Assembly: GCF_037120705.1 (NCBI RefSeq)
Contig: NZ_JAWLJU010000002.1
Coordinates: 2,351,001 to 2,415,000, forward strand
Origin: Pseudoalteromonas sp. UG3-2
Lineage (GTDB): Bacteria > Pseudomonadota > Gammaproteobacteria > Enterobacterales > Alteromonadaceae
Reading direction: 5' to 3'
DNA length: 64,000 nucleotides
Positions within the stretch are counted from its first letter, which is position 1, and every line of letters begins with the position of its first letter. The position numbers and the translations under genes are program-made. Positions 1 through 64,000 of this stretch are shown here, in pieces. The notes beneath the pieces were generated by a model. The model saw nothing but the letters and a program-made list of their open reading frames with translations. It was not told where the DNA came from and did no database searches.

Positions 1-1
1 A

Positions 2-100
2 CAAAGCTCTCGGCTTGGTATGGTGTTGCTCTTACTTAATTTACTCAGCAACGAAGCTATAATGACTTACGCGATAAATGCTCAACTAGCTAAAAGTTAA
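2..100 (+). CDS. possible C-terminal end of a plus-strand gene entering the window
   Basis: One plus-strand frame is open from base 2 to a TAA at 98-100 and would encode about 32 residues, mostly hydrophobic in the first half and ending NAQLAKS. It overlaps the stop of the convergent thioesterase gene by about 15 bases. No family is recognisable in so short a piece, and an open frame of this size can occur by chance. The gene, if real, starts outside the window. Confidence 0.2.
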   Translation, partial: QSSRLGMVLLLLNLLSNEAIMTYAINAQLAKS

Positions 101-850
101 GTGTTTTGTCTTAGTAAAATCAACTCCATTAAAAAAGTCGTTCAATTTATTAATTATTTTCTCTTGCTGCGTATCTATAAAAAAGTGACCACCATCAAAG
201 GCAACTGAATCAAAACCAAGAAATAATTCACCCCACATTTCAACTTCTTTCTCAGATACCGCATCGCTTTTGCCATAAAACACAGTTACTTCCGAGGGAA
301 CTGTTACACTTCCTTGATATGAATATTGCCCTGCCACCTTAAAGTCTGCACGTAACATAGGTAGGTAAAGCTCCATGAGCTCTCGGTTAGCTAAAATTTC
401 CTCAGGTGTTCCTTTCATTCGTTCTAACTCGCGCATAAACTCCGAGTCTTCATATTCATATACTTTGTCTTTAAAGCACTGCTTTTGAGGCCCAGCACTT
501 CCAGAGGCAAAAAAGTGCTGTGGCGCTTTGAGCCCTAGCTCTAATGCACTGCAAACGACTTCAAAACCAACTCGACTTCCCAGACTGTGACCGAATATGA
601 CATAGTCTTTAGATAATAAATGGGTTATTTTAGGTACAAGTTCCGCAATGAGTTCATCCATACTATCTATAGGTGCTCTATCGAAATGAGCCCCTCTTCC
701 TGGTAATTGAATGATATTTACTTCAACGTGTTCAGGTAATTGACTGGGCCAAGAGCAAAAAGAACCAACACTGCCACCTGCGTAGGGAAAGCAGATTAAC
801 CTTACAGTTGCATTAGGTCTTGGTCTTGGTGTTATGTACCATTTATTCAT
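86..850 (-). CDS. type II thioesterase (alpha/beta hydrolase, GrsT/RedJ-like)
   Basis: A 254-residue alpha/beta hydrolase of the type II thioesterase family. These are stand-alone enzymes that hydrolyse wrong or stalled acyl groups from carrier-protein arms of non-ribosomal peptide and polyketide synthases in the cytoplasm. The nucleophile elbow GHSLG lies at residues 87-91 (Ser89), the N-terminal FPYAGG at 21-26 is typical of the family, and Asp196 and His222 (in GGHFF) complete the triad. Length matches the family (about 240-260). The ATG is preceded by a GGGA-type ribosome site. It lies 17 bases downstream of a small gene on the same strand, so the two probably form an operon. No synthetase is visible here, so the partner assembly line must lie outside the window or elsewhere in the genome. 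Confidence 0.85.
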   Translation of the reverse strand: MNKWYITPRPRPNATVRLICFPYAGGSVGSFCSWPSQLPEHVEVNIIQLPGRGAHFDRAPIDSMDELIAELVPKITHLLSKDYVIFGHSLGSRVGFEVVCSALELGLKAPQHFFASGSAGPQKQCFKDKVYEYEDSEFMRELERMKGTPEEILANRELMELYLPMLRADFKVAGQYSYQGSVTVPSEVTVFYGKSDAVSEKEVEMWGELFLGFDSVAFDGGHFFIDTQQEKIINKLNDFFNGVDFTKTKHLTFS

Positions 851-867
851 ATATATCCCACTTAGTA

Positions 868-1104
868 TCAGTTGAGCTGTTGGCTTAATTGTTCCAAATC
901 CATTTCAAGCTGCAGGTCAACAGCCTGAGACTGTAAAAATACACCATCCAAAGCATCAACTTTACCTCGTGAATAGCCTTGCTCATACGCCCACTTAATA
1001 AGCTGTAACTCTTTGCTGGATAGTGACTTCGTAATTGGCATGCTACGTCCCTTTGTTTTATTGTAGAGTTTTACGTATTGTTTTTCTTCAGTATTGCGGA
1101 GCAT
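868..1104 (-). CDS. small protein of unknown function upstream of the thioesterase
   Basis: This encodes a hydrophilic 78-residue protein of no family I recognise. The reading frame can be extended three codons to a GTG at 1113, but the ATG at 1104 is preferred because a GAGGTG ribosome site sits 8 bases upstream of it. The middle part (about residues 25-50) looks helical and is followed by an acidic, glutamine-rich tail with leucines spaced as in an amphipathic helix. There is no signal peptide, membrane segment or cysteine. The position directly upstream of the thioesterase, on the same strand, suggests co-transcription. Its role is unknown. Confidence 0.55.
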   Translation of the reverse strand: MLRNTEEKQYVKLYNKTKGRSMPITKSLSSKELQLIKWAYEQGYSRGKVDALDGVFLQSQAVDLQLEMDLEQLSQQLN

Positions 1105-1799
1105 TTCGACCACACCTCAACTATTAACATAACGACAAGAAATAAAGCTTTGTTGTAAAGAGCTTCACCATTTCGACACCAACAATATTACAGTTAAGTT
1201 GTGACTTGTGGTAATTATGAAATGTTATTTAATGCACGTTAAAGAAACAAATAAACACATGAATTAAAAGGATAAATAAAACAATATTTAATTCTATCAA
1301 AATAACAATTGTCATTATTACCAGCTACTTTAAGACGCAAACTAACTCTGAGCCTACAACCCCTCTATACATCACATAATTATAACAATCCATTCAACGC
1401 CCGTGTTCTTAATCAGGGTGCTAATTGATATCAAAGAAATCTGAACCTAAAGGAAGGAAAAAATAAAACATAAACAACAAAATCAAAGACTTAAAAAATA
1501 ACCTTATCTTAATATATTACTTTTAATCACAGTAAAACAGCCGCACGTCCAATAGTATCGTAAGCAAAATGGTAACAGCTCTTTCATGTTGGCCTTTAGG
1601 GCGGAGAGAATTAGGTATTGGCTTAACCAAAAGTGCTTTGTTACAATGAGACATAAACTGAAATTATCTTACAACTTTGAGGCCTGTAGTGCTTGCTTGC
1701 GCGGAGCCGTTCTTACAAGCTTCAAGGGTGTTACGAAGACAGCAATCGGCTGCTCTTGTTGTACCTATTTTGTAATCTATTTAATTGAGCATAATTAAA
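1105..1799. other. AT-rich intergenic region
   Basis: About 695 bases without a convincing gene, between the thioesterase operon (leftward) and the ParB-like gene (rightward). It is strongly AT-rich. A 70-codon open frame at 1586-1798 lacks a ribosome site and resembles no protein. A Fur-box-like palindrome is noted at 1301-1319. Promoters for both flanking units must lie here, but none stands out. Confidence 0.5.
1301..1319. promoter_or_regulatory. possible Fur-box-like palindrome
   Basis: The 19 bases AATAACAATTGTCATTATT match the 19-bp Fur consensus GATAATGATAATCATTATC at about 13 positions by eye. It lies about 200 bases upstream of the small gene and thioesterase operon. Type II thioesterases often accompany siderophore synthetases, which would make iron control sensible. 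The match is imperfect, and AT-rich DNA gives chance hits. Confidence 0.25.
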
Positions 1800-2879
1800 A
1801 TGTCCGAAAAATTAGAACAACTCATATTATCGAATGTGAATAACAAAGAACTGTTTCACTCCGAGACCTACGAATATCAGTCGCTATTTCTCAGCTCGGT
1901 TGTACCCGACCCCTCAAACGCTAGGTTTATGCCTTGTATCTTTATGGAAGATGAGCACGCCAAACAGTTTGTAACCCGTAATATTTCTAAAAAGCAATTG
2001 AGTAAAATATATCAAGCGGAAGATCATGTCCTGATAGGTAAATCATGCATAATTAACTGTTTAAAATATGGCAGCCCAGAGTGGAAAAAAGCTAACACTA
2101 CAATTGAATCGATCGTTGAGCTGGGTGAAAATATTGCAGTGTCTGAGATGATTCAAGCTCCTACAGTTTACCCAGATGAAGATGGAAAATATAAAATATT
2201 AACGGGCCACAGGCGCTTCTTCGCTCTTGTTTTCGCATACGGCTTTGGGCATGTAGCGCAATTCAAAGTTTATGAAAAAAAACCGCTTTTATCTAAAGTT
2301 AAGCAGTTTCAGGAAAACGCTAGTAGAGAGGACTTGCCACAGTATGGCAAGTTACAAGCGTTTTTATCTGCAATGAGAGAGATTGAAGCCTTAGATCAAG
2401 CTCGATTGAAGGTAGGAGACAAAAAGCTAACAGTAAGGGATAAAGCCAAGAATTTGGGAATTTCTATGGGAGCTTATGATAACTATAATGTCCTCACTCG
2501 ATACCCTGAGGTCATTAATGCATATGAACAAGGCCTGTCTCACTCTTTTTTAAGCGTCAAGAAGGTAGTACTTAAGGTTGAAAATGAATATAAATTAGAA
2601 CATAACAAAAGCCAACTTAACCTTTCTGACAGAAAGCAGATCGGAAAAACCATTGAGCAACAACTCATAGGCCCCAAACCTAACAGAAATAAAAAACGGC
2701 AACTTAGTATCAAGGAAATTCCATCGGTCAACGTGCTTAAAACTCTGCTATTTAAAGATGTTTCAACGCTTAACACGGAAATTGATTGGCACAGCCTAGA
2801 TTGGGAAGATAATCAAAGTGTAAATGCTGCAATAACTCAACTCATTTCCGTTATGGCAGAGCAAGAGTTTGAAAAGTAA
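1800..2879 (+). CDS. orphan ParB/Spo0J-like nuclease-domain protein
   Basis: A 359-residue protein with the N-terminal fold of ParB/RepB/Spo0J proteins, which bind centromere-like DNA sites and load CTP-dependent clamps. Visible marks are PDPSNARF (36-43), the TGHRRF box (135-140, equivalent to GERR in chromosomal ParB) and QENASREDL (171-179, equivalent to ENIQREDLN). A helix-turn-helix region probably follows around 205-235 (TVRDKAKNLGISMGAYDN). It differs strongly from the chromosomal ParB at 15472-16419 and has no ParA partner beside it. Such orphan ParB-like proteins are typical of plasmids and integrated elements. The start is uncertain: a TTG at 1785 is in frame, but the ATG at 1800 is preferred, though neither has a good ribosome site. 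Confidence 0.7.
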   Translation: MSEKLEQLILSNVNNKELFHSETYEYQSLFLSSVVPDPSNARFMPCIFMEDEHAKQFVTRNISKKQLSKIYQAEDHVLIGKSCIINCLKYGSPEWKKANTTIESIVELGENIAVSEMIQAPTVYPDEDGKYKILTGHRRFFALVFAYGFGHVAQFKVYEKKPLLSKVKQFQENASREDLPQYGKLQAFLSAMREIEALDQARLKVGDKKLTVRDKAKNLGISMGAYDNYNVLTRYPEVINAYEQGLSHSFLSVKKVVLKVENEYKLEHNKSQLNLSDRKQIGKTIEQQLIGPKPNRNKKRQLSIKEIPSVNVLKTLLFKDVSTLNTEIDWHSLDWEDNQSVNAAITQLISVMAEQEFEK

Positions 2880-3214
2880 ACTCTTTTACAACTGACCCAG
2901 GGTGATAACTATTAAGTCTAACCTATTATGAAGACGAGGCTTTGGTGTCTACTAGTTAAAACTAAAGCTGACAGTTAACTGTTTTTCAATCAGTGGCTGT
3001 CAGTTTATGCTTGAGCTAAATATTTTGTACTAGCTCAACAATATTGCCAGTGTGATTATATCCAAGCCGCTTGGTACTTATATCGTCAGTACCACTTGGT
3101 AGTTGCACTAATATATTTGATGGTACCTAGCATTATCAAGGTACCATCTGCGAAGGTTGCTGATCAAAGTAATTGGCTCTCAAGATAGTGACTACTTTGT
3201 TTCGAGTCAGGCGA
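2880..3214. other. intergenic region with inverted repeats
   Basis: About 335 bases between two convergent genes. It contains two imperfect copies of CTGACAG/CTGTCAG in opposite orientation near 2968-3005, which may form the terminator of the ParB-like gene, and the perfect 9-bp inverted repeat listed at 3119-3148. No gene is visible. Confidence 0.5.
3119..3148. repeat. perfect inverted repeat GATGGTACC / GGTACCATC
   Basis: Two 9-base arms at 3119-3127 and 3140-3148 are exact reverse complements separated by 12 bases. Further partial copies of GGTAC occur just upstream. On the minus strand the hairpin is followed by AAATATATTA, not a T-run, so it is a poor intrinsic terminator. An operator or protein-binding site is possible. 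Confidence 0.5.
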
Positions 3215-3766
3215 TTATCTAACCAAAGACAAGCAACTTGACTTATCAAAGTGTAAATTTATTTCTTTTTTTGGCTCTATCTCTAATATTTTATTATTGT
3301 AGGATGGTAGCTCAAATGTAGTCAGCAGCTGCTTGCCTGTGCTTCCTGTCACTGTTAACTCAAGTGCTTCACTGTCTAAGCAGAGCCATAATGAATCGGC
3401 AATTTTCGCTCTCTCATATTGCGAGCCGGAAAAGCCAACAATCGCTAAAACCTCAGAGCTAGACACAATAGAGGCCAAAGACCCAGCTTGTATACTTTCA
3501 TTAGCATTAACACTATCCGTAATAATAAATTCCACATAGCCAGATTCTTGTGCACTCATACTTTTTGTTTGCTGCTCTTTACTCGAGCGGTACTTCAAGA
3601 GTGTTTGCCCTTTCTCTACCCGCTCTCCTGGCTTAACTGGAAGCTCAACAACTAAAGCAGCTTCTTGGAAGTAATAAAAGACTTCTGAAGGCTTTGTGAT
3701 CTTAATATTCCCTGTCATATTCGCTGTTGATAACAGCAATAAAGGTGCCAAACTAATGGAACTCAA
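3215..3766 (-). CDS. small HlyD-like / lipoyl-fold protein, possible periplasmic adaptor
   Basis: A 183-residue protein with a hydrophobic N-terminus (SLAPLLLLSTA) that may be a signal sequence. It is followed by a biotinyl-lipoyl-like hairpin (VELPVKPGERVEKGQTLLKY, about 40-59) and, after a short hydrophilic insert, a second half (SGYVEFI to LASIV, about 75-101) typical of membrane-fusion adaptors. The next stretch (VLAIVGFSGSQYERAKIADSLWL) resembles the beta-barrel part of HlyD proteins. It is much shorter than normal adaptors (350-450) and lacks the long coiled coil. The TTG start at 3766 is supported by GGAG six bases upstream. It lies 138 bases downstream of the two tandem GG-leader peptides on the same strand, so a link to peptide export is tempting but unproven. 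No ABC transporter is present. Confidence 0.55.
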   Translation of the reverse strand: MSSISLAPLLLLSTANMTGNIKITKPSEVFYYFQEAALVVELPVKPGERVEKGQTLLKYRSSKEQQTKSMSAQESGYVEFIITDSVNANESIQAGSLASIVSSSEVLAIVGFSGSQYERAKIADSLWLCLDSEALELTVTGSTGKQLLTTFELPSYNNKILEIEPKKEINLHFDKSSCLSLVR

Positions 3767-3904
3767 TACAATCTCCTAAATATCTAAAATAACTAACCAC
3801 TCACACAAAACCACCTTGTCACCCAATTAAGCTCATGGGCATTTGTCACCTTTTCTAGCCGTGAGCAAGCAAAAGTTAAAGTGAAAGGATAAAACCTGTT
3901 TAGG

Positions 3905-4069
3905 CTAACCAGTTGTATAGCTTGTATAGTCATGTGTGATAAGCGGCTTTACATCTGGTATTTGGGTAGGCGCTAAGTCTCCTCCTGCAATTTTACGTGT
4001 ATGTTGTAGCTCTACTCCTTTAGTGTTTGATAGCTTTTTTAATTGTTTCTTTTTTAGTGTAAGTAACAT
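3905..4069 (-). CDS. tandem GG-leader peptide A (RiPP-precursor-like)
   Basis: A 54-residue peptide gene found by translating the minus strand. It begins MLLTLKKKQLKKLSN, ends the first part with TRKIAGG (residues 24-30) and finishes with ITHDYTSYTTG (44-54). It is paired with a second copy at 4124-4291: the first 30 residues differ at only 3 positions and the last 11 are identical, while the middle differs and carries a one-residue indel. A basic leader with a KKLS element ending in Gly-Gly is the layout of precursor peptides for ribosomally made natural products and some exported bacteriocins. There is no Cys, but many Thr, Ser and Tyr in the tail. An AGAGG ribosome site lies 10-14 bases upstream. 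Function unknown; no modifying enzyme is adjacent. Confidence 0.7.
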   Translation of the reverse strand: MLLTLKKKQLKKLSNTKGVELQHTRKIAGGDLAPTQIPDVKPLITHDYTSYTTG

Positions 4070-4123
4070 GATCACTTTACCTCTAGTTGCTATTTAGTTC
4101 TTATATTTGCGAGTGTTGATTAA

Positions 4124-4291
4124 TTAACCTGTTGTGTAGCTTGTATAGTCATGCGTGATTCGCTCCTTTGCATCAGGCAATTGGTTAGACGCTAAATCTT
4201 CTCCCCCTGCAACTTTACGTGTATGTTGTAGCTCTAAACCTTTGCTGTTTGATAGTTTTTTTAATTGCTTCTTTTTTAGTGTTAATAACAT
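4124..4291 (-). CDS. tandem GG-leader peptide B (RiPP-precursor-like)
   Basis: A 55-residue peptide gene, the upstream copy of the pair with 3905-4069, separated from it by 54 bases. It begins MLLTLKKKQLKKLSN, has TRKVAGG at 24-30 and ends ITHDYTSYTTG (45-55). The middle segment EDLASNQLPDAKER is unlike that of copy A. An AGGA ribosome site lies 8 bases upstream of the ATG. Protein-level conservation at both ends with a changed middle, including mostly synonymous differences at DNA level in the leader, supports real coding genes under selection. It is probably co-transcribed with copy A and perhaps with the HlyD-like gene. What matures or exports the peptide is not visible. Confidence 0.7.
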   Translation of the reverse strand: MLLTLKKKQLKKLSNSKGLELQHTRKVAGGEDLASNQLPDAKERITHDYTSYTTG

Positions 4292-4857
4292 GCTTAATTT
4301 CCTAATTTTGTAGTTATCTTGTAGTACAGCACCCTTGATTGATGAATCACCTGAGTGCCTAATAACAATAGCTAACTTGCTTAAACAGTAGTAATTATCA
4401 AAGCTTATTTTTAAGATAAGAAACCTCCTTTAACTACATGATTTAAAAGATTTTAAAAAACATTCGGAAGCGATACCCTCCTAATAATAATTACTGTCTG
4501 TATAATTTTAAGAAACACAGTTCTGCTTTAGTCAAACCGCAACCTTTACTAATAGAAGATAATCCAATTATTGAGATCTTGAATGACAAAAGAGCAAACA
4601 GAAGCCACAAGCAAAGTGTGAACAAGAACCCTTAGCAACCATAAACATATTCAGTACCTAGCCGACAGCGTCTTTAGGTATTATTGCTAAATTAGTTAGT
4701 GAAACTACAAGCAAGTCAAGACAAGGAACCCGCTTGCAAAATCATCTTTCGAGCGAATACAGAGGTTCTACATATATTCGAGAAGCCGATTCACGATTCC
4801 ATGACTCACCTTTTGCATTGCGCAAAAAGTCAAAGCAGAAGCCAAACTTTAGAATCA
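4292..4857. other. intergenic region upstream of the tandem peptides
   Basis: About 565 AT-rich bases containing the presumed promoter of the peptide operon. A strong ribosome-site-like AAAGGAGG exists on the minus strand at 4424-4431, but no start codon follows it at a usable distance; it is followed by a small hairpin. Two overlapping plus-strand frames at 4699-4919 resemble no protein. No gene is supported. Confidence 0.45.
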
Positions 4858-5244
4858 TCAACGAGCTCTTACTTTATGGAGCCAAGAAGCCTCTGTTTGT
4901 TCTAGACTTCTTGACTTAACGAAATACATATTCGGCCTAACAGCGGCTTCTGTAACAGTAAACGCATCATTTCTGTCATTTTTATTGCCTTTCACAAAAG
5001 CTTTTACATGGATTGGTGGTATAAGTCTGACTGCAAAGTCTAGCTTTTCCAATTCACGTCCCCAGTAGTTTGAACCAGAGCACGCTTCCCTAGCTATGAC
5101 GGCATCTGGATATTCCAGTAAGAAGGTAAATAATTTATTTCGCTTCAACGCTTTCTTTATTAAAGACACACTTTCCAGCCTGATTTACGCCACAAACCTG
5201 TAAGTATTCTTTGCTAAATCTATTCCTATTAGACATACTTTCAT
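4858..5244 (-). pseudogene. IS110-family transposase, N-terminal remnant with frameshifts
   Basis: The minus strand from the ATG at 5244 reads MKVCLIGIDLAKNTY, the usual N-terminus of IS110-type (DEDD) transposases. It continues in another frame as QVCGVNQAGKCVFNK, then in a third register up to a stop at 4858 with AREACSGSNYWGREL, KAFVKGNKNDRNDA and EAAVRPNMYFVKSRS, all hallmark segments. At least two frameshifts are needed and only about 130 of roughly 340 residues remain, so it is a dead fragment. The catalytic DEDD core starts in this piece (D of GIDLAK) but the C-terminal serine-containing domain is missing. No terminal repeats are expected for this family. The remnant marks past mobile-element activity in this accessory region. 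Confidence 0.8.
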
Positions 5245-5858
5245 CTGAAGACCTTTTGTGATTTATATTGAATAGTCAAATCAATAATGACGCATTACGA
5301 CGTCGTTTGCACTCGAGGTGTTCATCTCATCATCCTCCATGTAGGCAAGGCGAAAATTTTGCTATTTAATTGTTCTTAAGAAGAAAATTTTAACGCAGTT
5401 AGCGTCGAATCTGTTCCCTCAAATTGAGCCAGTATAAATGCGTATTGGTATTAACGAGTTGAGCTGAAAAAGAAAGTAACGCAGCTGTATATCCAGCTTG
5501 GTAAACCAATTCAGAGTGTTTACATCGAACATTTTGAATGGTTGGATTTACACATCTTAGATAGTGTGCAGATATAAAAACTTGCAACTGAGTGGCTTTG
5601 GACTTATACCAACGAGAAACCGAATATGGGGCCACTAGAAGCGTCCCCTCTCAAGTTATTAATACAAGCGGTTGAATAAGAATAGTTGCTGCTTAGAATG
5701 CCGGATCGCACAGTTATTTTCTCGGTTTTTATCATGCAAAGTCTTACTGCTGAGCAAGCGAATGCTGCTCGCTGGGCTTCTATTATTATTCGGAGTTACG
5801 ATACAAGCTAAAGCCCTAAAAAGGTGACTAACTGGCAACAAGGCTATGGTTTCACACA
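5245..5858. other. intergenic region between IS110 remnant and regulator
   Basis: About 610 bases with two short minus-strand open frames (5399-5635 and 5659-5862) that lack clear ribosome sites and resemble no protein. It probably consists of decayed mobile-element sequence and the downstream flank of the regulator gene. Nothing else is supported. Confidence 0.4.
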
Positions 5859-7979
5859 TCAATTGTTGGGAGAGCCTTTATATTTAAGCTTAAATAGGTG
5901 ATTATTAATGGGCTTAATTATATCGACTAATAGCTTTCCCCTATTAAATTCAATATCCTTAATTCTCCCTTGTCCCGGTAAGGTAAATAATAACTTCGCG
6001 CTGTCGTCTGTCTGATAGTCAATTTGATAAATATTATATCCATCGGTGTGGTATATTTGATCTCCAGCTACTGTAAGTTTATGCTGGCTGAACGCTTTCG
6101 GCAGGGCAACTTCTATAATTGACTCACCAAGTTTGCGATCAAAAATTTCAACTTTGTCTTTCGTTGACAAAGAAACATATAAGTCTTTGTTAATTGAAGA
6201 AAGCCACAGCACATCCTGCATAGGCAAGGTTGAGATCAGCTTGCTTTCCCTTGAATAGATATATGCTTTATTTTTCGACCTTTCCACTGATACATAACCA
6301 ATATCACCATTTTGTAAAAAATCAGCCGATATCACTCGCCCTGTAGTTTGGATTGTGTCCAATAAGCGCCATTTATTCGAGTCATATATCTCAAGTCGAT
6401 TTTCAAATTTCAGCAATACCTCTTGGTAGTCTCTGCGAGCTTCAACATCAAAAAGCTCTTCACTTGTTAGGCGGGAATCAACAATAGAACCACTTTCGTC
6501 CAGTTCGAACAATGTCGCCTTACCGTTTTTAACTGCAACCGTAAAGTAGCCATTTTCCTTCGGTGAAGATGATCTATGATATGCAACCTCTTTGTTCAAC
6601 TGGTTAAACTGCAAACTTTTAAGGTTTAGCTGATTTAACTGATGTAAATATGGATACCCAACGACGAGCATATTTTTCCAGTCTATCGACTGATAACTCG
6701 AGTAGCGGCTATCCCCTAGGGCTTGAATTTTTTTAACTAACTTTTTTGATTTTAAAGAATACTCATAAATTTTCTTTTCAAATGGCTGCATCCAGATAAG
6801 TGTATTACGAGCACTATCATAATTAACAGACCATATCCTGTTCTTAGACTCGTAAAGCTTTACTAAGTTACCTCCTTCAGATTCTGTCATATAAAGTTCT
6901 GAAAACCCAGGCTGGCGACGCTCAAAAAACACACTATCAAGAGATTCGGAGTAGTGAAGAAAATGATCCCCATGTGAGTTAATATTTGGAGAAGTAATCT
7001 GAAACTCTTCACCTGTCGCTAAGTTTCTGTTCACCAGTGCCGACAACTCATCTCTGTTTCGGTAATTATTTTTTGTATAAATAAAAGAGTTTTCACCTAC
7101 GCCAGCCCCAAATGTCATACGTAGTTCGCAATCAAATAGAGGTCGGTTAGCTGAAGTAAAATCGCGGCTAATCTTCCATACCTTGCAACTTTTATTTTTA
7201 ATATCTACCACTCGGTAAAACAAAGACGAGCTGTCTGACGCCCAGCCCATTGGAAAAAAATGAAACTTCTCTTCACCCAACCGTTGCTCTTTACCATCCC
7301 TTAAATCCTTAACTACCAGATAGCTTTTATCTTGATCTTCAGGAATAAAAGAGAAAGCTGCATAATTTTTGTCTGGTGACAATAGTAATATATTATACTG
7401 ACCATCCATCCAAGACAGGGCTTGTTCCTCGTATTTTTTTTTGCTCAATTCAAGCGTGCTACTCTTACTAACTTCATGTGGCAAAGAGTAAAAATACCCT
7501 CCTACTAGAAAGGTAAGTGTAAATATAATAATAGAAATAAAAATAAGTGGGCTTTTTTTGCGTTTATCGTTTACCTCAGGTTGTATCCCTGAAACTTTCC
7601 CTTGCTTTTGAGGTTGAGGATACTCCGCCTCTTCGTGATATATAACTATAGGCTCGACAAAAAAGCTATAGCCTTTCCGGTAATGTGTTTTTACTATAGC
7701 CCCTTTCTGTCGATCGGATTTTAGAACCTTACGAAGTTCAGATATCGCTCTGTTAATGGCATTATCATCAACAAAATTCTGTCTCCAAACATCATCAACA
7801 AGATCTTGCCTCGTAATAATCTGGTCACAATTTATGGCCAAATAACAAAGAATATTGAATAAAAGAGGCTCTAATTCGCGCTCAACTTCCCCATCAGATA
7901 TGCATTGGCGTCGTGGATCTAGTGTCCATGCACCAAATATAACTTCTTTTACCTTTCTGGAAAAATTAACTTCATTCAT
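5859..7979 (-). CDS. ToxR/CadC-type transmembrane regulator with beta-propeller-like sensor
   Basis: A 706-residue one-component regulator. Residues 11-110 form an OmpR-type winged helix (FGAWTLDPRRQCIS; LLFNILCYLAIN; IITRQDLVDDVW; INRAISELRKVL; HYRKGYSFF). A lysine-rich linker is followed by a single membrane segment at about 144-164, leaving about 540 residues in the periplasm. That part is built of repeated short strands with patterns such as LSPDKNYAAFSFIP, GWASDSSSLFYRV and WMQPFEKKIYEYSLKSKK, resembling TolB/WD-like beta-propellers. This layout is common in Alteromonadales. The cytoplasmic domain would bind DNA while still membrane-anchored. It is alone, facing the peptide and IS110 region; its target genes are not evident. 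Confidence 0.8.
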   Translation of the reverse strand: MNEVNFSRKVKEVIFGAWTLDPRRQCISDGEVERELEPLLFNILCYLAINCDQIITRQDLVDDVWRQNFVDDNAINRAISELRKVLKSDRQKGAIVKTHYRKGYSFFVEPIVIYHEEAEYPQPQKQGKVSGIQPEVNDKRKKSPLIFISIIIFTLTFLVGGYFYSLPHEVSKSSTLELSKKKYEEQALSWMDGQYNILLLSPDKNYAAFSFIPEDQDKSYLVVKDLRDGKEQRLGEEKFHFFPMGWASDSSSLFYRVVDIKNKSCKVWKISRDFTSANRPLFDCELRMTFGAGVGENSFIYTKNNYRNRDELSALVNRNLATGEEFQITSPNINSHGDHFLHYSESLDSVFFERRQPGFSELYMTESEGGNLVKLYESKNRIWSVNYDSARNTLIWMQPFEKKIYEYSLKSKKLVKKIQALGDSRYSSYQSIDWKNMLVVGYPYLHQLNQLNLKSLQFNQLNKEVAYHRSSSPKENGYFTVAVKNGKATLFELDESGSIVDSRLTSEELFDVEARRDYQEVLLKFENRLEIYDSNKWRLLDTIQTTGRVISADFLQNGDIGYVSVERSKNKAYIYSRESKLISTLPMQDVLWLSSINKDLYVSLSTKDKVEIFDRKLGESIIEVALPKAFSQHKLTVAGDQIYHTDGYNIYQIDYQTDDSAKLLFTLPGQGRIKDIEFNRGKLLVDIIKPINNHLFKLKYKGSPNN

Positions 7980-8262
7980 GATGAGCGCAATATAATTATA
8001 ATTAATTCCTTAATTTTATATAATGACACATTGAAAACAACTACTTATTACAATTACATAAAAAAATAGTTACATTTGTACCAAATAACGCACAAAAAAC
8101 ACTCTTTCACACTAAAGAAATAAAAAATTTAATGAAAAAGTACCAGCAAGTGACAGCCAATAAATATAACCGGCATCAAAGTCCGTGCTGACTATTCTTA
8201 CATGACCATAAAAAAACCCACACTCTTCAGTGTGGGTTTTTTATAACCAGATAGGTGGTTGG
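7980..8262. other. intergenic region after the ATP synthase operon
   Basis: About 280 AT-rich bases holding the presumed promoter of the leftward regulator gene and, near the right end, the terminator of the ATP synthase operon. In many gammaproteobacteria glmU follows atpC; it is not here, consistent with this being the joint between core and accessory DNA. Confidence 0.5.
8210..8242 (-). terminator. intrinsic terminator of the ATP synthase operon
   Basis: The arms CCCACACT and AGTGTGGG around a CTTC loop form a strong hairpin flanked by A-runs and T-runs, so it can work in both directions. It sits 20 bases after the atpC stop codon on the minus strand. Confidence 0.9.
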
Positions 8263-8679
8263 CTATTTGCGCAGCTGGCGAATAACGCGTAGCTGTGCAA
8301 GCGCTTCTTCTAGTTGAACAGCAGCGCGCTGGTAATCCAACTCGTCTGCAGAACCTGCAGCCATTTGCGCATGCGCTTCACGCTTGGCTTCTTCAGCAGC
8401 TTGCTCATCAAGTTCTTCAGCACGCATAGCAACGTCCGCTAGGACTGTTACTGTTTGTGGTTGAACTTCAAGCGTGCCGCCGGCAACGTAGATAACATCT
8501 TCAGTGCCATCTGTTGCAACCAAACGAACCATACCAGGTTTTAGGCCAGTCAGTAGTGGCGCGTGGCCAGGGTGAATACCAAGTTCACCTTCGCTACCGG
8601 TCACTTGAATCGCAGTTACGTCACCAGAGAATAGATTCTCTTCAGCGCTTACTACGTCAAGATGTACTGTCATTGCCAT
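8263..8679 (-). CDS. atpC: F1Fo ATP synthase epsilon subunit
   Basis: A 138-residue subunit of the central stalk of the F1 sector, which couples rotor and catalytic head and can inhibit ATP hydrolysis. The N-terminal beta-sandwich is clear ([36 protein letters not shown]), followed by the C-terminal helical hairpin (about 88-138, rich in Ala and Glu). The length is normal for the family. It is the last gene of the atpIBEFHAGDC operon, 13 bases after atpD, and is followed by a strong terminator. Confidence 0.97.
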
Positions 8680-8692
8680 AACAACCCCCTAA

Positions 8693-10971
<2,279 letters not shown>

Positions 10972-11024
10972 GACTCTCTCTCCGAATCTCGGTGAGTAAC
11001 AGTGCTACTCACCTTAATAACACA

Positions 11025-12566
11025 TTACCAAGTTTGCGTAGATTTGAACTTCTCAAGAAGCTCTTTAAGCTGCGCTTCGATCTCGGCGTTGTAGTTACCA
11101 GTTTCATTGATTTGAGCCATTAGCTCTGCGTACTCGCTTTTCGCAAATGCGATTAGGCTTGCTTCGAAGTCTAGAAGTTTGTCTACTTCAACGTCTTTCA
11201 AGAAGCCTTTTTCTACTGCGAATAGCGATACTGACATTTCAGCAACAGACATTGGTGCGTACTGTTTCTGCTTCATTAGCTCTGTTACACGCTCACCGTG
11301 TTCAAGCTGTGCACGTGTTGCATCGTCAAGGTCAGAAGCAAACTGCGAGAACGCCGCAAGTTCACGATACTGAGCTAGCGCTAGACGGATACCACCACCT
11401 AGTTTCTTAACGATTTTCGTTTGCGCTGCACCACCTACACGAGATACCGAGATACCAGCGTTAACAGCTGGACGGATACCTGAGTTGAACAAGTCAGTTT
11501 CTAGGAAGATCTGACCATCAGTGATTGAGATAACGTTGGTAGGTACGAATGCAGAAACGTCACCACCTTGAGTTTCAATGATTGGCAATGCCGTCAATGA
11601 ACCTGTTTTACCTTTCACTTCACCGTTTGTGAACTTCTCAACGTACTCAGCGTTTACACGTGATGCACGCTCTAGAAGACGTGAGTGAAGATAGAATACG
11701 TCACCTGGGTATGCTTCACGGCCTGGTGGACGCTTAAGTAGTAGTGAGATTTGACGGTAAGCAACAGCTTGCTTAGACAAATCATCATATACGATTAGTG
11801 CGTCTTCACCGCGGTCACGGAAGTATTCACCCATAGTACAACCAGAGAACGGCGCTAGGTATTGTAGCGCTGCAGATTCTGATGCTGAAGCCACTACTAC
11901 GATAGTGTTTTCAAGGGCACCGTGCTCTTCTAGTTTACGTACTACGTTAGCAATCGTAGATGCTTTCTGACCAACCGCTACGTACACACACTTAACGCCT
12001 GTGTCTTTTTGGTTGATGATGGCATCGATTGCTAATGCTGTTTTACCAGTCTGACGGTCACCGATAACTAGCTCACGCTGACCACGACCAACTGGGATCA
12101 TCGCATCGATAGATTTATAACCAGTTTGTACTGGCTCATCTACTGATTGACGCTCGATTACGCCAGGTGCGATTTTCTCTACTGCTTCGAAGCCATCGTT
12201 ATCGATAGCGCCTTTACCATCGATTGGTGCACCTAGAGTGTTAACAACACGACCAAGTAGACCGTTACCAACAGGTACTTCAAGGATACGACCAGTAGAT
12301 TTAACTTTTACGCCTTCTTTAAGGTCTGCGTATGGACCCATAACTACTGCACCTACTGAGTCACGCTCAAGGTTCAATGCAATAGCATAACGGTTGCCAG
12401 GAAGCTCGATCATCTCACCTTGCATACAGTCAGCTAGACCGTGGATGCGGATGATACCGTCGGTAACAGATACGATAGTACCTTCGTTACGCGCTTCACT
12501 TACAACTTCAAACTGTTCAATGCGTTGCTTGATCAGTGCAGAAATTTCTGTGGAATTAAGTTGCAT
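11025..12566 (-). CDS. atpA: F1Fo ATP synthase alpha subunit
   Basis: The 513-residue non-catalytic nucleotide-binding subunit of the F1 hexamer. Walker A GDRQTGKT is at 169-176. The sequence [28 protein letters not shown], read here in parts ([23 protein letters not shown]), is the standard alpha signature, with the arginine finger in [10 protein letters not shown]. Normal length. It lies 14 bases after atpH. Confidence 0.98.
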
Positions 12567-12580
12567 GCTCTTTTTCCCAA

Positions 12581-13114
12581 TTACGATTGTAGCGACGTAG
12601 TAAGACGTTCTAGCTTGCCGCGCACAGAACCGTCAATAACGGTGTCGCCAGCTTTAATTACTAGACCACTTACGATAGCTTCGTCGATGCTACAATTCAG
12701 CTTAACTTTGCGTGCGAAACGTTTCTCAAGTGCCGCGACCAATTTTGCTTGCGCGTCATCGGCAAGCGCTGTTGCTGAAACCACATCTACTTCGATTTCT
12801 TTTTCATAGTCTGCTTTTAATTCAGCAAACAATTCTGCAACAGCTGGAATGGCGGCTAAACGCTCATTTTCGGCCATCAGCTTGATAAGATTTTGACCTT
12901 GCTCATTGAGTTGCTCAGCACATAGCTTGATGATGACTTCAGACTGCTCAGCTTCAGTAGCAATGCTACCTAGTAGCGTCTTAACCTGTTCATCGCTGGT
13001 CACTTGACCGGCGAAGAACAGCATATCATTCCAAGCTTCAACTGTGCCTTTATCAACGGCAAGTTCAAAAGCCGCTTTAGCGTATGGGCGAGCGATAGTA
13101 GTCAATTCAGACAT
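12581..13114 (-). CDS. atpH: F1Fo ATP synthase delta subunit
   Basis: The 177-residue OSCP-type peripheral stalk subunit that links the F1 head to the b-subunit stator. The N-terminal six-helix part starts with [14 protein letters not shown], and the C-terminal domain contains the family segment [14 protein letters not shown] ([19 protein letters not shown]). Normal length. It overlaps no neighbour, with 14-16 base gaps typical of this operon. Confidence 0.97.
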
Positions 13115-13130
13115 GCTCAGACCCTCCTAC

Positions 13131-13601
13131 TTAAAGCTCAGCGACAAGTTTTTCAACGATGTCACTGTGTGTGGCTTGATTGATTTCACGCTCTAAAATC
13201 TTCTCAGCGCCAGCGATAGAAAGTGCCGCTACTTGAGTACGTAGTTCTTCTTTCACACGGTTGCGCTCAGACTCAATTTCAGAGTGTCCCTGAGCAATGA
13301 TTTTTTCACGCTCTTGCTGACCACGAGTTGTCTCTTCGTCAACAATTAGCGCAGCACGCTTCTTAGCTTGTTCGATGATTTCGCTAGCCTGTGCTTTTGC
13401 TTCTTTAAGCTGCTCTTGCGCTTTTTCGCGCGCAAGCTCAAGGTCTTTTTCAGCTTTGTCAGAGGCAGCTAAACCATCTTCAATTTTTTTCTGGCGAGCT
13501 TCAATCGCACCATTTAGTGGTGGCCATACGAACTTCATACAGAACCATACGAAGACCACAAATGCGATTAATTCACCTATTAGAGTGGCGTTTAAGTTCA
13601 C
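13131..13601 (-). CDS. atpF: F1Fo ATP synthase b subunit
   Basis: The 156-residue membrane-anchored stator subunit. It has one N-terminal membrane helix (about 5-22, [20 protein letters not shown]) followed by a long charged helix rich in Lys, Glu, Ala and Gln that dimerises as a coiled coil. Length equals that of E. coli b (156). It lies 51 bases after atpE. Confidence 0.97.
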
Positions 13602-13652
13602 GACCGCTCCTCCTTACTTGACAGTTGTTCGTTTCAGGTATTTTCTAAAAAA

Positions 13653-13913
<261 letters not shown>

Positions 13914-13958
13914 TTAAAGTTAAAGTTTAAGTATAAAAAATCTTTATTATTCAGCTTA

Positions 13959-14819
<861 letters not shown>

Positions 14820-14831
14820 TTATCCCAAAAG

Positions 14832-15212
14832 TTAATGATTAAAAAAAATCAGGACTAACCATTGTGTCAGCATCACCAGCAAGTAAGTGCCAAAAAAAGG
14901 CCACATAACTACCGAAAAGTGCTTAAAAAACAGTGCAAATAGCACAACAGTTAGTAAAAATTTTAATCCGTTTCCTCGTTTTATCGAGGAATACACTTGA
15001 TTTGCCTTGCTCGCGCCCATAAACCGAAACGCATAAGCGGCAAATACAAAATTAGGGAGTACCAATACCATTCCGCCAGCTAATGCTGAAACTCCGGCTT
15101 GTACTCCCCAACCTACAAAAACGATTACTGCAGCGACTAATGCTACGATACCCTGAATGAAAACACCTTTTAATGCGGCTCGGCGATATGGCTGAGCTAA
15201 CGAATGAGTCAC
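14832..15212 (-). CDS. atpI: ATP synthase accessory protein I
   Basis: A 126-residue small membrane protein with four predicted hydrophobic segments. AtpI assists c-ring assembly and may take part in magnesium supply. The sequence SALAGGMVLVLPNFVFAAYAF carries the conserved glycine and proline positions of the family. It is the first gene of the operon, 15 bases ahead of atpB, with a strong promoter upstream. Confidence 0.9.
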   Translation of the reverse strand: MTHSLAQPYRRAALKGVFIQGIVALVAAVIVFVGWGVQAGVSALAGGMVLVLPNFVFAAYAFRFMGASKANQVYSSIKRGNGLKFLLTVVLFALFFKHFSVVMWPFFGTYLLVMLTQWLVLIFFNH

Positions 15213-15265
15213 TTTATATTAACCTTAATGACGTTAAATTTTATCAGGGTATGAAAACTGGCGAA

Positions 15266-15293
15266 ATTATACTTGTTTCTACTGATTTTGCAA
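15266..15293 (-). promoter_or_regulatory. sigma-70 promoter of the atp operon
   Basis: On the minus strand a perfect -10 TATAAT (15266-15271) is preceded, at 16 bases, by TTGCAA (15288-15293), a good -35. It lies about 55 bases upstream of the atpI start codon. Confidence 0.7.
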
Positions 15294-15438
15294 CTTGACG
15301 GCAAGAAATGTGACCCTTTTTAGACAGGATTTTTACCCCACCCAATACCATAGTCGAAGAGCGTTCCGAGCTGTGACCGCAAGAAAAAATATAAAATCAA
15401 ATTAACTGCATATTTACCCAGAGTTGGGAAAGAGAAGA

Positions 15439-15462
15439 GGGTGATGTCATCACAACATCACC
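15439..15462 (-). terminator. possible terminator after parB
   Basis: GGTGATGT and ACATCACC form an 8-base-pair stem just after the parB stop. On the minus strand it is followed by a pyrimidine stretch rather than a clean T-run, so the terminator call is weak. Confidence 0.4.
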
Positions 15463-15471
15463 TTAGTAAGA

Positions 15472-16419
15472 TTACTCTGGCGAGCCGTTCATTTCGGCAT
15501 TAATGCGCCCTAAAATACCATCGAGCTCGTCAAGGTTTGCATAAGAAATCACCAACTTACCTTTGCCTTTTTGGTTATAGTTGATTTCCACTTTGGCGCC
15601 TAGGTTTTCTTGCAATTGTTGCTCTAACAACTGCACATCTGGGTCTTTTGCTTTGGGTTCTTTTTTCGCCACCGGCTCTAAAATACTGCGCACTAGCTTT
15701 TCTGTTTCACGCACCGTTAGGCCTTTCGCTACCGCGGTACGCGCGGCTTCTGATTGCGGCTCACCAGTAAGGGCTAGCAAACAACGGGCATGGCCCATCT
15801 CAATGTCGCCATGCTCCAACAATATTTTAACATCATCGTTAAGATTATTGAGGCGCAACAGGTTGGTCACTGTGGTGCGAGACTTGCCTACGGCATCTGC
15901 CACTTGTTGGTGAGTAAGCTCAAACTCATTAAGTAAACGGTCTAATGCGATGGCTTCTTCCATGGCATTGAGATCTTCACGCTGAATATTTTCGATAAGC
16001 GCAATGGCAACAGCGGCTTCATCCGGTACATCCTTGATAATACAAGGAACCGACTCTTGTTTTGCTAATTGCGCAGCACGCCAGCGTCTTTCACCAGCAA
16101 TGATTTCATAACTTTGCCCTGCAACTTTGCGCACCACAATCGGCTGCAAAATGCCTTGCGAGCGAATGGAGCTAGCAAGCTCTTCGAGCGCTTGCTCTGA
16201 CATATCTTTACGCGGCTGATAGCGACCAGGCTTAAGCCACTCAATCGCCAAGCGCTGTAATTCTTGTTCTGTATTAGTTGTGCTTGGGGTCGGTGCTGGG
16301 GTTGCGCCAGCATCTTGCTCAGGCTGCTCAGAAACTGCTTTAGGTGTCGTTGGGTCAGGTTTGGCAGAACTCAATAGGGCGTCCAATCCTCGGCCTAAAC
16401 CGCGTTTTTTAACCGACAT
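15472..16419 (-). CDS. parB: chromosome partitioning protein ParB
   Basis: The 315-residue chromosomal centromere-binding protein. It binds parS and spreads as a CTP-dependent clamp, guiding origin segregation with ParA and loading SMC/MukB-type complexes. Motifs include KRGLGRGLDALL (5-16), a proline/threonine-rich linker (20-50), the CTP box GERRWRA (109-115), ENIQREDLN (143-151) and the helix-turn-helix QQVADAVGKSRTTVTNLLRL. The C-terminal dimerisation segment ends near 315. It lies 24 bases after parA. Three parS sites that it should recognise lie at 23060, 33397 and 34030 in this window. Confidence 0.97.
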   Translation of the reverse strand: MSVKKRGLGRGLDALLSSAKPDPTTPKAVSEQPEQDAGATPAPTPSTTNTEQELQRLAIEWLKPGRYQPRKDMSEQALEELASSIRSQGILQPIVVRKVAGQSYEIIAGERRWRAAQLAKQESVPCIIKDVPDEAAVAIALIENIQREDLNAMEEAIALDRLLNEFELTHQQVADAVGKSRTTVTNLLRLNNLNDDVKILLEHGDIEMGHARCLLALTGEPQSEAARTAVAKGLTVRETEKLVRSILEPVAKKEPKAKDPDVQLLEQQLQENLGAKVEINYNQKGKGKLVISYANLDELDGILGRINAEMNGSPE

Positions 16420-16443
16420 GTTTTTCTTATCCTCTTTGGCAAC

Positions 16444-17229
16444 TTACGCTACAGCGGCTGCTTTTTTTTCTTTACGTCTTAGCATCTCTCCAGCTAACGC
16501 AAGGTAAGCTTTAGCGCCACTGGAAGCTCTATCATAATACATCGCAGGGGCACCGAAGCTCGGTGCTTCCGCCAACCGCACATTACGGGGGATCACGGTG
16601 CGGTACACTTTATCACCGAAGTGCTGCTTTAGCTGTTCAGAAACATCATTAGCCAGGCGGTTGCGCGGGTCATACATAGTGCGCAAAATGCCTTCAATTT
16701 GCAATCCTGGGTTAACCAGTTTGCCTAACTGAGTAATGGTGTCCATTAAAGCGGTTAACCCTTCCAGTGCATAATACTCACATTGCATCGGCACTAATAC
16801 CGCATCGGCTGCCGCCATGGCATTAACGGTTAACATGTTCAAAGAAGGAGGGCAGTCAATAAAAATAAACTCGTATTTATCTTTTACTGCTTCAAGGGCG
16901 TTTCGCAACCTAACTTCTCGGGCAAACAGTTCCATTAACTTTACTTCGGCGGCCGTAACGTCACCATTGGCAGCAATAAGGTGATACTCACCACTGGTTT
17001 CAGTAGAGATCACCTCATCCATTGGTTTTTCATCGATCAAGAGATCGTAAATAGTGGCTACGTCGTCATACTTATCAACGCCACTGCCCATGGTAGCGTT
17101 GCCTTGCGGATCGAGATCGATCAATAACACTTTACGTTTAGTCGCCGCCATGGACGCGGCTAAATTCACCGCGGTGGTTGTTTTGCCCACACCACCTTTT
17201 TGGTTTGCGATTGCAATGATTCTTGCCAC
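16444..17229 (-). CDS. parA: chromosome partitioning ATPase ParA (Soj)
   Basis: A 261-residue ParA/MinD-type ATPase. The deviant Walker A KGGVGKTT is at 11-18, followed by the DLDPQGNAT segment and DCPPSLNMLT. It forms an ATP-dependent gradient on the nucleoid that moves ParB-bound origins. Normal length for chromosomal ParA. It is cotranscribed with mnmG and rsmG upstream and parB downstream. Confidence 0.97.
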   Translation of the reverse strand: MARIIAIANQKGGVGKTTTAVNLAASMAATKRKVLLIDLDPQGNATMGSGVDKYDDVATIYDLLIDEKPMDEVISTETSGEYHLIAANGDVTAAEVKLMELFAREVRLRNALEAVKDKYEFIFIDCPPSLNMLTVNAMAAADAVLVPMQCEYYALEGLTALMDTITQLGKLVNPGLQIEGILRTMYDPRNRLANDVSEQLKQHFGDKVYRTVIPRNVRLAEAPSFGAPAMYYDRASSGAKAYLALAGEMLRRKEKKAAAVA

Positions 17230-17243
17230 AATGTCCTCGACTA

Positions 17244-17864
17244 TTAATCTTTAGAAAGAATGATTAAATGGCGCTCGCCTTCAAGTTCAGGCACTACCAA
17301 ACTAATATCTTGCGCTAAACTGATGCCGCTAGGTAGTTGCTCTAGCTCGTCACTAGGATACTGTCCTTTCAGTGCTAAAAAGGCACCTTGGTTATCAATC
17401 AGGTGCGAACACCAGTCAATCATATCTTGTAGGGAAGCAAAAGCGCGACTTAGCACTCCGTCTAATTTAACACTTGGCTGATATTCTTCAACTCGAGACT
17501 GGACTGGGGTGACATTTTCGATGCCAAGGCCATGTTTTACCTGCATTAAAAAACGAATGCGTTTGCCTAAGCTATCGAGCAAAATAAAATTGATGTCCGG
17601 TCGAGCGATTGCTAACACCATGCCAGGGAGGCCTGGGCCAGTGCCAACATCGATATACTCTTTACCAGTTAAGTGTGGCGCCACCACCAGTGAATCCATG
17701 ATGTGTTTTACCATCATTTCTTTGGGATCGCGCACAGAGGTTAGGTTGTAGGCCTTATTCCATTTGTCCAGCAGCTGGACATAATCAACCAGCTGCTGTT
17801 TCTGCTGTTCCGTCAGCTCAATGGTTGTTTTGCTTAATAAGTAATTCAGTTGTTCTAGTAACAC
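17244..17864 (-). CDS. rsmG: 16S rRNA (guanine527-N7)-methyltransferase
   Basis: A 206-residue SAM-dependent methyltransferase that modifies G527 in the 530 loop of 16S rRNA. Its loss gives low-level streptomycin resistance in other bacteria. The SAM-binding loop VGTGPGLPG is at 73-81, preceded by HIMDSLV. It lies 15 bases after mnmG, the classic gidA-gidB pair. Confidence 0.96.
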
Positions 17865-17879
17865 AGCGTTCCACTGCTA

Positions 17880-19769
17880 TTACGCCGACTTGCGCAATAG
17901 CCCTTGCTTTTTCAGATACACTAATAATAGCGAAATCGCAGCAGGGGTGATACCAGAAATACGTGAAGCTTGGCCAATTGTTTGTGGTTTAGCGTCCGTT
18001 AGCTTTGCCACCACCTCATTAGATAGGCCACTGACTTGGCTATAATCAAACTCGACTGGGATCAGGGTTTCTTCATGACGAAGTTGTTTATTGATCTCAT
18101 CTTGTTGGCGGGCAATATACCCTGCGTATTTGGTTTGAACTTCAACCTGTTCCAGTGCCGCAATATTATCCGAATCCGCTGCAAAGCCCTCAATGGCCAT
18201 CAGATCATGATAATTCACTTCTGGACGACGGATCAGATCTTCTAAACTGGCTTCACGGGTCAACGGCGATTTTAATAACGCGTTTACTTGCTCAAGGGCT
18301 GGATGATCTTTGTGGATCCAAGTGCTACGCAAACGTTGAGTCTCTTGTTCCATCACCTCTAATTTTTGGTTGTAAGCAGCCCAGCGTTCATCATCTACAA
18401 GGCCTAACTCACGGCCTTTTTCAGTAAGACGAAGATCAGCATTGTCTTCACGCAGTAATAAACGGTACTCAGCACGGGAAGTAAACATACGGTACGGTTC
18501 TTTTGTACCTAGCGTTGCTAGATCGTCAATCAATACGCCGGTATAAGCTTGATCACGACGTGGTGTCCAGGCCTCTTTACCTTGCACTTGCAATGCGGCA
18601 TTGGTACCTGCGATTAAGCCTTGAGCTCCAGCTTCTTCATAGCCAGTAGTACCATTGATTTGTCCAGCAAAGAATAAGCCGTTAATAAACTTAGTTTCTA
18701 ACGATTGTTTTAAATCTCTGGGGTCAAAAAAGTCGTATTCAATGGCATAGCCAGGACGACAAATATGCGCATTTTCAAAACCTTTGATCGAACGCACAAT
18801 TTCTAGCTGGATATCAAATGGTAAGCTGGTGGAAATACCATTCGGATACAGCTCATACGAATTTAAGCCTTCCGGTTCAACAAAGATCTGATGCTTTTCT
18901 TTATCGGCAAAACGAACAATCTTATCTTCAATCGATGGACAATAGCGCGGCCCCACACCGTCAATCACACCTGCATACATAGGTGAACGATGCAGGTTTT
19001 CACGAATCACGTCGTGAGTTTGCTCATTAGTATAAGTGATGTAACACGGGATCTGAGTAGGGTGATCTGCTGTTTTTCCCATAAACGAGAATACCGGCGT
19101 TGGATTATCACCTGGCTGCTCTTGCATCACAGAGAAGTCTACCGTTCTGGCATCAATACGCGGTGGTGTACCGGTTTTTAGGCGATCCACTCGAAAAGGC
19201 ATTTCTCTTAGTCGGTCAGCCAAGGCAATGGAAGGAGGATCGCCAGCACGACCGCCTTTGAAGTTTTCCAAACCAATATGAATTTGACCACCTAAGAAGG
19301 TGCCTACAGTGAGTACTACCGAAGGTGCGCTAAAACGCAGTCCCATTTGGGTTACTACGCCTTTTACTTGATCGCCTTCAACAATAAGATCATCACATGA
19401 TTGTTGGAAGATCTTAAGGTTTTCTTGCTGTTGTAAAATGTCTTGGATCGCTGCTTTGTAGAGCGTTCGATCCGCCTGCGCTCGAGTAGCTCGTACCGCA
19501 GGGCCTTTAGACGAATTTAGCGTTCGAAATTGGATCCCACCTTTATCAATCGCTTTGGCCATGGCGCCACCAAGGGCATCAATTTCTTTTACCAAATGGC
19601 CTTTACCAATGCCACCGATGGCTGGATTACACGACATTTGGCCGAGTGTATCCATATTGTGGGTCAACAACAGGGTGTTCATACCCATGCGAGCTGCAGC
19701 AAGTGCTGCTTCAGTGCCTGCGTGTCCACCACCAACAACGATGACATCAAAATGTTCATGATAAATCAT
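17880..19769 (-). CDS. mnmG: tRNA uridine 5-carboxymethylaminomethyl modification enzyme MnmG
   Basis: A 629-residue FAD-dependent enzyme that, with MnmE, installs the carboxymethylaminomethyl group on wobble uridines. The N-terminal FAD loop GGGHAG is at 13-18; [13 protein letters not shown] and GGRAGDPPS are the usual signatures, and the C-terminal helical domain binds MnmE. Length normal. Its promoter faces away from oriC, so transcription starts next to the origin. Confidence 0.98.
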
Positions 19770-19817
19770 TTACGGGATCCTACTTAAAACAACCGAGCAA
19801 ATTTAGAAAGGATGCGT

Positions 19818-19846
19818 ATTCTACCTAGAATTAACCAGAAGTGAAA
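19818..19846 (-). promoter_or_regulatory. candidate mnmG promoter beside oriC
   Basis: On the minus strand TTTCAC (19841-19846) is followed at 17 bases by TAGAAT (19818-19823), about 50 bases upstream of mnmG. The -35 is weak. In E. coli, transcription from the equivalent gidA promoter assists origin opening. Confidence 0.4.
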
Positions 19847-19859
19847 TGGTTAAACTTTG

Positions 19860-20185
19860 TACAAAGCAAAAAAGAGATCTTTTAATATAAATAAGGATCT
19901 TTTAAAGATCTTTATTATTCTTACTACTACTGCAGCTTAGATCTGTGAATACTTTTATATTCCTCATTAGATCCAAAGGGTTAATCTAGATCAAATGATG
20001 TGAATTAGATCGGATCAAGTGGGGTTAAACCTCTGATCAACTTGCCTAGTTATACACATCTCATTGTTCATCGATTTTTATCCAATGGATAACTAGGGTT
20101 AGATCAGCAACTAGATCAAGGGTTATCCACATTCAGATCTTAAAAACCATAAATATGTGTATAACTTATGTGTATCTCCGATCGC
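19860..20185. other. oriC: chromosomal replication origin oriC
   Basis: This lies between mnmG and mioC, as in E. coli. The AT-rich unwinding element has three GATCT-starting 13-mers at 19876-19888, 19896-19908 and 19907-19919. DnaA boxes read TTATACACA at 20050-20058, TTATCCAAT at 20078-20086 (with an overlapping inverted TTATCCATT at 20084-20092), the perfect consensus TTATCCACA at 20123-20131, and TTATACACA on the minus strand at 20156-20164. Thirteen GATC sites fall between 19876 and 20184, against about one expected, consistent with Dam methylation and SeqA sequestration. The element order (unwinding repeats on the mnmG side, boxes towards mioC) matches the E. coli layout. Confidence 0.92.
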
Positions 20186-20186
20186 G

Positions 20187-20627
20187 TTATTCAGCTGTGC
20201 TATCAACAAACGTTGGCAGCCAAGCTAAAGCGGTATCTTCTGGCAGTTCAGGCTCTAATACATCTATCTTTATTACCTCTAAGAGCTGAGTGGCCCCTTT
20301 ATCTTGTAATAAAGAAGCAATATTGCTCGCGGCATGGTTAAAGGTATCGTAGCTGGAATCGCCAATACCAACCACTGCGAAACGCAATCCGGTTAGATCT
20401 GGTGCGGCTTGTAACGCCGCAACAAAGTTCAGCAAGTTATCGGGATAATCTCCTGCGCCATAAGTGGATGTGACCACCAGCCATAGTTTTTGTTGGCAAT
20501 GACTCAGCTCTGGCTGTTCGTGAAGATTTATTGTAAAGCCTTGATCTTCCAGAGACTCCTGCAGCTGTTCTGCAACATACTCTGCGGATCCCATTTGGCT
20601 GCCAACAATTATGTCTAGCGCTTGCAT
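20187..20627 (-). CDS. mioC: flavodoxin-like protein MioC
   Basis: A 146-residue FMN-binding flavodoxin family member beside oriC. The phosphate loop region VGSQMGSAEYVAE (8-20) and the isoalloxazine contact strand TSTYGAGDYPDN (about 53-64) are clear. In E. coli MioC is an electron carrier implicated in biotin synthase activity, and mioC transcription enters oriC and affects initiation. Here the gene reads into the origin in the same direction (its stop lies at the edge of the DnaA-box array), so the same coupling is possible. Confidence 0.93.
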   Translation of the reverse strand: MQALDIIVGSQMGSAEYVAEQLQESLEDQGFTINLHEQPELSHCQQKLWLVVTSTYGAGDYPDNLLNFVAALQAAPDLTGLRFAVVGIGDSSYDTFNHAASNIASLLQDKGATQLLEVIKIDVLEPELPEDTALAWLPTFVDSTAE

Positions 20628-21331
20628 GATGACCTAACCTCATTCTTAGATGCGCGCCATCTTAGCGTGTAACTTGTATAAGTAAAGAGGCGGAGAAACA
20701 TTTTGGATAAAAAAGATAGGTTACTAATCCATCAAAATAAATGGTTTTAATATAAGTTTATGATTTATATGTGTTAAATAAATTATTCCAATGAGCAACT
20801 CGGTGCTAAAGTTGTGGATAATCTCTGGGATAGGTGCGTTTAAGTGTTGTGATCAAAAGCACTTTGTTTGCAATAATCGATCGAAATTAGGGCACTGCAA
20901 TCATATCTTAGGTGGGTGTGGATGGATGATTGTGGATAAGGATCTAACTGCGATTATTCGATCCTGATTTATAGATCTATAGCATTAGATCCATATAACA
21001 AAAGAATCTAAAAATTAGGGTTTTTTCTTCACTGCCGAGCGTGTCGAGACTCTAGTTACACAGCTTACGCATACTAAATAAGCACAGTGATTCGCTATTG
21101 GGCATGATTATCAACAGTGAAATTAGCTAACCTAGCGCTTGGAATTGCTATTATGCTGAAACGAACAGTCGGGTTTTAGCATTATGCCAAGCGCAGTTGG
21201 GTTAATCCTGTGAAGCACATAGAGCATCAAACGAAGTTGGGATGAGTGTGAAACAAAAACAGGTGGCTAGTGCAGCGAGAAAAGCTTTGTTAGCAGTAAG
21301 ACATGGGCCAAGTAAGGCCCATTTTATGGTG
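20628..21331. promoter_or_regulatory. mioC-mnmE intergenic region with DnaA boxes and GATC cluster
   Basis: About 700 bases with no gene. Two perfect minus-strand DnaA boxes TTATCCACA are at 20813-20821 and 20931-20939, and six GATC sites lie between about 20850 and 20990. This resembles the DnaA-controlled mioC promoter of E. coli but is longer and lies up to 310 bases from the mioC start. It may form an extension of the origin or a DnaA-titrating element. Confidence 0.6.
21304..21325 (-). terminator. possible terminator after mnmE
   Basis: A GGGCC/GGCCC stem with a six-base loop lies directly after the mnmE stop on the minus strand. The sequence that follows is not T-rich in that direction, so termination there is doubtful. 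Confidence 0.35.
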
Positions 21332-22696
21332 TTATTTGCCGATACAGAACGAGCTAAATATCTTGCCTAAGAGATCATCGGAGGTGAATTCACCGGTGAT
21401 TTCATTAAGGTATTGCTGGGTAAGGCGCAGTTCTTCCGCTAAGATCTCTCCGGCTACATGCATTTCAAGTTGGGTTTGGCCTATCTCTAGGTGTTCAGCG
21501 GCGCGCTCTAATGCATCTAAGTGTCGACGTCGTGCCATAAAGCCGCCTTCACTAGCACCAGTGAAGCCAATACAGGCTTTAAGGTGCTCACGTAATATAT
21601 CCACGCCTTTCGTGTCTTTTGCGCTTAAGCGGATCAGAGTATGCTCTGCGGTGGTATCGGTACCGACCGTTTCGCCGCTTAAATCGACTTTATTGCGGAT
21701 CACCGTAATGTCCATTCCGCTCGGCAGTTGCTCGATAAAGTCTGGCCAGATCTTGGCTGGATCGGTTTCTGCGGTTTCTGTGCCGTCGACCATAAACAAC
21801 ACATGATCGGCACCACGGATTTCATCCCAGGCGCGCTCTATGCCGATTTGCTCAACTTTATCAGGGCTTTCACGCAGACCTGCGGTGTCAATAATATGCA
21901 GTGGCATACCGTCGATATGAATGTGTTCACTGAGTACATCACGAGTAGTGCCTGCAATATCAGTGACAATCGCCGCTTCACGGCCAGCTAAGGCATTAAG
22001 TAGTGATGATTTACCGGCATTAGGGCGCCCTGCAATCACCACGCGCATCCCTTCACGCATAATGCTGCCTTGTTTGGCTTGCTTACGTACTTCACTAAGC
22101 TGGCTGATGATGGCACCGAGATCGCCGGCGACTTTACCGTCAGATAAGAAATCAATTTCTTCATCGGGGAAGTCGATTGCGGCTTCAACATACATGCGTA
22201 AGTGAATGACCTTTTCCACCAGCGCGTTAATGTGTTTAGAGAAGTCACCTTGCAATGAGTGGAGGGCACTTTTGGCTGCTTGCTCACTGGTGGCATTAAT
22301 TAAGTCAGCGATGGCTTCTGCTTGAGTGAGATCGAGCTTATCGTTCATAAAAGCCCGTTCAGAGAACTCGCCAGGCTTGGCTAATCGCACCTGTTCAATC
22401 TGACTAATTTCTTTGAGCAGCATGTCGAGTACCACCGGGCCGCCGTGACCTTGTAGTTCTAAAACGTCTTCACCGGTAAAGGAGTTGGGTCCTTGAAAAT
22501 ACAGTGCAATACCTTGATCAAGTTGCTCACCAGCTAATGTCTTGAATGGCAAATATTCGGCATAGCGCGTTTTTGGGCATTTGCCTAGGATCTTCTCGGC
22601 AACGTATTTTGCTCTACTACCTGATACGCGGATAATACCCACGCCACCACGACCTGGTGCGGTGGCCTGTGCTGCTATGGTGTCTTGTGTGAACAT
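21332..22696 (-). CDS. mnmE: tRNA modification GTPase MnmE
   Basis: A 454-residue GTPase working with MnmG on tRNA wobble uridines. The N-terminal formyl-THF-binding part starts with [19 protein letters not shown]. The inserted G domain has the P-loop GRPNAGKSS (223-231), switch motif GTTRD (249-253), DTAGLR (270-275) and NKVD. The C-terminal catalytic CIGK occupies the last four residues. All expected motifs are intact. It is monocistronic here. Confidence 0.98.
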
Positions 22697-22874
22697 GATG
22701 ACTCTATAACTAACCTTTAATGTGCTTAATTGTACAGCAATTTCGCCAGTCCAGTATAGTCGCTCAACTTAAGCCTATTTCTGAGACTACTAACCTTAGA
22801 CAGCCTTTTCAGTGCCAATACCTAATGCGCTTTGAAGTGGCTCTAACAACTTTCTTCGCTGTCGCTAGTTCAGG

Positions 22875-22880
22875 TATAAT
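22875..22880 (+). promoter_or_regulatory. candidate -10 box of the TPR regulator gene
   Basis: A perfect TATAAT lies about 50 bases upstream of the regulator start codon. The matching -35 position (TTCTTC) is weak, which is usual for an activated promoter. Confidence 0.35.
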
Positions 22881-22931
22881 AATAAGGCCATCTTAATAAC
22901 GAGATCGAGCTCGAAAGGAAAAGGGAGCGCT

Positions 22932-25112
22932 TTGTTATATTTCCAGCAATTTCAATTTGATACAGCAAAATCTTGGTTGTTTTACCAGGAGCAAAAAGTA
23001 ACGTTACGACCAAGAGTAACACAGCTACTTGAATACTTTTTAACCCATCCAAATCAGATTGTTACACGTGAAACATTGCTAAATACGTTGTGGCAACACG
23101 GTGAGTTTAGAGAAGCTGCACTAACACAAAGTATCACCGAGTTAAGACAAGCCCTTAATGACAACGCTCAGCACCCTACTTTTATTAAAACCATACCACA
23201 GCAGGGTTATCAGTGGATTTGTCCCATTGAGAGTCGCACGCTTGCCTCATTCAGACTTACAACAACCGTGAAAGCCATGTTGATTGTTGCTGCAACCGCA
23301 TTAGGGGGAGTGGCAGCTAGCTTACATCTATTATCAGGCTCGGCAGCGATTACCAGCCAAGAACAAGCGGTACAAGAAACTTTAATGATCGCCCCCATGG
23401 TGAATGCAACGGGTGTGCAAGCCAATGCTTGGTGGGGCTATGCCCTTGAAGCAGCATTAAGAGAGTATTTACAGAGCAGCTATCAGTTAGTACCGCGCAG
23501 TCAGTATCCCGAGCTTTTAAATAATAATGCGGTGAACAAACTTACGCTTTCGTTAAAGCCTATCCAACAGCGCTTTATACTCAGCGTAGCTTATGGGGAT
23601 AAACACACAGAGTTGATTGTTGAACAGCTAGATGAAAGCTTTGAAGCAATAGCGACACAGATCGTTACTCAATTAGCGCTAGGAGATAACGATAAAACGA
23701 ATGAAAAGTCCGTATTAAATTTAGCAATGAATGATTATTACCGCGGTGTTCAAGCACTCAATGAACAAGGACCTCAACTGGCCAAGGCATATTTTGAGGC
23801 GGCGGTGGCACAAATGCCAGAGCATCTTGAAAGCCAGCTAGAGCTGGCACAAATTAGTTGGCAGCTTGGTAAGATTGATACAGCTAGCCATCAATTCCAG
23901 CAGCTTTCTCTAAATACGGCTACAATCACGGCTCGCACTCGTTACCACCTATATTATGGTGAGTTTTTCAAGGCTCAAGGCTTACATCAACGGGCATTGC
24001 AGCAAGCCCTTTTGGCGCTTGAGGCGGCAGAGCAAAGCCAGCAGGTGGAGTTAATTGCCATGGCCTATCAGCTCCAAGCCGATGCTTTTTGGGTGTTACA
24101 ACGCTGGGATGAGTATCAACACGCGATGAACTCAGCGCATGCTTTGATAGGCAGTCGCTCTTTTGCCTACAGTGAAGCGCAGCGGAGTTTCTATCTCGCC
24201 AATCCACCAGCGGCCGGTCCTGCAGAGAAAACCTTACTGAATCTAGAGAAAAGTAAACCTGTCCTCGCGCAAGCCATTACTTATTATGAGCAGACTAATC
24301 AGATCATGAATCTTATTAAAGCCCTGTTTGCCTATGGACAAAATTACTTAGTGCCTGTGGTTAAAAGTGAACCCAGTTTATTAAGAGCCCTCGATTTGGC
24401 GCAAAAACATGGTTATCGCCACTTAGAAAAGCAAATACTCACTTACTTAGGGTTTTACTATATTCAGCTGCATCAGGGGGAAAAAGCACTAGACTATTTA
24501 AATCGCGTCAAGGTTGAACCGCGCTTTATTCCAAGCCATGAGCAACAGCAATTACTGATTGGCATGGCGCATATGGATATTGCGCTGCAAACGGGTGATA
24601 CGAATGCTCTGCAAAGTGCAATTTCGCAATATCAAATGTTGTTAAACAGCGACTATATTTCTGCGGTGACGCGTGCCAATGTTAAATTGTTACTTAGTTG
24701 GACCTGGATCAAAGCGGGTAAGCTCGCATTGGCAAAGCAGTTGACGACTGAGGCAATGCAAGACTATCAAACGTTGCAGCTACAAGAAGTTGAGACCTAT
24801 GCGCTTTACACGCAAATGTATATCCACTTGCTAAACAATGAGCCTCAACAAGCGCTTGAGATCATTACTGCACATCCGCATACCAATTCACATCTTTTGT
24901 TGCTTTACGGTGTTGTTGCGGCTGATATGTTAAAAGAAGAAGCGCTGCAAAAGCGCTTTTCAGATAAATTAGCCGGACTCGAAAACAGCCAATTATTACA
25001 GCAACAGTTGCTGCAAATACGCCAGCAAAGCAGCATCGATAAGCGCTTTATTGCTGAGCTTATCGATGCCCCTTACAGCGTCTATTGTCAGAGTAAATGG
25101 ACGATGAATTAG
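22932..25112 (+). CDS. ToxR/CadC-type transmembrane regulator with TPR-like periplasmic domain
   Basis: A 726-residue one-component regulator. Residues 1-97 form an OmpR-type winged helix (IVTRETLLNTLW at 43-54, ALTQSITELRQAL, IPQQGYQW). One membrane segment follows at about 114-134, and the remaining roughly 590 residues, probably periplasmic, are helical with TPR-like repeats (AKAYFEAAVAQMPEHLESQLELAQ; ALQQALLALEAAEQ; ALDYLNRVK). CadC-like proteins with this layout activate operons in response to envelope signals. The start is a TTG supported by GGGAG four bases upstream; no ATG is in range. A parS site is embedded in the winged-helix codons (23060-23075). It converges with the thiol-redox cluster. 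Confidence 0.8.
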   Translation: MLYFQQFQFDTAKSWLFYQEQKVTLRPRVTQLLEYFLTHPNQIVTRETLLNTLWQHGEFREAALTQSITELRQALNDNAQHPTFIKTIPQQGYQWICPIESRTLASFRLTTTVKAMLIVAATALGGVAASLHLLSGSAAITSQEQAVQETLMIAPMVNATGVQANAWWGYALEAALREYLQSSYQLVPRSQYPELLNNNAVNKLTLSLKPIQQRFILSVAYGDKHTELIVEQLDESFEAIATQIVTQLALGDNDKTNEKSVLNLAMNDYYRGVQALNEQGPQLAKAYFEAAVAQMPEHLESQLELAQISWQLGKIDTASHQFQQLSLNTATITARTRYHLYYGEFFKAQGLHQRALQQALLALEAAEQSQQVELIAMAYQLQADAFWVLQRWDEYQHAMNSAHALIGSRSFAYSEAQRSFYLANPPAAGPAEKTLLNLEKSKPVLAQAITYYEQTNQIMNLIKALFAYGQNYLVPVVKSEPSLLRALDLAQKHGYRHLEKQILTYLGFYYIQLHQGEKALDYLNRVKVEPRFIPSHEQQQLLIGMAHMDIALQTGDTNALQSAISQYQMLLNSDYISAVTRANVKLLLSWTWIKAGKLALAKQLTTEAMQDYQTLQLQEVETYALYTQMYIHLLNNEPQQALEIITAHPHTNSHLLLLYGVVAADMLKEEALQKRFSDKLAGLENSQLLQQQLLQIRQQSSIDKRFIAELIDAPYSVYCQSKWTMN
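23060..23075. promoter_or_regulatory. parS site 1 (in the TPR regulator gene)
   Basis: The 16 bases TGTTACACGTGAAACA match the ParB consensus TGTTNCACGTGAAACA exactly. They encode V-T-R-E-T of the winged helix. The site is about 3 kb from oriC, where chromosomal parS sites usually cluster, and parB is nearby. Confidence 0.75.
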
Positions 25113-25115
25113 GAT

Positions 25116-25853
25116 CTAGTCTATGCTGGGTGGCTGATTACCGCGATAAATAACGTCACCGTGTTTGTCTTGTACCACCCAGTAAGGTAGCTCTCTAATC
25201 TCAAACTGGCTAAATACTTCGTTGTGGTGATCGAACACAATATCGTGTTCTATCTTAAAGCGGCGTTGATAGTCTCGAGCGTTTTGCTCTTCCACATAAA
25301 AGGGTTTGATCAGGGTAACGACCGGATACCTACTCGAGTCAACAAGTTGGTTGTTTTGCTTAATGCGTATTTCACAATCTGGGATATGTTGAAATGGGCA
25401 TAAGCTATCGCTGAAGAATAAGACTCTGTATTCACTGTCTATGTTCGCTATTGAAAATGCTCTACCGGTGAGTGTTTGCAGCGGGCTCCGTGTTTGTTTC
25501 TCTTGCTTTGGTATACTGGTCGTCGTTAACACCTCTCGTTTAATAACCTTACCGCCTTTAACGATGATCCGAACAGGTGTTTGCCTCACTGCAAACCGTT
25601 GCATGAACTGGTTGTGTTTATCAATGGCTAGCTCAGCATAGCTTGGATAGGCCATTTTAAACTGCGCTAAGCTTGCCTCATCAATATTTATATCAGGCTG
25701 TAGCAATCTCCGTGGCGCTAGTGGTAATGGCAGAGCTGTAGGCTGTACATACTCATCCCAAATATTAATAAACACATACTCTTGCGTGTTGGCGTGGGCA
25801 ATCAAGCTGAGAAATACTGCGATGTGTAGAAGTATGAGTTTGATTAGTGACAT
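25116..25853 (-). CDS. periplasmic protein with thioredoxin-like fold(s) lacking CXXC
   Basis: A 245-residue protein with a signal peptide (MSLIKLILLHIAVFLSLIAHA). Its C-terminal half has a thioredoxin-like pattern: the strand YRVLFFSDS, then C152-P-F...C160, and later FEIRELPYWVVQDKHGDVIYRG, with a likely cis-proline at 223. The N-terminal half has a parallel pattern (YVFINIWDEY...FAVRQTPVRIIVKGGKVIKRE), suggesting two tandem folds. No CXXC motif occurs in either, so classical disulfide exchange is unlikely; C152 and C160 are 8 apart. It is the last gene of a three-gene unit with a TlpA-like reductase and a CcdA/DsbD-like membrane protein, touching the former by one base. Confidence 0.6.
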   Translation of the reverse strand: MSLIKLILLHIAVFLSLIAHANTQEYVFINIWDEYVQPTALPLPLAPRRLLQPDINIDEASLAQFKMAYPSYAELAIDKHNQFMQRFAVRQTPVRIIVKGGKVIKREVLTTTSIPKQEKQTRSPLQTLTGRAFSIANIDSEYRVLFFSDSLCPFQHIPDCEIRIKQNNQLVDSSRYPVVTLIKPFYVEEQNARDYQRRFKIEHDIVFDHHNEVFSQFEIRELPYWVVQDKHGDVIYRGNQPPSID

Positions 25854-26311
25854 TAGTTTGCTCCTTGCAATGCGCTCAGGTGTTGCTGTAGCTCATCGGT
25901 AAACAATGCGCTGCGATAGAGTTCTTTGCCGTGTTCATCAATTAGAATATGCTGCGGCGTTCCTAGCACTTGAAACTGCTGGGTTATCTTGCCATTTCCA
26001 TCAAATACCGTAGGGAACTGGTAATTATGTTTATCAAGGTAAGCTTGCACGCCTTTTTCTGACTGGTTGAAGCCAATGTTGACGGCGATAACCTGATAAT
26101 GGTTATTGGCTTGTTGAAAGCTTTGCTCAAGCAGTGGCATTTCTTCTACACAGTAAGCGCACCAGGTTGCCCAAAATTTTAAGTAAGTGACCTTGCCTTG
26201 GCTAGTTACGGTATTGTTTGCCAGGGTGTTAGCGGTTAGTGCGGGGTAGTCCTGTGCAGCAGGTGCCGTGCTGAGTAAGATAAAAATTAAATAAAAAATG
26301 ATATTTTTCAT
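25853..26311 (-). CDS. TlpA/ResA-like periplasmic thioredoxin
   Basis: A 152-residue exported thiol-disulfide protein. The ATG at 26311 is chosen over an in-frame upstream start because AAAGGA lies 6 bases before it and the signal peptide (MKNIIFYLIFILLSTAPA) begins there. The active site WATWCAYC has cysteines at 51 and 54, and GTPQHILID near 120 carries the cis-proline. It would receive electrons from the CcdA-like membrane protein encoded 17 bases upstream and pass them to periplasmic thiols. Confidence 0.85.
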   Translation of the reverse strand: MKNIIFYLIFILLSTAPAAQDYPALTANTLANNTVTSQGKVTYLKFWATWCAYCVEEMPLLEQSFQQANNHYQVIAVNIGFNQSEKGVQAYLDKHNYQFPTVFDGNGKITQQFQVLGTPQHILIDEHGKELYRSALFTDELQQHLSALQGAN

Positions 26312-26328
26312 GGTGGTTCCTTTGCGTT

Positions 26329-27000
26329 TTATAGCCAACTTTTGCCAGCTTGAATAAGAAAATATTGCGCCATTGCAACCAAAATAAGGGCGGTTGCGGT
26401 AGTGATATGGTTAAGCCAAGCCCCGGATTTTGGTAACTGATGTAAAAAGCGTGTGCTAAGCCCCGCTATCAGCATTAAAGTGCTCATACCGAGTGCAAAA
26501 CTAAATAGCAGGGCGGCTCCTAATAGTGGTTGTTGTGCATTAGCAACAAATAGCAATAAGCCGCCAAGTACTGGAGACGTACAAGGAGCCGCAACAAGGG
26601 CACTGGCCATGCCCATTAGCAGTGGCGCTGATGAGCCTGTTGCAATTGCATTTGGCAAGCGTGGTAGGGAGATTAAACCTTTTGATACCGCAGCAAAGTA
26701 GAGTAATAGATTGGCAAAAATTAGCAGCACCCAAGGGTTTGTTGCGACTTGACCAAAGAAGCTACCCGTTAGCGCAGCAATAAATCCAAGGGCGGCGTAC
26801 ACCGTAGCAAAACCTAGGGCATACAAAACTGGGGCCAGACGAATATGGCGCTGTTGGCTCAGGGTCGCAACAGTGATGGGCAGTATGGGGTATACACAAG
26901 GCGTAAAGCTGGTGAGTACGCCAACTAACAGAGTAAAAGGCACTAACCACCAGTTCGCTTCTGCAGCGGAAAGTGCTTGTAGTAAAGTGGATTCAAACAT
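26329..27000 (-). CDS. CcdA/DsbD-beta-like membrane electron carrier
   Basis: A 223-residue membrane protein with about six hydrophobic helices, corresponding to the transmembrane domain of DsbD or to CcdA. The two redox cysteines are in FTPCVYPILP (Cys35) and APCTSPVLGG (Cys140). It carries electrons from cytoplasmic thioredoxin to periplasmic partners. A longer frame to 27036 is possible, but the ATG at 27000 has an AGAGAAG ribosome site and gives a family-like N-terminus. It is first in the thiol-redox operon with the TlpA-like and CXXC-less proteins. Confidence 0.85.
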   Translation of the reverse strand: MFESTLLQALSAAEANWWLVPFTLLVGVLTSFTPCVYPILPITVATLSQQRHIRLAPVLYALGFATVYAALGFIAALTGSFFGQVATNPWVLLIFANLLLYFAAVSKGLISLPRLPNAIATGSSAPLLMGMASALVAAPCTSPVLGGLLLFVANAQQPLLGAALLFSFALGMSTLMLIAGLSTRFLHQLPKSGAWLNHITTATALILVAMAQYFLIQAGKSWL

Positions 27001-27114
27001 CGTCTTCTCTTTGCATTTTTTACTGCACAAGAGCATGACGGAGAGTCTAGATTTGACCTATCAAATCGTCATAAAATCCTTATCAAAATTTATCAAGTGT
27101 TTGTTTTAAAGGCA

Positions 27115-27146
27115 TAAAAAAACGGCTCAAAGGAGAGCCGTTTTTT
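27115..27146 (-). terminator. intrinsic terminator after yidC
   Basis: A 7-bp ACGGCTC/GAGCCGT stem with A-run and T-run flanks, 16 bases after the yidC stop on the minus strand; the symmetrical tails could let it act in both directions. Confidence 0.85.
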
Positions 27147-27161
27147 CATATGAGGTTCGCG

Positions 27162-28796
27162 TTAACCGCGTACTTTCATGCCTTTTTTCTCCATACCGCG
27201 GTAGATGATCAGCATCTGGGCGATAGAGATAAGGTTTGAAACCAACCAGTAAAGTACTAGACCAGACGGGAACCAGATAAAGAAGATTGAGAATACTACT
27301 GGCATGTAGGTCATTAGCTTTTGCTGCATTGGATCTGTTACTGTCATTGGTTGCAGCTTTTGAGTCAGGAACATACTGGCACCAAACAGTACTGGCAATA
27401 CGTAGTATGGGTCCATGGCCGATAGATCGGTTAGCCACAACATAAACTCAGCATGACGCAGTTCGGTTGATTCTAAAAATACATAGAATAAAGCAAGGAA
27501 GATTGGCATTTGTAACAACAGTGGGAAACAGCCACCCATCGGGTTCACTTTTTCTTTGCGGTACATTTCCATCATCGCTTGACCAAACTTCTGGCGGTCG
27601 TCGCCATAACGCTCTTTAAGCGCCTGCATTTTTGGCTGTAACATGCGCATTTTCGCCATCGAGGTGTATTGCGCTTTGGTCAGAGGGTACAGTGCCGTTT
27701 TAACAATAACGGTAATGGCGATAATAGCCAGACCCCAGTTGCCTAAAATACCGTAAAGGAACTTCAATAACGTCAGCAGCGGCTGTGACAAGAACCACAA
27801 CCAACCATAGTCTACGGTCAGATCCAGGTCTTCTTGAATGGCTTCTAGCGCTTCAGTGTCTTTTGGACCCATGTAGTAAATCGCATGGATTTGAGCACTG
27901 CTGTTGCCTTGAATGGTGGTTGGCTCACCCTTCATGCCAATAAGGCCATTACCATTTCTTAGCGCAGTATAAATATTATTGGTGTCTTGTTGATCGGCGA
28001 CCCAAGCACTAACAAAATACTTTTGTAAGAAGGCAACATAGCCACCTTGAGTATTTTTATTGAGGTTTCTGTCAGCCATATCTGAGAAGCTATACTTTTC
28101 GTATGGCTCTTCATCGGTACCATAAGCTGGACCTAGGTACGTCTGATCGACCATGCTGCCTTTTTCTTGGCGGGTGCGTTTGATTTGCGTGTACAGTTGC
28201 ACTTGAATTGGGTCGGCAGTGGTGTTGTTTACCTGATACTTGAGGTCAACATCGTATTTCCCGGCTTTAAACACGAAGGTTTTAGTGAACTGCACGCCTT
28301 TTTCATCGGTGTAAGTTAAAGGAACACGTAGGGTGTCGCCATTTAACTCATACTGTTGTTGCGCAACCTCGTAAACTGGGCGACCTTTTTGGTTGGCGTC
28401 TGGACCATTAAGACCAATTAAGCCACTTTGCGATACGTACTGCTTGCCATCGAATTGGCCTAACAATAGATATGGCTCTTCGCTGCCATGGGTTTCTGCG
28501 TGTTGTAGCAACTTAGCTTCAACGATGTCACCGCCTTTAGTATCAATTTTTACCGCGAATACGTCGGTTTTGACACTAATGGTTGAGCGGCTTGCCTGCG
28601 TTGCCAAGGCTGGCACATCTGACTGGCTTGATGCCGGAACATCCATTTGCTCTTCTGTTGGGGTTGAGTTCGCCACTTGTTGTGTGGCGGCACTGGTATC
28701 AGCAAGTGGTTGGTTTTGTTCTTGTGTCCACTCTTGGAACAAAAGGAACGAAACCAGCAACAGGCCGATAAATAAAAACGTGCGTTGCGATTCCAT
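27162..28796 (-). CDS. yidC: membrane protein insertase YidC
   Basis: A 544-residue inner-membrane insertase (Oxa1 family). It inserts membrane proteins alone or with SecYEG. The first membrane segment is at 5-21 (TFLFIGLLLVSFLLFQE). A large periplasmic domain (about 50-340) with beta-sandwich segments follows, then the conserved helices: GLAIIAITVIVKTALYPLTK, where the key arginine position of gram-positive YidC is not needed, MYRKEKVNPMGGCFPLLLQMPIF and LTYMPVVFSIFFIWFPSGLVLYWL-type segments, ending in a basic tail. Standard length. It follows yidD by 8 bases. Confidence 0.97.
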   Translation of the reverse strand: MESQRTFLFIGLLLVSFLLFQEWTQEQNQPLADTSAATQQVANSTPTEEQMDVPASSQSDVPALATQASRSTISVKTDVFAVKIDTKGGDIVEAKLLQHAETHGSEEPYLLLGQFDGKQYVSQSGLIGLNGPDANQKGRPVYEVAQQQYELNGDTLRVPLTYTDEKGVQFTKTFVFKAGKYDVDLKYQVNNTTADPIQVQLYTQIKRTRQEKGSMVDQTYLGPAYGTDEEPYEKYSFSDMADRNLNKNTQGGYVAFLQKYFVSAWVADQQDTNNIYTALRNGNGLIGMKGEPTTIQGNSSAQIHAIYYMGPKDTEALEAIQEDLDLTVDYGWLWFLSQPLLTLLKFLYGILGNWGLAIIAITVIVKTALYPLTKAQYTSMAKMRMLQPKMQALKERYGDDRQKFGQAMMEMYRKEKVNPMGGCFPLLLQMPIFLALFYVFLESTELRHAEFMLWLTDLSAMDPYYVLPVLFGASMFLTQKLQPMTVTDPMQQKLMTYMPVVFSIFFIWFPSGLVLYWLVSNLISIAQMLIIYRGMEKKGMKVRG

Positions 28797-28804
28797 AACA
28801 GCTC

Positions 28805-29107
28805 TTATTTCTCGTGTTGTTTAACTTTAGTTGACTTCACAGGTACAGGATCATCTCCACCTGCGCTCAAAGGGTGACATTTTAATATGCGTTTAACCGC
28901 TAACCAACTCCCTTTTGCAATTCCATGTAAATTAATTGCTTGAATTGCATAGCTAGAACAGGTTGGGTTAAATCGACAGTGCGGACCAAGTAGAGGACTA
29001 ATCCATTTTTGGTAGCCACGGATCAATAAAATAAGTAAGCGCTTGGGTAACGATAGCACTTCCTTAACCCGATCTTTTTTCTTGCTATGCCCTGAAGTTG
29101 TTTTCAT
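28805..29107 (-). CDS. yidD: membrane protein insertion efficiency factor YidD
   Basis: A 100-residue small protein of the YidD family, which assists YidC-dependent insertion. The signature is [20 protein letters not shown] with [11 protein letters not shown] and [21 protein letters not shown], giving the three conserved cysteines and the GGDDPVP end. The basic N-terminus (about 20 residues) is longer than in E. coli. Usually yidD overlaps or abuts rnpA; here 169 bases separate them. Confidence 0.92.
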
Positions 29108-29276
29108 GGCACTTCGATATCAATTTCCTCAACCAAATGCCAAGTTCTAACCGTACTTGCACAGGCGGTTTTTCTATTGATATAGCTGATTAAAAGGTGA
29201 GCTAACCTTACCTTAATTGGCGTAAAAATACTATGCCAGTGGTCCTGAAAAGGCTGAGAAAGGGCGGTTATCTAAG
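29108..29276. other. unusual gap between rnpA and yidD
   Basis: About 170 bases without a convincing gene in an operon that is normally tightly packed. It may hold a promoter or processing signal, or reflect a changed rnpA end. Confidence 0.4.
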
Positions 29277-29714
29277 TTATTGTGGCTTCTTTTTTGAGGC
29301 CTGTTGGTTTTTTGCGCGTCTTGGGTTATTTCTTGGTTTACGAGGTGGTTTTGGGGCACCAGGCTTGCAACGTTCATTGACTTTGCGCCACATTTTTGTG
29401 AGCTGCTTGCTGATTTCTGTATTGGATTGCTCATCTACACCGGTTTTCACCATTAATACAATGTCGATGTTATCGAGTTTATGGCGATTGAGGCGAAAAC
29501 TTTCTCTGGCGAGTCGCTTAATGCGATTACGTTGACAAGCTTTTTTACAACGTTTTTTAGCAACGGTTAAACCAAGGCGTGGGTGACCAACATCATTGGG
29601 CTTTGCAAGAAGAGTAAAATAAGGTGTCGCAGCGCGAGCTGGTTCTTGAAATATGCGGGAGTAATGCGAGGGAGTTAACAGACGTAACTCCCTGCCAAAG
29701 CTAAAGTCTTCCAC
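29277..29714 (-). CDS. rnpA: ribonuclease P protein component with basic C-terminal extension
   Basis: A 145-residue protein subunit of RNase P, which helps the catalytic RNA mature tRNA 5-prime ends. The RNR motif (QRNRIKRLARESFR; Arg62-Arg64) and the basic KKRCKKACQRN helix are present. The E. coli protein has 119 residues; here a lysine, arginine and proline-rich tail (about 116-145) follows the fold. The gene lies 5 bases after rpmH. Confidence 0.95.
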   Translation of the reverse strand: MEDFSFGRELRLLTPSHYSRIFQEPARAATPYFTLLAKPNDVGHPRLGLTVAKKRCKKACQRNRIKRLARESFRLNRHKLDNIDIVLMVKTGVDEQSNTEISKQLTKMWRKVNERCKPGAPKPPRKPRNNPRRAKNQQASKKKPQ

Positions 29715-29719
29715 TTATA

Positions 29720-29854
29720 TTAAGCAGAAAGTACTTTACGGCCTTTAGCACGACGACGTGCTATTAGCTTACGACCATTTTTAGTGGCCATGCGAGCACG
29801 GAAACCGTGAGTACGCTTGCGCTTTAATACGCTAGGTTGAAAAGTTCTTTTCAT
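29720..29854 (-). CDS. rpmH: 50S ribosomal protein L34
   Basis: A 44-residue basic ribosomal protein beginning [20 protein letters not shown] and ending AKGRKVLSA. The sequence and length are standard for L34. It is too short for many ORF filters. It is the first gene of rpmH-rnpA-yidD-yidC and divergent from dnaA, the typical origin-proximal arrangement. Confidence 0.98.
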
Positions 29855-29935
29855 AACAATTCCATCCGATCGGTTAAAAGTTAAAACATCCTATGCAGGT
29901 CGCGATCCTGGCACAGGTGCCATTGCGAGCGCGAG

Positions 29936-29964
29936 ATATTACTGCTGAGGGGCGTTAAAGTCAA
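29936..29964 (-). promoter_or_regulatory. strong sigma-70 promoter of rpmH
   Basis: On the minus strand TTGACT (29959-29964) and TAATAT (29936-29941) are separated by 17 bases, about 80 bases upstream of the rpmH start. Confidence 0.75.
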
Positions 29965-30459
29965 TCAAAATCTATCCTGAATGACTAAATAATCTACTAC
30001 AGCGGTCATATTAAGCGGCTTTTGCACTCAACTCACAGCTCACACTGACTAACGCTACCTTTATAGAGGAAGCATCAAGGTGTGAAAAAGATCTGCTACG
30101 GATCTGATCATAGTGTTGGTAATTATAACATTTAGTAATAATAGGAAAAGCTCTGGAAAACTAAAATTGATCATTAATAAAGGGTGAGATCGGTGCTTTT
30201 TTTTGCTATGATCCTACTTGTGGGTAAAAAATAAAATTGTTTTTGAAACAGTAACTTACCTTTTTGTGTTGGTGAGATCTTACTTTTTCAAAATGTCAAT
30301 ATTGAACTTGTGGATAAGATCACTTCATAATAGCCCGCTTCCACCAGTAATTTTGTAATAATAAATAAGTATTTCCGGCGATCCCATACATTCTGATCCA
30401 GTCATTGGATCTCATGTTGCATTTATATTCCCGGGAATCAAAACTAATTGGAGTTCAGT
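29965..30459. promoter_or_regulatory. dnaA upstream region with GATC cluster and DnaA box
   Basis: About 495 bases upstream of dnaA with no gene. Eleven GATC sites lie between about 30089 and 30413, about ten times the random expectation. A perfect DnaA box TTATCCACA is on the minus strand at 30309-30317. Autoregulation by DnaA and SeqA-type silencing of the dnaA promoter are the expected roles. Confidence 0.7.
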
Positions 30460-31860
30460 GTGTATCTGTCAGTTTGGCAAAGTTGTTTATATGTTTTGCA
30501 AGATGAGTTGCCATCCCAGCAATTTAGTATGTGGGTGAGACCATTACAGGCTGAAAGTACAGATGATACGCTGACCATTTACGCACCTAATCGTTTTGTG
30601 TTGGATTGGGTCCGTGAAAAGTATTTGCACCGTATTAATGAATTACTGGTGGAAATTTGTGGTGATGAAGCGCCAGAGTTGCGTTTTGATGTTGGAAGTA
30701 AGCCTGTGTTGGCAACGCAAAACAGTGCCGTAAGCAACGATAAGTTGGCCTCTGTGGCTACGCCTGAGCAGGTTACAGCGACAGCCAACAGTCAGCCAAA
30801 AGTTGCCGAGAAGGTCGAGCCTGCCCCTAAGTCTGCGCATAAATCCAATATTAAAGAAAACTATACCTTTGATAACTTTGTCGAGGGTAAATCAAACCAA
30901 TTAGCAAAAGCCGCTGCTACCCAGGTGGCCGATAATCCAGGTTCGGCGTTTAACCCCGTGTTTATCTATGGCGGCACAGGTTTAGGTAAAACGCACCTAT
31001 TGCATGCCGTAGGCAATGGCATCATCGAGCAAAAGCCAGATGCTAAGATTGTCTATATGCATTCGGAACGATTTGTTCAAGATATGGTAAAGGCACTGCA
31101 AAATAATGCCATTGAAGAATTCAAGCGCTATTATCGTAGTGTTGATGCCTTAATGATCGATGACATCCAGTTTTTTGCCAACAAAGAACGCTCTCAAGAA
31201 GAATTCTTCCATACCTTTAATGCTTTGTTGGAAGGCAATCAGCAAATCATACTGACTTCAGATCGCTATCCAAAGGAAATTGAAGGGGTAGAAGATCGTT
31301 TAAAGTCGCGTTTTGGTTGGGGATTAACCATTGCCATTGAACCCCCAGAGCTAGAAACTCGCGTGGCTATTTTGATGAAAAAAGCGCAGCAGAGTAAAAT
31401 TAATCTACCGCACGAGGTGGCTTTCTTTATTGCCAAGAAATTACGTTCCAATGTGAGAGAGCTGGAAGGGGCGTTAAACCGGGTAATTGCCAATGCTAAT
31501 TTTACCGGTCGACCTATTTCTATCGACTTCGTTAAAGAAGCATTACGTGATTTATTAGCGCTACAAGATAAATTGGTGACCATCGATAATATTCAACGCA
31601 CGGTGGCTGAATATTATCGCATTCGGGTATCTGATTTATTATCTAAGCGACGTAGCCGCTCTGTGGCTCGGCCAAGACAAGTTGCTATGGCGCTGTCAAA
31701 AGAGCTAACCAATCATAGTTTGCCAGAAATTGGCGATGCTTTTGGTGGGCGAGATCACACCACTGTTTTGCATGCATGCAGAAAAGTGAAAGAGTTACGT
31801 GACGAGAGTCATGAAGTGAAAGAAGATTATCAAAACTTAATTAGAACGCTGTCTTCTTAA
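30460..31860 (+). CDS. dnaA: replication initiator DnaA
   Basis: The 466-residue AAA+ initiator that binds the DnaA boxes and opens oriC. The N-terminal DnaB-interaction domain begins [18 protein letters not shown], the linker is proline and lysine-rich (about 85-130), the Walker [10 protein letters not shown] is at about 171-179, Walker B contains MIDDIQFF, and the C-terminal DNA-binding signature is [18 protein letters not shown]. The GTG at 30460 is the start because GGAG lies 6 bases upstream; a TTG at 30448 overlaps that site and is excluded. Confidence 0.98.
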
Positions 31861-31867
31861 GGGTTAA

Positions 31868-32974
31868 ATGATGCAAATAACAATTCCAAGAGAACTATTT
31901 TTAAAACCACTTGTTCAGGTCTCAGGTGCCATAGAGCGCAAACACACATTACCGATCTTATCCAATGTGCTGCTTGAAGTGAAAGACGGCAGCTTATATA
32001 TGACGGGGACTGATTTAGAAATAGAATTAGTTGCATCGGTAGCGTTAGAAAGCAGCACGCCAGATGGCAAAATTACTTTACCGGCAAAAAAGCTTTTGGA
32101 TATTTGTAAAAGCTTACCGGACAGCTCAGACTTAGTACTCAGTTCTCAAGAGCATCAATTACTCCTTACCAGTGGTCAAAGCCGTTTTTCGTTAACCACA
32201 CTAGCAGCGGAAGATTTTCCTAACCTAGAGCAGTGGGATGGCGAAGTTGAGTTCACCATTACGCGGCTAGAGTTACGTAAGTTATTGGAAGCGACTCATT
32301 TCTCGATGGCTAATCAGGATGTCCGTTATTACCTTAACGGTATGTCTTTTGAAGTCGATAATAATGACATTAAAACGGTTGCTACCGATGGCCACCGCCT
32401 GGCAATTGCCCAGCAAACTTTGCCAGACTCACTTAATACGCAAAGACAGCTGATTATTCCTCGTAAGGGCGTACAGGAAATCATGCGGTTATTACCAGCG
32501 GACGATGAAGCCGTGACAATTCAGTTCGGTGCTAATCATATTCGTATTATCGATACTGAATTTACTTTTACCAGTAAGCTGGTGGATGGCCGTTTCCCTG
32601 ATTACCGTCGTGTGTTACCTCGTGGCGGTGATAAATTAGTTACGGCCAACCGCGAATGGTTACGCAGTGCTTTTCAGCGAGTATCTATATTATCTAATGA
32701 AAAGTTTCGTGGTGTTCGACTCAACCTCAGCAGTGGCGTGTTAAAAATTAGTGCCAACAACCCTGAGCAAGAGCAAGCAGAAGAAACCGTCGAAGTGGGT
32801 TATCAAGGAGATGACTTAGAAGTGGGCTTTAATGTGTCATACTTACTCGATGTGCTTAACACCATAAAATCTGAGGATGTGCAATTTACCTTGTCTGACT
32901 CTAACAGCAGTGCGCTTATCGAAGCGGCTGGTGATGAGCATGCAATGTACGTAGTTATGCCGATGCGTCTATAG
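31868..32974 (+). CDS. dnaN: DNA polymerase III sliding clamp (beta)
   Basis: A 368-residue (or 367 from the second ATG) ring-forming processivity clamp. The N-terminus LFLKPLVQVSGAIERKHTLP and the C-terminal MPMRL, which forms part of the client-binding pocket, are standard. It lies 7 bases after dnaA and 4 bases before recF. Confidence 0.98.
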   Translation: MMQITIPRELFLKPLVQVSGAIERKHTLPILSNVLLEVKDGSLYMTGTDLEIELVASVALESSTPDGKITLPAKKLLDICKSLPDSSDLVLSSQEHQLLLTSGQSRFSLTTLAAEDFPNLEQWDGEVEFTITRLELRKLLEATHFSMANQDVRYYLNGMSFEVDNNDIKTVATDGHRLAIAQQTLPDSLNTQRQLIIPRKGVQEIMRLLPADDEAVTIQFGANHIRIIDTEFTFTSKLVDGRFPDYRRVLPRGGDKLVTANREWLRSAFQRVSILSNEKFRGVRLNLSSGVLKISANNPEQEQAEETVEVGYQGDDLEVGFNVSYLLDVLNTIKSEDVQFTLSDSNSSALIEAAGDEHAMYVVMPMRL

Positions 32975-32978
32975 ATTT

Positions 32979-34067
32979 ATGAGTTTAACTCACCTCAGCC
33001 TTAATACATTTCGTAATATTGAGGCAATGGCGCTCTCTCCCTGTAATGATGTTAATGTCATTTTGGGAGAGAATGGCAGCGGTAAAACCAGTTTGCTTGA
33101 AGCCATTTACTTCCTTTCTAGCGGCAAGTCTTTTCGTACCAATCTGCAAAAGTTGATGATTAAGCATGACACCTCGCATTGCCTGGTTCATGCAAAAAAA
33201 CAACTGCATAACTTGTCTATACCGCTTGGTATCAGTAAGCACACAAGTGGTGAAACAAAACTAAGAATCCAAGGGCAAGCGAGCCGAAAAGTGGCCGAGC
33301 TAGCCCAAATCCTTCCGGTCCAAGTTATTACCCCAGAAAGTTACGAACTGTTTTTCGGTGGGCCTAAAGAGCGCCGAAAATTTTTAGATTTAGGCGTGTT
33401 CCACGTGGAACATCAATTTTATCCCGTATGGAAAACATTTAACCAAGTTCTAAAACAGCGGAACGCATTGCTTAAATCACGCCCCGCGGATATTAAGTCG
33501 CAGCTGAACTACTGGGATAAGGAGTTTGTTCGCTTAGCCGAACAAATAAAAATGTTTCGAGAAGCGTATATAAGTAGGTTTCAGGCGCATTTTTTTGATA
33601 AGATAGGGGATATAAGCCCTTTGCTAAAAAGCCTTGAAATACGCTTTCAAGCAGGCTGGAAGGGTGAGCTAGCTGATGTGCTTGAAAAACAGTTAGAACG
33701 TGACATAAAACTTGGCTATACAACCAAAGGTCCTCACAAGGCGGACTTTAACTTTTTTACCCAAGGTCACAGTGTCGAGCAAGTTTTTTCTCGGGGGCAA
33801 TTAAAGCTACTTTTATATGCATTAAAGGTAATGCAAAATAGCTTAATTGACCAAGAGAGCGATAAGCAATCGATATTGCTTATTGATGATTTACCTTCGG
33901 AGTTAAGTGATGACACCAAAGAGGCGGTATCGCGTTTATTAATGCAATGCCAGTCGCAATTGTTCATCACCGCTATCACTCCCGAAAGTATAGCAGCGGT
34001 CATCGGCCCTATGGAACGAGAAGTAAAAATGTTCCACGTGGAACATGGCAGCTTAATAACAAAATAA
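32979..34067 (+). CDS. recF: DNA replication and repair protein RecF, carrying two parS sites
   Basis: A 362-residue SMC-like ATPase that helps load RecA on gapped DNA. The P-loop GENGSGKTS is at about 29-37, the GGPKERRKFLDLGVFHVEH segment is family-typical, and the Walker B LLIDDLPSELS is near 310. Two 16-bp parS sites lie inside it (33397-33412 and 34030-34045). Both are read in the same frame, so FHVEH appears twice, the second only a few residues from the C-terminus. Confidence 0.97.
   Translation: MSLTHLSLNTFRNIEAMALSPCNDVNVILGENGSGKTSLLEAIYFLSSGKSFRTNLQKLMIKHDTSHCLVHAKKQLHNLSIPLGISKHTSGETKLRIQGQASRKVAELAQILPVQVITPESYELFFGGPKERRKFLDLGVFHVEHQFYPVWKTFNQVLKQRNALLKSRPADIKSQLNYWDKEFVRLAEQIKMFREAYISRFQAHFFDKIGDISPLLKSLEIRFQAGWKGELADVLEKQLERDIKLGYTTKGPHKADFNFFTQGHSVEQVFSRGQLKLLLYALKVMQNSLIDQESDKQSILLIDDLPSELSDDTKEAVSRLLMQCQSQLFITAITPESIAAVIGPMEREVKMFHVEHGSLITK
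33397..33412. promoter_or_regulatory. parS site 2 (in recF)
   Basis: TGTTCCACGTGGAACA is a perfect 16-bp palindrome identical to the chromosomal parS of pseudomonads. It encodes part of FHVEH within a conserved stretch of RecF. Confidence 0.88.
34030..34045. promoter_or_regulatory. parS site 3 (recF C-terminus)
   Basis: A second exact copy of TGTTCCACGTGGAACA, 633 bases from the previous site, encoding FHVEH in the poorly conserved RecF tail. Its presence where the protein is not constrained argues that the DNA site is what is selected. Confidence 0.9.
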
Positions 34068-36500
<2,433 letters not shown>

Positions 36501-36518
36501 AAAAGTATCTAATTAATA

Positions 36519-36547
36519 AAAAGGAGGGATTTTCCCTCCTTTTTTTA
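36519..36547 (+). terminator. intrinsic terminator after gyrB
   Basis: A 9-bp AAGGAGGGA/TCCCTCCTT stem with a short T-rich loop is followed by a T-run, 18 bases after the gyrB stop. Confidence 0.92.
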
Positions 36548-36677
36548 TGTTTAAAAGCTTAAAACAGATTAGCGCACGCGGTATACTGAGCGTAATTTTC
36601 AATCATTTGAATTCAGAGTGAGTGCCTATTTAATAGGGTGCTGACACATGATGAGTAGCAGATAAAATAAGCCAACT

Positions 36678-37580
36678 ATGCAAAAATACGATATCAAAAC
36701 CTTTCAAGGTTTGATCCTGGCTTTACAGGATTACTGGGCGCAGCAAGGCTGTGTTGTTGCTCAACCTCTCGATATGGAAGTAGGTGCGGGTACCTTTCAC
36801 CCCATGACTTTCTTGAAGTCCATTGGTCCAGAGCCAATGTCAAGTGCTTACGTACAACCATGTCGCCGTCCTACAGATGGCCGCTATGGTGAAAACCCGA
36901 ACCGACTACAACACTACTATCAATTCCAAGTGGTCTTGAAGCCATCACCAGAGAACATTCAAGAGTTGTACTTAGGCTCTCTTGAGGCTCTGGGTATCGA
37001 CACCCTTACTCATGAAGTTCGCTTTGTCGAAGACAACTGGGAATCACCTACATTAGGAGCGTGGGGCTTAGGTTGGGAAGTGTGGCTCAACGGTATGGAA
37101 GTCACGCAGTTTACTTACTTCCAGCAAGTAGGTGGGATTGAATGTGCTCCAGTCACCGGTGAAATCACCTATGGCTTAGAGCGACTTGCAATGTATATAC
37201 AAGGCGTCGATAGCATTTATGACTTAGTCTGGACTGACGGGCCTATGGGTCGCGTAACCTATGGCGATGTCTTCATGCAAAATGAAATAGAGCAGTCGAC
37301 CTATAACTTTGAACATGCTGATGTTGAGGCGTTATTCAAGCAGTTTGATCAGTGCGAAAAAGAAAGTGAAAAGCTGATTGCCGCAGGCTTACCATTGCCC
37401 GCTTACGAGCAGGTAATGAAAGCATCCCATGCATTCAATTTACTTGATGCTCGTCACGCTATCTCAGTAACTGAACGTCAACGCTATATATTAAGAGTGC
37501 GTGCGTTATCAAAGGCGTGTGCCCAAGCCTATTATGATGCCCGTGAAGCACTTGGCTTCCCGCTTTGTAAGGATCAATAA
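36678..37580 (+). CDS. glyQ: glycyl-tRNA synthetase alpha subunit
   Basis: The 300-residue catalytic subunit of the alpha2-beta2 class II glycyl-tRNA synthetase. Class II signatures include [19 protein letters not shown] and the activation region [13 protein letters not shown]. Normal length. It overlaps glyS by one base (TAATG), implying coupled translation. Confidence 0.98.
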
Positions 37581-39649
37581 TGTCGACTGAAAATCTATTA
37601 GTAGAAATTGGTACGGAAGAGTTACCGCCAAAAGCACTAAGAAAACTCGCTGAATCTTTTGCAGAGAACACTCAACAAGAGCTAGAGGCACTAGAGCTCG
37701 AACACCAAGGTGTAAGCTGGTATGCCTCTCCAAGACGCTTAGGCGTTAAAGTGAAAGCGCTGCAAACGAAACAAGCGGATAAGGTGGTTGAAAAGCGTGG
37801 TCCAGCTATAAAAGCAGCATTTGATGCTGATGGTAATGCCACAAAAGCAGCGCTAGGCTGGGCTCGTGGTTGTGGTATCGATATTGCTGATGCTGAGCGC
37901 CTAGAGACCGAAAAAGGGGTTTGGTTACTGCATAAAGCGAAAGTCGAAGGACAACAAACGTTGGCTTTGCTGAATGACGTTATCAACAAAGCGCTGGCTA
38001 AACTGCCAATTCCAAAGCCCATGCGTTGGGGTGCCAATAAAACACAATTTATTCGTCCCGTACATACTGTGGCTGCATTGCTTGGTGACCAGCAGGTGTC
38101 AGGTGAAGTATTAGGCAAGGCGATCAGCAATGAGTTACAAGGGCATCGTTTTCATCACCCAGAGCGCGTTCGTGTGAACCATGCTGATGATAGCTTTGCG
38201 GTATTAAAAGACGCCTACGTCATGGCTGACTATGAAGCACGTAAAGCGCTTATTCGCAGTCAAATTGAAGCTGAAGCACAAAAGCTAGATGCTCAAGTGG
38301 CCATGGACGAAGACTTGCTTGAAGAAGTCACTTCATTGGTTGAGTGGCCAGTGACATTGGTTGCATCGTTTGAAGAGGCGTTCTTAGAAGTGCCGGACGA
38401 AGCACTGATTTATACCATGAAAGACGACCAGAAATATTTCCCACTGCTGGATAAGCAGGGAAATCTGATCAACAAATTCTTATTCGTTTCAAACATCGAA
38501 AGTAAAGATCCTAGCGTGGTGATCTCTGGTAATGAGAAAGTCGTGCGTCCACGTTTAGCTGATGCGCAATTTTTCTTTGAAGCCGACAAAAAGAAAACCT
38601 TAGAAAGTCGTTTAGAGTCCTTAGGCTCGGTGCTGTTCCAAAAGCAGTTAGGTACGCTAAAAGATAAGTCAGAGCGGATCTCCGCCTTAGCCGGCTACAT
38701 TGCCGAGCAGCTTGGTGCTGATAAAGCCATGGCTGAGCGTGCCGGCTTACTAAGCAAAACCGACTTAATGACCGAAATGGTCATGGAGTTTACCGACGTG
38801 CAAGGGGTAATGGGTATGCATTATGCCCGCATTGATGGCGAAGCAGAAGAAGTTGCACTGGCACAAAACGAGCAATATATGCCTCGTTTTGCTGGCGACG
38901 ACTTGCCGTCAAACCCAATTAGCTTTGCAGTGGCGCTGGCTGATAAGTTCGACACCCTAGTAGGGATCTTTGGTATTGGCCAGACTCCTAAAGGGGATAA
39001 AGATCCATTTGCACTTCGTCGTGCTGCCATTGGTGCATTGCGCATCATGGTGGAGAAAGCGTTACCGCTGGACATTAAAGATATCGTGGCGAAAGCAATG
39101 ACACTCTTTGCAGACAAGCTAAGCAACGATAATGTCGCGGAAGATGTATTCGAGTTTATGCTAGGTCGTTTCCGTGCCTGGTACCAAGAAGAAGGCTTCA
39201 GCGTTGATGTGATCCAAGCTGTATTGGCACGTCGACCCACCAGCCCAGTTGACTTTGATCGTCGAGTGAAAGCCGTTAGTCACTTCAGAACACTGGCCGA
39301 GGCAGAAGCGTTGGCCGCTGCCAATAAACGTGTAAACAATATCTTAGCGAAGAATAATGTTTCAAGCGACTCTGCCGTTGACCAAGCGCTATTGCAAGAG
39401 GCTGCGGAGCAGCAGCTAGCACAACAGGTTGCAGCACTGACCACGGAACTGCAGCCGGTGTATGCCGCTGGTGACTATCAGCAAGCGTTAACACGTTTAG
39501 CGAGCTTGCGCGCTGCCGTTGATGACTTCTTCGATAATGTGATGGTGATGGCTGAAGACCAAGCGGTGAAACAAAACCGTTTAGCATTATTAAGCCAATT
39601 AAGCCGATTATTCCTTAATACTGCTGATATTTCTGTATTACAAAAATAA
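37580..39649 (+). CDS. glyS: glycyl-tRNA synthetase beta subunit
   Basis: The 689-residue tRNA-binding subunit. The N-terminal [18 protein letters not shown] and the HD-like block ([28 protein letters not shown] in parts) are standard, with the C-terminal anticodon-binding domain ([19 protein letters not shown]). Normal length. It shares a one-base overlap with glyQ and ends at a terminator. Confidence 0.98.
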
Positions 39650-39660
39650 TCGAGCATTTC

Positions 39661-39687
39661 AAAGCCAGCGCTAGCTGGCTTTTGTTT
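39661..39687 (+). terminator. intrinsic terminator after glyS
   Basis: An AAGCCAGC/GCTGGCTT stem followed by TTTGTTT, 12 bases after the glyS stop. Confidence 0.8.
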
Positions 39688-39709
39688 AATATTAAAAAGG
39701 CTATGAACT

Positions 39710-40162
39710 ATGATCACAAAGCAAAGTTTTATTGCACTGCTTGTTGTTGCTGTTTCTGGTTGTAGTAGTAACTTTCAATTGCCAGTAGAGGTCGAAAGCG
39801 GACAGTCCAGTACCATTGCTCAACTTGATAGGACGCTATATCTGCGCGGTGATTTCACTTTATGGGATGCCGAACCACAATATAGGTTGATACAAACGCA
39901 GCCTGGAGTCTATGCAGCAAAAGCTAATTTTCCTATTCCTGGTAAGGTGTATGAATTTAAAATTGCTGATAACAAGTGGAGCGAAGGGTATAACTGCGGT
40001 TATAAAAGTGAAGGGCAGCTAACATTGGGGGTGCCACTCAATGCCGATTGCAATACGGTGTATAACTACTTTAGTTTTAAGCCAAGCCGTAAAGGTTGGT
40101 ATGAAGTTCAATTTGATTACCGTAATCCACAACAACCGAAAGTACTGCTAGTGAAACTGTAA
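39710..40162 (+). CDS. lipoprotein with possible glycogen-binding-like (CBM48) fold
   Basis: A 150-residue exported lipoprotein. The signal peptide ends in the lipobox VSGC, with the lipidated Cys at 18. The body (LYLRGDFTLWDAEPQYRL, GVYAAKANFPIPGKVYEFKIADN) has the strand and tryptophan pattern of early-set or pullulanase-type carbohydrate-binding modules, in which aromatic residues pack on glucans. No catalytic domain is attached. Two cysteines (in YNCGYKS and DADCNT-like context) may form a disulfide. It is monocistronic, between the glyS terminator and a terminator shared with tusA. Confidence 0.6.
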   Translation: MITKQSFIALLVVAVSGCSSNFQLPVEVESGQSSTIAQLDRTLYLRGDFTLWDAEPQYRLIQTQPGVYAAKANFPIPGKVYEFKIADNKWSEGYNCGYKSEGQLTLGVPLNADCNTVYNYFSFKPSRKGWYEVQFDYRNPQQPKVLLVKL

Positions 40163-40194
40163 TATCGATTTACTTGGTTGCAATAGGTGAGTAT

Positions 40195-40220
40195 AAAAGA
40201 GCGGCTTAAGCCGCTTTTTT
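40195..40220. terminator. bidirectional terminator between the lipoprotein gene and tusA
   Basis: The palindrome AGCGGCTTAAGCCGCT with an A-rich left and T-rich right flank serves the two convergent genes. Confidence 0.85.
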
Positions 40221-40458
40221 ATTGCCCCTTTTTAATGACATAGCGGTAGGGGGAATCGCTAACCGCTTTGGCCACTAGCGTGTGGTCCATAAATTCGCAA
40301 AAGCTGGGAATATCGCGAGCTGTTGAAGGGTCGTCGGCAATCACTAATAAGGTCTCACCCAAATTCATTTTTCTTACCATACCTCGGATCATCATGACCG
40401 GCTCAGGGCAGCGTAAGCCTAAGGCATCTAGGGTGTGATCGGTATTGTCAAAACTCAT
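40219..40458 (-). CDS. tusA: sulfur carrier protein TusA
   Basis: A 79-residue sulfur carrier of the SirA/TusA family, which takes persulfide sulfur from IscS for tRNA 2-thiouridine and other pathways. The reactive cysteine is Cys17 in the CPEP motif (17-20). The length matches E. coli TusA (81). It is monocistronic on the minus strand. Confidence 0.93.
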
Positions 40459-40524
40459 TTCAATGGCCTCACGATAGTAAAGCCGCTATTTTAAACGTTT
40501 GTGCTATTGAATAGCAATTTTACA

Positions 40525-40562
40525 CAATAAAAAAGGCAAAACAGCGAGGCCGTTTTGCCTTG
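40525..40562 (-). terminator. intrinsic terminator after fadBA
   Basis: AAGGCAAAAC and GTTTTGCCTT arms form a 10-bp stem with a T-run in the minus-strand direction, about 70 bases after the fadA stop. Confidence 0.8.
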
Positions 40563-40630
40563 GTCACCAAGTTGAAACTATATTGCCGGAACTAAAGCCT
40601 TAAGCCTTAGTCCCAGCGGGTTGGAACGAG

Positions 40631-43964
<3,334 letters not shown>

Positions 43965-44246
43965 ACATGTTCTCCCGTGCGTTACACTGGTACGATGAGT
44001 TGCTATTTCAATCAGTGTGGATCTTTCGGCGGCAAATTGCAATGAAAAATTTACCGCACATTTACTGAAATACCGCGGTCGGTTTGCTATGGTGGCTTGG
44101 CACACCTGGTTTTTTAAGCACTCAGCGATAGCCATCGCTGTTTACAAGCCGAGCGTCTGTTCTTCAGCGCCATCTTTAGAAAAGCACAAATCGGCTTTAT
44201 TTCAATTTCGGTGTGTACTTTCTTTGGCAGATTGAGAAGGCTTTAC

Positions 44247-46136
44247 ATGACACATTGGTTACGTCGTGTTGTAGTGGGCAGCTTATGCGCAGTAAGCAGC
44301 TTGTGCACTGCAGCCAGCACACTTGACGATTTTAAACAGGCTGAGCGGATAGCTTGGTCTGGCAATTATAGTAATTTTAAAGCGGCCATTGCGCAGCTCG
44401 ACCATCCGTTAAAACCCTATGTTGAAATGGCGTTTTATAAACGTCACCCGCGATTACGCTACCAACAAGAAATAGAACACTTTCTGACAGTCTATGAGCA
44501 TACGCCGTTGGAGTGGCCGGTGCGCTCCGCATGGCTAGAATACTTACAGCGGCATGAGAAAAAAGCCCGTTACATCGAATTTTATCGAGAGACCAGTGAT
44601 GCCGAAAAGCAGTGTACGTATTTGCAGTATCAGCTGGATTTAGGCGCACTACAAAAACCTATTCTGGATCAGGTTGCTGATATATGGACCGTCGGTAAGT
44701 CGCAGCCACGAGCCTGTGATGAACTTTTCTCGAAATGGCAACAAGCCGGTTATCGTACCCCGGAAATAGTGTGGCAGCGGGTAACCAATGCGGCACAACA
44801 TGGCCAGACTTCCTTATTGCGTTATTTAGCGACCTTGCTGCCAGCAGAGCAGGCCTACTTAGCCACCCTGTATAAAAAGGTGCGCCAAGACCCCAGTGCC
44901 GCTGCTGGTTTATACCGCTTCAAAAAACGCTCAGCGAAAGAAGCCGAAATCGCGGTGTATGGCGTGCGGCGGCTGATTTGGCGTGATCCTGACTTAGCAT
45001 TAAGAGCATGGCAAAAAATGCAAGGCATGTTTCGCTTTACCCAGTCGCAAAAAGACAGTGTTGCGTATCGCTTTGCTTTAGCTTTGGCATCAAAGGGTCA
45101 TGAGGATGCTAAGTTCTGGCTCAATAAGGTGCCCAAGCAAATGCAGGATAAAACCCTGCTACAGTGGTTGATGAGTAACATGCTCAAAGAGCAGGATTGG
45201 GCGGGGATCTCAGCCTTGTTCGTTGGCCGTGAACAATTAAGCAATGGTCAACAGTATTGGCTGGCCTTTAGTTTGGCGCAGCGGCAACAGCTCAGCGAGG
45301 CCAATGCTATTTGGCAACGCCTTGCGAAAGAGCGCGATTATTACGGCTTTTTAGCGGCAGCACGCTTGGGGCAACCAATATCGCTGAATGCTGAGCCGTT
45401 GAATGTTGACTCTGGGTTATTACGTCAGGTGTCGAATGCCCCTGGGTTTAAGCGAGCTCGGGCATTGTACGAATTAGAACGCTACACTCAAGCGCGCAGA
45501 GAGTGGAACTACTTAACCAATACATCAAGCAAAGAAGAGAAGCTGGCCGCCTCCATCTTAGCGGCGAAGTTTGACTGGTACGACAGCACGATTTTTACCT
45601 TAGCCCAGATCAAGGCATGGAATTACGTCGATCTACGTTTCCCGCTGGCATTCAAAGAGTTGTTCGATAAATACAGTAAACGTAATCGCGTCGATATGGC
45701 TTGGAGTATCGCCATTGCAAGGCGTGAAAGCTCATTTGCACCAGATGCCCGTTCGCGCGCTGATGCCCATGGGTTAATGCAGTTACTCCCTAGCACAGCG
45801 AAGTATATTAATAACCGCAAAGGGGTTTCGAAACGGCGCTTATATCAACCCGCAACCAATATTCGATTAGGCACTAACTATTTAGAGTATCTCAAGCGTA
45901 AAAATGCCGGCAATGAGATCCTCGCTACGGCTTCATACAATGCCGGTTATCATCGCATTAAGCGTTGGTTACCGTCAGAGGCTATGCCCGCTGAATTATG
46001 GATTGAGCTGATCCCATACCGCGAGACACGAGACTACGTCAAGAATGTTATGGCCTACCGTCAGGTTTACCATACTAAGCTGGGTCGAGAGGGTAATATT
46101 TTAGCTAGCATATTGGATATGAAAATTGTCAAATAA
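44247..46136 (+). CDS. slt: soluble lytic murein transglycosylase
   Basis: A 629-residue periplasmic peptidoglycan lytic transglycosylase of the Slt70 type. It has a signal peptide (MTHWLRRVVVGSLCAVSSLC plus TAA), a long alpha-superhelical doughnut domain with TPR-like pairs, and a C-terminal lysozyme-like domain with catalytic Glu494 (RRESSF) and GLMQLLPSTA. The ATG at 44247 is preferred because GAAGG lies seven bases upstream. Divergent from fadB. Confidence 0.94.
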   Translation: MTHWLRRVVVGSLCAVSSLCTAASTLDDFKQAERIAWSGNYSNFKAAIAQLDHPLKPYVEMAFYKRHPRLRYQQEIEHFLTVYEHTPLEWPVRSAWLEYLQRHEKKARYIEFYRETSDAEKQCTYLQYQLDLGALQKPILDQVADIWTVGKSQPRACDELFSKWQQAGYRTPEIVWQRVTNAAQHGQTSLLRYLATLLPAEQAYLATLYKKVRQDPSAAAGLYRFKKRSAKEAEIAVYGVRRLIWRDPDLALRAWQKMQGMFRFTQSQKDSVAYRFALALASKGHEDAKFWLNKVPKQMQDKTLLQWLMSNMLKEQDWAGISALFVGREQLSNGQQYWLAFSLAQRQQLSEANAIWQRLAKERDYYGFLAAARLGQPISLNAEPLNVDSGLLRQVSNAPGFKRARALYELERYTQARREWNYLTNTSSKEEKLAASILAAKFDWYDSTIFTLAQIKAWNYVDLRFPLAFKELFDKYSKRNRVDMAWSIAIARRESSFAPDARSRADAHGLMQLLPSTAKYINNRKGVSKRRLYQPATNIRLGTNYLEYLKRKNAGNEILATASYNAGYHRIKRWLPSEAMPAELWIELIPYRETRDYVKNVMAYRQVYHTKLGREGNILASILDMKIVK

Positions 46137-46208
46137 CCATCAAAGGGGCAGCTTAAGCGCATCGCGTCGTTTTTAGTTAGCAGCTATGATAGACTTTATA
46201 ATATGTGA

Positions 46209-47552
<1,344 letters not shown>

Positions 47553-47595
47553 CCTTTAAGATGTTATGTTTATTGCCGCGCAACTGATGCGTATT

Positions 47596-47617
47596 GGGAG
47601 CCTGTCGGCTCCCTTTT
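47596..47617 (+). terminator. intrinsic terminator after pepQ
   Basis: GGGAGCC/GGCTCCC stem with a TGTC loop followed by TTTTAG, between pepQ and yigZ. Confidence 0.8.
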
Positions 47618-47631
47618 AGTTTGGAAGAGTT

Positions 47632-48249
47632 ATGTCAGAGTATTTAATTCCTAATGAAAGCATTAGCCATCACGAGGAAATCAAAAAAAGTACCTTTATC
47701 GTGCATCTGGCGCATACCCCCACCTTGGCCGATGCCAAGGCGTTTATTAAGCAAGTTAATGAGGACTATCCAGATGCTCGCCATAATTGTTGGGCGCATA
47801 TTGCTGGCGCCCCGGGTGGCAGTCATGTGTTGGGTTTTTCCGATGATGGTGAGCCCAATGGCACAGCCGGAAAACCCATGCTGAATGTGCTAATGGGCTC
47901 TGGCATAGGTGAAGTTACGGCAGTCACCACCCGTTACTTTGGTGGGATAAAGCTAGGTACTGGCGGCTTGGTTCGGGCCTATGGCGGGACGCTCAATAAT
48001 GCTCTGGCGCAGTTGCAGACCGTCAAAAAAATCCCCGCCACGACCTTGGTTGGGCAGTCGGACTATGCCATGCAAGGCAATATTGAGCAGTTATTAAGTA
48101 GTCAGTTCACGCTCTTAGACCTACATAAGGATTATGGTGCTAACATTGATTGGCAGCTATCGGTGGACAGTCGTGAAGTGCAAGAAATCATCGATGCTGT
48201 TTATGAATTGACGAATGGTGTTGTATTATTGAAAAAACAGGAGAAATAA
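47632..48249 (+). CDS. yigZ: YigZ/IMPACT family protein
   Basis: A 205-residue member of the IMPACT/YigZ family of unknown biochemical role, with RNA- or GTP-related folds. The signature HNCWAHIAGAP-type block with GFSDDGEPNGTAGKPML and VTRYFGGIKLGTGGLVRAYG is clear, followed by a C-terminal ferredoxin-like domain. It sits between pepQ and trkH, its usual place. Confidence 0.9.
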   Translation: MSEYLIPNESISHHEEIKKSTFIVHLAHTPTLADAKAFIKQVNEDYPDARHNCWAHIAGAPGGSHVLGFSDDGEPNGTAGKPMLNVLMGSGIGEVTAVTTRYFGGIKLGTGGLVRAYGGTLNNALAQLQTVKKIPATTLVGQSDYAMQGNIEQLLSSQFTLLDLHKDYGANIDWQLSVDSREVQEIIDAVYELTNGVVLLKKQEK

Positions 48250-48303
48250 CAGGTCATGACTTGTTATTTTCGCTCTCTTAATGACTAAAAGCGCAGCATA
48301 GAC

Positions 48304-49755
48304 ATGCAATTTCGTACCATAATAAAAATACTTGGGCAGTTAGTAGCTTTATTCAGTATCACTATGGTGCCACCGGCCATTGTGTCTTTGATCTACAAAG
48401 ATGGTGGTGGTGTGCCCTTTGTGTTGGCCTTTATTTTCAGTGTGTTGATGGGGTTGTTTGCCTATTATCCCAATCGCAAGCAGCGCGGCGACTTAAAAGC
48501 CAGAGAGGGCTTCCTTATCGTGGTGTTGTTTTGGCTGGTGCTAGGGAGCTTTGCTTCTTTGCCGCTGATATTTTTAGACAAGCCTAGCCTGTCTTTTGCT
48601 GATGCCGTGTTTGAAGCCTTCTCGGGGCTGACCACCACTGGGGCAACGGTGTTAACCGGTATCGAACACCTGCCTAAGTCGGTGCTGTTCTATCGCCAAC
48701 AGCTGCAGTGGCTCGGTGGTATGGGGATCATTGTTTTAGCGGTAGCGGTGTTGCCGATGCTAGGGGTGGGTGGTATGCAGCTCTATCGGGCTGAAACCCC
48801 GGGGCCTGTAAAAGACTCTAAAATGACACCACGCATAGCCGATACCGCTAAGCACCTGTGGTATATCTATGTGTCGCTAACGGCCGCCTGTACGCTTGCT
48901 TATTGGTTTGCTGGCATGAACTGGTTTGATGCTATCTGTCATGCCTTTGCCACCATTGCGATTGGTGGTTTCTCTACTTATGATGCCTCTATCGGGCACT
49001 TTGATAATCCGTTGATCAATATTATCTGTGTGTTCTTCCTGCTCATTGCTGCGATAAACTTTTCTCTGCATTACGCTGCGGTGTCGAGTCGCAGTATTCG
49101 TGCGTATCTACGAGATCCTGAGTTCAAAGCGTTTTTGTTTATTCAATTGGCGCTGGTGGTTATCTGCTTTGCCGTGCTGTCGTCTAATAATGTCTATGAG
49201 ACCGGCGATGAAACCTTAGATCAGGCTATGTTCCAAGCGGTGTCTATTAGTACTACTGCGGGATTTGCTACCGACAGCTTTGCCAGCTGGCCGTTGTTCT
49301 TACCAATACTGTTAATCTTTTCTAGTTTTATTGGTGGCTGCGCGGGCTCCACTGGCGGTGGTATGAAGGTGGTGCGGGTGTTCTTACTTTATCTGCAAGG
49401 GATCCGTGAGCTTAATCGCTTGGTTCACCCAAGAGCGATTTATTCCATTAAGTTGGGCCGCAAAGCGTTACCCGACAAGGTCGTTGAAGCGGTGTGGGGA
49501 TTTTTCTCCGCTTATGCTCTGGTGTTTGTCATCATTATGATCGCATTATTAGGCACTGGGTTAGACAACATTACTGCGTTTTCAGCAACTGCGGCTTGTC
49601 TTAACAACTTAGGCCCGGGACTCGGTCAGGTGGCCTCTCACTATGGTGACATCAGTGACTCGGCAAAGTGGATACTCACCTTGGCGATGGTATTTGGACG
49701 ATTAGAGATTTTTACCTTATTGGTGTTGTTCACTCCTACCTTTTGGCGCGGCTAG
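48304..49755 (+). CDS. trkH: potassium uptake channel TrkH
   Basis: A 483-residue membrane subunit of the Trk potassium uptake system with about ten hydrophobic segments. Selectivity-filter-like loops are visible (FSGLTTTGATVL, ATIAIGGFSTY, SISTTAGFATDS, AACLNNLGPGL). The cytosolic regulator TrkA is encoded at 51299-52675, so both parts of the system lie within 4 kb. Confidence 0.96.
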   Translation: MQFRTIIKILGQLVALFSITMVPPAIVSLIYKDGGGVPFVLAFIFSVLMGLFAYYPNRKQRGDLKAREGFLIVVLFWLVLGSFASLPLIFLDKPSLSFADAVFEAFSGLTTTGATVLTGIEHLPKSVLFYRQQLQWLGGMGIIVLAVAVLPMLGVGGMQLYRAETPGPVKDSKMTPRIADTAKHLWYIYVSLTAACTLAYWFAGMNWFDAICHAFATIAIGGFSTYDASIGHFDNPLINIICVFFLLIAAINFSLHYAAVSSRSIRAYLRDPEFKAFLFIQLALVVICFAVLSSNNVYETGDETLDQAMFQAVSISTTAGFATDSFASWPLFLPILLIFSSFIGGCAGSTGGGMKVVRVFLLYLQGIRELNRLVHPRAIYSIKLGRKALPDKVVEAVWGFFSAYALVFVIIMIALLGTGLDNITAFSATAACLNNLGPGLGQVASHYGDISDSAKWILTLAMVFGRLEIFTLLVLFTPTFWRG

Positions 49756-49958
49756 CGTTTCTTACTGGGCTGCTCGCTGGCAGCCCAACACCTATCTAGA
49801 CTCAGCCTATGGCAACAAACAATTGCTATCCCTGACGGTTTAACAAAGCGTAGTAGGCGGTTTAGCGCAAAAATCCGTGCTTTTATCTCACTTGGTTTTA
49901 ACTAATCTCTATTTTTATTAATAAAAATTTTAAAAACTCGGATTTTCGGGGTTTTCAA

Positions 49959-50492
49959 ATGTCAATATTTTTACAAGGATTTAACTTGGAGGCGAAAACA
50001 TTGCTTGCCACACGCTTTTCAGATAAAGGGTTTAAAGTGATTAAAGGATTTGCAGCGAGCCAGGAGCCAAGCTCTGGCATGCAGCTTATTGAGCGAAGCG
50101 TATTACAACTTAACAACTTAATTGATGAAGTCGGTTACTTGCACAGTAACGAAGTAGAACTGAGTAACGCTAAGACCTATGACTTATTTCATCAAATTGG
50201 TTGTGAGAGTGGTGCACGTTTCGTGGTACAAGTTATCTCAGAAAATGAGCTATGGCAGAAGCGTCAAATCCCAGCTATTGCCGACTACCAAGAGCTTGAA
50301 GGCTCTGGCTGCCTATATCGCCATGATGTTTCTGGTATTTTGTTTGTTGCTAAGCGCAATAGCGAACCCATGATGCTGTTTGTTGCGGGTGAGGAGCTGG
50401 CGATGCCACTTAGCTCACTTGAAATTCAAAGCCGCATGATGACATTACGTGATGGCGCTTTACTGCTGCGCAGCCATTTCCTAATTAAGTAA
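49959..50492 (+). CDS. unknown protein between trkH and a PilZ protein
   Basis: A 177-residue soluble protein that I do not recognise. It is mostly mixed alpha/beta with segments such as HQIGCESGARFVVQVIS and LYRHDVSGILFVAKRNSEPMMLFVAGEEL; it has two cysteines and no signal peptide or membrane segment. A GGGG-type site precedes the ATG. It is separated by about 200 bases from trkH and 115 from the next gene, so it is probably transcribed alone. Because it lies between potassium uptake genes and a PilZ protein, a lineage-specific role is possible but unproven. Confidence 0.6.
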   Translation: MSIFLQGFNLEAKTLLATRFSDKGFKVIKGFAASQEPSSGMQLIERSVLQLNNLIDEVGYLHSNEVELSNAKTYDLFHQIGCESGARFVVQVISENELWQKRQIPAIADYQELEGSGCLYRHDVSGILFVAKRNSEPMMLFVAGEELAMPLSSLEIQSRMMTLRDGALLLRSHFLIK

Positions 50493-50607
50493 AGGTCTTT
50501 TTCTAGGAAATGGGCTGTTGTATTCGAGATAGAATCGGTTTTTAATACTCTTCTAATAGAACCGCTGCAAGGCCATTGTAGCGTCGTACTCAGGAAGGGT
50601 CGCAGCC

Positions 50608-51288
50608 ATGTTAAAAACTCAGGAAGTAGGGCAAGATACCCTGCTCACTGCCATCAATGCAGGCAGTATTATTGATTTAGAAATTTGCTTGCCGGCAAAC
50701 AGTAAAAGAATAAAAACAGAATACGTCGGCATGCTAAAAGATGCTTACCTAATTCTCAACCACCCAAACCCTAAGCGATTAGGCGCGGCGCTGGACTATG
50801 TTACGGAAGGCACGACAGTGATTGTTAGAGCATTGCTCGAAAACGGTGACGGTCAAGTTATTGCCTTTAAATCGCAAATTAAAGCGGTTTCAGTCCATCC
50901 CGCGCGGCTTATTTTCCTCTACTTACCGGAAAAAATACAAACCTATAAGTTACGCTCAGAAAACCGAGTACCTACGTTAATTCCAGCTCAGTTTCACTGT
51001 GAAGGTGTGAATGATGTTGGTGTCATTAAGGACATCTCTTTAACTGGTTTGCAACTGGACTTGAATTCAGTGGCCCCGGAAAAGGTGGCTGAAGGCACAA
51101 CTTGTGAGGTGTTAATTGCCGGCAAAGAGGGCAATGAAATTGCCCTAGAGGGAAGTGTTCGGCGGATTAAATCTCATGATGATATTTTGGCCCTGGGTAT
51201 TCGTCTTAATTCCAAGCCCGACACCATTCGCGGTGTTTTAAAAGACTACCTTATCGACTTATCTATTTTGCAAGATCAACAAAACTAA
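50608..51288 (+). CDS. PilZ-domain protein (YcgR-like), probable c-di-GMP receptor
   Basis: A 226-residue protein. Residues 10-110 form a YcgR-like N-terminal domain, followed by PilZ with both c-di-GMP motifs: RSENR (116-120, RXXXR) and DISLTG (142-147, D/NXSXXG). Such proteins bind c-di-GMP and change flagellar motor or other surface behaviour. It has no enzyme domain of its own. It converges with trkA, whose stop lies 11 bases away. Confidence 0.85.
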   Translation: MLKTQEVGQDTLLTAINAGSIIDLEICLPANSKRIKTEYVGMLKDAYLILNHPNPKRLGAALDYVTEGTTVIVRALLENGDGQVIAFKSQIKAVSVHPARLIFLYLPEKIQTYKLRSENRVPTLIPAQFHCEGVNDVGVIKDISLTGLQLDLNSVAPEKVAEGTTCEVLIAGKEGNEIALEGSVRRIKSHDDILALGIRLNSKPDTIRGVLKDYLIDLSILQDQQN

Positions 51289-51298
51289 TGAAGGCCAG

Positions 51299-52675
51299 CT
51301 AGACAAACAGGGCGCTGACCTGGAATAGCTTTTCTACCACACCAATTTGTTTTTTATCGATCAGGAACATAATAACGTGGTCGCCAGATAAAATAACCGT
51401 GTCATCATGAGCAATAAGCACGTCTTCATCGCGCACGATGGCGCCAATGGTGGTGCCCACCGGTAGTTTGATGTCTCTGATGGCGCGGCCAACTACCTTG
51501 GAGGTGTTTTCGTCGCCGTGTGCCACCGCCTCTATAGCTTCAGCAGCGCCTTTTCGCAGCGAGTAAACGTTAACAATGTCACCACGGCGCACATGGGTTA
51601 GTAACGCTGAAATGGTGGCCTGCTGCGGTGAAATGGCAATATCAATGTCACCGCCTTGAACTAAATCTACATACGCACCGCGTTGGATCAGTGCCATGGT
51701 TTTTTGCACGCCCATGCGTTTCGCTAGCATGGCGGCCATGATGTTGGCTTCGTCATCGTTGGTGACGGCAATAAAGACATCAACCTGTTCAATATGTTCT
51801 TCAGAAAGGAGCTCTTGATCTGAAGCGTCGCCACTAAAGACCACGGTATTGTCAAGCATTTCTGATAGCTGTGCGGCTCGGGACTGGTTACGCTCAATCA
51901 GTTTAACACTGTGGTTTTTATCCAACGAGCTGGCCAATCCGGCGCCGATATTACCGCCACCGGCAATCATGATTTTTTTATACGAGCGTTCCAGCTTTTG
52001 CAGCTCGTTCATTACTGCGCGAATATGCTTAGTGGCGGCGATAAAAAACACTTCATCATCGGCTTCAATGACCGTGGTGCCAAGTGGCTTAATAGCTTTA
52101 CCTTGGCGGTAAATGGCTGCCACTCGAGTATCGACATTGGGAATGTGCTCTTTTAATGCCGATAAAGCATAACCGACCAACAGCCCGCCATAATAGGCTT
52201 TTACCGCGACCAAAGAGAGCATGCCCTCGGCAAACTGCAGTACTTGTAAGGCGCCTGGATAGTCAATCAAGCGGCGAATATATTGCGTCACCAGTTGTTC
52301 AGGAGCGATGTAGTGATCTACCGGCAAATCGTCATTATGAAACAACTTTTCCCGATACTTTAAATATTGCTCGGAGCGTATCCGAGCAATTTTGGTTGGG
52401 GTATTGAAAATACTGTAGGCCACCTGGCAGGCAACCATATTGACTTCATCGGAGCTGGTTACTGCGATGATCATATCGGCATCTTCAGCACCTGCCTGGC
52501 GTAGAATATCCGGGTGTGCGCTGTGGCCTGTTACGCCTTGCAAGTCATACTTATCTTGCAGCTCTCTTAAGCGCTCGCCATCGATGTCGACGACGGTTAT
52601 TTCGTTTTCTTCACCAACCAAGTTTTCAGCGAGTGTGCCGCCGACTTGGCCGGCGCCTAAGATAATGATCTTCAT
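51299..52675 (-). CDS. trkA: Trk potassium uptake NAD-binding protein TrkA
   Basis: A 458-residue cytosolic regulator of TrkH with two RCK modules, each an NAD-binding Rossmann fold plus a TrkA-C domain. The nucleotide loops are [13 protein letters not shown] (about 7) and [13 protein letters not shown] (about 239), and [19 protein letters not shown] is standard. Normal length. It is the last gene of the def-fmt-rsmB-trkA unit on the minus strand. Confidence 0.97.
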
Positions 52676-52693
52676 AGTGATTGCAGTCGATTT

Positions 52694-53971
52694 CTATTGT
52701 TGTTTTGTCAACTTGGCGTAGTAAAAGCCATCGTTTCGTCCTGGTAACAGTTGCAGTCCCGGCTCGCTTTGTTCACCCAGTGGCATTAACTCAGCATCGG
52801 GTGTCGCGGCTAAGAACTGCGCAACTTGTTGCTGGTTTTCCTCAGGAAGTACCGAGCAAGTAGCATAGACCAGTGTGCCACCTGGCTTTAGCAATGGCCA
52901 GATATTCTGCATGATCTGGGCTTGCAAATGCGCCAAATTGGCAATATCGCTGGCGCGTCGTAGCCACTTGATGTCGGGATGACGACGGATCACACCGGTC
53001 GCTGAGCAGGGCACATCCAATAAGATGCGGTCAAATTGCTGACCGTCCCACCAACTATCAGGATCGGCGGCATCGCCCTGTTGGCAGGTGGCGCGCAAAC
53101 CAATACGTGAAAGGTTTTGTTGTACCCGCTGCAATCGCTCGGGGTCAGCATCAATGGCAGTGACTTCGGCATCGGCTAGCTCTAAAATATGGCAAGTCTT
53201 ACCGCCTGGGGCGGCACAGGCATCAAGAATGTGTTCACCCTTTTGCGGTGCCAATAGTCGTGCTGCTTTTTGCGCCGCGGCATCTTGCACCGAGCAAGCT
53301 CCCGAGGCGAACTCTGGCAGGTTATACACGTCTTGTGGGGTGAGCAATAAAATGCCATCAGGGTAGTCTTCATCGAGCTCGTATTCGATGCCAGCGTCCG
53401 TCAACAGTTGGGCGTACTGCGAGGTGCTATATTGTGATTGATTTACTCGCAACCACATTGGGGCTTGTTGTTGGTTTGCCTCGAGGATGGCTCGCCAGTG
53501 CTGCGGGTACGCCGCTTTTAACTTATTAATAAACCAGCCAGGGTGGTTGTATAAACAAGCTGGAATAGCCGCTGCGCTGGACTCAAGTGTCTCTTGTTGG
53601 CGTTGAAAGTTGCGTAAAATAGCATTGACTAGGCCTTTCATTCCCGGCGCTCTTAGCGTGCTTAGGGCATTCACGGTTTCTGCCACAGCTGCGTGTGCAG
53701 GCACTCGCATGTGTTGAAGTTGGTAAATACCCACATACAGTAAAAACTGGAATACGCGGCGCTTACCTTTCAGCGGTTGCTCTAGAAGCTGTTGGCAATA
53801 ATGCTCTAACGAAGGTAAGTAGCGTAAAACGCCATAGCAGATCTGCTGTAGTAGCGCTTTGTCTTTGCCATCAAGCTGGCTTGCTGCTAGTGGCAGTTGG
53901 GTGCTCAGTGAAGCGCCTTTATCAACCACTTGAAATAGAGTTTGCGCCGCTAGGGCGCGAACATTGCTCAC
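52694..53971 (-). CDS. rsmB: 16S rRNA (cytosine967-C5)-methyltransferase
   Basis: A 425-residue SAM-dependent enzyme with an N-terminal NusB-like RNA-binding domain (about 1-130) and a catalytic domain. The SAM loop CAAPGGKT and catalytic cysteine in [15 protein letters not shown] are present. It overlaps fmt by four bases and precedes trkA by 18, an operon order shared with E. coli. Confidence 0.96.
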
Positions 53972-54915
53972 GCGTCACCTACCACAGAGCCCATAGCAAC
54001 CCAATCGGCGCGGCCATTGAGAAAATCTTGTGCTGTCATCGGCTTTTTGCCTTGCGGTTGCAGTGATTGAATGGCGAGGGCTTGCTCAGCACAGGCGATC
54101 ACAATACCGTGTTTATCGGCACGCAACACTTCACCGGGTTGGCCTGACTCATTCACCACTTCGGCTTGCCAAATTTTAACACTGTGGCCCGCCATTGAAG
54201 TAAAGCAAACTGGCCAAGGGTTAAATGCGCGAATGTTACGCTCTATTTGTGCGGCGCTTTGCTGCCAATTGATATTGGCTTCTTCTTTACTGAGCTTTTT
54301 AGCGTAGTTAGCGAGGTTATCGTCTTGTTTTTGCGCCTGGGCGTCACCATTTGCAAGCGCTGTAAGGGTATCGAGTAAGGCTGTTGGGCCTAACTCGGCT
54401 AACTTATTATACAAATCGGCACTGGTGTCTTGATTGGTAATCGGGCATCGCGCAATATGGAGCATGTCGCCGGTGTCTAACCCTTCATCCATTTGCATAA
54501 TGGTGACGCCCGTTTCTGTATCTCCAGCCCAGAGTGCACGTTGGATTGGGGCAGCACCACGCCAGCGCGGCAGTATCGAGCCGTGGACATTTAAGCAACC
54601 TAATTTAGGCGTCTCTAAAATCGCTTTTGGTAATAATACCCCATAAGCGACAACCACCATTACATCGGCATTGAGTGCGGCAAGCTCGGCTTGGGCTTCC
54701 GTCGTTTTTAATGATTGCGGCTGCAGTACTGGGAGGTCATGTGCTTGTGCCAGTTGTTTAACTTCGCAGGCTTTTAGCTTTTTTCCGCGCCCAGCAGGGC
54801 GGTCTGGCGGACAGTAAACGGCAACGACTTGATGTTGTGATTGAATAAGCGCGTCTAAGTGGCGGGCAGCAAAATCAGGCGTGCCAGCGAAAACGATGCG
54901 TAAAGGATTACTCAC
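53968..54915 (-). CDS. fmt: methionyl-tRNA formyltransferase
   Basis: A 315-residue enzyme formylating initiator Met-tRNA with 10-formyl-THF. The N-terminal formyl-THF fold ([18 protein letters not shown]) and the active-site block [18 protein letters not shown] are complete, with the OB-type C-terminal domain after it. It overlaps rsmB and follows def by 29 bases. Confidence 0.97.
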
Positions 54916-54944
54916 GAAATACCCTAAAAATCAGTTAGTGGTGA

Positions 54945-55457
54945 TTAAGCCAGCTTGGCGGCAAGCTTAGCTTCTTTTTCAATTTTTTTGCGAATGCGTT
55001 GGCGCTTCAGCGGCGATAGGTAGTCGATAAACAGTTTACCCATCAGGTGGTCCAATTCATGCTGGATGCACACGGCTAACAAACCTTCAGCGTCAAGCTG
55101 GTACTCTTCACCGTGTTCGTTCAGCGCTTTTACGGTCACCGTTTCTGCGCGGTCGACTTTGGCGTATGAGTGAGGCACTGATAAACAGCCTTCTTCGCTG
55201 ATGGTTGAGCCGTCACGCTTAGTGATCTCAGGATTAATAAGTACCCGAGGCTCGTTGCGCTCTTCTGATACGTCGATCACCACAATACGCTGATGAATAT
55301 CAACTTGTGTCGCTGCCAGACCAATGCCGTTTTCATCATACATGGTTTCCAGCATGTCTTTGACTATCTGGCGGGTGTCGTCATTTATTTCTGTAACTGG
55401 ATTTGCGACGGTGCGCAAACGCTCATCTGGGAATCTTAAAACTTCTAGTTTGGCCAT
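54945..55457 (-). CDS. def: peptide deformylase
   Basis: A 170-residue iron/zinc enzyme removing the N-formyl group from new proteins. The three motifs [18 protein letters not shown] and QHELDHLMG supply the metal and catalytic residues. It heads the def-fmt-rsmB-trkA unit, opposite in direction to the LysM gene. Confidence 0.97.
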
Positions 55458-55584
55458 AATTTCTCTAACTCAATTTATGGTGTAAGCTGTTGTAAGCGAG
55501 TGTATGGTCTTATTTTAGCCATTCAAGTTCCCCTTTAACAGGTTTTGGTGGATAATAAACAAAAATAACCTCAAGGAAGCCATC

Positions 55585-56715
55585 ATGAAATATCCTTTTG
55601 CTGCATTAATGATCGCTAGCTGTACTATTTTCTCCACTCAAGCGGATACCTTGGCGCTGAATGCTCAGGCACCAAAAAGTTATGTGGTGAAAAAAGGGGA
55701 TACATTATGGGATATTTCTAAAATGTATTTACGCTCTCCTTGGAAGTGGAAGCAGTTGTGGCAATGGAATCCAGAAATTAAAAACCCCCATCTGATTTAC
55801 CCAGGTGATAACCTCAAACTTCGTTATGACAGTGAGGGGAATCCAATACTGATGGTGGAAAAACGGTTTAAAAAGCTCAGCCCGCAAGCGCGAGTGGTAT
55901 CGCAAAAAAGTACCGCCATTCCTACCTTGCCACTGCCGCTTATGGAACCTTTCTTACGCTTTGAGCAAACGCTGAGCGAGGAGCAGTTTGATGCTCACCC
56001 CATTGTCTTGGGGGCGAATAAAAACGTCAAAATGAAAACCGAAGGGCACTTACTTTACATTAAGGCCGATTTGGTTCTAGGCGGGCACTATGCCATTTAT
56101 CGTAAAGGTGAGGTTTACACCGATCCTGACAGTAATGAAAAGCTGGGCATTGAAGCGGTATTGGTGGGCTCTGGACGCGTTGTAGAGCAAGGCAACCTGG
56201 CTAATGGCAGACCCGCCAGATTGTTACTGGATAGCGTTAAGCAAGAAGTAAAAGCAGGTGACATTGTGATGCCGATAGCCGCGGGTCAGAGTTTTCCTGC
56301 CCAGTTTGCTATGACTCGGCCTGAGCAAGCAACGGCGGGCAAAATTATAGCCAGTGATAATAAACTGCGTGAGTTTAGTACCATGAGTGTGGTGGTACTC
56401 AATGTTGGTCGTAATGAACAGCTGCAAGAGGGGCACATTCTTGATATCTGGAAGCAATCGCCTACAGTGATAGAAGGGCAGCATGGACCACGTTACATCG
56501 AAGATGCTTCTAGCCTAGAAAAACTGATGACCGAAGTGGGGTCATGGTTTGGCGAAGAGAACGACGATGACAGCGTGGTTTGGCATATGCCCAAGGAAAA
56601 AGTAGGCGAGGTCATGGTGTTTAAGGTTTACGACAAGCTTAGTTACGCCATGGTAGTCAGAACCTCGGAGCCAGTTAGGATTGGTGATAGCGTACAGGTA
56701 ATGGGCCGCGAGTAG
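55585..56715 (+). CDS. exported LysM-domain protein
   Basis: A 376-residue protein with a signal peptide (MKYPFAALMIASCTIFSTQA) followed by one LysM domain (about 33-79: YVVKKGDTLWDISKMYL...WNPEIKNPHLIYPGDNLKL) that binds peptidoglycan. The remaining 290 residues are rich in beta strands and resemble no enzyme I know. It lies directly before dprA and divergent from def, as in other gammaproteobacteria. A GGAAG site precedes the ATG. A cell-envelope role is inferred only from the LysM domain. Confidence 0.85.
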   Translation: MKYPFAALMIASCTIFSTQADTLALNAQAPKSYVVKKGDTLWDISKMYLRSPWKWKQLWQWNPEIKNPHLIYPGDNLKLRYDSEGNPILMVEKRFKKLSPQARVVSQKSTAIPTLPLPLMEPFLRFEQTLSEEQFDAHPIVLGANKNVKMKTEGHLLYIKADLVLGGHYAIYRKGEVYTDPDSNEKLGIEAVLVGSGRVVEQGNLANGRPARLLLDSVKQEVKAGDIVMPIAAGQSFPAQFAMTRPEQATAGKIIASDNKLREFSTMSVVVLNVGRNEQLQEGHILDIWKQSPTVIEGQHGPRYIEDASSLEKLMTEVGSWFGEENDDDSVVWHMPKEKVGEVMVFKVYDKLSYAMVVRTSEPVRIGDSVQVMGRE

Positions 56716-56768
56716 GCTCCTTAGAGTGATATCGCTCCTGTCGCTGCGACCACCGACAAGGAGCGAAT

Positions 56769-57851
56769 ATGGAGCATTCAAATTTAGCGCGTTCACTGGC
56801 GCTGATGCTGTGTCCGGGTATGGGCATCAAAACCATCACAGCATTGTTACAGCAGATTGAACTCGACAAGTTATTTAGTCTTTCTGAGGCGCAGCTTAAA
56901 GCGCTGGGTCTTAGCGCAGCCTGCGCCAAGGGAATTGCTAAATGCAATTGGCACCAGGTTGAACAAATCATCTCGCGCTGCCAGCAGCAAAACATCATCA
57001 CTATCAGTTATTTTGATACCCGTTACCCGCAACTGTTGCGAGAAATCGCCAGCCCGCCATTAGTGCTATTTTGTTACGGTGATACTGCATTATTACAGCA
57101 ACCGCAAATCGCTATTGTCGGTAGCCGCAGCTCTACTCAATCTGGCACACAATTAGCGCACGAGTTTGCCCACGGGTTATGCCGCAGTGGTTTAGTTGTG
57201 ACCTCAGGTATGGCTCGCGGTATCGATGGCGCGGCTCATCAAGGGGCATTAGCGGCGCAAGGGAAAACCATTGCGGTATTAGGCACTGGAGTGGACAAAG
57301 TGTATCCCAAACGCCATCAAGAACTGTATCAAAATATCGCAGAGCAGGGGTTGCTGGTGAGTGAGTTTTTACCAGGTACCACCGCAACGAGTCATAACTT
57401 CCCCAGAAGAAACCGCATTATATCGGGCTTATCTTTAGGGGTTTTATTGGTAGAGGCGGAGATTAAAAGTGGCTCTTTGATCACCGCCCGGTATGCATTG
57501 GAGCAAAATAAAGAGGTCTTTGCCATTCCAGGGTCTATTCGTAATAGGTTGGCAGCAGGGTGTCATTATTTAATTAAACAAGGCGCAAAACTAACCGAAA
57601 ACGTCGAGGATATTTTAGAGGAGGTGAGCTTTTTTTGTGAAAACAGTCTATATAATATAGAAAGTGTTGTGCAAAACGAGGAGGACTGCCCGGTATTAGA
57701 AAACCTTGGTTTTGAGGTGACATCGGTAGACACCTTAACGCAAAGGACCCAGTGGCCAGTTGAGCAAGTAGTAGCAAGATTACTGGACCTAGAACTCGAA
57801 GATAAAGTAGAGCGTGTCTTAGACGGCTACATAAAACTCGCGAGGGGTTAA
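56769..57851 (+). CDS. dprA: DNA-processing protein DprA (Smf)
   Basis: A 360-residue protein that loads RecA on incoming single-stranded DNA in natural transformation. The Rossmann core carries [30 protein letters not shown] and [10 protein letters not shown], with an N-terminal helical (SAM-like) part and a C-terminal winged helix (about 300-360). GGAG precedes the ATG by five bases. It is followed closely by smg. Confidence 0.95.
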
Positions 57852-57855
57852 GAAG

Positions 57856-58329
57856 ATGTTTGATATTCTAATGTATTTATTTGAAAACTATATTCATAGT
57901 GAGTCAGAAATTTTTGTTGAACAGAACGAGCTCACCGATGAACTCCTCCGCGCCGGCTTCAGTCAGGGTGAAATTTACAAAGCACTAGACTGGCTTGAGC
58001 AACTCGCTGATCTTCAGCACAGCGATGAGTATCCTTACCTTAATGCCAAGCCCGATCACGCAACGCGAATTTACACGGAATCTGAGTGCAATATGTTAGA
58101 TGTGCAAAGCCGCGGATTCTTGATGTTTGTGGAGCAAATTGGCGTGATCGATGGCACTACAAGAGAAATGGTTATGGATAGATTATTTGCGTTAGATAAA
58201 ACCTACATTAGCTTAGATGACTTAAAATGGGTGATTTTAATGGTGCTATTCAACGTGCCCGGCAAAGAACATGCCTACGCGCAAATGGAAGACTTAATTT
58301 TTACTGAGCCTGCCACCGTGGTGCACTAA
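57856..58329 (+). CDS. smg: Smg family protein (DUF494)
   Basis: A 157-residue cytoplasmic protein of unknown function in the Smg (DUF494) family, acidic and helical, starting [20 protein letters not shown]. It lies 4 bases after dprA, as in E. coli (smf-smg). Confidence 0.92.
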
Positions 58330-58432
58330 GCAGCAGAATATAGATAATTGCTGAATTAATTGGCAATTTCCTTGACCCACTAGACTAGGCGATTATATTA
58401 GGCGCTGAAAAGTACCTAGGGTGGGAGGACCA

Positions 58433-58995
58433 ATGAGCAAAATTGATCATGCTCTATTTAATGCTGACAAACATGCACTTGAAAAAGAGTATGAAGTTTG
58501 TCCGCAATGTGGCTCTGAGCTAGTGATAAAAAACAGTAAAAGCGGACCGTTTATTGGCTGTGCCAGTTACCCCCAGTGCGACTACACCCGTGCTATTGCC
58601 CATCATGATAGTCATGTGATCAAAGTGCTTGAGGACGTGGCATGCCCTGAGTGTGGTAAGGACTTAGTCATAAAAAATGGTCGCTACGGCATGTTTATTG
58701 GCTGCACTGGCTACCCTGAGTGTCATTATATTGGTCATGAGGAAGAACCTGAGCCCGAGGCTTTGCCTGATTGCCCGAAATGCCAAACAGGGCAACTGAC
58801 ACAGCGCAAGAATAAGTTTGGTAAGCACTTTTACAGCTGCGATAAGTACCCTAGCTGCAAATACACACTCAATTACCCGCCCGTTGCGCAAACTTGTGAG
58901 CAATGCGGTTGGCCAGTGCTGGTGGAGAAGACCCGAGCTGGCAAGGCTGTGCTACAATGTCCGCAAAAATCATGTCAAAAGGTCGTGGACAAAGC

Positions 58996-58999
<4 letters not shown>
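58433..58999 (+). CDS. topoisomerase I-type zinc-finger protein (YrdD-like)
   Basis: A 188-residue protein made almost entirely of four C4 zinc-finger modules like those at the C-terminus of topoisomerase I: CPQCGSELV...GCASYPQC, CPECGKDLV...GCTGYPEC, CPKCQTGQL...SCDKYPSC and CEQCGWPVL...CPQKSC. No topoisomerase catalytic domain is present, so it probably binds nucleic acid only. The ATG at 58433 has GGGAGG upstream; an in-frame GTG at 58421 is excluded. Its TGA overlaps the GTG of tsaC. It has two more fingers than the short E. coli protein, which could be a lineage feature. Confidence 0.85.
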
Positions 59000-60528
<1,529 letters not shown>

Positions 60529-60533
60529 ACCTG

Positions 60534-62141
60534 TTAGTTGAGTTTAAATCCTCTTACCTGTTCATCCAGATCTCTGGCCAATGTTAGTAGCTCTTCACTG
60601 ATCTGTTTCGAGCCATGGGCATCAACGAGCGAGGTTTCAGCATTATCACTGATGGCAACAACGCTGCGATTAATTTCTTCTGCTGCAAGGTTCTGCTGCT
60701 CAGTGGCATCGGCTATTTGTAAGTTTAAAGCATTTATTTCATGCATTTGCGTTGATATGTCTTTTAGTGCTTGAGCGACTTTTTTCACTTGTCCTGCGCG
60801 TTCATCGGCTTCTTCACAAGAGGCACTCATGGCCGCAACGGTTTGCTCTGCCTCGGTTTGTAACTTATCAATGGTTCTTTTAATTTCATCCGTCGAGTCA
60901 TGGGTTCTGGTGGCCAGAGTTCTCACTTCATCGGCGACCACAGCAAAACCTCGGCCCGCTTCACCGGCCCGCGCAGCTTCAATGGCGGCATTGAGCGCCA
61001 GTAAATTGGTCTGCTCGGCGATAGCACTGATCACCTCAAGCACTTTGCCCACCTCCAATGTTTGCGCTTGTAACTGGGATACTTGCTCGGCTGCTTGGCG
61101 GACATCTTGCGCGAGTTGATTAATGCTTTGCTCTGTATGATTAGCAACCGCCATACTCTCTTCTGCCAGGTGGTTACTGCTGTCTGACTTCTCTGATGCA
61201 AAGTGGGTGGTGTTTTTCACTTCACTGGAAGAGCTTTCCAGCTCATTAATAGCCGCGGCTACCGAGTCAGTTCCTTGCTTTTGTTCTTGGATAGCCAACT
61301 CAGTGGTCTCTGCTGAGGCATAGATAGATTCAGCTGAACTAATTAATACCTTCGAAGAGTGAGACAGCTGCGAGATATTTTCTTTGAAGCTGTCCATCAT
61401 TTTATTGTAGTTATTGGCCAGTCTTCCGAGCTCGTCATCCACGTCGTCGTCAATTCGTAAAGACAGATCCTTATTGCTGGTGGCCAGCCGCATAGTGCGA
61501 CCCAAGGTTTTTAGGCGCACAATAAAGAGTTTGCGAAATAACACCCCTAAGAGCACAAAGGTGGTGATAAAAATAGCTGACAACAAGGCGGTACTTACCC
61601 AAGTGTTGTTATGCACGGTGCTGTCTATTTCTGCTAGGGAGTAACTAATTCTTACTACGCCCAGCACATCGCCTTCTTGGGCCTGATGGCAACCGAGGCA
61701 ATTGGTTCCTTTATAATCTTCCAATGCCACCATCGGCTTTAAGAAGGTCATGATCCGATTACCATCGCGTTGCTCTATCACGAGGGTTTCTTTGCCGTTT
61801 AATGCGGCATATTCAGCATCTGAGCTAGGTGATTGGTTGGCATTGCCGGGGCCATACAGTTTATTCACTAACTCTGAGCGAATAATATGAGCATCTTCGA
61901 TATTCGGGTGATTACGGATTTTTTCACTGAGTATCTCTCGGTTGGCCATGGTGCCGGTCAGCATCATGGTGTTGATAGAGTCAAAGTAGTTATCCGCAAG
62001 TAATTTGATGTTGCTCTCGACGGTTTCTTCGGCCAACGTTTTTTGTTGACTACTACTGCTAAGAATACTTGCAATCAGCACCAGTATACCGGTCACCGCC
62101 AGTAGGGCATATATTTTATGTTGGATAGACTTCACACGCAT
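60534..62141 (-). CDS. methyl-accepting chemotaxis protein with periplasmic c-haem motif
   Basis: A 535-residue chemoreceptor. Membrane segments at about 10-29 and 183-203 frame a periplasmic domain of about 150 residues, which contains CLGCH at 148-152 (Cys148, Cys151, His152), a covalent c-type haem attachment motif, in the context [19 protein letters not shown]. This resembles haem-binding Tll0287-like (DUF3365) sensor domains that sense oxygen, NO or redox state. A HAMP linker (about 205-260) and the methylation and hairpin region with [20 protein letters not shown] follow. It talks to CheA/CheW at the membrane. Next to it is a truncated haemoglobin gene. Confidence 0.9.
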
Positions 62142-62246
62142 CGCACCTGTTCACTATAAGAACAAACATTATGCTGCTCTAGTGTAGGTGGTGATTTGAC
62201 CTAGCGCAAAACAGTGCTGTAATCCTTACTATCTAATAGTTTTATA

Positions 62247-62696
62247 CTACTCTTGATTGATCATATGGGTGGCCAATTGGGCTAGTGACTTTCTTAGGCC
62301 TTCTCTTAATAACGGGTTATCCACTTCTTCATCTAGCGCTTTGTTCATGCAGTGCATCCATTGGTCGCGCAAATCTTGGTCGATGGCAAAGGGCATATGG
62401 CGCATTCTTAATCTAGGGTGACCATACTTTTCAGCAAATAAGTCAGGACCGCCGAGCCAGCCGGATAGGAACTCGAAAAACACTAAGCGGATCCGATCCA
62501 ATGGTTGTGGATGCATTTCGTATAGCGGCTTAGCATAAGGGTCTGTTGCCATAATGTCATAGAAGCGGTTGGCTAAATTGCGAGTCCCTTGTTCTCCACC
62601 AATAATTTCGTAAGGCGTTTTTTGTGGTGATGGGGCACTATTTGTTGCTTCTGAGGTTGCATCTTTATTGAAGATGCGTTTTATTAACTGCTTCAT
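62247..62696 (-). CDS. group II truncated haemoglobin
   Basis: A 149-residue haem protein of the 2-over-2 group II type. The proximal histidine is His100 in GHPRLRMRHMPF, and Trp113 and the following residues (RDQWMHCM) match the conserved group II distal and E/G helix pattern. An N-terminal extension of about 25 residues lies ahead of the globin. Members bind oxygen and NO and are thought to protect from nitrosative stress or sense gases. It is 105 bases from the chemoreceptor gene on the same strand, and divergent from aroE. Confidence 0.88.
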   Translation of the reverse strand: MKQLIKRIFNKDATSEATNSAPSPQKTPYEIIGGEQGTRNLANRFYDIMATDPYAKPLYEMHPQPLDRIRLVFFEFLSGWLGGPDLFAEKYGHPRLRMRHMPFAIDQDLRDQWMHCMNKALDEEVDNPLLREGLRKSLAQLATHMINQE

Positions 62697-62725
62697 AATG
62701 ACTCTTTATAAGGCGCTCTTTAACT

Positions 62726-63541
62726 ATGGATAAATATGCGGTTTTCGGCAATCCGATAAAGCATTCTAAATCTCCTGCGATCCATGCGCAATTCGCACAA
62801 CAATGTCGACAGCAATTAAGCTATGAGGCAATACTTACTCCACTAGAGCAGTTTCTGCAAACGGTAACCGCGTTTTTTGCTCAAGGTGGTCGTGGAGCGA
62901 ATGTAACTGTGCCTTTTAAAGAGCAAGCTTATCAGTTTGCCGATAGCTTAAGTGAGCGTGCTGCGTTAGCTGGAGCTGTGAACACCCTTATTAAAGAGGA
63001 CAATGGCACAATTAGTGGTGATAACACGGATGGTGAGGGTTTAGTTCAAGACCTCCTAAATCACCAAGTGACGCTTTCAGGAGCAAGCATATTGCTAGTT
63101 GGTGCCGGTGGCGCTGCCAGAGGGTGTATATATCCACTCTTTCAAGCTGGAGTGAAACAGATCTGGGTGACAAATCGCACAGAAGAGAGAGCACAGCAAC
63201 TGGCAACGCAATTCCAGGGCTTTGGCAATATTTTAGCCAGCAGCTTAGAAGCAGTATCGAATAGCGATTTTGATATCATTATTAATTCCACCTCTTCGAG
63301 CTTAAATGGTGAGGTGCCGGCATTAGACGCTAATGTAGTTGCAGGTTGTAAGGTGGCTTATGATATGTTTTACAGCACGCAGCAGACCAGTTTTCTTCAG
63401 TGGGTGGCACAACATAACCGCCAAGCCCAACTGATTGACGGCATTGGCATGTTGGTAGAGCAAGCTGCAGAAGCCTTCTATCTATGGCGTGGGGTACGCC
63501 CTGATACCACTGCCAGTGTGCAACTGCTTAGAGGTGCATAA
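62726..63541 (+). CDS. aroE: shikimate dehydrogenase
   Basis: A 271-residue NADP-dependent reductase of aromatic amino acid synthesis. Substrate and catalytic motifs [18 protein letters not shown] (catalytic Lys), [14 protein letters not shown], and the NADP loop GAGGAARG with VTNRTEERA are present. Normal length. It overlaps the next gene by one base. Confidence 0.97.
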
Positions 63542-63774
63542 TGAATCAAGCCATCTTATTTAATGATGATGTCAGTTATCACCAAGGGGAGCTACGCTTT
63601 ACCGCGATGGCGAGTGGTCAGCTTATTATTTGTAAGGTAAGCACTAAGCTGCCACAACAACAGGCTTTAGAACATTTTGCTCAGCACCAGTTTGACTATG
63701 AAATGCAGGCTGAGCAATTTATTGAGGACGAAATGATTAGCTCTGAAGGCGAGGTAATCCTAGACTTCCTCTAG
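63541..63774 (+). CDS. DUF1488 family protein (YrdB-like)
   Basis: A 77-residue protein of the small DUF1488 family, whose function is unknown. It follows aroE with a TAATG overlap, as yrdB follows aroE in E. coli. The segment FAQHQFDYEMQAEQFIEDEM is the typical C-terminal half. Confidence 0.8.
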   Translation: MNQAILFNDDVSYHQGELRFTAMASGQLIICKVSTKLPQQQALEHFAQHQFDYEMQAEQFIEDEMISSEGEVILDFL

Positions 63775-64000
63775 ATAATCTTGTTTAAGTTCAACATAGT
63801 TTTGTGCTGATACTTTGAGAAAGTTGAGCTCCTGTTCGCTCAGCGGTCTGGCTTGTTTGACAGGGCTGCCGACATATAAGTAGCCTGATTCTAAGGTTTT
63901 GTTCGGTGGCACTAGAGCGCCGCCGGCGATGATGACATCATCTTCGACAGTCGCATTGTCCATAACAATAGCACCCATGCCTACTAATATACGGTTACCT
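63760..64000 (-). CDS. gamma-carbonic-anhydrase-like protein, C-terminal part (YrdA-like)
   Basis: About 80 residues visible of a left-handed beta-helix protein of the gamma-carbonic anhydrase family. The repeats NRILVGMGAIVMDN and VIIAGGALVPP, and the C-terminal segment YLYVGSPVKQARPLSEQEL, are typical. The frame is open to the window edge, so the N-terminus lies beyond base 64000. It overlaps the preceding gene by 15 bases in the opposite direction. Its place after aroE and a DUF1488 gene matches yrdA in E. coli. Confidence 0.85.
   Translation of the reverse strand, partial: GNRILVGMGAIVMDNATVEDDVIIAGGALVPPNKTLESGYLYVGSPVKQARPLSEQELNFLKVSAQNYVELKQDYLEEV

Follow-up and report, generated by a model that had tools for sequence, protein, structure and literature searches.

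Introduction

Prochlorosin-type systems pair one LanM enzyme with many scattered precursors. Double-glycine peptide autoinducers (CSP, Blp, nisin-type) are textbook in Gram-positive bacteria, and Gram-negative counterparts were reportedly proposed on genomic grounds by Dirix et al. in 2004. Transmembrane regulators of the ToxR/CadC type usually respond to environmental cues. A review of this regulator type includes WmpR of P. tunicata (PMC10269533), and neither 'propeller' nor 'WD40' occurs in its main text. Within Pseudoalteromonas, class I lanthipeptides have been described from P. flavipulchra S16 (pseudorosins A–C, with PsfB; PMC12819058) and from P. citrea DSM 8771 (PciA; PMC9993889). Gram-positive autoinducing double-glycine peptides (PMC7595303) served as a further comparison system.

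We analysed a 64,000-nucleotide stretch of DNA from Pseudoalteromonas sp. UG3-2 (the window; G000 C2:2351001-2415000, where G000 is the window's genome, other G-numbers are genomes of the genus and L-numbers are loci). Like the pseudorosins and PciA, the window system belongs to Pseudoalteromonas and has LanB/LanC-type machinery; it differs from them in that its peptides, being Cys-free, are unable to form lanthionine, and in their link with a regulator and an operator-like element. As in prochlorosin systems, a single modification system goes with numerous scattered precursors that have a common leader and varied cores, but the enzymes are LanB/LanC (class I) rather than LanM (class II), and the window peptides form a Cys-free subclass. 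With Gram-positive autoinducers it shares the GG leader, the C39 transporter, a peptide gene beside that of a membrane receptor, and a conserved upstream element. Here, however, the host is Gram-negative, a one-component CadC-like regulator replaces histidine kinase and response regulator, the leader is common to a lanthipeptide system, and we infer signalling from the genes. The regulator is of ToxR/CadC type in its N-terminal winged helix, one probable membrane helix and predicted periplasmic domain; the difference is that its periplasmic part consists of two predicted beta-propellers. What is new is the Cys-free regulator-linked subclass; its Cys-containing class I lanthipeptide relatives in the genus are known. 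In the openly licensed PMC literature we recognised no paper on Cys-free regulator-linked peptides of Pseudoalteromonas, which is not proof of absence.

Results

The features of the locus are given below. A preliminary description, made from the letters of this DNA, had picked out the peptides and missed both the CadC-like regulator (5859-7979, minus strand) and the elements at 4389-4425 and 1209-1245 (both minus strand).

86..850, minus strand: thioesterase (PF00975, 126.5 bits), second gene of a run that continues beyond the window
868..1113, minus strand: 81-aa ORF with no function assigned, heading this same-strand run toward NRPS genes
1209..1245, minus strand: second operator-like element scoring 18.9 bits (core ATAACATTTCATAATTAC), 95 bp ahead of the 81-aa ORF
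3215..3766, minus strand: short adaptor-like protein beside the peptides (Biotin_lipoyl 18.6 bits, cut-off 22.1)
3905..4069, minus strand: second gene of the array, for a Cys-free GG-leader peptide of 54 aa, MLLTLKKKQLKKLSNTKGVELQHTRKIAGGDLAPTQIPDVKPLITHDYTSYTTG
4124..4291, minus strand: first gene of the array, for a Cys-free GG-leader peptide of 55 aa, MLLTLKKKQLKKLSNSKGLELQHTRKVAGGEDLASNQLPDAKERITHDYTSYTTG
4389..4425, minus strand: conserved operator-like element scoring 33.5 bits, GGTTTCTTATCTTAAAAATAAGCTTTGATAATTACTA, 97 bp ahead of the first peptide
5859..7979, minus strand: CadC-like transmembrane regulator, 706 aa, with a winged helix (~1-115), a probable membrane helix (145-164) and predicted propellers (179-700)
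G000 C2:2285047-2293045, all on one strand: LanB, LanC, C39-peptidase ABC transporter and HlyD, assigned by family matches

Leader and tail are under purifying selection

The two small minus-strand genes of 54 and 55 residues reported in the preliminary description correspond to open reading frames at 4069-3905 and 4291-4124. Reinspection of these frames reproduced three differences within leader residues 1-30, a final 11 residues (ITHDYTSYTTG) that are the same in both, and an unlike middle with an indel. Neither window peptide matched an NCBIfam or Pfam family at E<=5. Frame-conserved homologues were found as three tandem copies in G045 and one copy in G084 (taken to be Pseudoalteromonas sp. 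S2755, in which a copy was matched); GG and tail are kept in them, with a change of Y to F in the tail of one copy per species. By the Nei-Gojobori method, applied to leader plus tail, dN/dS was 0.10 between the two window genes. Of the eight pairs of a window copy with a G045 or G084 copy, six gave 0.03-0.05, and the other two were not computable, their synonymous sites being saturated. Leader and tail are thus under purifying selection, with ratios of 0.03-0.10 rather than near 1, which rules out random ORFs. In all six copies the frames stop at the tail, so the peptides are not fragments of a longer unrelated protein. The earlier idea of a conserved core with a variable spacer is also supported.

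The leader is that of a class I lanthipeptide family

The window leader belongs to the class I lanthipeptide leader family of Pseudoalteromonas. A profile built from 29 leaders (A1; consensus MKLxLKKKxLKxLSxxxxLxxxxTxxIAGG, ending in double glycine) matched 55 of 108 Pseudoalteromonas genomes at E<=0.1; some related arrays have leaders ending in GA, not GG. LanB (PF04738) was present in 51 of the 108, and at E<=0.05 the leader was found in 51/51 LanB genomes versus 0/57 LanB-less ones. The weakest best match among LanB genomes had an E-value of 7.2e-5 (G016), and the four other leader genomes gave a single match each, at E between 0.05 and 0.1. The double-glycine leader and RiPP-type precursor of the preliminary description are therefore upheld; its label 'unknown' is not, since the leader is that of a class I lanthipeptide family present in every LanB genome. 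In an order-level sample of 394 genomes the leader was matched in five at E<=0.001, namely two in Pseudoalteromonas (one being the window's), two in another genus of the family and one in another family; cores of the three genomes outside Pseudoalteromonas contain Cys.

The LanB match is single in 47 of the 51 LanB genomes, and leader-type matches are scattered. They number up to at least 75 per genome, this maximum coming from a genome with a single LanB match and being a lower bound, as 75 is also the number of candidates scored there. One class I LanB with up to at least 75 scattered leader matches per genome amounts to a large natural substrate library.

The preliminary description had held that the machinery must act in trans or has been lost. 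LanB, LanC, a C39-peptidase ABC transporter and HlyD are located on the same chromosome as the window peptides, consistent with action in trans; with all four components found, loss is not needed as an explanation and is ruled out. The family search gave one match each to LanB, LanC and C39 in G000. The near edge of the LanB locus is ~62 kb from the window peptides and the C39 transporter ~63 kb away. LanB (G000 C2:2285047-2288178) matched Lant_dehydr_N with 429 bits and Lant_dehydr_C with 205 bits, an assignment at the level of domains rather than of single catalytic residues. LanC matched LANC_like with 140 bits and, aligned to NisC, retains the WCYG and CHG positions, whose Cys and Cys-His we take to be zinc ligands. 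The transporter matched Peptidase_C39 with 121 bits and keeps a Cys (EAAECGLAS, aligned where HlyB has DYGLYA with Tyr at the Cys position), presumably the functional Cys of the C39 peptidase. Large genes lie between the LanB locus and the window; of the four tested next to the window, three encode NRPS or AMP-binding proteins and the fourth an ABC transporter.

G000 has six leader peptides. The window's two are Cys-free, and the four elsewhere, Cys-containing precursors with the same leader, have 2, 4, 4 and 5 Cys, one of them lying just past the HlyD gene of the LanB locus. The LanB locus of G045 itself holds leader-type Cys-containing precursors. A lanthionine is formed from Cys and Ser/Thr; neither window core has a Cys, and the window peptides are therefore unable to carry one.

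The regulator-linked peptides form a Cys-free subclass

The window peptides belong to a distinct subclass that is Cys-free, Thr-rich, often tandem and encoded beside a CadC-like regulator. In a census of all 107 leader-profile matches at E<=0.05 in seven genomes, whose cores were read, 12/12 peptides within 3 kb of a regulator homologue were Cys-free, compared with 3/95 elsewhere (one with a three-residue core), and 88/95 of the latter had at least two Cys; a Fisher test of these counts overstates independence, the species being related.

Regulator homologues at >=34% identity number 49, of which 45 are in LanB genomes. By hand tally, 42 of these 45, in 35 genomes, have an intact leader peptide within ~3 kb; the remaining three are one of the two G106 regulators, G081 (leader fragment only) and one G053 cassette (frameshift). 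Thirty-eight of the 42 have Cys-free cores and four have one Cys (second copies of G033 and G031, G042, G104). Weak leader-profile scores among the 42 were 11.7 bits in G001 and 5.3 bits in G016. In the LanB-less genomes G068, G091 and G020 neither leader peptide nor element was found on either side of the regulator homologue (0/3); a fourth, G017, was left out, its contig ending 74 bases past the regulator. Homologues of ~26-31% identity were excluded from the 45. Among the distant homologues inspected, those of G018, G024, G027 and G093 have no leader peptide; beside those of G014, G046 (second copy), G076, G071 and G061 a leader peptide is present and no element was found. Divergent leader-like peptides of the form MKIKL(K/R)NCNFPKLSITSTEDKA..., with Cys within the leader, adjoin more distant regulator homologues in G025 and G029 (L134, L135, ~3190).

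Array cores are short (13-38 aa) and Thr/Ser-rich (227/845 residues). Many carry TNTDT(V/I)T or variants, ITHDYTSYTTG being the version of the window clade. Tandem arrays repeat the same core or close variants, as in G009 (four, identical), G010 (five), G031 (five) and G062 (four), and a single precursor with three NTDTVT(Q/R) repeats occurs in G033 and in G026. With labels assigned by eye, core type broadly matches regulator clade, and where a genome has two cassettes each keeps its own type.

A CadC-like regulator with two predicted propellers

The winged helix of the regulator is supported by matches to Trans_reg_C (56 bits) and to CadC 5ju7 (50 bits). Residues 145-164 are a probable membrane helix, judged from sequence and model, and residues 179-700 are predicted to form two periplasmic beta-propellers, an architecture in agreement with the ToxR/CadC type (winged helix, single membrane helix, extracytoplasmic domain). 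A fold search with the whole regulator gave many propeller matches; long alignments to LRP6 had an rmsd near 19 A with the two domains fitted together, and were taken only as 'two propellers'.

Divergence of the cores goes with that of the C-terminal propeller (partial r 0.53 with the N-terminal propeller controlled for); with the DNA-binding domain there is no such relation (partial r -0.10 with the propellers controlled for). Leader divergence, however, tracks the propellers more strongly (r 0.82, partial 0.79) than core divergence does (r 0.67, partial 0.61), and shared inheritance of linked genes could therefore explain the correlation.

In the window, and likewise in seven of the ten other displayed loci, atp genes are the neighbours of the regulator (L036, L037, L041, L044, L048, L074, L076). 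Among 55 regulator genes, distant homologues included, 35 share a contig with LanB, 16 at up to 20 kb, 27 at up to 50 kb and 31 at up to 110 kb.

An operator-like element precedes the peptides and an NRPS gene run

The element ATAAGnTTTgATAAtTaC lies between regulator and array. A regular expression matched it in 29 of 45 regions downstream of regulators, a set that differs from the 45-regulator tally by including G076 and the second copy of G046 and leaving out the second copies of G053 and G031. A matrix of 27 bits was built from those 29 sites, which the matrix scan then recovered. The scan also gave variants of 25-26 bits in G033, G104 and G026, and further variants precede the peptides of G034, G040, G046 (12.0 bits), G007, G094 and G016. 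In 1.46 Mb of loci, which overlap and were picked for holding regulators or leader peptides, 35 of 38 distinct sites of at least 16 bits precede a leader peptide, intact or broken; the other three precede the small ORF of the window and its look-alikes in G084 and G034. Element scores before the look-alike ORF were 14.4 bits in G045, 16.2 in G084 and 20.4 in G034. In whole genomes some sites of 17-20 bits stand elsewhere than before a leader peptide (L277, L287, L288, L292), for example one of 20.1 bits at G009 C12:1053733.

Pattern searches of single genomes were compared with reversed-pattern controls and showed the element to be rare. With at most one mismatch, ATAAGNTTTKATAAYTNC was matched once in the 4.16 Mb of G000, at the array (control 0); three times in G045, the array's being perfect (control 2); three times in G009, again with the array's perfect (control 1); and four times in G086, each with one mismatch and one at the array (control 2), so that three further places there fit the pattern no worse than the site at the array. 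When up to two mismatches were allowed, ATAASMTTTSATAATTAC had six matches in G000, where only the two window sites were perfect and four had two mismatches (control 1), five in G045, with array and small ORF perfect and three at two mismatches (control 2), and three in G034, all at two mismatches and one before the small ORF (control 1); as ATAASMTTTSATAATTAC was fitted to both window sites, the one informative outcome is that no other perfect matches turned up.

The second window element stands before a gene run that starts with the 81-aa ORF and the thioesterase and continues outside the window on the same strand with, in order, an outer-membrane efflux protein, a further large protein, a glyoxalase-fold protein, an AMP-binding/carrier protein, an NRPS, an ABC transporter and an NRPS. 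The matrix scan gave no element of at least 10 bits in the LanB locus of G000 (L062), and direct control of LanB by the regulator is therefore not supported. A k-mer count upstream of the 95 census members away from regulators (84 after removing identical ends) yielded mainly RBS-like AAGGA words; thus no common regulatory motif was seen for the whole leader family. The putative element could be bound by a protein other than the regulator.

A proposed signalling circuit and its alternatives

As in an autoinducing circuit, peptide and regulator are linked across species and a conserved element precedes the peptide genes. Starting from the leader family, the machinery in the genome, the subclass, its synteny, the conserved element, selection and the predicted fold, we infer a circuit whose steps would be processing, modification, export, peptide sensing, DNA binding and feedback. 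The array would be transcribed from the promoter with the putative element ATAAGnTTTgATAAtTaC. LanB may dehydrate some Thr or Ser, with no lanthionine ring forming for want of Cys, and the leader would then direct the peptide to the C39 transporter encoded ~63 kb away, a double-glycine ABC transporter that would cleave it behind Gly-Gly and release the tail-containing fragment by export. In the periplasm or outside, ITHDYTSYTTG would be recognised by the neighbouring CadC-like regulator as its cognate signal, probably through the fast-evolving C-terminal propeller. The regulator would in turn activate ATAAGnTTTgATAAtTaC promoters, both that of the peptide array, giving positive feedback, and that of the small-ORF/thioesterase/NRPS run. 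That an exported signal peptide is sensed by the regulator, which controls the array and the NRPS genes, is our best reading, and we hold it evenly poised between right and wrong. Counting against it, besides the stronger correlation of the leaders, are the four array cores with one Cys, the distant regulator homologues with no peptide or with a peptide but no element, the element-like sites away from leader peptides (among them the three in G086) and the regulators of G106, G081 and G053 that have no intact peptide. The fuller description as a Gram-negative pheromone system, with tandem Cys-free RiPP-leader peptides, C39 export, a double-propeller CadC-like receptor, 'pherotypes', autoinduction and NRPS control, is offered tentatively, as somewhat more likely to fail in some part than to hold throughout.

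It is also quite possible, if short of probable, that the peptides are exported unmodified, the shared leader serving the C39 transporter and LanB having no role, an arrangement compatible with signalling. The cores lack Cys for ring formation, and the regulator has a C39 transporter at a distance of 3-5 kb in G107, G051, G095, G053 and G054, and likewise in G061, G046 and G076 with their more distant regulator homologues, while LanB in those genomes is farther off or on another contig. Thr/Ser-rich cores (227/845 residues) speak for a LanB role instead, as do the LanB-less G068, G091 and G020, which have a regulator homologue but no such peptide; since C39 was matched only weakly in G091 and in G020 (once in each, 37-40 bits, over the cut-off) and not at all in G068, these three genomes do not distinguish LanB from the transporter. 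Less likely, in our judgement, are the peptides to be effectors (an antimicrobial or other secreted product) beside a regulator that answers another cue. Elsewhere in the leader family the peptides resemble lanthipeptide precursors (88/95 of those away from regulators have at least two Cys), and heterologous production is described for related class I lanthipeptides of Pseudoalteromonas (PMC9993889; the pseudorosins are named in PMC12819058). Environmental cues are moreover the usual stimulus of ToxR/CadC-type regulators (table in PMC10269533). Yet the regulator-linked peptides are mostly without Cys, unlike those other members; they have short cores (13-38 aa) that resemble one another within an array and differ from one regulator clade to the next, and genomes with two cassettes keep separate core types in each.

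A secreted structural or biofilm-related small peptide seems improbable. GG-motif small proteins are reported in Synechococcus biofilm development (PMC4997328), but such a role leaves the link with the regulator and the operator-like element unexplained. Least credible, and already disfavoured, is the notion of decay, in which duplicated lanthipeptide precursor genes would have lost both their Cys and their function: the window is without the ABC genes of G045 and G084 and carries an IS110-type remnant, and broken copies exist in G081 and G053, but dN/dS is 0.03-0.10, the tail is conserved, the promoter element is kept and cassettes are intact in 35 genomes (hand tally).

If the signalling reading is true, the locus would be a Gram-negative counterpart of autoinducing double-glycine peptides. 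Signalling would then account for the Cys-free subclass within a lanthipeptide family, join RiPP and NRPS production in one circuit, and perhaps offer a switch for silent biosynthetic clusters in marine bacteria. The locus is a genetically testable candidate, comprising peptide, putative receptor and two DNA elements, with related cassettes in 35 genomes by tally.

Neighbourhood of the cassette

No ABC transporter gene adjoins the peptides in the window, as the preliminary description had said; the statement needs qualifying in that the next gene downstream (3215-3766, minus strand) is weakly adaptor-like, and that in G045 and G084 genes for an ABC ATPase and for an FtsX-type permease, both absent in the window, come after the same gene. 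A protein of 166-193 residues follows the peptides in 10 of 11 displayed loci (the window, L036, L037, L041, L044, L045, L048, L074, L076 and L077; not L072), and none was seen after the peptides of the second cassette in L041. Its adaptor likeness is weak: of five copies tested, three matched Biotin_lipoyl or HlyD_D23 below threshold and two matched neither. Further along, L074 has glmU-HlyD-C39-LanC-LanB, and L045 is alike, its display ending inside LanC. L044 (G107), L072 (G061), L076 (G051) and L077 (G062) have a DUF4440-like protein (the likeness scored in L044 only, sub-threshold), HlyD and a second C39 transporter. In these four loci that transporter is separate from the LanB-linked one.

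The interval between regulator and peptides is 1568 bp in the window, where it holds an IS110 remnant, ~0.9 kb in G045 and ~1.1 kb in G084. The remnant is of an IS110-type transposase (4858-5169, minus strand, with more frames at 4699-4919, plus strand; PF01548 22.6 bits, cut-off 29). A ParB-like protein (1785-2879, plus strand; TIGR00180 26.6 bits, below cut-off) occupies the same place in G045 and G084, and a second ParB-looking ORF, distinct from it, lies at 15472-16419. At gathering thresholds Rfam gave a single match in the window, far from the peptide locus: AsdA, the antisense RNA of dnaA, at 30967-31047 (minus strand; 56.7 bits, gathering score 52). Near the cassette in L041 (G031), at ~7643-8125, an open frame encodes a long His-Ser-Thr repeat, perhaps only a DNA repeat.
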